Below the pieces are notes generated by a model. That model searched no databases, was not told where the DNA came from, and saw only the letters and a program-made list of their open reading frames with translations. Positions 1-47,759 of a stretch of 47,759 bases of DNA are shown here, piece by piece. Within the stretch, counting starts at the first letter, position 1. Each line of letters begins with the position of its first letter. Origin of the DNA: Ettlia oleoabundans. Its lineage: Eukaryota > Chlorophyta > Chlorophyceae > Chlamydomonadales. A program made the translations under genes and the position numbers. The stretch spans positions 1 through 47,759 of the forward strand of contig JAAMXP010001010.1 in NCBI GenBank assembly GCA_019693395.1, in the 5' to 3' direction.

Positions 1-1
1 C

Positions 2-2536
2 AAGCTGCCAGGGGCTAGCCTGGAGGCATTGAAGGAGGCAGCCCTGAAGTGAGTGCTGCCTGCATCGCTGCCCTCCCTGTGCTGTGTCGTTTTGCGAGTG
101 CGCTTCCTATTGTATACGCTCCATTTGTTCTAGTGCTGCCGGTTTGGTCTGTTGAGTGATGGGCTTGGGGGATGGTCTTGCTCCCGGGACACACAGTGGA
201 AAGTTGGGAGTAGTCGTGGCAAACCACTAATTGCCACTGTTTGTGGCAAACCACCAGTTACCTTTTACCCTGCGGCACATCCAAGTCATGTTGCAGTTGT
301 TGGTGGTTACTTGTGCCCTCACTTTTGTGCTATCACTTGTGCTATCTGCTGCCTGCAGGCTGCCACCTCCGCCGCCAGCCGCATCCCCCGCCTCAGCCCC
401 CGCATCTGCCCCAATCCCCGCCGCAATCCGCATGGTCCAGGCGGCTGCAGCAGCACAAACGGCGCAGCGAGCCGCGGCAGCAGCAGCGCCCACGACAACC
501 GCGGCGGCGACGACGGCGCTGCCTGCTGCGGCTTTGCCTGCGGCCAGGATGTTGCAGCCCGTGGCCGTCTCTGCCGCCGCTGCGGCTGCTGGAGCGCCGG
601 GGGCCCCGCGGCCGATGCATGGCATGCAGCCCATGTTCACTGCAGCCGGCTGGTCGGCCATGCCAGCCGCAATGGCAAGCATGGCAGCTGGTATGCGCCC
701 AGGTGAGCCACAAGTCGCTGCGGTACAGCCACAAGCCGCTGCAGCACAGCCACAGTACCGGATCCGGCAGGAGCCCCCACAAAGCGGTCGGTCCCAGCCG
801 CAACAACAATGCATTTGCCAAAGCACCATAGCCAAACAGTAGCCAGCCCCGGGCGATGTGCAGGGAGTGTTAGTGTTACATGCGGAGCTTTATTGCCCCG
901 CTGCCCCCCTGCTTGGGCCCTGATGTATCAACGCTCATGCCATGCAGGGATGGTGCCAGGCGTGCAAGTACCTGCCGCCATGGTCAACCCTGAGGCTGTT
1001 GCTGCAACGCTGCGAATGTGGCAGGCGGGCATGTTCACGGCAATGCCAGGTGCGCAGCGCTAGGTTTTGGCATGCAAGATTATCAAGACTCGCACGTTTG
1101 CGAGCTAGTAGTGTTGGCAGTCTTGCGCTTGTTTGCCACATCTGCCAATGTGGCTGGCGCGGATCCCCTGGCGGCGGAGTTCAACGCTAAGAGAAATTCA
1201 CCCGATAGACATAGACCCTAATAGAAATAACCTTTATAGAAAGAGTGCTCGATCTCAGATTGGTTGCAATTTGATGGCGAGTCTCTGCAAGTTTAGTAGT
1301 TGGATACTCATGAGAGCTATCCAGAAGCGAACCGCGAGCTTTTTGCCGCCTCCACACCAACTTGCAGGCATGGCGCCTGGCATGGTGTTCAAGCTGCCTC
1401 CGCAGCTGCTGGCGGCCCTGCCCAAGCAGCAGGCTGAAATGATGGCGGCGCAGGCAGCGGCGATGCAAGCCAGGGCTGCCGCTGCCAGCCGAGCGCAAGC
1501 ATCTGCGTCGGGCCCGTCACCAACCCAGCAGCAGCAGCAGCTGCCTCAGGCACAAGCACAGGTGCAGCAGCAACAGCAGCAGGACGACCCTGCAAAGCAA
1601 AGCGGGCAGCAGCAACAGCAACAACAGCAGAAGCAGAAGGAGGGCATGCAGCAGCCTGCAAACCCCAGCGCTGCGCAGCAGAGCAGCCAGCAGCCGTCCA
1701 AGCCTAGCGGGCCACAGCAGCAGCGGAGCCCTGCAGAACGCAAGTCGGGGCAGCAGCAGGGTGCGTCCGACAAGCAGCAGCAGAAGCAGAAACCGAGGCC
1801 TGCAGGCCGGCAAGGCGCTGATGACAAGGAGGCGGCCACCAAAGTGGCAAAGAACCGGAAGCTCAGTGAGGGGCAAGCGCAAGGCAGCGGCGGCGCTAGT
1901 GCCGGCCAGAAAAAAGAGGACAAGCAGCAGCAGCAGCAGCAGCAGGGGACTGCCTCTCCGCCTGGTGCCAAGCCTGGCAAGGGCAAGCAGCGGAAAACCG
2001 GAGAGGGGGAGCAGAAGTCGGGTGGTGAGACGGCGGCAACGGAAGGGACGGTGACCAAAGAAGGGGCGCAGAAGCGGCAGCACACGGCGCAGCAGCCCCC
2101 CAAGCCTACTGCTGGTAGTGGCGGTGGTGGTGGCGGTGGTGCGGAGGGTGGCAAAGAGCCCAAGCGGCCGACACAGGAGGTGGATGTTGCGGCGGCAGGT
2201 GCCAAGCCGGCCAAGCGGCGGCGGAGCAGCCAGTCGGAGCCACCAGTTCTGGGGCAGCAGGCGCCGCCGCCAGCCCCCAAACAGCGAAAAGAAGGCTCTG
2301 CACCACCGGGCAGCGGGAGTGGCGCTGGCGCTGGCAGCAAGCCTGCTGTCAAGAGGAGCAAAACTGATGGCACAGGATCGGACAAGCAGCAGCAGGCGCA
2401 AGCGCCGCCACCGCCGCAGCAGCAGCCGCAGCAGGGAGCAACGGGGGAGAGGGAAGGCAGCCAGCCCCCGCGGGGGTCCCGGCGCAGCGGCAGACAAACG
2501 CAGCCCTTAGTGTTCTATGCACCAACCGGGCGGTGA
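2..2536 (+). CDS. Gln/Ala-rich low-complexity protein, 3' part of a multi-exon gene (5' end outside window)
   Basis: Four exons can be joined in one frame: 2-48, 359-702, 948-1049 and 1368-2536, with donors GTGAGT, GTGAGC and GTGCGC, TGCAG-type acceptors and consistent phases (2, 1, 1). The visible 5' piece reads KLPGASLEALKEAAL. Exon 2 is Pro/Ala-rich, exon 3 is Met/Val/Ala-rich, and the last exon starts GMAPGMVFKLPPQLLAALP. It then becomes a long Gln, Lys, Ser, Pro and Gly tract and ends PLVFYAPTGR before a TGA. Exons 3 and 4 share a GM(V/A)PG opening, which suggests internal repetition. No catalytic domain is visible. Long basic poly-Gln regions with KR clusters (AKRRR, VKRSK) are common in nuclear transcription-related proteins, so a nuclear role is an inference only. 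I do not recognise the family; the domain that would identify it probably lies upstream of this window. The exon structure is fairly secure and the function is unknown. Confidence 0.72.
1525..2460 (+). repeat. CAG/CAA-rich poly-glutamine coding tracts
   Basis: Repeated CAG/CAA runs inside the last exon of the first gene encode several separate Gln stretches (near 1528-1640, 1710-1795, 1923-1950 and 2385-2440), interspersed with Lys, Pro and Gly. The antisense strand of this tract gives long Leu/Cys-rich open frames, which are artefacts. Confidence 0.85.
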
Positions 2537-2653
2537 CAACGCCTTCAGTGGAGATGTTTGATTAAAGGTTTCGTTGGGTTGCCTGAAAGCATTGCAAGGC
2601 AGGAATGGCTGCTTACAAATCAGTTGCTACAAGACTAGAAGGAACGATACAAT

Positions 2654-2658
2654 TGTAA
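2654..2658 (+). terminator. TGTAA polyadenylation-type signal of the first gene
   Basis: TGTAA lies about 118 bases after the TGA of the Gln-rich gene. This pentamer is the usual poly(A) signal in chlorophyte nuclear genes, so transcript cleavage shortly downstream is expected. The position fits a short 3'UTR, but this is inferred from motif and placement only. Confidence 0.5.
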
Positions 2659-3137
2659 CAGTTGTTTTGTTCTTCTGAGCCCTTGGGGATAAGCCATTTC
2701 TTTGGTTTTAGCAGAAGGGCTGTGAAGGGGCTGTTTGAGAGCTTCAGGAGGATGGCAGCCAGGCCTGCCTTTGCGGTTTGCAGCTGCCGTGCTTCCCTGG
2801 AGCCACCTAGGTAGCTCAGCCTGCGTGGGGTGAAGCATGTTGATTCAAATTTGAAGGCGGGTGCTGATGCTGATGATTTATTGTCCAGCGGGTCAGCAGT
2901 CAGCACAAATGGCGGTACAGGCACTCATGTGTGCTGGGAGTTCCTGCAGGGTTCAAACGTGCTTACCTTGGTTCGTTGTCGCTCCGTACCCATTCTATCT
3001 CACCAAAATCCGTGCACGCGATATCATATCGTGGGGTTTGTGCAACACAACTGTGGTATCGGAGCATACCACCCGTCAGGCCCTTGCACATCATCTTCAG
3101 CTCGCTGACAACCTGTGCAAGTGCAAAGACAAGCTCC
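2659..3137. other. Intergenic / 5' flank of sigma gene A
   Basis: Between the presumed end of the first transcript and the chosen start of sigma gene A I see no separate gene. The frame of sigma exon 1 stays open back to an ATG at 2931. Part of this stretch may therefore be coding (an N-terminal plastid-targeting extension) rather than untranslated leader. No clear promoter motif is visible. Confidence 0.5.
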
Positions 3138-6100
3138 ATGGTGGCGTCGCACGCGGGCATGACCCGCCCCGTGGTAGGAGCAGCCGTGCCAGTCAAACGG
3201 CGACCGGCATGGTTCAAAATCACGGATAGGAGCATTGGAGTTGTAAACGAGCGGCCGACCGCGGGAGCGCTGGCGTGGAGAGCGGGTCTCGAGCATCTGA
3301 AGGCGATCCAGAACCACTCCGCGCCTGCCAGCGCTTCCACAACTAATGGCAAGAGCACTGCATCCGTGCGGCGCAACAGCATGGATTCACACGAGGTGCC
3401 GTACAGGGCTGGAGACTCTACTGCGGCGGTGCTGCACCGTCGACGGCGCCAGCGGTTTGTGCACACCCCAGCTACCTCTCGGACCGAGCAAGGCTCCTTG
3501 GCAGTGCTTCAGCAGCGTCCGCAGCAGCGGCAACCAGACCAGGTGGCACTCCGCCAGCGGCAGCGGCGCCTGACAGCAGAAGAGCAGGCAGCGCTTGCGC
3601 AGGCCGCGGCTGCCGGCGACATCGAAGCTTCAGTGGCCCTAGTGGATGCAAACCGCGCCCTTGTGCACTACTTGGCTGGCAAGTTTGCTGGCCGTGGCCT
3701 GGAACATCAGGTGAGAAAGGGCGCTCCCTGATGCAAGGCCGCTGGTTAGTCTTGCGGGGGTTTTACCTGCCTAGCACGCGCCACCTCCTTCTGCACTTGA
3801 CCCCGCAGCTTAATTGCCCTCCAGCAATATAGCCACTTAACGCCCGGTTCTACCGTTCTTGCCCCGCAGGACCTGGTTGGAGAGGGCCTGCTAGCCTTGG
3901 AGCATGCTACGCAGACATACCAGCCAGGCCGGGCAGCCAGCTTTGGCACTTATGCCGCCGCTGTCATCCGCAACGTGAGTGCAGCTCGCGTATCGCAGTC
4001 AAAGTTGCACTCAGGCAACACAAATAGCAGCCGCAGGACATATTGAGGTGCTAGCCATATATGGCTTCCATGCTATGGCACGACTCTGCGATTTCCAACT
4101 TACGTGCTTATGGCTTGCAGTGATGCACAGCATGCGCCTGCCAGGTACAATGGGGCATTCATGGGACCTCAAAATGAAACTTGGAGTAGCCTGAGGCCAG
4201 GTTTATGTTTTCCTGCCCTGTGGTGCAGGCCATGTCTCGGGCTGTGAAGAGCAAGGCGCGCGCTGTGAGGCTGCCGGAGAACCACTACACAGGTGCGCGG
4301 GCTCAAGCCCCCAGTAATCCAGTTGAGGCCCAAGCTCTCCACTCCTCCGCTCCAAACCCTCAGTTGAAAAAAAAGAAATCATATGCCCTTGGGCGCGGGT
4401 CGAGAAAGCAGCGGAGAATGGCCCTAGGGGCTGCCTCTTGCTGGCTACCAAAACCTTCAGTTGGTCCAGCCACCCGCATGCCTCTGTGGCAATTCTGCAA
4501 CACACTCATCAAATGGTTTCTCCATTTGTACATATGTACAGCGGGCTGCATGCCTTTGTGCCTGTAGCACTGACTGAAAAAACTGGAGCAGCCGTTGTCC
4601 CTGCACAATCTGGCATGCTCCGTGTTCCTTATCCCTCATCCCTCAAACGCAACCCACCCGCTTGCAGACATGGCAGTGGTGAGGCAGGCAATGGGCAGGC
4701 TGGCTCTGGAGCTGGGCAGGGACCCCAGCTGCGCTGAGATTGCCCAGCACTGTGGCTTTTCCATCCGGTGAGTGTGCTGCTGTTGTACTTCCTTTCCACC
4801 TCATGCCCTTGCCAGGGATAGTGCAGCGCCAGCAAGCTGTGTTTGGAGGGTGCATCTCCGCACTACAGAGCGCTGTTGGCGACATGGGCTTGACAACCGA
4901 TTGTGTTGAGGGCTGCCAGCCCCGTGACATTGCCAACAATCACAAGTAACGTTCCTGGCTTGTATTGCCTGCCAAATGCAGGCACACGCTCCACCTGCTG
5001 CGAGCAATGAGCGACGACGACCGCATTATCGTCGGGGAGCAAGCCGATGAGATGCTGGTGGGTGGCTGCCGCGTTTACTAGGAAGGAAACTTCTGTATGA
5101 ACCCAGTGATGCCGCCTTCCCTGGTGCTAGGCCCCCATGCTGACGGCCCCTTGTCCGGCAGCCCTCTCCCGCATAGCAGAGCATGGCCTGATCACGATCC
5201 ACCACTGCGGTGCTGTTGTGCAGGACTCCGAAGCGATAGACGAGGAGGAGGAAAGTGTGGAGGATAGGGAGTGCCGCATCCGAGAGCTGAGAGTTGAGCT
5301 TGAGAGCCATCTTGCACAGTAAGTGGCGGCGGCACCTATTCCAATGTGTTCCATACTATTTCAGCATGGGTTTGCCAATGCCACCTTGCGGCAACCTGGC
5401 CCAGCAAGTGGTGGTTCACAGGCTGTTGATTGTTTCCTTTGGTGCTCATTTCCACAAGAATCCCTTGATGCCAACTCCAGGCACCTTGCACAGGTTGAGG
5501 AGACACTAGCATGCATGATAATATTTGCCATCCCGCTTTGTTGCAGGTTGGAGCCAAAGCAGGCTCTTATTGTGTCGTTGTACCATGGGCTGGCGGATGG
5601 GCAGGAGCACAGCTTCAAGCAGATTGCTAGGCAGCTACAATGCAGTGGTGAGCTCCCATCCTATCAGAGAGGCTGCTGCGCTTGGTCAGAAGCTTGCCAA
5701 GGTTTTGTGCTGGATGCGCACCAGTGCTCATATCTTCGAAGCCCACCAACACCATCGGCCTGCATTCCTGCCAGTGGGCATTGCATGCTGCTCGTTGCAA
5801 GGTAGCCTTTGCAACACTGCTGGGTGCATGGAGCATCGTCGCAATCAAACATAGTTTCGGCTTTGGCATGCCCCCGTGCAGCTGCCTGGGTCGCTGCCCA
5901 GTACAAGCTAGCGGCACACAAACTACGAAAGGTCACTTTTGATAGAGGAGCCGCCATGCCCGATGATTCCCAAGCTCTGGTGGCAGCGATTGCCAGGTGA
6001 GGCCTACTCACAACAACCATAAACAACCACAAAAGCCCAGCCCCTCACATTGTCAGGAGTTGCACAAACCTGCCTCCTTGCACTGCTGGTTACGTTGGAG

Positions 6101-6978
6101 GGTATCTGTGTGCTTTCATCCTCAATGTTGGACATTGCCGCTTTTGTCTGAGAGCCGATGAGCGGTGTGCGAGGTGCAGTAGGTTGAAAGGGCGCCCACC
6201 CCCTGAGTCAAGCACATGACCCACCATCCATGCTTCACCTTGATGCGCTCCCAGCACCCAGCCTCAGCCTGTTTTCTGTGCGTTCTGGGACTAAATAGCG
6301 CTTGACGTGCACGCACCTTAACGCTCCTTCAATGTCTGCAGGCTGGGTGAAGAAGAGCAGCTGGCACTGGCCCTGCGATGGGGCTGGCTTGATGGCAGCA
6401 ACCTCTCATATGCCGAGATTGGAAAGCGCCTGAATGCCAGCAGTGAGTGTGTCGCACCAACAATCCCTTGCCTCCATCGTGCCGTGGTTTGCTGGTGCTT
6501 CTGGTGCTGCTGGCCTTCTCGTGCATCGTGAGCGGATTGCCAGTTGTTGCTGGCAACAGCAACTTGTCTTGCTCTTGTTGATGTCTGATGTCAACTGCTG
6601 GTCCCTTCCCAAACCCCTCCCATCGCAGCAACCTGGGCCAGCAACCTGTGCAAGCGAGCGGAGCTGAGGTTGCGGGGCCTGCTGCCTCCCGCTGTGCCGC
6701 TCACTCGTGCACGCCTGCAGCGGGTGCAGCTGGGCCGGCTGCGGCGGGCCGCTTTGCAACAGCAGCTGTTGCAGCTGCACGGCGGCGGCCGAGATGATGA
6801 GCCTAGCACTGGTGCCGTCACTACTGGTGCCGTCACTACTGGTGCCGTCACTACTGGTGCCGGCCTGGCTGATGCCTTGGAATCTATCGCGCGGCACGAC
6901 ACAGCAGACAATGCACAGCGGGTGCATGGTACTGCCTTTGCGGCAGCACCACCAGGGGTGGTAGGAGCAGGGCTGTGA
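3138..6978 (+). CDS. Plastid-type RNA polymerase sigma-70 factor A with duplicated region 4
   Basis: Ten exons: 3138-3710, 3870-3974, 4229-4292, 4668-4767, 4982-5057, 5224-5318, 5547-5647, 5882-5996, 6342-6442, 6629-6978. They total 1680 nt (559 aa) with intron phases 0,0,1,2,0,2,1,2,1. Region 2 spans roughly residues 160-247 (ANRALVHYLAGKFAGRGLEH, then DLVGEGLLALEHA and RLPENHY). Region 3 is about 248-290 (MGRLALELGRDPSCAEIA), followed by an acidic linker. Two region 4 copies follow: 339-388 (LEPKQALIVSLYHGLADG, then AAWVAAQYKLAAHKLRK) and 411-461 (LGEEEQLALALRWGWLDG, then TWASNLCKRAELRLRG). The family guides a bacterial-type RNA polymerase to promoters; in algae that is the plastid-encoded polymerase, so the product is expected to be imported into the chloroplast. 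ATG 3138 has a good context, but ATG 2931 in the same open frame would add a Ser/Arg-rich, transit-like leader. Odd features are the double region 4 and Ala222-Val223 in place of the melting Trp pair. Confidence 0.88.
5547..5996 (+). other. Region 4 module, copy 1 of sigma A (two-exon cassette)
   Basis: The exon 5547-5647 (101 nt, entered in phase 2, left in phase 1) encodes region 4.1 plus the first helix of the 4.2 helix-turn-helix. The exon 5882-5996 (entered in phase 1, left in phase 2) opens with the second helix, AAWVAAQYKLAAHKLRK. The pattern L-(D/E)-P...L-x-x-G-L-x-D-G is the family signature of region 4.1. The pair is flanked on both sides by phase 2 introns. Confidence 0.8.
6342..6700 (+). 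other. Region 4 module, copy 2 of sigma A
   Basis: The exon 6342-6442 is again 101 nt, entered in phase 2 and left in phase 1. It encodes LGEEEQLALALRWGWLDG and YAEIGKRLNAS. The next exon, from 6629, begins TWASNLCKRAELRLRG, which aligns with the second helix of copy 1. Exon length and phases match copy 1, as expected for a tandem duplication of the exon pair. Confidence 0.8.
6808..6860 (+). repeat. 15-bp in-frame tandem repeat in the sigma A C-terminal tail
   Basis: The unit ACTGGTGCCGTCACT is repeated about three and a half times and encodes consecutive TGAVT pentapeptides in the tail after region 4 copy 2. Its length is a multiple of three, so copy-number change would not break the frame. 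Confidence 0.85.
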
Positions 6979-8076
6979 GCCCGCAGGCCACAGAAAAGAA
7001 TGCCTTCCAGGCGCAATCCACCTTGCGCTTTCTTGGTGAGGTTGTTGAGGCGGGCTGCCTCAGGTGGCTTACCCATCCTGGAGTGTTGCAGGAGCCGAAG
7101 CCTCTGCCGTTGCCCTGGAAACCAGAAACTTCTGCCATATCGTTCGCGTGGCACCTGAGCTTGTATCTCCATTATTATAGGTCCGTGCTTTCCAGTTGTG
7201 TATATTTGATGGTTGTATATACGCCGCACGTGTTTCCCATGTTAACCTCGTCCTCGGAATTTCTTCGGCTTAGTCGGCCTGTTCTGCAGTAACCTGGCTG
7301 GATTAGCGCCCCACCCGAGAGCCAGCCATATTTTATGTATGCCCTCAACTGAGTTCTGCCAGATTTTATGCGATTGTTCAATCACTCTGGTGTTGTCTGT
7401 CTGTATTGGTTGCATCTCGGTGCGCATGGCTCATCAGAGGTGCACCATACAAGTGAACACATGCCCCATTGATTTCAGCAGCAATATCTTCCCGCATAAT
7501 CAGTACATTACATGCAACCTACATTGCGTGCATCGACTTTGCTTCAACATGCATCAACAATCTTGCAATCAATCATGCCACTGCCATCAACAATGACAAA
7601 CACTGTAATCAAAGCAGCCTACCAGTCAGCTGTGGTTGCGGTTGACTTCGGCTAGCAGTATCCAGGAGTGCGTCGGTGGCCTTGACATGGGATGCCTTGA
7701 TTCTAGAGGTGCTAAGGAGGCCAGATTCAAGTGCATCAGCCATTCAGTTGACTTTTGGCGGACGGCTTTTGTGTGGGAGGCACGTGAGGGCCACTCAGAG
7801 CAGCAACACTGGCGCTGCCGGCCCCTGCAGGCGCCCTGGGGCGCCAGGTTGGCGCCACCGCTCAAAAACTATCACACAACCCAAACCTTCCAGGTAGCCA
7901 ACAGATCACTTCTAAAAGGACTGCCTGGTTTCTCGAAACCGCAGCAACTTTTCCTGAGTGGTTAACAAAGTGTCAACGCCCTTGGCACACCTTGGCAGGG
8001 CCGTAGTGGCAGCTCGATAGCCCGTTTATTGCGGCCCTGTGATCGTGCAATAGCGGTCACCTCTTGAAGTTTTGAT
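6979..8076. other. Spacer between the tandem sigma genes
   Basis: This is about 1.1 kb with no convincing gene. It should hold the 3'UTR of sigma A, with a TGTAA at 7604-7608, and the promoter/leader of sigma B. An in-frame TGA at 8065-8067 just upstream of the sigma B ATG closes that frame. Confidence 0.6.
7604..7608 (+). terminator. TGTAA polyadenylation-type signal of sigma A
   Basis: This TGTAA lies about 626 bases after the sigma A stop. It is the clearest chlorophyte-type signal I noticed in the spacer, and it implies a long 3'UTR. The assignment rests on motif and position only. Confidence 0.4.
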
Positions 8077-11000
8077 ATGCGGCCTGCTGTCACCCCTGGC
8101 AGAGGGCGCGCCCGCCTGCCGGAGTTGGAGGTTCCTCGTGTTCAGCCGCAAGCGCGCCCCATCTCGGCCCAGTCGCTGCGCAGCGGCGGTCCATCGGCGG
8201 CGTTTGCCGTGTTGGAGGCGCTGCAAGAACACTGGCGCCAGTCGCAGCAGGTGGCAGCTGCCGCTGGTGCAGCACCGCCAGCACCCGCGTCAGTCGCGGC
8301 ATCCTCATCAGTCGCTACTTTGCGGCACCGGCGGCGACAGCGCCTCATCCGTGCTGGAGCCATAGCGGGCAGGCAACAGCCCAGCACCCAGCAGCTGCCT
8401 CCAGTGGCGGACCAGCCATCACCCCCACTAAAGCGCGGCAGGCCGATGGCGGCAGAGCAGCGACAACTGGCGGCGGCAGCGATGGCTGGCGATGATCGTG
8501 CCGCTGCCATTCTAGTACACGCCAACCGCCCGCTGGTGCAGTACTTAGCTACGCGTTACTTGAACAAGGGTCTCCCGCGGGAGGTGAGTGACTGCTGGCG
8601 GGTGGTACAAACCTTTCCTCCCCAACTCGCAGCTTGCATGCATATTTGACAGGGAAGCTGATGATGCTCAGCCTTTCCAACCCGGCCAACAGTGAATCAT
8701 GAGCGTGCACTGCATGTTACTTGTTCCAACGATATGATATCTGTGTTAACCTCTGAAACCCAGCTCCTAACACCACTCCCAACCAGGTGCCACCACTTCC
8801 CAATCAACATCATGTAAATGCAACTCCCAACCTTATGTGTGAATATGTGGGAACAGCTCAGTCCAGGCCCTCCTCGCCCACCTGCAGGACCTGGTAGCAG
8901 AGGGGATGCTAGCGCTGGAGCGAGCTTCGAGGCGGTACTGCCCGCAGCCCAACCGTCCCGCCAGCTTTGGAACTTTCGCTGCCACCACCATCTGCAACGT
9001 GAGCACTGCAGACAGAGGGCAAGAATTTGCACTGCAGACAGCTGGACATTTGCGCTGTGTGCCACTCGTTTGCCATCTGCAATGTCATGTATGGGAAAGT
9101 GCTTGGTAGCATGTGTAGAGCGCTTGTCCCTCTCGTCATCGACAGACACATTGCTCCCCGCCCTGATCAATTGCATCCACAAACAACCTTAATTCCAGCC
9201 CAAGCATTTGACAGCAAGGTGCATGAGACCGCCTGTGCTCTTCATCCATCCATTCCTCCTTTATTTGTTTGTGAGCAGGCCATGATGCGTGCAATACAGA
9301 CGCAGTCCCGCAACGTGCGCCTACCGGTGCACCACTACCGTGGTAAGTCTCTTAACAGCGCTGCATGCAATGGCTGGCGTTTGCATATTTTTGTTATTGA
9401 CCTGACTTTTACTACATGCGATGTATCCACCAACGCGTCTTTTTGGTCGCCGCGGCTTGCTTAATGCTGCTTTGTCCTGCATTTGCCCAGCACTTGCGCC
9501 TAGAGAAGTCGACTGTATTCCATATCCTGGGACGTGCGCAACCGTTCGCCAGGCCCTTCTCTCCTACAACACTCGCTACGCCCCCCAAGCCCATGCTGCG
9601 TCATGCCTGCTGTGCGCGTTGCGCCTCTTAGCACGTGTCGTGCCTTCCCTGCCCGCAGACATGGCCCGTGTTCGGCAATCCACGCTGGAGCTTGCCACAG
9701 AGCTCATCAGACAGCCGACTTGTGCCGAGGTTGCCGAACGCTGCGGCTTCACCGTCAGGTCAGCACAACACCCAGCCCTTGTTCTGGTGCAGCTCCCTTG
9801 CTGGTCGTCTCGTTTCCCCCACCAGTTTCGCTTGCAAGGCAACGGGAATGTAACAGTAGGTTGTTGCGCTTCCCTGCCATCGCACCTGGCTGCCTGTCGG
9901 CCTGCCTGTAGGTCGACTGACTGGCCGGGGCTCAGCCTTACACACCTCAAAAGGCCACTCCTTCCCTTCATCTCCACAAAGTTTCCTTCCGTTGGTTGTT
10001 GCAAGTTCTCCAAGATTACTGAAAACCTCTGGCTCCCTTCCCATCCCACCGCAGCTACACATTGCACCTGCTGCGAGCCATGGCCAGTCAGCAGGGGGGC
10101 TCGCCGCTGTCGCTAGTGGTGGAGAATGAGGAAGGGATGCCGCTCCCGATGGATGAAGATTATCATCAGGTACATCATGCTCATGCTGACACCGCGCATG
10201 TGCTGAAGTACATGACACCGCAGCAACACTCGCACAACAGTGTTGCTGCGGTTGTATGCAAGCAGCTAGAAACAGGCTCCTTGGCTGTTGGGCTGTATCG
10301 TGTTATCACCCCCCAGTATGAAATATCACCCCCCAGTATGAGATTGGTTTGTTGGCTGTACAGTTGATGTGCGGAGTTAGCAGTGGAGCTTGGAGCATAG
10401 GCCCTGCACCCAAATGCTTCCATCAGCGATTCTTTATTACAGTTTGATTTCATATTTGCTTGCCCCTTGGACGTTCTGCACGCGGTGCCACCATGAGCGC
10501 AGTCTGCCATCAGCCTTGAGGGCTCAGAGGAAGAGGCGCTGGAGGATGTGCACGCCCGCGAGGAGTGGTGCCTGCTGCTGGGGGCACAGTTACGCAGCTG
10601 CCTGACCAGGTGTGTGTGTGTGGGTGTGGGTGTGTGGGTGGGGGGGGTGGGGAAGGGGGGGTGGGGGTGGGGGGGCCCCTGCTCCTGAGCCGGTGATCTG
10701 CATCCGTCACCTCCGCCCACTTCTCATTCTGCAACTCAAAGTTACAATCTCTACCTGCCAGCTCTTATTCCCAGTTTTTGTTACTTACTGATTCCATCAC
10801 TCTCCAAGTATTATTATGCCATCTTGCTTACGCCCCTCAACCTTGTACATGCCATCCATTTTGTTATCTCCTAAGCAGGCTGGACCCTGATGAAGCGCGG
10901 GTGTTTGAGCTGCGGTACGGATTGGACGACGGCAGCGGGCGGCAGCGCATGTACAAGGAGGTGGCGGCGCACTTCAACAGGACCGGTGAGTGTGCTGGGC

Positions 11001-13085
11001 TTGTTTGCGATTGCTGGCAGCAAAACATAAGAGCAACACAAAAAAGAGGGTAAGACATCGTTCGCCTCTGGACGTGCGTTAATGTCAAAAAGTCAGGTTA
11101 CTCCATCTTGCCAGCAGAGGGAGTGCCAATCCCCAGGTAAACTGGAAGGGCCCGTCTCATGCCACAGGCAGCATTGGCCATGGGTCATCAGCATGCAGAT
11201 CCCATCTTTGGATCTTTGTTGATCTCCGCATCACGTCCCTACTCTGTGCTGTGTGTGACTGATTGATTAACTCCGGTGTTGGCCTTCTTCGTGGTGCAGC
11301 CAGCTGGGCTTCCGATAAATGCAGGGCGGCGGAGCGGAAGCTTCGTGCCCTCATGCATGGGGTGAGGGTGCAACAGCCGCAACAAGGGCTTCCTTCACAA
11401 GGTCGCGACAGCGGCGGCCCGAGCAGCAACAGCAGTTGCTTCGGCAGCAGCAGGAGCTGGGGTGTTGGAGCGAGCCTGGGTTTCGCTTCGTCTGAAGGCA
11501 AAGCCAGCAGGGCAGATGCGATGACCCAGCGGGACGCTCCCTTGGACCCCAGCTTGGCCATTGCAGATGCGCTGACAAGGTGTGTTGAGTGTGTGCTTGG
11601 CAGTCGGCAGTTACAAGTCTGACTCTGCTACTGCATCTGCGTCACAAGAATGCCTCTTTTGGTGAAAAGCATGTGGTGAAGGCATCCATCCACCCATGAA
11701 CGTGGAGAGGCTATGGCCTTCCACCCCCCCCCACCACCAAAGGAACCACATGTGCCACTTTTCCTCGCATACCTCTAGTGCTGTGCTACTGCGTGCGACT
11801 GCTCACCTTCGTGCTGTGCCACACGGCTGTTCACACTGCTGTGCCGTCTCCCACTACCTGCCAACCCGCCCTGTCCTGGTGCACCTGTTGTGCTGTGCCA
11901 CACGGCTGTTCACATTGCTGTGCTATCTCTTGTGTGCATCCGCAGCCTGACGCCCTTAGAACATCTGGCTGTGGCGCTTAGGCACGGATGGCTGGATGGG
12001 TCCGGCCACAAGCTGTCTTATAAGGAGATGGGGGCTCGCATGAACAGAAGTCGTGAGTGCATCCTGCATGTGCAGTCAATGTTAGTCCCCGCCCATGCAC
12101 GTGTTCCATGCCAGCTGTCAGCTTGTACCATCAGCCCCGCGGCGCTGTACCTGCTGGCAAATGGGCTGCTGTTTGCAGTGAATCGTTCGGCAGCAGTTTG
12201 CTCCGCTGCCCTTTCCCGCGATGCTGTTTGCAAAGAAAACATGCGAGCAGCCTGTGCTTTCACCTATTTCTGTGGCCTGCGCTGCTGTTTGCAGTAAATG
12301 GCGCGAGCAGCCTATGCTGCACCGCTGAGGCTGTGATGCGGGCACGGCTTATGGCGTTGGGCCACGAGCAACTGGACCTCGCTCAGCTGCACTTCAGCCC
12401 ACGGCAGCGCCAGGCGTGGCACCAGCAGCTGCACCAGCTGCAGCAGCGGCCTTGCAAGGCCAGGCGGGGGACTAGGGACAAACCATCAGGGCGCAGGGCA
12501 GGCAAGCGAGGGAAACCCTGCAGGCCTGCCATCCAACACAAGTGTGGTGCGTCCGCCCCGCGCGGCAAGGAGGGAGGCAGCGGGAAGAGCGGCAGTGGCC
12601 GCGAGCCTGCTGGCGGCAGCAGCAGCAGCAGCGGCGGCGGCGAGGAGGGGGGGCAGGCTGGGCCCGCCCTTTCGGAAAGCGGCGGCCAGGTGGCGCACCT
12701 GCCAGCTCATAGGCAGGCTTCCACCCAACTCAGACCGGCACCTGTGTCCTCCAGCAGCCTGCATCTCCTGCTGAGCAGCTCTGCTCAGCCCCGTGACACG
12801 GTGGATGCAAGCTGCGACACCAGCAGCAGCACTACCACTGCCACCGCCACCCACACCGGCAATTTGAGCAGTAGCAGGCGAAGCTGTAGCAGTGGGGAGC
12901 ATGGGCGCATCTTGCCGCAACTCACTACCAAAACCATGGAAGGTGCTGCTGCCTTTGCCAACAACGCTGTGGTGGCGGCTCCCGACCCTCGGCGCGCCAG
13001 AAGCTTTGCGGAGGCGGTGGCCAGATTGCGGCGGCAGGAACAGAGCTTGCACCTTGCTGGGCGCACTGCAATAGCGGCTCACTAG
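8077..13085 (+). CDS. Plastid-type RNA polymerase sigma-70 factor B with duplicated region 4 (tandem paralogue)
   Basis: Ten exons: 8077-8583, 8888-8998, 9279-9342, 9659-9758, 10055-10169, 10503-10609, 10879-10985, 11300-11579, 11946-12052, 12295-13085. They total 2289 nt (762 aa) with the same phases as sigma A (0,0,1,2,0,2,1,2,1). Exons 3 and 4 have exactly the same lengths as in A (64 and 100 nt). Region 2 covers about residues 120-227 (ANRPLVQYLATRYLNKGLPR, DLVAEGMLALERA, RNVRLPVHHY). Region 3 (STLELATELIRQPTCAEVA) and an acidic linker follow. Region 4 copy 1 (336-386) is near-canonical (LDPDEARVFELRYGLDDG, then SWASDKCRAAERKLR). Copy 2 (465-518) is LTPLEHLAVALRHGWLDG, then NGASSLCCTAEAVMRARL. 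A roughly 240-residue Ser/Gly/His/Arg-rich tail follows. The expected role is plastid promoter recognition, as for sigma A. The start is the first ATG after an in-frame stop; an upstream leader exon cannot be excluded. Thr202-Thr203 replace the melting Trp pair. Confidence 0.87.
10305..10342 (+). repeat. Short direct repeat in sigma B intron 5
   Basis: ATCACCCCCCAGTATGA occurs twice, about 18 bases apart, in tandem. It is intronic and no function is apparent. Confidence 0.7.
10611..10680 (+). repeat. GT- and G-rich simple repeat in sigma B intron 6
   Basis: GTGTGTG grades into TGGGGG-type runs immediately after the donor at 10610. This is intronic low-complexity sequence; the antisense shadow frames here are artefacts. 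Confidence 0.8.
10879..11579 (+). other. Region 4 module, copy 1 of sigma B
   Basis: The exon 10879-10985 (107 nt, phase 2 in, phase 1 out) encodes the near-canonical region 4.1 LDPDEARVFELRYGLDDG. The exon 11300-11579 starts with the 4.2 helix SWASDKCRAAERKLR and continues into a Ser-rich linker that joins the two region 4 copies. Confidence 0.8.
11811..11930 (+). repeat. Imperfect direct repeat in sigma B intron 8
   Basis: The motif GTGCTGTGCCACACGGCTGT is present twice, about 75 bases apart, followed by near-identical TCACA(C/T)TGCTGTGC. It looks like a local intronic duplication. Confidence 0.7.
11946..12390 (+). other. Region 4 module, copy 2 of sigma B
   Basis: The exon 11946-12052 is 107 nt with phase 2 in and phase 1 out, the same size and phases as its copy 1 counterpart. 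The following exon begins NGASSLCCTAEAVMRARL, which aligns with the second helices of the other three modules (shared A-S-x-x-C and A-E spacing). It has Gly where the others have Trp. Confidence 0.75.
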
Positions 13086-13544
13086 GGGCATGCCACTAGG
13101 AGGCCGCCGCTATGAGCCCGCTGATAGGGGACTGCCGCTAGGAGACTGCAGTGCTTTCCTGCCAGCGCCTGACATTTACACAAACTGCCAGGCATGCTGT
13201 GTGTTCTGTTATATTGCGCGGTCAAGTCAAACACCACGTATCTTGTTCTGGCGCAAAGAGTTCTGTCCCTGATGCTGTTGCCCCAAACATTGCTGTTGTC
13301 TGTACCGTCTGAGACATCCATTTGGTTCTTGGCCGTCCTCCCACCCACCTACCCGCCCGCCACCACCTCCTGTATCCTCGTGTGTATCAATCAACCCGCA
13401 TGCATTCTACGTGCCCCAACATGTGCCACCCATGCAACCACTCATCTGCCCGTAAGGTTGCCTTGTTTTCCTTTTCCATCTGAACTCATTCCTGCACGCC
13501 TTTCTGTCTGCTGCCCAGCCATGCACGCTTTCATTGCGGCCTTT

Positions 13545-13609
13545 CAAATCCCGGTTCCATGAATGCAAAAAATCAAATCCCGGTCCCTTGAATGCAAAAC
13601 AATCAAATC
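13545..13609 (+). repeat. 29-30 bp tandem repeat, about 2.2 copies
   Basis: CAAATCCCGGT begins at 13545 and recurs at 13574. Both copies continue to GAATGCAAAA, and a third partial CAAATC is at 13604. The two full copies differ at a few positions. The repeat is intergenic, in the presumed 3'UTR or spacer. Confidence 0.8.
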
Positions 13610-13765
13610 TTTCCGAACAAACGCCCCTGCCACGTCCCAACCGTCCTGTACACTGCCACACTGAAACCCTCACATCCTGTGTTCATGCTCATGGTCATGC
13701 TCATGTGTGCATCCATGTGTATGCAACAGTGCAAGCCTGGTGCATGCCAGGCATCTGTCAGTCCA

Positions 13766-13770
13766 TGTAA
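13766..13770 (+). terminator. Candidate TGTAA polyadenylation signal of sigma B
   Basis: TGTAA lies about 680 bases after the sigma B stop. It was chosen because I saw no nearer copy on this strand. Confidence is low without transcript ends. Confidence 0.3.
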
Positions 13771-14159
13771 GTTGAGTCCCATGTCGGTACACAGGCGCAT
13801 ACAGTTGCTATGAAAGGGAACATCGTCCTGCTCATTACCTCATCATTGGTGGACGGCTGAGACAACACAACACAGCAGCACCGACAGCTTCAACTTGACT
13901 CGCATCCTTGGACCCATGCAACCTTTTCCTGCCCAGTCGCCAGGTGGGGGCCAGTTTTCAGGTTATCACCCTAAGGCACTGTCACTCCTGCGGGCATCAT
14001 CCGCTTCCTCAAAGGGGCGAGACGACGGGCCTCAGCATGGCTGGTATGACTGACATACTGTGCCAAGTAGTTCTGTGCTAAGTGCTATGCTGCGTATCTG
14101 TCAGTTGTGCGCAGCTCAGTTTCAGTGCCTTTGCGGGCAACACACAAGGGGGCCCAGAG

Positions 14160-14164
14160 TTACA
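14160..14164 (-). terminator. Candidate TGTAA polyadenylation signal of the bromodomain gene
   Basis: TTACA on the plus strand reads TGTAA on the minus strand, about 600 bases beyond the stop of the bromodomain gene. Motif and orientation fit; there is no other evidence. Confidence 0.3.
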
Positions 14165-14576
14165 TGCAGCAGCAACTGCTGCGGAGACCAAATCAAAAAC
14201 AGGGTGGCACTGGTCTTGTAGGGACACGTGGCGGGTGCGGGCAGGCAGGTGTGGGCTGGTAAGCCATCTGGGAGGAGGGGGTGAGTGGAGAGAACGATAG
14301 CACAGAACGGCAAGAAGAGGGGCGGAGGAAGAAAAACGGAAAAGACAGAAGCACAGAGGGAAGCATGGCGAGTGGGGCCCAGGCATAGCAAGGGGGAAAA
14401 GGGGCATGGAGTAACGGCAGAGCACACGACAAAGAAGGGAAGAAAGGAGGAGTCGATCGGGGCATTAAGGTCAAGAGGTGGTCAGCAGTGCATACAGACG
14501 GGCCCAAAGAGGTCGAGAGAAGGAAGGTGGCCTGGGGGGCAAGCAGGGGACGTGCGAGCGTATCAATATACAGGCT

Positions 14577-14615
14577 AGGTGGGGGGGTGGGGTGGGGGGG
14601 TGGAGGGGGGGCTGG
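14577..14615 (+). repeat. G-rich tract (possible quadruplex-prone)
   Basis: Consecutive GGGGGGG/TGGGG runs lie in the 3' flank of the bromodomain gene, just beyond its stop codon on the minus strand. On that strand the transcript would be C-rich. Confidence 0.7.
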
Positions 14616-14760
14616 TGAGGTGCCGCCTGCTCTGGGCCAGCGGCAAGGAGGGAGCAGCTGCAGGTTTTGGAGTGAGGTCAGAGGTGGCCACTGTGAACCA
14701 ATGTCAGTGTTGCTGTAATTCTCGTCGCTGGCGGCTGCACTGGCGGGGGCGCGTCGCTGC

Positions 14761-17700
14761 TCATCGCTTTGGCCTCCCTGCATTGCGAGCCGGCCGTCCA
14801 CGCTTACGGCCCGTTCCACTGCCGTTGGCTGCAGATTGGCCATTTGGAATGATGGCCTGCAGCGCCGGCGGAAGGCCCACATGTGGGTCGGCAGCTGCCG
14901 CCGCAGCTGCTGCCGCCATGGCTGCCGCACCTGCCTGCCGGGCCGCCGCCTGCTGAGCCGCTGCCGCGGCAAGGGGGCCGCCGCCTGCTGCCGCCATGGC
15001 AGCTGCCATGGCGGGGGTGAGCGTGAAGGGGGGCCGGAGCATAGCCGCCGATGTGGCAGCAGCCGCTGCCGCTGCTGCATTTGCACCGCCTGATCCTGAC
15101 CCGCCCTGCTTGCCAGCCGCCTGGTTGGCCGCAGCTGCCGCAGCAACCATTTGTTGAGCCATATGAGCGGCCATTGCCGCATTCATAGGAATCATTACCA
15201 GAGGGAGGCCGTTGGGCCCAGTGAGTGCAGCAGAGGAACTGGGTGGAGCCGAGGTACCCGGCTTGCTTCCGCCACCCCCCCCTGCCGTCGCAGCTGGCTG
15301 CGCCGGTGCCGGTAGTGGTGGCAGGCCCGCCATAGCTGCCGAGGTGGCAGCAGTCAGCTGCTGCTGCTGCTGTTGCTGCTGGTTGCCGGCCGCAGTGGGT
15401 GTGGGTGCAGCGAGGGTGCCAGCTGTGCTGGGTGTGGCTGCCGCCGGCGCTACCGCACCACCCGCTGTTGCAGCGGATGGCTGGGTGCCGCCTGCCGCCG
15501 CATTGGGTGTTGGCGTGTTGCCAGGCGCAGGACCAGAGGTGGCAGCAGGGGGGGCCGACACAGCACCCTGAAGAGAGGTACCTGCTGGAGAGGCCAAGCT
15601 GGCGCCACCACCACCACCGGTGACACCGCCGCTGGCTGGCACCGGCGCAGACGCTGTGCGAGCAACAGCAGGCCGCTGCTGCAAAGGTTGATGCTGCTTG
15701 GCCCGATCCTTTCCGACCTTGATGGGCTGCTTGTTCTTCTTCACAGCCGCACCTGCAGCGTAGGCAGGGGGGCAGGGCTGGCTGACGGGGAGACATAGCA
15801 GTGCAGGACATGCAGGGATAGCGTGAGGTCGCAGCAAGGGACAACAACCACATGGTTGCCAATTGAAGTGATGCATTCGGTAGGCAGCCCATCCCTGGAC
15901 ACAACGCAATCTGCTGCCTCCTTCCATTGCGCCCCACTGCCCCTTTCTGGTGTGCGCAGCGCAGTAACGCAAGCAGGGGTGGTGACTGTGCAAAGAACTG
16001 TTGTGCAGCAGAGTAGGAGGTCTCGCCGCATCACCGCTGGCGCAGCGAGACACAGTAACATATGCTGCCGGCGGTGGCTCACCCAGCACAGCCTCGTAGC
16101 GCGCCCGCTCCTCAGCCTCCATCTTCTGGTGGCGGCTCAGGAACGCCTCGTCTGCACCTCAAGTAATGTGGGGGCATGAGGAGTTGATGAGACAAATGGA
16201 AACACACCCAACACCAGAAACAATAACACCAGCAGCAGCACCACTTCACAACGCGAATGCACATCGTTGCATTGGCGCAGCCAGAAGCACCCGTGCAACC
16301 CAGCGCAGTGCACCACCACACGAGCGCCCGTTTTCCAAGGTGCAGCCCTATGCCAATAAGTGCTAGCATAGTCCTTGGCGCCAGGGGAGCCACGCACCAG
16401 AGGTGTCCTCATCGCTCGAGGCCTCCCCAGGGCACAGCGCATCAATGGCCTCCGCCGCCTTTTTGTCATCAGAGCCTGCAATGCCAAGGGACCAACATGC
16501 AACCATTGTGGGCAGCTGTTGCTGTTGTGCATCGTGTTACTCAAAAAGAGCGGAGCCTCATCCAGCTTGATCGTTGTTGTTGTACTGCAGAAACGCAGTA
16601 CCAGTAGGAGCCTGACTTGGCCAGCATGCTGCCTGCTGACCCCGGCAGGCAGCCCAGCTAGCGTGGGGTTGCCTCCACCTGTTTCTGTAGCCAACCTGCT
16701 CGTTCCAGCCCCACCCACACACATTGGGTGCTCCAGCCCCACCCACAAAAGGTTAATCTTGCTTATCAAGCTTCATACAGACACTTACAGGGTACAGTAA
16801 AGAACTCACCCTCCCTCCTCTGAAGCTCATAAGCGTCGATGGCTGCCTGCCGCTTCTTCAGCTCACTGGGAGAGACAGGCCGCACGCGTGGGGTGTCGAT
16901 GGTTTTCACCTGCACCACAAGCAAGCGCAGTGACATGATTGTGTGAGATGTTGCAACCCACCGCATACTGCACGCGCATGTGCGGCTCAGCTGGCGGCAC
17001 AGCACATTGCCCTGGCTTGGAACCATGCAGGGGACTATCAAGCACCTGCGCACGCTCCACAAACTTCGGGGCGCCAAGCGGGGTGATGAGCTCCCCCATG
17101 TCATACTCCTGTAAAAGACAATAAGGAAAGCATGAACCAGACGAGAGGACTGAGCACAACATGGTGTTGCCAAAGGAGGAAGCAAGCAGAGGAGACATTA
17201 GCAGACTAACATGTAAGGAGCAATAGGAAACATAGCAGGCAATGGAGAACAACCGGGTGGAAGCGTTATGAGTGGGGCAGAAAGCCCAGGCTGCCACGGT
17301 GGCGGGCAGGCAAGATCTAACCGCTACTAGCCAAGGCAGGGAAACTGCAGGACATGGCTGTGCAATTGCTGCTTTCATGCTGGCAACACACCTGCAGCCT
17401 GCGCCGCTTTGCCAGGCTAGGGTCCCGGATAAATGAACCGCTGCGGGGCGTGCCACGAGGGGTGAAGCCGCTGCCACGCCGCCCCAGGCCGCTGCCACGG
17501 TAGCCCGGCACCCGTACCGAGCCAAGGCGCTGCAGGGCTGCCTGTGCTGACGGCTTCTGTAACGCAACTAGCTGGCGGCGCAGGGAGGAAAGCCTCTGGT
17601 CCAGCAACTCCAGAGCAGCGTGCGCTTCCGCTGGGAAATCATCGCAATCCATCGCTGAAGGGCCCTCCACTGGTGCGGATGTTGCACCAGCGGCCGAAGC

Positions 17701-20311
17701 CGCTTGCTGCCGTGCACCCACCACGCTGTGCTCTGCAAAGAAAGGGTGCTGGAGCAAGCCGAGTAGCTGCAGATTGGGCAGTTCGCGCCGCTGCCGGGGC
17801 GCGCGCAGCCGGGGTGCCGCCGCCTGCTGTTCCTGCTGCTGTTGAGGCTGCGCCACGGGCTGCTGCGCGCCGCCGCCGTCCTGCCGTTGCTCCAGCTGTT
17901 TCTCCTCTGTAAGTGACGGCACTGGCTCCTGAGTGGCAGCCGCCGCTTCACACCGCTGCTCCGCCGCCAGCTGGCGCTGGTAGCGTTGGCGCTGGTGCTG
18001 CAGCTCTGTGAGCCGGTGCTCCAGCCACCGCACGCGCCACTCCACAACCCTCCGCACATGCTTCCACTCCTTGGAATGTGCAGGGCCGCCACCCACAGCT
18101 GCCTCAGATGCTGCTGCCGCTGGCTGTTGTTCCTGCTGCGGGCGCTGCCCTTCTTCTTCTGCTGCACCCTTCTGCTCAGCTTGCGCAGCAGCAGCTGCCG
18201 CACCAGCCGCAGAGGCGCTGCCCCATGGCTGAACCAGCACAGCATTTCTCACATACTCCAGCAGCTGCTGCTCCTGCTCCTGCTGCTGCACTGCTGCCGC
18301 CGCTTGCTGGCCCGAGGCCCCTCCGTCCTCCTCCTCTCCATCCAAGTCAGTCTCCTCATAGCTGCTGTAGCCGGCAGCATCCACATCTGCTTCCACATCT
18401 GCTGATGTGGCGCCAGCCTGGGCATCCTGCTGCAATGCCTCTGAATCAGCCTCAGTGGTGGCTGTGTCTGCTGTCGACTGGGCGCATAGCAGCGCTCCCG
18501 CGTTGGGGGTGGGCCCTGTAGCACCTGCACAGACAATAAACCACGGCGCATTAGCCAAGGATAGTACCTTGGAAGACACGGCTGCACGGGTGAGCAATGC
18601 ATCCGCACAGATTGTATGAGAATAGAGCAGCACTATTGCTCAGGACAGTCCATGCGCAGCACGAAGGCATGAACACACCGCTACGGTAGAGGCTTGACGG
18701 CACTGCTTGGCTATCCGCCGGCGTGTGCTGACCCGAGCCTGGAGCTGCCGACGTGCCACCGGCTGCCACAAGCGCTGCCATGGCCCGCCGCCCCTCCGCT
18801 TCCATTTCTGTCAGAAGCTTCTTTCCAGCACGCAGCATGACAAGTGCCTGCAAGGAGGGACAATGTAGCACAGGTTGAATAGCCGCACATGGGGGAAGGA
18901 AGCCGCAATGCGGCACGCATGCGTGAAATTGCGAACGCACCGTCATAAGTGAGAAGAGAGCGTGCGAAGCAAAGGTGAGACGTCTTACGCCACTCATGTT
19001 TCATATTCACAGCGGAGACGATGAATAAACTTTATAAAACCACCCACATCCACCTGTCCCATCATATTGCTATGTGGCTAACGGCCATCAAACAACAGCG
19101 TAACATGCCCAACAGAAGGGGTACCAGCACGCCCACGAGGCCACACCTGCTTGTGCACTCGGCTGCGCTTCTGGTTGTACTTCATGGCATTGTTGCAAAT
19201 GAGCTCAAAATCACGCACAACCTCCTGCCAGTTCACATACTGCCGCCCACGAATCTTGCTGCGCATGACCTGCAGAGGCAGGCACCGGGGCAGGGCAGAG
19301 CAGCTGAAAAATTGAGCAGGCGGCAGCAAACTCATTAAACGGCAACAATGCACATGGCATGCAGCAGCAAGCTATAGGCTCTGTTCATGCCAAGCCTGCT
19401 TTCTGCCGCAGCAGCTGCGCTTCAGCACATGCTGCACAATGTGGCTGCGTCCAGTCATCAAGTCAAAGAGGCTGGATACACCACTTGCCAGTGGCTGAAA
19501 GTGCCTCTGCTGTTGTGCCAACGCTGTTGTGCCCACGACCACATCGTGCTGGCGAGGCAGACCCCAAACAGCACAATCAACAACTTTTGAAGCAGCTGCC
19601 CACAGCGAGTTGCAGTGGCTCGCCAGCACCCACCTCAAAGCACATGGGCTGCTTGATGATTTTGTAGTAGTTGGGTGCACTACGCTCTTGCACTGGGTGC
19701 CTGAACCAGCCCTCGGTGTCCAGGTTCATGATGCGAGCGAGTATGCCCTCCAAGTCTGACGCTGCTTGCTGACCAGGGCCAGCGGCGGCTGCGGCTTGCG
19801 GCTGCTGCTTTTGCTCCTGTGCGGCCGCGCCTGTTGCTGCCCTGCCAGCTGGCGACGCTGCTGGCAAAGCTGCTGCTTGCTGCGTGGCTGGCGCAGCGGG
19901 AACTGAGGCTTGCTGCCGCGCGCGCTGCTGTGGCTGTTGCGCCGGCCCTGCTGCAGCGGGCGATGCTGACGTCATGGCGACGACGGCAGACTTGGAAGGA
20001 GCTGTCCCGTTTTCCGGGCGCTGCTGCTGCTGCACGCTACCCTCTGGGACTCGCACGGCGGTGGCACCCCCGTTTTGCAAAGACTTGAGGAGCGGTGGCG
20101 GGGCCGTGCCATTCTCGCCTGCCGACAGGCCCGAGGGCTCGTGGGGCGGCATGGCGCTGCTTGCAGTGGGATCCACCCGAGAGAGCTGCTGGCCCGGCTG
20201 CTGCTGCTGGGGACCTACTGTCTGCTGCGGCGCGCCCATTCGTCGGGCTGAGTCCAGAGGCTGCTGGTCGAACTCCGACGCGTTTCCTTTTGTGCCCCCA
20301 TCGTTCACCAT
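14761..20311 (-). CDS. Bromodomain protein with PEHE-like region and C-terminal AT-hook motifs
   Basis: Nine exons, in transcription order: 20311-19634, 19269-19147, 18847-18679, 18524-17392, 17108-16962, 16909-16810, 16475-16398, 16151-16083, 15752-14761. The total is 3489 nt (1162 aa) and all phases agree. A bromodomain spans about residues 185-285: EGILARIMNLDTEGWFRHPV, YYKIIKQPMCFEVM, then VRDFELICNNAMKYNQKRSR with the acetyl-lysine-binding Asn in MKYN. A long Gln/Ala/Glu-rich middle follows, with a coiled-coil-like EWRVRWLEHRLTELQHQRQR. Residues 702-832 (EYDMGELITPLGAPKFVER, IDTPRVRPVSPSELKKR, SSDEDTSDEAFLSRHQKMEA) resemble the PEHE region of MSL1/KANSL1-type acetyltransferase scaffolds. 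The C-terminus is Ala-rich and ends GRKRGRPARNAGRPKR, two AT-hook-like cores. The likely role is a nuclear chromatin reader or scaffold for histone acetylation. The bromodomain is certain; the PEHE assignment is by pattern recognition and should be tested. Confidence 0.88.
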
Positions 20312-20650
20312 AGGCTGCGGGGAGGCATCGAGCGAGGATCAGGCCGCTGCCCCACAGTGTTCGGCAAAGGACAGAACCTCTACGAAGCTGGGGGCCGTGG
20401 TGTAGTGTAGGCGAAGCCGGGATATGGAGGCGGAAAAGCGAGAAACTGGTTTAGGGGACTCGCAACACGGGCCAAAATTGCCCTCAGCTAGGCGGGGACG
20501 AGCGGAGTGGCGAGAGAACCAGCTAATGCGAGGGTCGTTTATGCACCTTAATTCCGACTTTGTTGTCGACCCTGGCCCGTTATTGCACAGCCCAGGCGCT
20601 TCCTCAGACTCTATCTCGCCTACAGCCCCAGCCTCGGACCATTCCTTGCC
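20312..20650. promoter_or_regulatory. Bidirectional promoter region between the bromodomain and VKOR genes
   Basis: This 339-bp gap separates two divergent start codons, so both leaders and both core promoters must lie here or overlap the first exons. I see no TATA box or clear operator-like motif. Frames that read through it lack support. The call is inferred from gene orientation. Confidence 0.5.
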
Positions 20651-22136
20651 ATGTTGCTCTCGGTCGCCGCTCAGCGGCTTAGCGTCCCCCCGGGCCTTCA
20701 TACTCGCGCTACAGCGCACCGTCGACCCCCCAGCAGGCCCGTCAGGCTGCCAGTCTGCGCAGCCGCCGGCGGGGAGGACGGCGAGGCGGGCCCGTCGGGG
20801 CGGGACGCTGACAGCCTTGCAGCCAACCTGCCGCCTTTGAAGCAGGCAAGAGCCAGCCAATTAGTCTCAGCTCGCATCAGTAGTGTGACCACCTAGCTAG
20901 GGCAGCATAACGCAGACTCCAGCATGGCAGCACCCAGCTAAGCGCACCCACTGTTGCCGGACATCAACACCACTGTCGCAGCACCATGCAACCAGCACCC
21001 ACTTTCCTTACATGCCATGCAGGTGCCGTACCGCGCCATCGCAGCCCTGGCAGCCGCTGGGTTTGCAGACACAGCCTACCTCACTGCGGTCAAACTGCTG
21101 GACCTCACTCCCGCCTGCCAACTGGGTGCAAGCGGCGGTGGCGGGTGTGCCGACATCTTGAGCAGTGAGTACGCCACGCTCTTCGGCGTGCTGCCGCTGT
21201 CGGTAGCGGGCATGCTGGCCTATGGTGGCATGGTGGCATTGGCGTTGGCGGGCTGGCGGCACGTGGCGGCGGCAGCAGCAGCAGCAGCAGCGGCGGCAGA
21301 TGGCAGCAGCACGGGAGTCGCCGAGCCCACAGCGGCACAGATGGACGCGGAGGCCCCCTTCCGCTCGGGCGTGCTGGCAGGCGGTCTGGTCCTCGCCAGC
21401 TGCAGTTCTTTCCTCCTCTACCTGCTGTTCACGAAGTTTGAGGGAGCTTCGTGCCCGTACTGCCTCACCTCCGCGGCTCTCAGCTTTGGCATCGCGGGCC
21501 TTGCAGCCAGCGGCATGCGTGGCCGCGACCTTGGCGAAGCAGCGGCACCCGGCGCTGGCGTGGTGGCCACCACGCTGCTGCTGCTTTCGCTAGGGCTGGG
21601 CAACCCTAACTTCAGCTTCGCCTCCGGCGGCTACGATCTGGATTATAACCTGCCGGCTGTCACCACACAGAGTCCGCCACAGGCAGTGTCTCTGGCTCAG
21701 CGACTGCGGGACAGCGGCGCTAAGATGTACGGCGCATTCTGGTGCAGCCACTGCTACGACCAGAAGCAGGCGTTTGGGGCGGAGGCTATGGATGCATTCC
21801 CCTACGTCGAGTGCTACCCAGAAGGACTGCACAAGGTGGGTGCTCACTAAACCGAAACACCAGAAGCGTGCAGCGGCGTCGCAGCCCCAACCATCCAGCA
21901 TGCAGCAGGCGTTGCTCCTCACTGTATGCCTAGCATTGGCTGCTTCCCTGCAGGACACAAAAATGGCGGAGGCCTGCCAGGCAGCGCCAGGCGGGCTGCA
22001 GGGCTTCCCCACCTGGGTCATTGGCGGCGAGCAGCTGGTGGGGGAGCAGACTTTCGAGCAGCTGGAAGCAGCTCTGGCAAAAGCTCAGGCGGCCAGCAAC
22101 ACGGCAGGAGCGGCCTTGGAAGCAGTGGTCAACTAG
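20651..22136 (+). CDS. LTO1: VKOR-thioredoxin fusion, thylakoid lumen thiol oxidase (LTO1-type)
   Basis: Three exons: 20651-20884, 21023-21835 and 21954-22136 (1230 nt, 409 aa). Exon 1 encodes a Ser/Arg/Ala-rich N-terminus, MLLSVAAQRLSVPPGLHTRA, that looks like a plastid transit peptide. Exon 2 carries the VKOR four-helix membrane domain: loop cysteines C110 and C120 (GGGGCADILSSEYA), a second loop extended by an 11-residue Ala run, and the redox pair C222-P-Y-C225. A thioredoxin-like domain follows with W-C319-S-H-C322 and the cis-Pro-type segment GLQGFPTWVIGG in exon 3. Such fusions form disulfides in lumenal proteins, including photosystem II subunits. All expected cysteines are present, so the protein should be active. 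The exon 1 donor (GTGACC, 20885) is weak but is the best of the few in-phase options. The gene is divergent from the bromodomain gene; no functional link is evident. Confidence 0.88.
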
Positions 22137-22794
22137 CACCAGCAAGACCGAGGGCGCCAAGCACCACAGCAGCAGCAGCCGCAGCAGCAACTGTTTGGTT
22201 AGCGATGGCCAAGGCGCAGGCAACCAGAACCGAAGCAAGAGCAACCCATGAAGGATCCGTCAGTCAGCCCTGGCCAAGGTGTAGGCAGCCAGTGCCGCAG
22301 CCAGAAACACCAGAAGGTTCCCTCCAGTCGGGGGGCCACAGCACCCTCTGCGCCTGGTGGTAAAGGCGTTACTTTGCGTCTCGCTGTGCTATGGGTTTAG
22401 CTGTTGTGTGTTTCATGCATGTTGGCGGTTTGTTGGTTGGTTGTTTCAAATCGGCGTCATTTTTCTCGGTACCAGGTATATAGGCACCTACAAGAATACA
22501 TCATGTTGAGCGAGCCAGTGCAAAGCCGGCAATGAGTCCGATTGTTCGTTGCTCAGTTAGAGAAAGAGGATAGGGACGCTGATGGGCAGTGAGGGATGTG
22601 TATGCGATATTATTTGTCGAAAAACATCAGGACGGTAGTCAAGGCGTCAGAAAGCAGCGGTGATGCAACAAGCTTACGGCTGCGGATGAGTGAACGCCGA
22701 TTGCCGAAGCATGCGCATGTGGTGCAAACCGGGGCGTCCGGTATGTGCCCCTTTTCAACGCTGGACGTTGGAAAGTAAAGTGCTGTGGTCAAGG
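22137..22794. other. Convergent spacer between the VKOR and receptor-kinase genes
   Basis: This is about 660 bp separating two convergent stop codons; both 3'UTRs should lie here. I found no TGTAA on either strand in this stretch, so a variant poly(A) signal must be used. No gene is visible. Confidence 0.5.
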
Positions 22795-25700
22795 TCAACA
22801 AGCGGAGGAGGGAGAGGTACTTGAGACCCTAGCGGGCTCGGCACCGTCGCTGCCCATGCTGCTGGAGGCGTGCCGGCTGGATGAAATGCTGGCGACCATG
22901 ACCTGCAGCCGCCGCATGACCTGCTGGGCGCTGGGGCGCGCCGCTGGGTCCAAGCTGCCACACTCGGTCATCAAGTCTGCCGCCTCCTGCACTAATTCAG
23001 CAGCGGCGCGACAAGCAAGTCTGAACATCAAGCATAAGAACCAACAGTCACCAGGCTTCCTTTCCACAGCATGAAAGCCATGTTCTTCGTAGGAGGGACA
23101 GCACTCTCTGCACAGCCTGACAGCTGGATTGCGCAGGAGCGAAAGGTATTCGTGCACAGCATCAGCGCCAGGTTGCACAGGAGTGGATTGAGTGAATGAG
23201 AAACACCGCTTGGGCCTGCTGGCAAGCCCAGCAGGTTGATCGAGGTCTGAGAAGCTTATAGGTACCCCATGGAGCCGCTTGCCAGAACTGGGGGTCACCT
23301 GGGGGCACTCTTCCGGGACTCGCGGCTGCCGCAGGTGGCCTCTCACAGGTCGCTCGCCTGCATGGGGCATGACGGGGGGCATATTATTGTGTTTGCAGCT
23401 TGCAAAGCTGCAACGGTATTTGCAACACAGTGCGGCAAGTCGACGCATACGCCCATAGTGCAAAAACCCAACGGACAAGCTTGAGGTTGCAACCCCCAGG
23501 CCGCACAGACTGCATACATCTCGCGACAAAGTAGCCTCCCCCCTTCCTCCCCTCTGGGCTCAGCGTCTAATCATTTGCCTGCCAGCGTAGCATGTCAATC
23601 TGAGCAAAGGCGCCTGCATGCTAGTGTCCCACATGGTCGGCCAGCTGACAGAGATGTATGCACCTGTGAACAGCTCCCAGAGCAGCACCGAAAAGCTGTA
23701 TATGTCCACAGACTGGGTGCAGCGGCTTCCCATCAGCACCTCTGGAGCCACCCTACAGGCAGAGGAAAGCACGGAAGAAGAGCACGGGTGGGGCTGCCGC
23801 GGCAAAAGTGAGGTAGGCAGGCAGGCAGGCAGGCAGGCAGGCGGGCAGGCAGGCAGGAAGCTCTGTGCCTGCAACCGCCTCAGTATGGCGGACCGAAATC
23901 CTCTAGGTCTGCCAGGCAGCAAACTCCGGGGTTTTGGGAGAATCGCATGAAAGTAACAACCGGGCCAGCAGAGCAAGCAGCAAGTAGCAAAAGAAGGAAC
24001 TTTTATAAGAAATAAGGAGGAAAAATCCCCGGCCTTGCAGCGCTCCCGAAGATAGGAGATTTGGTCCTCTCTTGGCAGCTCACGCACCAGCTGAACGTGC
24101 CGACCATGGATGGCAAGTCACTGAGGTACGTCTGGGTCAGAAGGCGGGACAGCCCAACATCAGACAACTTGGCGGCTCCGCGGCTCGTGAGCAGCACATC
24201 TGCACCACAGTGGGGGGCAGGCAACCAGGTGGTTGGTTATTGATTGGGCAGCGATGAGCAGCCTTGAAGGGATGTCGTGGAATAAATTGGCAGGCAGGCG
24301 GCGAGCAGATTGGACACAGCCCACTGTGTAAGGACACCACTAGCAGGCAGGCTCACGTGTTGCCCAATATTGGGAAGACCTCTTCCCCAAATCATGGGCC
24401 GCCGCCTTTGATGCAGTTAGGTGTGAAGGAGTGCAAGCAATGCAGACGGGGGTGGATCAGTGCAACACTCACTGCTGCTCTTGATGTCAAGGTGGACGAC
24501 ACCTGCAGCCATTCGTGGGAACACACAAAGTGAATCTACGGGAAAGCAGCAAATAATAATGTAATGCTCAAAGGGAAAACCTTTCAAATAGATCGAAAGG
24601 TGAAAGGCGACTCAGGTGCAGTGAGGGAGGGTTCCAAGGCCTGATAGCATTGTCGGGCAGTTCAGGCCTGCAGAAGAATGCATCAAGCAGCCACCATGGC
24701 AATGCAAGATATTCCTAAACTGTCCAGCAAGCCACATGACCCCCCACCTTTGATGTGCAGATAGTTGAGCGCAGTGGCCACCTCTAATGCGATACGGCAG
24801 CCGCGGCGCCACCAGCCAAACAGACGGGAGCCATCGGAGCCGCGCAGCCGAAGGACGCTCGCAAGGTCCCGGCCTGCAGGGTTAGAAGCAGCCATCGTAA
24901 AGGAGCGGATGAGATTCTGGGCTGCAGGAAGCAGCTGGCAAAGCCGGGCGTGGGGGCTTATGTTGTTGGCTGTTTTGTTGCAAGGTTGGTTGCAACCATA
25001 GCATTGCATATAATGGGTCCCCCAAAAGCGATCCGAATGCAGTGCAATGTACAATGCATCTCATGCACACCGCGGTGCTCCTTCAAGCTCACAAAGCCCC
25101 CTTCTAACCTCGGTCTGGTTCTTTAAAAACACACTGCTTACCCTCACAGAGCTCCGTCAGCAGGATGCCCCTGGGCCCGTGCAGGCACATGCCGAAGAAA
25201 GTAACCACCGACTGGTGCCTCAATGCCTGTAGGCGGTGTGCCTCAGTTAGGAAAGCCTCCCGCATCTCCAGCCCGCTCCCTATCTCCACCTCTTTTGCCG
25301 CCACCACTTCTCCATTCCACACCGCGCGAATGACACGGCCGCTGCGGGGCGGGGGCAGGTGAGTCATGTTTGGAGGACGCCCAGGAAGGCGACTAATTAC
25401 CACAACCCCTTTCTGTGGGTGTGGGTGTTTTGGAGGGTAAAAGCGGGAGCAAAGTTGCAGGAACAAGGAGACAGGCTCAGCAGGCCGGTCGCTTGGACAC
25501 AAAAGGGCTACAAATGTGTAGAGAGCAGGACAGCAAGCCTATAGATTGAATGCTGCCCTGTGCTGTGTTGTGATGCATGACGAGCGCATCCTTTCCTGAA
25601 TAGAGATTGATTGAGCCACAAACAACCAGGGAGGCTGCTAGGAGATTCTTCATGCTGCCTTTGCAATGATTCGCCCCTGAAGGTTTCTGCCACACGGGCC

Positions 25701-28700
25701 TCCACCATTGAGGATCGCTTTCCAACTGTTAGGCCTCTTCCCAGCCAGCCCCTCACCTGGCGCCCCTCCCAAGCTCCGCAAGTTCCCCATTGGGCCTCCG
25801 CAGGTATTGCACCGCAGAGAAGGGGATCAACCACTCCTGCAGGCTGGGCGGCAGGGCCGCTGGTGCCAGCCACGTTGCCCCCTGTGGGACGTCGCCGCTG
25901 CCAACGCCTACATCTGTGGTGCGCCCGTTGGCATCCAAGCTGCCGCTGTCGCTGGCGCCGGTCCGTGCCGTGGAGGCTGAGGCTGCACCGCTGCCACTGG
26001 GAGGCAGGCAGGCCACCTCCTCCTCTAATGCACGGTGCTGCATGAGCTCCGCCAACTCCCCAGAGGGCCATCCCTCTTGCCCCGAATGGCTGCTGCCCTG
26101 TAGCGGCAAGCCAGCTGCCGCCCTTGCACCCCCCTGGTGCTGCGGCGCTACACCATCGGATGCTGAGGCGGCTGCCGCTGCGGCCATCCGCGTCTGCCGT
26201 AGCGCCACAAAAGGGCTGGCAACTGCTGGCCGGGCATTTATTGTTGCAGCACGGCCCACCATTCTATTTACCACCACGCCCCTCACGCCCACAGCTTGGT
26301 TGCGAGGCTGCAGGCCCGGGCTTCCAGGCGGGCCTTCTGCTGTGCCGCTTTCGGAAGCCGAGGGGACCGGGCTGCTCCCGAGGGACACAAGGGCCAGTAG
26401 CTGCTGTGACACATGAGGCCCATTCATTCCTCCCGGGTCTGAGGGCGGCTGCACTGAGATCGGCAGCTGCACCACAGTCTGCTGCGCTGCGCCGTCAGAT
26501 TTGTGGTGCATCTCCCGGCCCGCCGCAGCAGCTGCGCTGCGCTTGTTCCCGCGGTGCCGTGCCAGCGCCCAGCCAGCCCCCAAAACACCAACGAAGGCAA
26601 CCGTGCAGCCAACAGAAATTCCGACAATGGCGCCATCCGACAGATCCGAACCGCCGTCGCTGCTGCCGGCGGCTACTAAGCTGCCAGCCCCTGCCTGTTG
26701 CAAATAAACTGCACTGGTGGGGTTGTAAACCATCCGCGCCAAATTGGCTCCGTCTGCCTTGCGGAATATTCCCCTTGGCTGATCGTCACCCAGCATCCCA
26801 GGTTTGTACACCACGGCTGCACAGGTCGGATCTGCCAGGCAGCGCTCGCCCAGCTGTGGTAGAGGCATGGCAATCACACACTCATGCAGGTCTGGCCTGC
26901 ACGAACAGGAGGGAGGGGTTTGGGTTGCGCCAACAACAGCGGGGGACATATGTGACGACCAGAGACCAAGCTAGTTGTGTTCAGTAGAAGAGCAAGCCTT
27001 TAAAGCGACCTGGTGAAAACCTGGTGAAAACCAATGCAGCAACAAGATTATGGCGCAGGAAGGTATTCAGCATCGGCTTAGAAGTAAGAAGGGATTGATA
27101 TGTGTAGGCTGGGTCTGAACCCACTCCTGCAGGACTCACTGAAGTGTGCCGTTGCAGATGTGGCCTGGCTGGCCCCACAGGCCGCGTGCTGGGTAGAGCG
27201 TAAAGCCTTCAAGGGGAGGTGAAGTCACAGCAATTGGGGCGCCAGAAGTGAAGCCCCCAGAATCTGGACCCTTTGCGACGAGGAAGGGGGGCCCGCTGGT
27301 GGCGGGATCCACAAGCGCTTGAAACCGCAGCTCGCCTGCATTGAAGAAGGGCATAAAGGCATTTCAGGTGCTGACTTTTCAACAAGCAACGAGTTCGTGC
27401 AGCAGTTCGAAACTGACATGAAGCAATTCTCTCCCACTGGGCAGAAGCAAGCAACTGGGCTGCCAACCTGGGATAATCATGACCACAGCTGAAAAGCATG
27501 CTGGTAGCTATATACATTGAAGGACAAGCTGCAGATATCCCTGTGCAAGTTCACAGCTGCCTATTTGCAACAGGAGGTTGCTAAATGCACCGCAGTAGCC
27601 CCTCACATTGCTGATACTCCATCGTCACAGCAGTAGAGAAATCTTGAAAACTGCAGGTGGGCAACGGAAGCAAAGGTGGTTCAGTCTTAAGCTACCACTA
27701 TTCAATCTGTTGCTTTATAAGATCAGCGCTCCATGCTGCAACCCTCGCCACCCCATCCCCCAACCACCTACCCACACAAAATTCAAGTACTGCAATGCAT
27801 GCCTGCAGCCACCCCAACCCCACCTGCAGCCGGATGTGCGGTTGCAGTAGTTGAAGACGTTGCAAGAAGGACTGCGCCTTCTGCACTCTCTGCAGCAGTC
27901 AACTGCGCTAGGCACATCATCCAGGGTCTCCAGCACTTCGCCAGCCATCAGCGCATCACCCACCGCCACGATGCATCCCAGCCAGCTGTTGCTGCCGCCA
28001 GGCACCCCCGTGCCATCAGCGGCTGTCGGCTGCAGCGCAGAGGCATTCGGCGGCACCCCTGGCTGCACCTGCCCAGCAGTTGGGGACACTTCCCCAGCCG
28101 CCGGCAGAATTAGGGTAGCTTCTCCGTTGTGAAGGAAGGAGCCGGCCTGCAAGCGCTATATGCTGGGTTAAGCGGCAACTGCAGGGGTCATGGCATGGCA
28201 TCAAGCTGCACTGGCAGCACACCAGCCCAAATCGAAGCGCTGGTGCTAATGGTCCAAGCTTGCTGCCAAACAGCCGCGCTGCTGCCATTTCCAGGTGACG
28301 TTTGCCACATGAAAGCGGCGTAGCACCCACCTGGGCCCCCTCCACTCGTTCAAGTAAGTACACCGTGGGAGCCATGTAGGAGTTGGATGGTCCCGAGACA
28401 ATGGATTTGAGAACAGCAATCTCCTTGCCGCATCCATCCATACCACTGGAGTAAACCATGATACTGTTGCAGAGGGAGGCCATGGTGGTGCTGCACACCG
28501 CTGCGGCATGGATCACTGAGGAGAAGGCGCACCACCCCTGAATCAAGGTCTCGTTGCAGTGGAAGTCGCCGCCATCAATTCCTTGCGCCATGCGGGGCAC
28601 GTACTCGGGCAGGAAAGATGGCAGGCGGGCACGAATGGGGAAGCCTGCGTGCCACCCAAACGTGGGTGGTAAACGTGGGTGCTGAAGCTGGGCTGCCACA

Positions 28701-29304
28701 CAGATAGACTCGTGCAAACATGCATATGCAATTGCAGTCCAGCTGTTCGTGCAGGGGAGGGACCAGGGAAACATGCCCTATCAATCGTTGCTACCCCTCC
28801 AACCACTCACCCGCTGTCGAGGCCAGGTCTGCCTGCGTGCCACGCTTTGAGACGGGTGGCACCAGCGTGCAATTCCCCGTCATCATCAGGCACTCTTCGT
28901 CAACCAGCGCGCGCGTCGTGACAATGCAGCCATTCTGCAAAGCAACCTTAAAAGTAGCCCAGGGTGTCTAACGTGGCACCTGCGCCTCCGCCTGCAGCCG
29001 GCGGCGGGGGACACATACGCTGCTCCCCTAATTCCCCTCGAAAAGTTTCTCGCACCTCCGCGTTGCAGTAATTGAACCAGTCACATCCAGGGTTGTTCCG
29101 ACAGGCTGTGGCGCAGTCTCCAGCCTCCGGGGCCAGCGTGCTGCCGATTGCCGTGCCGCCCAGCGTTGCCTGTGGGGCGTAGAGAGCTTTGTAACCATTA
29201 ACACCTTCTGCTCCTAGAAAAGCCTCTGTGGGGTGTAGCGCGGGATGGTCTGTGGCAGCCGCGGCCCAAACAAGCAGCAACACAGCAAGCCATGACGGCC
29301 TCAT
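22795..29304 (-). CDS. Receptor-like protein kinase (TKL type) with Cys-rich PAN/apple-like ectodomain
   Basis: Fourteen exons: 29304-29056, 28934-28811, 28644-28331, 28146-27824, 27650-27607, 27335-27140, 26896-25757, 25341-25142, 24873-24748, 24502-24473, 24199-24088, 23752-23664, 23357-23299, 22986-22795. The total is 3198 nt (1065 aa), fully phase-consistent. The start Met precedes a clear signal peptide, RPSWLAVLLLVWAAAA; an in-frame ATG at 29352 would bury it. The ectodomain has repeated Cys modules (GDCATACRNNPGCDWFNYCN; CCRECRRRSPSCNVFNYCN), as in algal PAN/apple-like proteins. A membrane helix lies near residues 505-527 (GAIVGISVGCTVAFVGVLGA) before HRGNKR. The kinase domain (about 790-1045) has G-loop GRGASG, Lys813 in VAAKEV, HLDIKSSN (909-916), D929-V-G instead of DFG, and APE at 955-957. 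The key catalytic residues are present, so it should phosphorylate Ser/Thr substrates after sensing an external ligand, which is unknown. The kinase call is secure; the ectodomain family is less so. Confidence 0.87.
23816..23858 (+). repeat. (GGCA)n microsatellite in a receptor-kinase intron
   Basis: About ten tandem GGCA tetramers, with one GGCG variant, lie upstream of exon 12 within intron 11 of the minus-strand kinase gene. On the transcript strand this is a pyrimidine-rich TGCC tract close to the acceptor. Confidence 0.85.
27607..27650 (-). other. 44-nt microexon of the receptor kinase
   Basis: Without this exon the flanking exons do not join in frame: exon 4 ends in phase 2 and exon 6 needs phase 1. 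The 44-nt segment has a TGCAG acceptor and a GTGAGG donor and restores the phase. It encodes FQDFSTAVTMEYQQ plus a split Cys codon, and the result reads on into ELRFQALVDPATSG. This gives a continuous Cys-containing apple-like module. Confidence 0.7.
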
Positions 29305-30274
29305 GTACCCTGCCAAAACATGAGGGACGGGAGCTTTGAGAACGGGACCCATCGACCGTCAGCTGTGAGGTCACCAGCCGCCCAGCGCAGCGGGGGTGCT
29401 AGGCAAGAAGCGTCTGCATTTATTCGGGCGACAGCAGCAATAGCAGCATAGAAAATGCTCGCAGAGCAGTTTGCTGATTTAGGCCTTGCTCACACAAGTA
29501 CACATTGCATTGGTGCACAGGAGGGGAAGGAAGGTTTGATTCCACAGCGAAAGCCTAGCTGCCGAAGGTGGGGTGTGACTAGCTTCCGCCAAACGCGGAA
29601 CTGGCCATACTGCCATGGCATTTGCACTCCTGCCACTTCTTTCAATTGCACCGTTTGTCTCAACTGGAAAATATCGGTGAGGTCACACTTTGGGATACCT
29701 GGCCCTTAACCGCTGTGCGCCGCTAAGAATCTAACCCAGGCCACAGCGTCCCCCGTGGAGGATGCGGATGATGCAGCCTGCAATGGTGCTAGCACATCCA
29801 GATATCTTCACAGGAGATAGTGCTGGTGATGCTTGTCCCGGGTTGGGGTTGCAGAAGGCTACCGTGTGTTGCTGTGATGCGGGCAGGTCTCCAAAACAGG
29901 CTGCAGCAAACGCCGCGCACCACACAGTTGGGTCGGGGGACACGACCGCAAGTGGATCTGGGACGCATTTTTTTGGTGGTTGACCTGCTCACCAAATGAT
30001 AACACGTTTTACGTTGCGTTCAAGAATTTTTTCGCACCTAGGCGCTTCACATCCCTTGTTTCCCCTCCAGGTGCAGTACCCGGCAGCTGTACTGCCGCAG
30101 TGGGCGCGTGCAGTCTGACGGAGGCAGCCATTTCATATCGCGCGCCAGGGTCAAGCGTGCCGCCGCCATTATCACACTCCTCCAAACTTTTCCATTGCTA
30201 CTCTCACCTTGCTTTCACTATCATCATCGATATCATACCCTCCACACAGTCTGCCCAGCCAAAGCTGCAATACA
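29305..30274. promoter_or_regulatory. Divergent promoter region of the receptor kinase and METE
   Basis: This is about 970 bp between the two start codons. No gene is convincing here. The METE side (30160-30260) is pyrimidine-rich and carries an in-frame upstream ATG at 30209 without a stop before the METE ATG. No B12-responsive element can be recognised by eye. Confidence 0.5.
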
Positions 30275-33200
30275 ATGGCCAAGATTACAACGTCCACCAT
30301 CGGGTTCCCCCGCATCGGTGAGTGCAGGAGTGCTAGAGCAGGGAGTGGGTGGTCTGCATCCGGCCGCCTGCTGAGGTCTGCAGGCCCACGATCGAAAGCA
30401 CGGTGCTGGAGGCTTTTGATGGTGCTGATGGCACTTGACTGATGATGCGGCGAGCCTCACCCACGCTCGCCGGCAAGCTGCTGCAGGCCCCAACCGGGAG
30501 ATGAAGAAGGCCCTTGAAGCCTACTGGGCTGGCTCCATCGACGGCCAGGCGCTGCTGCAGACCGCCGCTGACGTCGAGGCCAAGGCCTGGGACAGCCAGG
30601 CCGCCGCCGGCATTCAGCTGATTGGACTGGACGGCACCCTGTATGACCAAGTGCTGGATGTGACCTTCCAGCTGGGTTTCATCCCCGAGCGCTTCCAGGT
30701 GAGTGTTGCCATTTTGAATGGCGGCTCGCTGAGCCGCTACCGCAGTTGAGCAACCGTGCGGGCAGCCTGCAGCGAGGCTAAAACATTTCGCCAGTTGCGA
30801 GCCACCCGGCCAGCTTATCCCCATCTCTCCATTGCCTGGCCGCGCTTACCTGCTCCTTGCTGCCATTTTTCGCCCGCCTGCCCCCAACTGCAGCCTCTCC
30901 GTGAGCGCTCCGTCGCTGCTGCTGCCTCCACCGGGCTTGCAGCAGGTCTGCCCATTTACTTTGCCATGGCACGTGGTGCTGAGGGTGCGCCCGCCTGTGA
31001 CATGAGCAAGTACATGGACTCAAACTACCACTTCATTGTTCCCGAGCTGGGTGCTGAGTCGGGTGAGCGCTTGCTCTGCCTTTGCCCCCGCCACACGAGC
31101 GCGCCGAGCTTGCCGAGCCGCAGTTGCCCCACACCCAGCAGGAGTAGCCAGCGCACCGGTAGCAGTAGGACAGCCAATGTCAGTGCCTTCTTTCGTCACC
31201 CAGCACCACACTGATGCGACCCTTGCCAGCCGCGATGCGCATGCAATGCACCTGCACCCCGCCCAGTTGCTTGACTGAGGCGCATTGTAGCAGTTTTTGC
31301 TGCCTGCTCCTGCTTTCGCCTCTGCTCCTCGCTGACCCACACTGCCCTCTGCCCTGACCTTGTGCCGCAGAGCCGAGCCCCGACTGGTCGCCCCTGATTG
31401 ACCGTGTCAAGCGTGGCCAGGCTGTCGTGGGCCGCGAGCGTGCTGTGCCCATTGTCGTGGGTGAGCCGCTACTGCCCTGCCCTGCGTACACTGCGCTTCC
31501 ACCTGCCTGCGTTGTTGGGGGGGATCATTATGGTGTCCCTCACTTGCCTCTGCCCATTTCTTGCGCACTAGCCAGCCCACACCGAAGCATTGGTGGCCGA
31601 ACCGCCCTTACACACACCCTCACACGCACCACCAGCCCACCCCACACGCACTCAAGGATGGATGAAACAACCAAAGTCCCTTGCCTGTACTCGCTGTGTG
31701 CTGCTTTTGCCTTTCCCCACTGCTCTGCCTCCTTCACCTTCAGGCCCCATCACCCTGCTGGGTCTGGCCCGCGGCTCCTTTGACCGCTCCGCCCTGCTGT
31801 CCCGCCTGGTGCCTGCATACGCCCAGCTGCTTCAGCAGCTGGGTGCCCTCGGTGTGCCTGAGGTCCAGGTAGGGTGGAAATCCTGCTACCGGGCATAGGC
31901 TGGTGGTCTTTGGGTTACCGGTGATGTGTCAGGGTTTAGTTGCTGGTGATGTGGTGGGCTTCAGACTGACGTCGCCGTGGTGGGCTTTGGGTCACCGGTC
32001 TTGTGGTGGGTGTGGGCTACGGTGTGACTGGGTCTGCCTTGCACCCTTTACACGCTTGCACTGCATGCACGCACAAGCCTAGCAAATTGGTGTTTGGCTG
32101 ACTGGAAGGCGCGGGTGACCTTTCACTCGATACGATGGTTCGACTCCATCAACACCTACTGCTCAGTGCTTGCTTGCTGTGTTGCTGCTGTTGCGACTGT
32201 TGGGCTGGCATGGCGGGTGGTGCTTGCCGTGAGACGCTTTGAGGGTGTCTGGGGTATGGGTTTCCACCATTTCTGTAAGTTGTTATGGTTAATTGCGTAC
32301 ACATTGTCCTCGAGTTCAGTAAATGTAAATGAAAGAATGCGCATAGGTGCATGCGTGGGTGTTGTGTATGGCTGTGTGTGTGTGTGCATGCTCATGTGGT
32401 AGTGTGGGTAGATGCATGTGGGGGGGTGCGTGCGTGGGTAAATGTGTGTATATGGGTGACTGGGCATCAATGCACACGCATGGTTGATTGGGTGCATGTG
32501 CATGGGGTGGGTGTGCATTGTGTGGCATTGGTTGTGGTGTGGAGGAGTGCGTGTGGGTCGATGCATGCGTGATGCAACCGTCGTGGATGGGTGGATGCAT
32601 GCGAACATTTAAGAGGCGTGCATGCGTGGTTGTGCGTGCCTTTGGTTGTCTGATTGGGCGCCTTCGTGTGGGTGGATGGGATTTTCCTGTGTAGTGTTGA
32701 CATGTATGTGCGTGCATGCGGAGTGTGACTACAGGAATGATCTCATCCACAGTTTTGGGTATTGCAACATTGGCCTTGCTCTCTGATTGATCGACTGGCT
32801 TTCACAGCGTGTTCTGTTTCAGCTTAACAAGTAGTCTGTTCGAAGGTTTCTGGGTGTTATATGGGACGCCTGCTACGGAGCCTTCTGCGCCCGTTGTGCA
32901 GTTCCACGAGCCGGTGCTGGCTCTGACTGCTTCTGAGGGGCTGGCTGGGGATTGCGCTGCCTGCTATGGCCAGTTGGCTGCCACCGGCGTTGCCATCAAC
33001 CTGGTCGTCCCATACGACGATGTGCCAGGCAGGTCATGCTGTTGTTGCTATATGCTCCGTATGGTGCTGGGTAACCTGTAGTGCTTTTGAGGTAGTGGTC
33101 CAGCTTCCCAAGTTGCACAGCACCGACGGCGTGGATGGGGTGTCTCAGTGCAAGCTTCAGTGCAGACGGCCCTCATGGGGTGGAAGCCTCAGTGCACAGT

Positions 33201-36200
33201 GCCCTCGTCTGCCCGGGTGTTTCATGGTCTGGGCATGATGCTACTATGCAGAGGAGACCTACAAGTGGCTGGTTGACCTGCCTACGGCCGCCATCTCCCT
33301 GGACTTCCTCGGGGTGCCAGGTCAGCAACACCTGCCAGGCTGGCGCCCTTCCGCACCCTCTTTTGTCGCTTTTCTTGCTGTCCCGCTGCTCCTTTTCGCC
33401 CGTGCTTCCTCAATCTGAATGCCAGGGCAACGACACCTGCCCGGCTGGTGCCCTTCCGCCACCCTTGCGTGTCTATTGCTTGCTTTCCTGCCGCTCCCTC
33501 CTTCCTCACTTCCTCAGTTGGGGTGCCAGGTCAGCATTACCTGCTATTGCAACACGTGCTTGTTCCTCACTTTATGCGCAAGCCCCCCATAGCGCATTGC
33601 TGTCTATCTGTCACTTTTGCTTGCTTTGGGGGCTATTCCTTTCTTCTTGGGCGACAGTATGCTCTAGCGCTGGTGCCAGACTGGCCTCGTGTGCTGTGCC
33701 TGCTGGACTTCTTGGTGCGCTGCAAATCAGTTCTCCTCTCCATTCTCAACTTTGTTAAATCCTGCGCCCATATCAATACTAAAACGCTTTAATGGCATGC
33801 TGAACCTTGCGCACTTAGCTCGCATGCTGTTCAAACTTGCTGCTTTATGGCGCAGGCGCCGATTACGGCAGCTGCACTGCCCAGCTTATCGCCAAGCACG
33901 GCTTCCCAAAGGTGCGTGGCGTGTTACTGGCTGGCTGTTGTGCAGCTCACGGCAGGCACGCGTCAATGGCTGTGTCCTTATGCTGTCGTGCTTGCAAGCC
34001 CAGCAGCCAAGCCTTGGAGTGAAGACTGCTTCCGGCCCGCAGCTGCCTCCCTTCTTGCCTGCTTGTGGGGCTCCTTCCACCCCACCTATCCCAATGCCCA
34101 TATTGCCCTGCAAGCTGCCGCCCTCCCCTCCTCTTCTTTCGTGCTCCGTTGCGCTCTTCCGTCTCCCCACCACAGCACTCACGCCACACCCACACCACCT
34201 CCCATACCGCCACCACCACCACCCCCGCGTTCCCAGCAGAACAAGCGCCTGGGTGCGGGCGTGATTGACGGTCGTGGCATCTGGGCCGATGATGGCCAGG
34301 CCGCTTGCCTGGTGGCTGCGCTGCGGGCCCTGCTGGGTGACGATCAGGCCATCAGTGTGCAGGCAAGTCAGGGAGCCCAGCGAAAATTTCCTGCAATCAT
34401 GAATCGCTTGTTGTGTACATTCAACCAAGTTGTGGTGAGCTTGACCATTCATGCAACCGTCAGCCCGGCATGCTGGTGTCTCCATGCCTGCCTACCTCTC
34501 CTGTTGTCCCCCGCAAAACAGTTATTGGCACACCTGCTGTATAGTCGTGTGTGCCTTCTGCCGGGTACTCACGCACTCACACCACTTGCCTGCTCACCAC
34601 CCGGCTGGGCTCACCCCGACCCCATGCCTCCAGCTCCTTGCACGCCATGCCCCGGTTTTCATCTGATTGCTTGGCAGCCTCCCCCTTTCTGCCCACACAC
34701 ACCTCTCCCCCACCCCCAACACGTACACGAGCACACATATGGTATGACACATATGCAACACCACCATCAACACACACACATACCCACACAACCAACACCT
34801 CCGCAACCACCTTTCCTTGCGCCCTGCAGACCTCCACCTCCCTGCAGCACGTCCCCTACGACCTGGCTGCTGAGCCCGCTGTGCCCTCAGACCTGCGCTG
34901 CCCACTGGCCTTTGCCCTGAACAAGCTGGATGAGCTGGTGGCCACCGCCAAGATGGTGCAGGAGTCTGCCCCAGGGGCCATCCCCCCGCTGGACCTGACC
35001 TCCTTCACTGGCGCCCCAGAGGCAGCTGCCCGGCAGCTTCCTGCCGACATGTTTAGCCGTCCGGAGGCGTACAACGAGCGCAGGTGGGTGGGTGGGTGAG
35101 TGGGCAGTTGTTGATGGGTTGCGAGGAACGGCAGGGTTATGTTGGAGGCATGTCAGGGATGGGGATTCGCGGGAGAACCAGGCTAGCAAGGATCAATGCC
35201 CCCACAATGGATCCTTGGCGCCCTTCAATTGTTACTCTATAGCTTGGCTGGGGCGCGTGCCTGGCTTACAGTGGTGCCTGTACTGCACACTGCAGGCCCA
35301 AGTAGGTGCAGTACGCTCCCTTCCCCACCACCATCATCACTTTGCAAAGTCAAGTGCCCAGCACCAAACTTGACCTCCTCCTGTCCAACCCCACATGCCC
35401 AGTTCTGCTCACCGCCGTTTACCTGCAGGCCCAAGCAGGTGCAGTACGCTCCCTTCCCCACCACCACCATTGGTTCCTTCCCACAGACCCCCGCCATCCG
35501 CCGCAACCGCCTGGCATTCAAGAAGGGACGCATCAGGTGCATGAGGGGCGTTTGAATGCACATGGCTCTGACAGCTTGAACTCCTGGCTGACTGTCCTGA
35601 CTGTTGTGACTGGCACAGCCACTGATGGCCCCTTGGGGAGCACCGTCCAAGGCCACTTACCTTCACCCATGCTTGTGTGTGTCGGTTTTCAGGCACACCA
35701 ACACTCTCCCCCTGATTGTCTGCATGTGACCCAATGTGTGTGTTACATAACCCCGCTACTTAGGCCCTACTGAACCTGGGCAGAACCTGGGCAGTGACCC
35801 AACCACCCGACTGGTGCATATCTGGTGCTCACATTTGCCGCCTACCCACCTGCCCTGTGCAGCGTCGCCGAGTACCGCGAACGTATGGCAGCAGAGATTG
35901 GCTTCTGCGTGGGCGCACAGGTGCCTGTCTGTCTGCCTGCCTATCTCCCTGCGCACCTGTGCGCCTGCCTGAGTGCCCGCCTGCCCCTTTACTTGCCCGC
36001 CCGCCTGCCTGCTTGCCGCCCCGAGTTGCCAGCTTATCCGCCTTCCCTCTACTATTCCTACCTCTTTTGCCGTCCTCCCCTGTTCTCGCTTCTCATACCC
36101 CAACCCTTTTTCTTCCTAGCCCTCTGACCCCTCTTATCTTACTCCATTCTTTTCCCTTTCTTTCTTCCTCATTCCTTTCTTTCTTCGCCCCTGCAGCCCT

Positions 36201-39200
36201 GGCCCTACTTTCTTATTCCCTCCGTCCCTTCCTTTCTCTCTCCCTGCAGGAGGCTCTGGGCCTGGACGTGCTGGTGCACGGCGAGCCCGAGCGCTCCGAC
36301 ATGGTGGAGTACTTTGGGCTCAAGCTCAAGGGGTACTACTTCACTGGTGAGTAAACAAGAACGAGCCAAAAAAATGAAAATACTGTAAGCTCCTGGCCGT
36401 GTTTTGCATGGCTGGCTGGGGCGGGTTAGCACCCAAGCAGGCAGCAAGGATCTAGCTAGGAGGTGTGGAGCCCTGCCGGCCGGCCAGCAAGCCCCCCATT
36501 CACCCCACCCCCACCAGACACTGCCTGATTATGCGCTTGGTTCTTGTTTCCCTGCTGTGCCTGCCTTGCCTGCAGAGCATGCCTGGGTGCAGAGCTACGG
36601 CTCCCGCTACACCCGCCCCCCGATCATCGTGGGTGACATCACCCGCACTGATGTGAGGGAGATATCTCTTACCTTTGGCCTGCATATCGCTTGCTGTGTG
36701 GCGGTCTCGATTTGCAGCAAATTGAAAATCCAGTCGGTAGCTGATTTCCACACACACATGCACAACATTCCACACAGCATCACACGTGACTATCCAGTTC
36801 TTGTTGGACGGCTGCCCACGTATGCATTCATACCAAACATTCTCAATAAATGGATACCACACAAACATTACCATGATATGGTGCCCCCTGCAGGCCATGA
36901 CTGTGCACGAGTATGAGCTGGCGCAGAGCCTGACCAGCAAGCCAGTCAAGGGCATGCTCACGGGTGGGGCGCTGCGCTGTGCCCTGCTGTGCTGTGCTAT
37001 GCTGTGCCGGCGCTGCGCTGTGCCCTGCTGTGCTGTGCCCGGCTGTGCTGTGCCCGGCTGCGGTGTGCCCGGCTGCGTTGTGCCCTGCCATGCCGCATTG
37101 CGGATGCACCGCTTTAGCTCCGGCATCCAACTGCCACCCCGCCGCTGTGGCACCTGCCGGTTACCCTTCCTGCTGTCAACAGAGGTGTGTTGCCGTAGCG
37201 CTGAGGCGCGTTCCATCTATCTGCCTGACATGCATCTTTTGAAGTCATACTGCCTTGGCCTGCCTCATGTGTGTTTGTTATATACCTGGGACTACCAAGA
37301 CCTTAGGCGGCAGCGCCTTTGGCAACCTTTCAGGCAGCCCTGCCATTGTTGATGTGGCCCCATCCCGCCTTCACTTTAAACCCTGCAGTGATGCGCAACT
37401 TGCTCTATCCAGCCAAACACTCATCCCGATTCCTTTCCGGCACCACAGCTTTCTTTATCCCTTGCCGTCGTACATGCCTGCCCCTGTCTCCTGCAGGCCC
37501 TGTCACCATCCTGCAGTGGAGCTTCCCGCGCCGTGACACCACCCGCCGCGAGCAGGCGGTACAGCTGGCGCTGGCCCTGAGGGGCGAGGTGGCCGACCTG
37601 GAGGCAGCCGGCTGCCGTGTACTGCAGGTGTGTGCGCGGCTGCCCTGCCCAGCTGGTTTTCAGTTGCCGCCTTTCTCCAGACGCTTTGGCTTAAAGAGCT
37701 TTCCACCGTCACCATGGCTTCACACGTTGCTGGATGGCAACATTACCAGGTCAATGTGTGGTTACCAGCATTGCTGAGTGGCTTCAGGGGGCACTTTCTT
37801 CTCCGTTTACCCCCCATTGCCCCCCAATCCTGCAGGTGGATGAGCCTGCTCTGCGTGAGGGGCTGCCCCTGAAGGCCTCCCGTCACGAAGAGTACCTGGA
37901 CTGGGCGGTGGATGCCTTCCGTTTGGCCACCGCCCGCGCCAAGCCGGAGGTTCAGGTGGGCAATTGAGTGATGGGTGGGTGCCTGGAGTTGGCTTGACTT
38001 GCGGGCATGCATTTTATTGGCTGGGTTGGCTGGCGGTCAGATTCTGGCTGGGCGGTACATTGCACGGTACATCAAAGCCCTGGCTGGGCGGTACATTGCA
38101 TGGTACAGCAAATCCCTGGCTGGGCGGTACATTCCACTGCCGACGCCAAGCCAGAGGTCCCAGCTGGGTGGCAGATGGTTGCATAGCTGGGTGGCTGGAG
38201 TTGGCTGTGGGCACGTGTTGCTTCGGCTGGGGATTGGGGATTTAAATGCGGTTGGCTCCACCTGTCATGGTACGACACAGGGCCGGCCTTGGTGCGCCTG
38301 GTGCTATGGTGCAGTTGGCTTGGTTTGCTGCCTCGGGTGTGGTCTGTGCCCACCTTTGCTCCTGTGCTGGGCGCTTGATTTACTGCACATCAGTTGTGCC
38401 GTCCGCCACATACATGTGCATCATGGTGTGCACGCTGCGCCACATCTCATGCCCTAACAAGGTTCACGCAAACACCGTGCCACAAAAAAACAAACTGTGG
38501 TGAAATGAACCGCACGATAACAAAAGTTGATGATGAAGCATACATCACCTTAAAACACTTGGCTCTCGTGCGTTGCAGGTGGTCACCCACCTGTGCTACT
38601 CAGACTTCCAGGACATCATGCCCGCCATTCAGCGCATGGACGGTGCGTGTTGCGGCCTGTCTCTGTGGCAACTAGCATGCATGCATTGCTGTTGAAACAA
38701 TGCGTCTGGTGGCCAGGTTGTTGCCTTGGAAAAGAGTGTATCATGACGTAAGTGATTACCGCTAGCTGGTTAGAGATTCAGTGGTGCTTCACACCAGGCT
38801 GTTCTGTCCAGCTCTGCTGTGCCTCTTTGTCTTCCCTATGCTGGCAGTACATCCACCACACATTGAGCAGCACTAGAGGCCCGCTTCCACCCCACCGTCC
38901 CCTGCCCCACCCTTGTTGCCCCTGCAGCCGACGTGCTGACTATTGAGAACAGCCGCAGCGACGACCAGATGATCACCGCCCTGGCTGCCTCTGGCTACCC
39001 TCGAGACGTCGGGCCGGGCGTGTACGACGTCCACTCCCCCGTGGTGCCTCCCGTGGAGTGGCTGGCCAGCCGCATTCGCTCCTTCATGAAGGCGGGGCTG
39101 CTGGGCGGGGATGCCGCCCGCATCCACGTCAACCCGGACTGTGGCCTGAAGACTCGCCGGTGAGACCTAAGCAGCCGCCCCCACAGCTCTCCTGCCAACC

Positions 39201-39784
39201 TGCTCTGCGCGCTCTGTGGGCAACCTGGGGGCGGTGCAATCAGCTATGTTTTGCCTGCCTGAAGACCAGCTGGTGAGGCCGTAGCCCGCCACCCCCACCC
39301 ACCCCACCCCGCACCAGCGCTGCCGACACCTGCTGTGCACGCTATGTGGTTGACCTGGGTCACTGCAGCCGTCACTGTTCTTGCCTGCAAGGCTGCTGCC
39401 GTCCAGGGATGCTGGCTGGCTGGCTGTCATGAATGACGGCTGGCCGGATTGAGGGCTGCATGCTGACATCTCAGGCTTTCTTCTTTTTCCCGTCGCTGCC
39501 ACAGCGTGCCACCTTGCTCCTCGCTCCATGTGCCGCCTAACCCTCTTAGCCGCCTTGCCCTGCCGTGTTTGTTCCCGCTGTGCAGCTGGGAGGAGGTGAT
39601 CCCCTCCCTGCGCAACATGGTGGAGGCCGCCCGGCTGGTGCGCGCTGAGCTGGCACAAGCGAAGGCAGAGGCCGACAAGCACACCGGCAGCGCCTACACA
39701 AACGGCGGTGCCGCAGGCCCACCCGCGTACAGCCCCCTGCCCGTCCAGCGTGGCCCCTGCCTGGCCGCCTGCTGCATGCCTTGA
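30275..39784 (+). CDS. METE: Cobalamin-independent methionine synthase
   Basis: Twenty exons: 30275-30317, 30487-30698, 30894-31062, 31371-31460, 31744-31868, 32902-33028, 33252-33320, 33856-33911, 34240-34362, 34830-35083, 35429-35536, 35863-35920, 36250-36346, 36576-36652, 36894-36963, 37497-37627, 37836-37955, 38579-38642, 38928-39159, 39586-39784. They sum to 2424 nt (807 aa), the usual family length plus a C-terminal tail. The enzyme transfers a methyl group from methyltetrahydrofolate polyglutamate to homocysteine, making methionine without vitamin B12. The N-terminus [11 protein letters not shown] and [13 protein letters not shown] are family hallmarks. Zinc ligands H647, C649 (THLCYSDF), E671 (IENSRSDD) and C736 ([10 protein letters not shown]), and the H700 loop (GVYDVHSP), are all intact. 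Introns after exons 6 and 9 appear to start with GC. An in-frame ATG at 30209 could add a 22-residue Ser-rich leader. In algae the family is commonly repressed by B12. The last 25 or so residues are unlike the family. Confidence 0.95.
32340..32560 (+). repeat. GT-rich, GTGxATG-type simple sequence in METE intron 5
   Basis: This is a long stretch dominated by GTGTGTG, GTGGGT and GCATG motifs inside the 1033-bp intron between exons 5 and 6. The antisense frames (Thr/His/Pro-rich) are artefacts of this composition. Confidence 0.7.
33029..33251 (+). other. Probable GC-AG intron of METE (intron 6)
   Basis: Exon 6 must end in phase 1 to join E-T-Y-K-W-L in exon 7. The only site that does so is CCAG followed by GCAGGT, giving VPYDDVPEETYKW, which matches METE sequences. 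The GT six bases away would leave the wrong phase. Confidence 0.65.
33311..33536 (+). repeat. Duplicated exon-7/donor sequence in METE intron 7
   Basis: GGGGTGCCAGGTCAGCA spans the true exon 7 end and donor at 33311-33327 and recurs at 33520-33536. A related AACACCTGCC(A/C)GGCTGG(C/T)GCCCTTCCG block also appears twice (near 33327 and 33433). The intron seems built from local duplications of its own 5' end. Confidence 0.7.
34363..34829 (+). other. Probable GC-AG intron of METE (intron 9)
   Basis: The junction CAG followed by GCAAGT is the textbook GC-donor context and yields the conserved METE string [13 protein letters not shown]. The alternative GT donor five bases upstream of the exon end would delete the conserved Val-Gln. 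Confidence 0.7.
35291..35333 (+). pseudogene. Decoy copy of METE exon 11 start (poison-exon-like)
   Basis: Forty-three bases, including the TGCAG acceptor, duplicate 35424-35466 (the start of exon 11) with a single visible difference: C to T changes a Gln codon into TAG. The copy lies 133 bases upstream in the preceding intron. It keeps a usable acceptor, but splicing to it would terminate the protein at the third codon. Confidence 0.75.
36965..37090 (+). repeat. GCTGTGC-type degenerate repeat in METE intron 15
   Basis: Many near-copies of CTG(T/C)GCTGTGCC(C/G) lie in tandem directly after the exon 15 donor. The repeat is intronic and gives Cys/Ala-rich shadow frames on both strands. Confidence 0.8.
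38045..38136 (+). repeat. 36-bp tandem repeat, about 2.6 copies, in METE intron 17
   Basis: Units start TGGCTGGGCGGTACATT at 38045, 38081 and 38117, an exact 36-bp period with a few substitutions. The repeat is intronic, with no coding meaning. Confidence 0.85.
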
Positions 39785-40059
39785 GAAAGAAAGCAAGAAT
39801 ACGCCCCTGGGCATGCGGAATATAAGCCATCATGAGAAGCACCCATAGGGGCGCCTCTTGCCGGCTGCTGCATGTCCTGCAATGGAGTCAAGCCTTGCAA
39901 GTGGACGTGTCCTAGTATTAATACGTGGGCCACACCTGGTGTGCCTGGCTGGCTAATAGGCTTAGCCTCAGCCAGGCGCCAAGCTTCCTCTGCATTGACA
40001 GCCAGCCATTCTACTAACAGCAGTCAACGTCCCTTTTGCTGTCCTCCCTTAGCCCATTT

Positions 40060-40176
40060 GCCAAGCCTGTTGATAGGAAAGGCGCCCACTTGTGCGTTGC
40101 CAAGCCTGTCGATAGGAAAGGCGCCCACTTCTGCGTTTGCCAAGCCTGTTGATAGGAAAGGTGCCCACTTTTGCGT
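40060..40176 (+). repeat. 39-40 bp tandem repeat, three copies
   Basis: Units begin GCCAAGCCTGTTGATAGGAA (second copy T to C) at 40060, 40099 and 40139. Each continues AGG(C/T)GCCCACTT and TGCGT. The repeat lies in the METE 3' flank, about 280 bases after the stop, and upstream of both TGTAA signals, so it may be transcribed in the 3'UTR. Confidence 0.85.
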
Positions 40177-40339
40177 CGTGGATTCTTCCAGCAGACCCAA
40201 GATCAAGTGCTAGTGCCAGCGTTGCCCCCTTTGCCCGACCTTTTAATGGCCTGCCGTGCATCCATGCTTTTTGGTTCATCTATTGCCACCTCTTGGGCCC
40301 AAGGTGTATGTTTTAGGGCTTGTCAAGGAGACACTTGTT

Positions 40340-40344
40340 TGTAA
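40340..40344 (+). terminator. TGTAA polyadenylation-type signal of METE (first candidate)
   Basis: This is the first TGTAA on the plus strand after the METE stop, about 556 bases downstream. A second copy at 40499-40503 could serve instead. Confidence 0.4.
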
Positions 40345-40846
40345 CCTGGGGAGATGGGAAAAGCGTTTGACACGAGCCCCGGTACTAAGTCAACAACTTG
40401 TGGCACCAGGTCCGTGCCGGCTGGGGCTGCCATGCGGCGCTGCCAGCTGCATTCTGGAGCAGCAACGGAACTATACTTCATTGCAGCATGTGCTGCCGTG
40501 TAATATTAGATGAACATATTCACATCCAGCGGGACACCCTTGCTATGCACGGACACAAATGGGTGGGCTTCCATGCAGAGCGCTAAGTCAACATTTCAAC
40601 TACTGCAGCTGTTATGCATGCATTCACATCACTCCGTTGTTTGTTGTTGTTTTTTTTTCATCATTCCGTTCTTTCCTTTGTGGCACATTGTCTGCGTGCC
40701 GCTGCCACCCTCCAGTGTGGGCCCACTAGTGGCCAACGGCGTCCAACAACATTGCCAGCTGCAAAGCCCTGTCAGCAAATGTCTGCAACCCCTTGAAATC
40801 ACAGCAATCAGGACTTGATCTTCTCTGATTTCTTGAGATAACGATG

Positions 40847-40864
40847 ATTGATTGATTGATTGAT
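40847..40864 (+). repeat. (ATTG)n tetranucleotide microsatellite
   Basis: Four and a half ATTG units lie in the intergenic region. Confidence 0.8.
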
Positions 40865-41292
40865 CCAGAACTGTTGGCGAAGGGCCCCAAGGCAGCAGCC
40901 ACCCACCACTGGTGCGGTACGAGTGCGTGATGCCCAGCATTCACATACGCAGCACGACAAGTAGAGGGCTGAACAAACTCTTTCGCAACATGCCGATAAG
41001 ATGTGTGGTGATATAATACATACCGTGGGCTCAGCTGAGCCGTTCTACACAGTATCCCCGCAGCGGCAGAGGCGCCAGCTGGGCGCCGCCAGCCTTTCCC
41101 CGCTGCTCAGCATTGGAAGCGATTAATCAACTCGCGTTACAAGCATCTGCAGATCTTAATGGTGTATCGTGCGGAGCTGCTACGCTCCGAAAGCATTTGC
41201 CATCAGCTCAGAACCTGCCCGGCCTTGCTGCTGGCACCAGCTCCGGCGCAACCCGCAGGGGCGAAAACAGCTGAACCGGGAAAGCTGCACTC

Positions 41293-43383
41293 TTGCAGCA
41301 GCTGCACCTGCGGATGCCCTCCCAGCTATCCTCAGCAGCCCTTCCCGCCAGTCCCGCCACTATGGTGCCCACCCCCGATCTGGCATCCCTGGAGCCCAAA
41401 GCTTTGTTTGACAGCATGCTGGCGGATGACAGGCACATGGCCAAGCAACTTCTCCAGTCCACCTGTGCCCAGCAGCTCAGTCATGTTGGCCCCTGCGGCT
41501 TGACCACACTTCACTTGGACGTCTTCATCTTTGATGCCGACGCGCAACTGCTGACGGAATTGGTGGCTGCCGGTGCACCCTTAAACGGCAGTTTGGAGTG
41601 CAATCTTGTGGATCATAATGCAGCAGCGCTCCAAGAAATGCGGGACAGGGCTGCACCGCACATCCACCGGAACTGCTTCCCCTCCCTGCAAGCGGGCCAC
41701 TCTCCACTGGCGCTGGCTGCACGTTGGGTCCTGGGCAGACCCTTTCACCATTCCTGTCCTGTTCACTCACGTCCATCTTCTAAGGACTTGAGGGAGTTGC
41801 AATAAATTGATGTGCCCTGATGCAGGATAGGCAACGCAGCTGCAGCTGGCAGGCTGTTGGCATTGGGAGCTGACCCCAACGCTGGAAGCCTTGGGCAATC
41901 TGCGGCCAGCATTGTCGCCACTTACTCACTCCTGACCATGCCTAAATTACAAATTGCATGGTTGTGGCTGGATCAGGGCCTGGATTGTTCCATCAGCTGG
42001 CTGGGATATTTCCAAAATGCTTTTGCAAGGTTGACTGGTTTATGCAGTGCACTTCTGGAGCGCCTTCAGCAGCAACTTGCTGCAGGCTCGCTGCAACTGA
42101 GCACCGGCAAGCAGGCTGCGCAGCTTTTGTGGGGTGCCGCGATCGGTGGGCATGAGATGCTGTTTATGCACGCGCTGGGCATCCTTCAGCAGCACTTGGG
42201 TGCATCGAAACATGGTCACCGTCCATCAGCTGTGGTGACATTAGTCAACGCAGCACTCTTTGCTGGCGCCAAGGCCAGCACAACAGCCTTTCTTGCAAGC
42301 CCTGCTCAGCATCCAGCTCCCTCTTGATAGGCGAATATGTGAATGGGTTGACTGCAGCCTGCTGTAAATGGCAGCGTGCTGGCCCGCATCTGCAAAGGAC
42401 AAGCATGCGGCAGTGCATCTGCTGCACAATCCGGGCGTGCCGCTCACAGCAGACGTGCTGCTGAATACTCTGGATAGCGGGGCAGCTGAGGGAGTGGAGG
42501 CATTGCTGGCATGTGGTGCTCCAGCCATTGATACCAGCCAGCCACAGCGGACAGTGTGTGGCATGCTCAGCTACAGCTGTCCCATACACACGGCTTTGTG
42601 GAAGGCTGCCAGGCGGGTAGGGTTAGCAGATGTTGTGGAATGCTCCGAAACGACCCCACTCATTCTCATATCACACTGTTTTGTTTCACATGTTTCAGGG
42701 CTCCCTCAGCAAATATTCCACAAGTCACCACAACGAGTTGGAACTACTGCGCATCATGGAGGCGCTATTGGGTGCCGGTTACCGCCCACAGTCTACCGGC
42801 AGATGCAGCGCCCGCGATTACTTATCTTGATGGGTAAAGATGGCGCTATGTTTCTAGAGTTTGACCCCTTCATTCATGATTTACCTATTAAAGATCTGCA
42901 ACCCAGGCAAGTCCGTGATCCGGTTGTGAAATCATGGCCCACAAGTGAGGGCCTCTTCTTTGTTTTTTATTCGCAGCGGTTTCACTTGGCGGTACGCATG
43001 TGCTTGCAACCGGGGATTTGAGTTGCAGACGATTGCTGTGTTTGCTTTGCCGGCTATTGACATATATAGCTATTTGGGAACCGTGCAACCTTTCATTGCA
43101 GGCTGATTTTTGTGGCCTGCGGCGGCTCCTTTGTCTGGTCAACAGCAAACCACCACCACTGGCCAGACGACTTCAAGGCAGCAGCCCGCACCCTGCTGCT
43201 GGCAGCCAACCATGTGGTTGCTGCCGGCCCTAGCCCCACTGCAGCAGCAAGGGCCCGGCAGTTGCCAGTTAGGCGGCCCGCCCAGCAATAGCAGATGCTG
43301 CCTGTGGGCTGAAAGACTTGCCTGCCGAGGTGGTAGTGCACATCATCCGCATGGCGGCAGCACCCATGTCGGTCTGGATGTAA
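41293..43383 (+). pseudogene. Ankyrin-repeat-type gene with F-box-like C-terminus, probably broken
   Basis: Ankyrin-like segments are scattered over three frames: LLTELVAAGAPLNG and GHSPLALAAR (to 41722), then RLLALGADPNA (from 41831), LLHNPGVPLTADVL with VEALLACGAPAID (42405-42540), and LLRIMEALLGAGYRPQ. The C-terminus, LPAEVVVHIIRMAAAPMSVW before a TAA at 43381, resembles an F-box-like end. Some junctions are good (donor GTTGGG at 41723; TTTCAG acceptor near 42700). Others are not. Near 42400 the frame must shift with no splice site, and near 43271 the frame that encodes AARTLLLAANHVVAAGPS hits TAG while the conserved end continues in another frame. Related algal genes occur as large ankyrin families. 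I read this as a decayed member, or as a region with sequence errors. ATG 41362 is an alternative start. Confidence 0.5.
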
Positions 43384-43907
43384 CCAGCTGTCATGCGCAG
43401 AACAACATTCAAATAAAAGTTGCATTTTGGTATTGCCCACTTTGCTGTTTCTGTAACCATGTTGTAGTTGTGTGTTGCTTGTTGATGTCACCCCTTGGCA
43501 CAGGGGCCAGCCAGCCAAGCATGCACATGGCGCACACTTTTACCCTAGCAGCACCACATTAATTTGCACAGCGCACTCTGTCGCGGCACGCCCCAGCAGT
43601 GCGCGTTTCATGCACATGGCGCACCAGCAGCCATGCAGCTTACGCTGCCTTGCTTGCTGGCTGGGTATGCCTTGCGCAATTCTGCAGATTCTCCCTCCTC
43701 AATGCTTTGGCTGCATTGCATGGGGCTCCTCATTCAGCCGCTTTCTGCAACACCAGTTGCCGCTACTGCCGCCACCAACCTGAAGGTGTGGCGCCCGCTC
43801 ATACCAGCCTGGATCCTAATGTCATCGGATAGAATCACTAGCCGCTTCTATTTGCGCACCGTAACATCTTAAGTGCATGCACAACGGTTGTAAAGCAAGG
43901 TGTAGAC
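43384..43907. other. Spacer between the ankyrin-type gene and the right-edge gene
   Basis: This is about 520 bp. A near-repeat of CATGGCGCAC(A/C) occurs at about 43526 and 43615, together with GCACACTTT/GCGCACTC-type strings. TGTAA at 43451-43455 could end the upstream transcript. No gene is visible. Confidence 0.45.
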
Positions 43908-46900
43908 ATGGAGCGCCGATGGCGCCGCTTGGGACAGCTGGTGGAACGGCTGAGTGCTCAGCTTATCGATGCACATGTAGATCCTTTCCAAACTTTCACG
44001 GTTGCAAACGACATAGCCAATACCTGCGCTTCCTCGCTTCCGTCAGGCCAGGCGCCACCCTCTTTGGCAAGGTAACCTGGCATCTGATATTAGCCATATT
44101 GGCAGGAACGTTTCAACAAAACGGTTTCACCCAGGATGCAGAGCGCCGCGCTTGTCCCGCTGCTGCAGCGCCAGTAGCACCGCTTCTGCCTAGCTGGCTG
44201 CCCTGCAGGGCATTCTCACAGCTGAGTGCCAGACTGAGTGAGGCAACTACATTCATCAAACGCGAGCAGGGCCAGCGTCACCTGAGTATCGATAGTGTGG
44301 AATGGAAGGCCATGACCTTCCGCAATGCTGCCGTCTGTCAGGTTGGTTGATCTCACCTTGGGTGCCTGGTGCGGACTGAAGGGATGCATTGTGCATTGGC
44401 TTTGCCAGCATGCATGCCGCAATGGGCCTGCTGAAGCGCATGTGATCATTCCTCGCCCTTGAATTGATCAAAAAGCGTGGGGCCAGTGCAAGGTGTACCG
44501 AGGAATGCTCCACAGCAAGAAAAAGAGGGCATTTGGCGGCCTGCAGTTGAGCACCGACTGCAAGCTTTCACACTCCCGCCACATCTTGCTACCACGTGTG
44601 CACGTGTGCAGGCCTTTGTATCCACGCTGCAACTGTTGGTCAGAGGGGTGCTGTCTCTGCCAGAGGGCGACTGGGTCCGCCTGCTGACAGCTGCAGGTGC
44701 GGAGAAGGATGCGGCACTTGCAGTTGGCTGGCTTGTTTGGTTTTGCTGAGTGGGTCGGGAGTGTGTTCGTGTGCTCATGCTTGTTGCAAGATAGTCCAGG
44801 TGGGGAACCGCAGCACCCACCTGCTTTGGCTGTGTGGAATAAGTTGCATTGCCAGTAACCGGTGTTTTTGCAGTTGCGGTGCTGGCAACCAACAAAAAAC
44901 TTGCATTCATGCCTGCCAGCGTGAAGCTTGCTGCCTTCTTTGGTTGTCGTCACCTGGTGGCACCGCGTGCCTGCATGCAGTGGTGCCTCTGGAGCTTATG
45001 ATACCAGGTATGCAGCTTCTAATTGAAGACATCACCCGCGGCCATGGTCTAACCACCGGAACCTTGGATGTGCTAAAAACCCACCTCAAGCTGAACGCTA
45101 TGGCTGTGCACCTCTTATCCGAAACGGTATTCGCGCCGCCGGTGGCAGTGCCCCCCCGCGCCGTCACGTTGGCGATAACGACTTTCCTCAAGCCACAGAA
45201 AGTGCTGCCCTGGGCGTCCGGTGTGACGCAGGCGGCGGTTGTGTTCATGCGCGCTACGAGTGAGCAGGGGAGGCTTCTACCGACTTGCTCAGCTACATGC
45301 TTGCAGAGAATGGGCAAACCTTACCCTCAACCTCTGCCCTAAGAGAGTGGCTGGGATGTGCCATACTGACTGACCAGTTGATATTTGATGCAGTGTACAA
45401 CAACATCATTTTTGCTAGGTTTGCACCTGCGCTATATGTTGTTGTAGTTGGTACTGTTTGGGTCCCATACCGCCCGCTGCCTGCTGGCTACCTTTTGCTA
45501 CAGCTAGCCTTGAGCCGCCCAAGTTCCTTGCACGTGCAGTGAGGCAACTTGTGGCCACCAGCGCTTGCCCCGGCATGCAAGAGGCAGTAGAGCAGCGCCC
45601 CGACGTGCAGCAGCAGCTGGTGGCGTTTGGCGCCATGTGCTTTGTGTTGCCCGCCGACCAGCAAGCTGCTGCAGCTGCCGACGCAGATCGCTGCCTGGAG
45701 CTGCAATGCATCGCCGAGCTGCTGGCTGCATCTTGCATGAGGGACGGGAGACGCCAATGCGAGGCAGGAAGCAGCACGGAGGGCGGCCCAAGTAGCAACA
45801 GCCTCTTGTCTGCGGCTGGCAGCATGGCCGCGCAGCCTCGGCTGCTTTCCGCCAGGGGCAAAGTGGAACAGGGCGGCCTGCTGACCGCCTGTCTGGAGCT
45901 ACAAGCCAGCCTTGCAGCTGATATGTGCCAGCCAGCCGCTGGGCAACAGCAGCGCAATGGCGGTGGTGCCTTGGCTGAGCGGACCCTCGCAGCACTGCTT
46001 TGCCAGCTGGGAAGCCCCAGCGGCATGCCCCTGCTGCACCAGCTAGCTGCAGAGGTCGCCGCAGCGGCACCACCAGCGGCCGCAGCAGCAGTGGGCAGGA
46101 GGGCGCAAGGCGGTTCTGCAACAAGAAACTCCGGGTCAGGGGCCGGCAACAGCTCTGGCTTCGGCGCCCTGTGCTACCGCGAGTGTCCCACGGAGTGGAT
46201 TGCCATGCTGAACAGATGGGTGGAGTTCTGCTGCGCGCTCAAAAACCTCCTCGAATTGCCCGGCTGTACAGCCAGTGGGGAGTGCTTGCTGGCAGGCTGG
46301 CGTGTCGCGGAGGCCCTGCTGCGGCTGGCGCCGCTATTGCCGCATCAGCCGGCAGTGGAGGCGGCGCCGGGTGTGTGGTGGAGCGCGGCAGCGGTCTTGA
46401 AGGAGATTGGAGGCATGGCTGCAATGCTGGGGCAGCGCAGCGTTGAGTCGGGTGCGGATGTTGCCACCGTGCTGCTGGCGGGGTATGCGCCAAAGGTAGC
46501 AGCTGGGCTGCTTGCTCTGCCGGGGGACGCGGCGCCATCAACCCAAGAGACGGCGGCGGCCAGCCATTAAGCCCTGGCCACCACGTGCCGATACATCAAT
46601 GCGCTGGCGCCAGAACTCAGGCGCTGCTCTGAGGAGCCAGAGATGGAGGAACCGGACAGCAGGAGGATGGGCGGCGCCGCTACACACAGCCGAAGTGCAG
46701 ACCAATCAAACGGCAGGGCAGGGGGGTCGTCATCATCTGGTAGGGGCAGCACTGCTTCAGCCCCAGCACCCAGCCAGCAGGAGGTGTTTGCCGTGAGTCC
46801 CATGGTGCCCAATGTGGGCCAATGCCTGCATGCCGCGATGCAGCAGGCGTACCGCTGCAACAGCGGCGTACTGCGTGGGTCGCCGTCGGGAGAGCAGGGG

Positions 46901-47687
46901 CCTTTGGTCAGGTGCGCTGCAGAGGCTGGCGGGGCGCTGAGTCAGCCCTTGTGGCCTGGCTGCATGATGTGGCAGTGCAAAGCTGGCCAAGGTCTCTGCT
47001 GTTCCTTTATTCCCATGACTCATACCAGGCAGATAAGTTCCCAACACACACGCATGGGCAGGTGAGGTGCTCTGTCTGTTTTTCTTTTCACCAACTGCCT
47101 CACTTTGTTAATATGTTTGCAGGCGGCTGGAGTGTTGCCTGCTACTCTACTTGGGTGCCTTGGAAGCTCTCCCTCCTGCAGCTCTCAGCTTCAGACCGCG
47201 CGAAGAGCTGGACCGCAATCAGTGCCTGTTGCTGTCGTCGCTGCTACGAGATGGCACGCTGCGCCCGCTGTGGCGGCTCCTGCTGGGCAACCGCAGCGTG
47301 GCGCCAGCTGCCAGCCTGGATGCAGCTGCGCTGCTGGCCAAGGTGGCCTGCTCGGCATTTGAGGTGGGTGGACTGGTGTGTGGCCACAGGCCTGGTTTCA
47401 GCGCCGCGAGTACCTCCCCACATTGCATCACTGCAAGTATTCTGCTTCTACCTGTTGTCTGTGTTGCCTTCAGCTCTTGAATCCAGGTGGCATGCCCACC
47501 CCCCTTAGCGCCACAAGTTATGGAGTTGGGTCTGTGGCGTTGGACATGTTGCGCTTGGCAGCTGAACTGCAGCCTGCTGTGGTTCCCAGGCTGGCACAGC
47601 ATGCCGACCTCATGCAAGCTCTTGCCACGGTCGGCGTCTCTTGTGTTATTGCAGTTAGTTACGACTCCCAGCAGGCACCGCAGTTGG
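43908..47687 (+). CDS. Unrecognised multi-exon protein with an in-frame stop codon; runs off the right edge
   Basis: Coding segments that join in phase: 43908-44071 (MERRWRRLGQLVERLSAQLI), 44144-44173, 44209-44341 (SQLSARLSEATTFIKREQ), 44612-44696 (AFVSTLQLLVRGVLSLPEGD), 44981-45259, 45307-45418 (LREWLGCAILTDQLIFDAVY), 45508-47061, 47123-47363 and 47474-47687. Donors and acceptors are mostly good. However, two of the implied introns are only 35 and 47 nt, and TAA at 46568-46570 interrupts the long exon. Beyond it the same frame stays open for 163 codons (ALATTCRYINALAPELRRC) to a donor in the correct phase for the next exon. The protein is Leu/Ala-rich and helical in appearance, with no domain I recognise. 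It could be a recent pseudogene, an allele with a nonsense change, or contain a sequence error. The exon ending at 47687 is followed by GTGAGC, so the gene continues beyond the window. Confidence 0.5.
46568..46570 (+). other. In-frame TAA inside the long exon of the right-edge gene
   Basis: The frame reads AAASH, then TAA, then ALATTCRYINALAPELR without any shift. A single C-to-T change from CAA (Gln) would explain it. No in-phase intron that removes the stop can be built from nearby GT and AG sites. Confidence 0.7.
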
Positions 47688-47698
47688 GTGAGCGCGCG

Positions 47699-47759
47699 TG
47701 CGTGTGTGTGTGTGTGTGTGTGCGCGCGCACACGCCGGGGTGGGGTGTGTGTGTGTGTG
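47699..47759 (+). repeat. (GT)n microsatellite at the window edge
   Basis: GTGTGTG runs, interrupted by a GCGCGC segment and a short GGGGTGGG, lie in the intron that follows the last visible exon. The window ends inside the repeat. Confidence 0.85.

What the first reader, a model, noticed from the sequence alone, without database searches (positions are those of the whole stretch)
3138..13085. Two sigma factors that each carry two copies of region 4
Seen: in both tandem sigma genes the usual order of regions 2, 3 and 4 is followed by a second complete region 4 (4.1 signature LALALRWGWLDG / LAVALRHGWLDG plus its own second helix). Known: bacterial and plant plastid sigma-70 factors have a single C-terminal region 4 that binds the -35 element and the polymerase beta flap. 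Inference: a double region 4 could contact two DNA sites, bind one polymerase flap and one regulator, or span two polymerases. I do not recall this architecture being described for plastid sigma factors, and finding it in both paralogues argues against an annotation artefact.
Basis: partly seen in the sequence, partly recalled or inferred. Interest (0 to 1): 0.88.

Follow-up and report, generated by a model that had tools for sequence, protein, structure and literature searches.

The report
Sigma factors with doubled region 4
In a green alga, two neighbouring genes for sigma factors, likely of the chloroplast, each encode a second region 4 whose exons match those of the first in reading phase; it probably arose by exon duplication, and the extra copy is predicted to grip the RNA polymerase rather than read the usual promoter site.

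Summary
Two tandem ten-exon sigma-70 genes (g1 3138-6978, g2 8077-13085) each encode regions 2, 3 and 4 and then a second region 4 (r4b). Pfam gives two region-4 hits in g1 (30.8 and 31.0 bits; cut-off 24.1); in g2 the second is weaker (17.3 bits, E 0.0035). r4b looks like a copy of r4a: exons 7 and 9 match in length (101/101 nt in g1, 107/107 in g2) and phase, at intron positions not shared by two other sigma genes of this genome. A Chlorella variabilis protein groups with g2, so the doubling is probably older than that split. r4b's first exon is twice as conserved between the genes as r4a's (62% against 29%). r4b keeps polymerase-binding residues (4 and 3 of 6) but almost none of those used only to read the -35 box (1 of 14 each). 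I infer that r4b docks on the polymerase flap and r4a is freed. That both copies sit in one protein is predicted, not shown; a splicing switch is a live rival. My searches found no description of this architecture.

The parts
3138..6978 (+). Gene g1: sigma-70 factor, 10 exons (3138-3710, 3870-3974, 4229-4292, 4668-4767, 4982-5057, 5224-5318, 5547-5647, 5882-5996, 6342-6442, 6629-6978), 559 aa; start codon not certain
   Evidence: Gene model; Pfam regions 2 and 4 over cut-off
5547..5996 (+). g1 r4a: exons 7 (101 nt) and 8 (115 nt), first region 4
   Evidence: PF04545 30.8 bits for the piece alone; phases 2 and 1
6342..6699 (+). g1 r4b: exon 9 (6342-6442, 101 nt) and the start of exon 10 (from 6629), second region 4
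   Evidence: PF04545 31.0 bits for the piece alone; phases 2 and 1
8077..13085 (+). Gene g2: sigma-70 factor, 10 exons (8077-8583, 8888-8998, 9279-9342, 9659-9758, 10055-10169, 10503-10609, 10879-10985, 11300-11579, 11946-12052, 12295-13085), 762 aa; start codon not certain
   Evidence: Gene model; Pfam regions 2 and 4 over cut-off for the whole protein
10879..11579 (+). g2 r4a: exons 7 (107 nt) and 8 (280 nt, with a 76-residue low-complexity linker after the domain)
   Evidence: PF04545 25.3 bits for the piece alone; phases 2 and 1; linker
11946..12360 (+). g2 r4b: exon 9 (11946-12052, 107 nt) and the start of exon 10 (from 12295), second region 4 with a drifted last helix
   Evidence: PF04545 17.3 bits for the piece alone, under the cut-off; 21 of 34 residues of exon 9 identical to g1 exon 9

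Best explanation
Each of the two genes encodes regions 2, 3 and 4 of a sigma factor followed by a second region 4 that likely arose by duplication of a two-exon module before the two genes separated, and the second copy (r4b) is predicted to be the one that docks on the flap of the chloroplast RNA polymerase. Shown: the exon lengths and phases, the profile hits, the stronger conservation of r4b's first exon, and the loss of the -35-reading residues in all four copies. Inferred: both copies sit in series in one protein; r4b seats on the single flap tip through its kept polymerase-binding residues; r4a, at the usual spacing after region 3 but freed from docking (most clearly in g1), would make a second contact with DNA or another protein; promoters would then be chosen without the usual -35 box. 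Confidence by step: architecture 0.9, exon-duplication origin 0.9, both copies in one protein 0.75, docking role of r4b 0.4.
For: Exons 7 and 9 have equal lengths within each gene (101/101, 107/107) and phases 2 to 1 in all four cases. The intron inside region 4 lies 7 nt further on, and in another phase, than in the C56 and C1053 sigma genes, and neither of those has an intron where exons 7 and 9 begin. Exon 9 is 62% identical between the genes, exon 7 29%. Core-binding positions kept: g1 r4b 4/6, g2 r4b 3/6, against g1 r4a 1/6, g2 r4a 3/6 and canonical C56 4/6; positions for the -35 box only: 1/14, 1/14, 0/14, 3/14 and 12/14 (positions from PMC4943231). One flap-tip helix in the plastid rpoB. 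The four copies stand apart from the other region 4 rows in two trees (81/72, 82/76). The Chlorella variabilis protein groups with g2 (98/93).
Against: r4a has the canonical spacing: the cyanobacterial RpoD model TIGR02997 aligns through residue 387 of g1. In g2 both copies keep three of six core positions, and both r4b copies have W at I565. g2 r4b is under the Pfam cut-off. A narrow canonical HMM does not lift r4b of the spliced proteins above shuffles. The support for the region-4 group is moderate, and one of the two trees does not resolve the four copies. No RNA, protein or structure data.
Confidence: 0.42

Rival explanations
1. Splicing switch: the two region-4 cassettes are alternatives, so that each gene makes sigma factors with either r4a or r4b and seldom both.
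For: Skipping exons 7+8 (r4b only) or 8+9 (hybrid) keeps the frame in both genes, and keeping intron 8 ends the protein 1 (g1) or 14 (g2) residues after exon 8.
Against: A module duplication leaves this frame symmetry by itself. Exon 8 has a donor site and a phase that fit exon 9 in both genes, and it carries no stop of its own.
Confidence: 0.2
2. r4a holds the flap as usual and r4b, on a tether, grips DNA upstream or a regulator.
For: r4a has the normal spacing after region 3. The linkers to r4b are 22 and 76 residues, and the most basic 40-residue windows start within r4b in g1 (+9) and behind it in g2 (+13, from residue 550).
Against: g1 r4a keeps 1 of 6 core-binding positions while r4b keeps 4; r4b keeps 1 of 14 positions used only for the -35 box.
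Confidence: 0.28
3. One copy is a decaying leftover: the duplication has no function of its own.
For: g2 r4b is under the Pfam cut-off; exon 7 and exon 8 are 29% and 25% identical between the genes, and exon 10 is 23%.
Against: Exon 9 is second only to exon 2 in identity between the genes (62% against 66%), so r4b at least is constrained; open frames and phases are kept in both genes.
Confidence: 0.06
4. Gene-model artefact: exons 9-10 belong to a separate gene or are not expressed.
For: No transcript data; the models are hand-built from splice sites and frames.
Against: Phases join exon 8 to exon 9 in both genes; of the 8 exons held out from training (7-10 of both genes), 7 score best in their true frame.
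Confidence: 0.04

Closest known systems
Sigma-70 primary factors (RpoD/SigA; cyanobacterial type TIGR02997)
   Same: Order of regions 2, 3 and 4, with r4a at the usual spacing
   Different: A second region 4 follows; scores are far under the equivalog cut-offs (g1 126.6 bits against 384.5 for TIGR02997); the tryptophan pair of region 2.3 is lost
Plastid sigma factors of plants and green algae (SIG1-SIG6; the single sigma of Chlamydomonas, PMC3933795 passage)
   Same: Sigma-70 genes outside the plastid genome, with introns, in a cell whose plastid contig has rpoB
   Different: At least four sigma genes here rather than the one reported for Chlamydomonas; two with a doubled region 4. That plant sigma factors have one region 4 is recalled, not tested here
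Chlorella variabilis CHLNCDRAFT_141990 (P0007)
   Same: Orthologue of g2 by tree (98/93) and 59% identity
   Different: The deposited model ends inside exon 7 and has no Pfam region 4; whether the genome holds r4b was not testable
The C56 and C1053 sigma genes of the same genome
   Same: Sigma-70 region 4 split by an intron in the helix-turn-helix
   Different: One region 4 each in what could be read (C56 runs off its contig); intron phase 0, 7 nt upstream of that in g1 and g2; C56 keeps 12 of 14 of the -35-only positions

Membership tests
Sigma-70 family | Region 2 (PF04542) over the curated cut-off | tested here: met
   56.8 bits (g1) and 47.8 bits (g2), cut-off 24
Sigma-70 family | Region 4 (PF04545) over the curated cut-off | tested here: met
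   53.6 and 35.1 bits for the whole proteins, cut-off 24.1
Sigma-70 family | Region 3 (PF04539) | tested here: inconclusive
   20.9 and 16.4 bits, under the 25.3 cut-off; partial matches in the right place
Sigma-70 family | A single C-terminal region 4 (usual layout, recalled) | tested here: not met
   Two stretches in each protein; three of four copies over the cut-off when cut out alone
Primary (group 1) sigma, RpoD/SigA | NCBIfam cut-off of the RpoD models | tested here: not met
   g1 101.4 bits to TIGR02393 (cut-off 354) and 126.6 to TIGR02997 (384.5); g2, cut at residue 544, 90.5 and 101
Primary (group 1) sigma, RpoD/SigA | Residues that read the -35 box (R584, E585, R588, Q589) in region 4 | tested here: not met
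   Absent from all four copies; present in C56
Primary (group 1) sigma, RpoD/SigA | Tryptophan pair of region 2.3 used in melting | tested here: not met
   AV in g1, TT in g2 (alignments)
Plastid sigma factors | Gene outside the plastid genome, in a cell with a plastid-encoded polymerase | tested here: met
   Intron-bearing genes on contig C345; rpoB and rbcL on the 116,312-base contig C1228
Plastid sigma factors | Import into the plastid and activity with its polymerase | not testable with these tools
   No targeting predictor or experiment at hand; start codons uncertain

The most novel reading that the evidence does not exclude
A two-headed chloroplast sigma factor: an old exon-pair duplication, kept in two sister genes, split the jobs of region 4, so that one head holds the polymerase flap, the other is free to hold a second DNA or protein target, and the -35 box was given up.
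Probability: 0.3. Interest if true: 0.82.

Novelty: new variant of a known kind. Interest (0 to 1): 0.62.

Why it matters
Region 4 both grips the polymerase and reads the -35 box within one small domain, which makes the two jobs hard to separate. A natural sigma factor with two copies, one still carrying the grip residues and neither carrying the usual readers, would be a ready test case for how far the two jobs can be parted and how chloroplast promoters could do without a -35 box. It would also show exon duplication reshaping a bacterial-type transcription factor, which is open to it only because the gene sits among introns in a nucleus.

Tried and rejected
TcdR of Clostridioides difficile turned up in a search for 'two sigma4 domains'; the passages show that the phrase compares the domains of two proteins, so it is not a double region 4. 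A protein search with the r4b part of g1 scored none of 486 candidates at E 10 or better. The first protein search gave 6 proteins, all with bacterial-type sigma domains; the third, with the g1/g2 alignment, gave 18, one of them named as Chlorella. In these two searches only the 7995 and 7997 candidates sharing most words were scored, so other algal relatives may have been missed. A narrow canonical HMM was too strict to judge r4b in the spliced proteins. In the region-4 tree without the Chlorella piece the four copies are not resolved among themselves. Pfam searches of the genome for regions 4, 2 and 3 miss split exons, those of g1 and g2 among them, so 'at least four sigma genes' is a lower bound.

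Full report
What is there. The assembly that holds the window (32,896,482 bases in 1230 contigs) also has a 116,312-base contig with rbcL and rpoB, so the organism is photosynthetic; the kinship of g2 to a Chlorella protein (below) makes it a green alga. From 3138 to 13085 lie two sigma-70 genes in the same orientation. I built ten-exon models by hand from reading frames and splice sites: g1 codes for 559 and g2 for 762 residues. 18 of 18 introns are GT-AG, and each exon of g1 has its counterpart in g2 with the same phase. The proteins are 36% identical over 535 aligned columns (E 1.3e-71). A codon score trained on exons 1-6 of both genes puts 7 of the 8 held-out exons (7-10 of both genes) first in their true frame among six; the eighth, g2 exon 8 with its low-complexity linker, is second by 0.01.

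The second region 4. Pfam finds region 2 in both proteins, region 3 under its cut-off, and two stretches of region 4 in each. Cut out alone, the copies score 30.8 (g1 r4a), 31.0 (g1 r4b), 25.3 (g2 r4a) and 17.3 bits (g2 r4b) against a cut-off of 24.1. So three of four copies pass, and the fourth is recognised only over profile positions 2-35 of 50. Solved sigma structures match g1 through region 2 and as far as r4a; among the 60 rows shown of 77, no best stretch goes beyond residue 392.

Where it came from. Exons 7 and 9 are 101 nt each in g1 and 107 nt each in g2, and all four enter in phase 2 and leave in phase 1. Two other sigma genes of this genome give the contrast. C56 has a canonical region 4 (VTRERIRQIEAKAIRKLR) and runs off its contig end; C1053 is a divergent sigma whose frame stops soon after its region 4. 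In both, the intron in the helix-turn-helix is phase 0 and lies 7 nt upstream of the position shared by the four tandem copies, and the exon runs straight through the point where exons 7 and 9 begin. The recognition helices also share a pattern that C56 and C1053 lack: W-A-S-x-x-C-x-x-A-E in g1 r4b and g2 r4a, A-S-x-x-C-x-x-A-E in g2 r4b, and only the W in g1 r4a. In two trees of region 4 the tandem copies stand apart from the other rows with moderate support (81/72, and 82/76 with the Chlorella piece among them); the two r4b copies pair in the second tree (87/91) and are unresolved in the first. I conclude that a two-exon module was duplicated in an ancestor of both genes.

How old. A Chlorella variabilis protein (P0007) is 59% identical to g2 over 271 columns and 46% to g1 over 215, and groups with g2 (98/93). 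The g1/g2 split, and with it probably the doubled region 4, is thus older than the split from Chlorella, unless r4b passed between the genes later. The Chlorella model stops inside exon 7 and shows no Pfam region 4. This predicts a missed second region 4 there; I could not read that genome.

Which copy matters. Between g1 and g2, exon 9 is 62% identical (21/34), on a par with exon 2 (66%) and exon 4 (58%) of regions 2 and 3, while exon 7 is 29% (10/34; Fisher two-sided p 0.014, a test chosen after seeing the numbers). I scored each copy at the E. coli positions that PMC4943231 lists for core binding (6) and for the -35 box (16, of which 2 are also core positions; passage). Core binding: g1 r4a 1/6, g1 r4b 4/6, g2 r4a 3/6, g2 r4b 3/6, C56 4/6, C1053 3/6. 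Positions for the -35 box only: 0/14, 1/14, 3/14, 1/14, 12/14 and 5/14. In g1 at least, r4b keeps the grip as well as the canonical sigma of the same cell and has lost the reading. The flap-tip helix of the plastid rpoB is seen once (EKLYNVIM, in the place of EKLLRAIF in E. coli, which I recall).

Mechanism. I take r4b to be the docking copy, and r4a, most clearly in g1, to be released for another contact. Points against: r4a has the normal spacing (TIGR02997 aligns through residue 387 of g1); in g2 both copies keep three of six positions; both r4b copies carry W at I565. A DNA-gripping r4b is the main functional rival: the most basic 40-residue windows start inside r4b in g1 (+9; starts 447-452 among the top six) and behind it in g2 (+13, starts 550-552), and the linkers to r4b are 22 and 76 residues. 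These proteins have also lost the tryptophan pair of region 2.3 (AV and TT); multiple alanine substitutions there, in various combinations with neighbouring aromatics, impair open-complex formation in E. coli (PMC2613000, passage). They may therefore be specialised or regulatory sigma factors, with C56 as the housekeeping one (inference).

Splicing. Skipping exons 7+8 or 8+9 keeps the frame in both genes, skipping 7, 8 or 9 alone breaks it, and keeping intron 8 ends the protein after 1 (g1) or 14 (g2) more residues. Since a module duplication leaves this symmetry anyway, it neither shows nor excludes a switch. Only RNA can.

Novelty. Searches of the paper library for doubled region 4 and for algal sigma factors showed no description. 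They were judged from the listings, except that passages were read in PMC10223161 and PMC3933795. The library lacks most subscription journals. The proteins are sigma-70 family members by regions 2 and 4 but depart from the usual layout, so I file them as a new variant of a known kind.

Noticed in passing
L006 about 3161-5763 (G000:C1053), minus strand: A further divergent sigma gene with one region 4; its region 2.3 also lacks the tryptophan pair (YAMAAIQN).
   Followed up: partly
L029 (G000:C56:14000-15344), minus strand: C-terminal exons of a canonical sigma factor, cut by the contig end; its region 2 was not found elsewhere in the assembly by Pfam or by a bacterial sigma query.
   Followed up: partly
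12162-12183 and 12278-12299: A 22-nt repeat (91% alike) holding the acceptor of g2 exon 10; the upstream copy offers a second acceptor that would give a short, different C-terminus ending at 12297 (the reading of the alternative is mine).
   Followed up: partly
6808-6867: 15-nt tandem repeats inside g1 exon 10, coding for a Thr-Gly-Ala-Val-Thr repeat in the tail behind r4b.
   Followed up: no
L028 1293-5693 (G000:C1228), minus strand: Plastid rpoB as one 1466-residue open frame, with a long Lys/Phe-rich stretch in its middle that looks like an insertion; not compared with other rpoB genes.
   Followed up: no
20942-21847 (+), 19580-20338 (-), 30429-30746 (+), 27718-28155 (-): Other Pfam matches in the window among 10 open frames tried: VKOR, a bromodomain, the N-terminal domain of cobalamin-independent methionine synthase, a PAN domain.
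   Followed up: no
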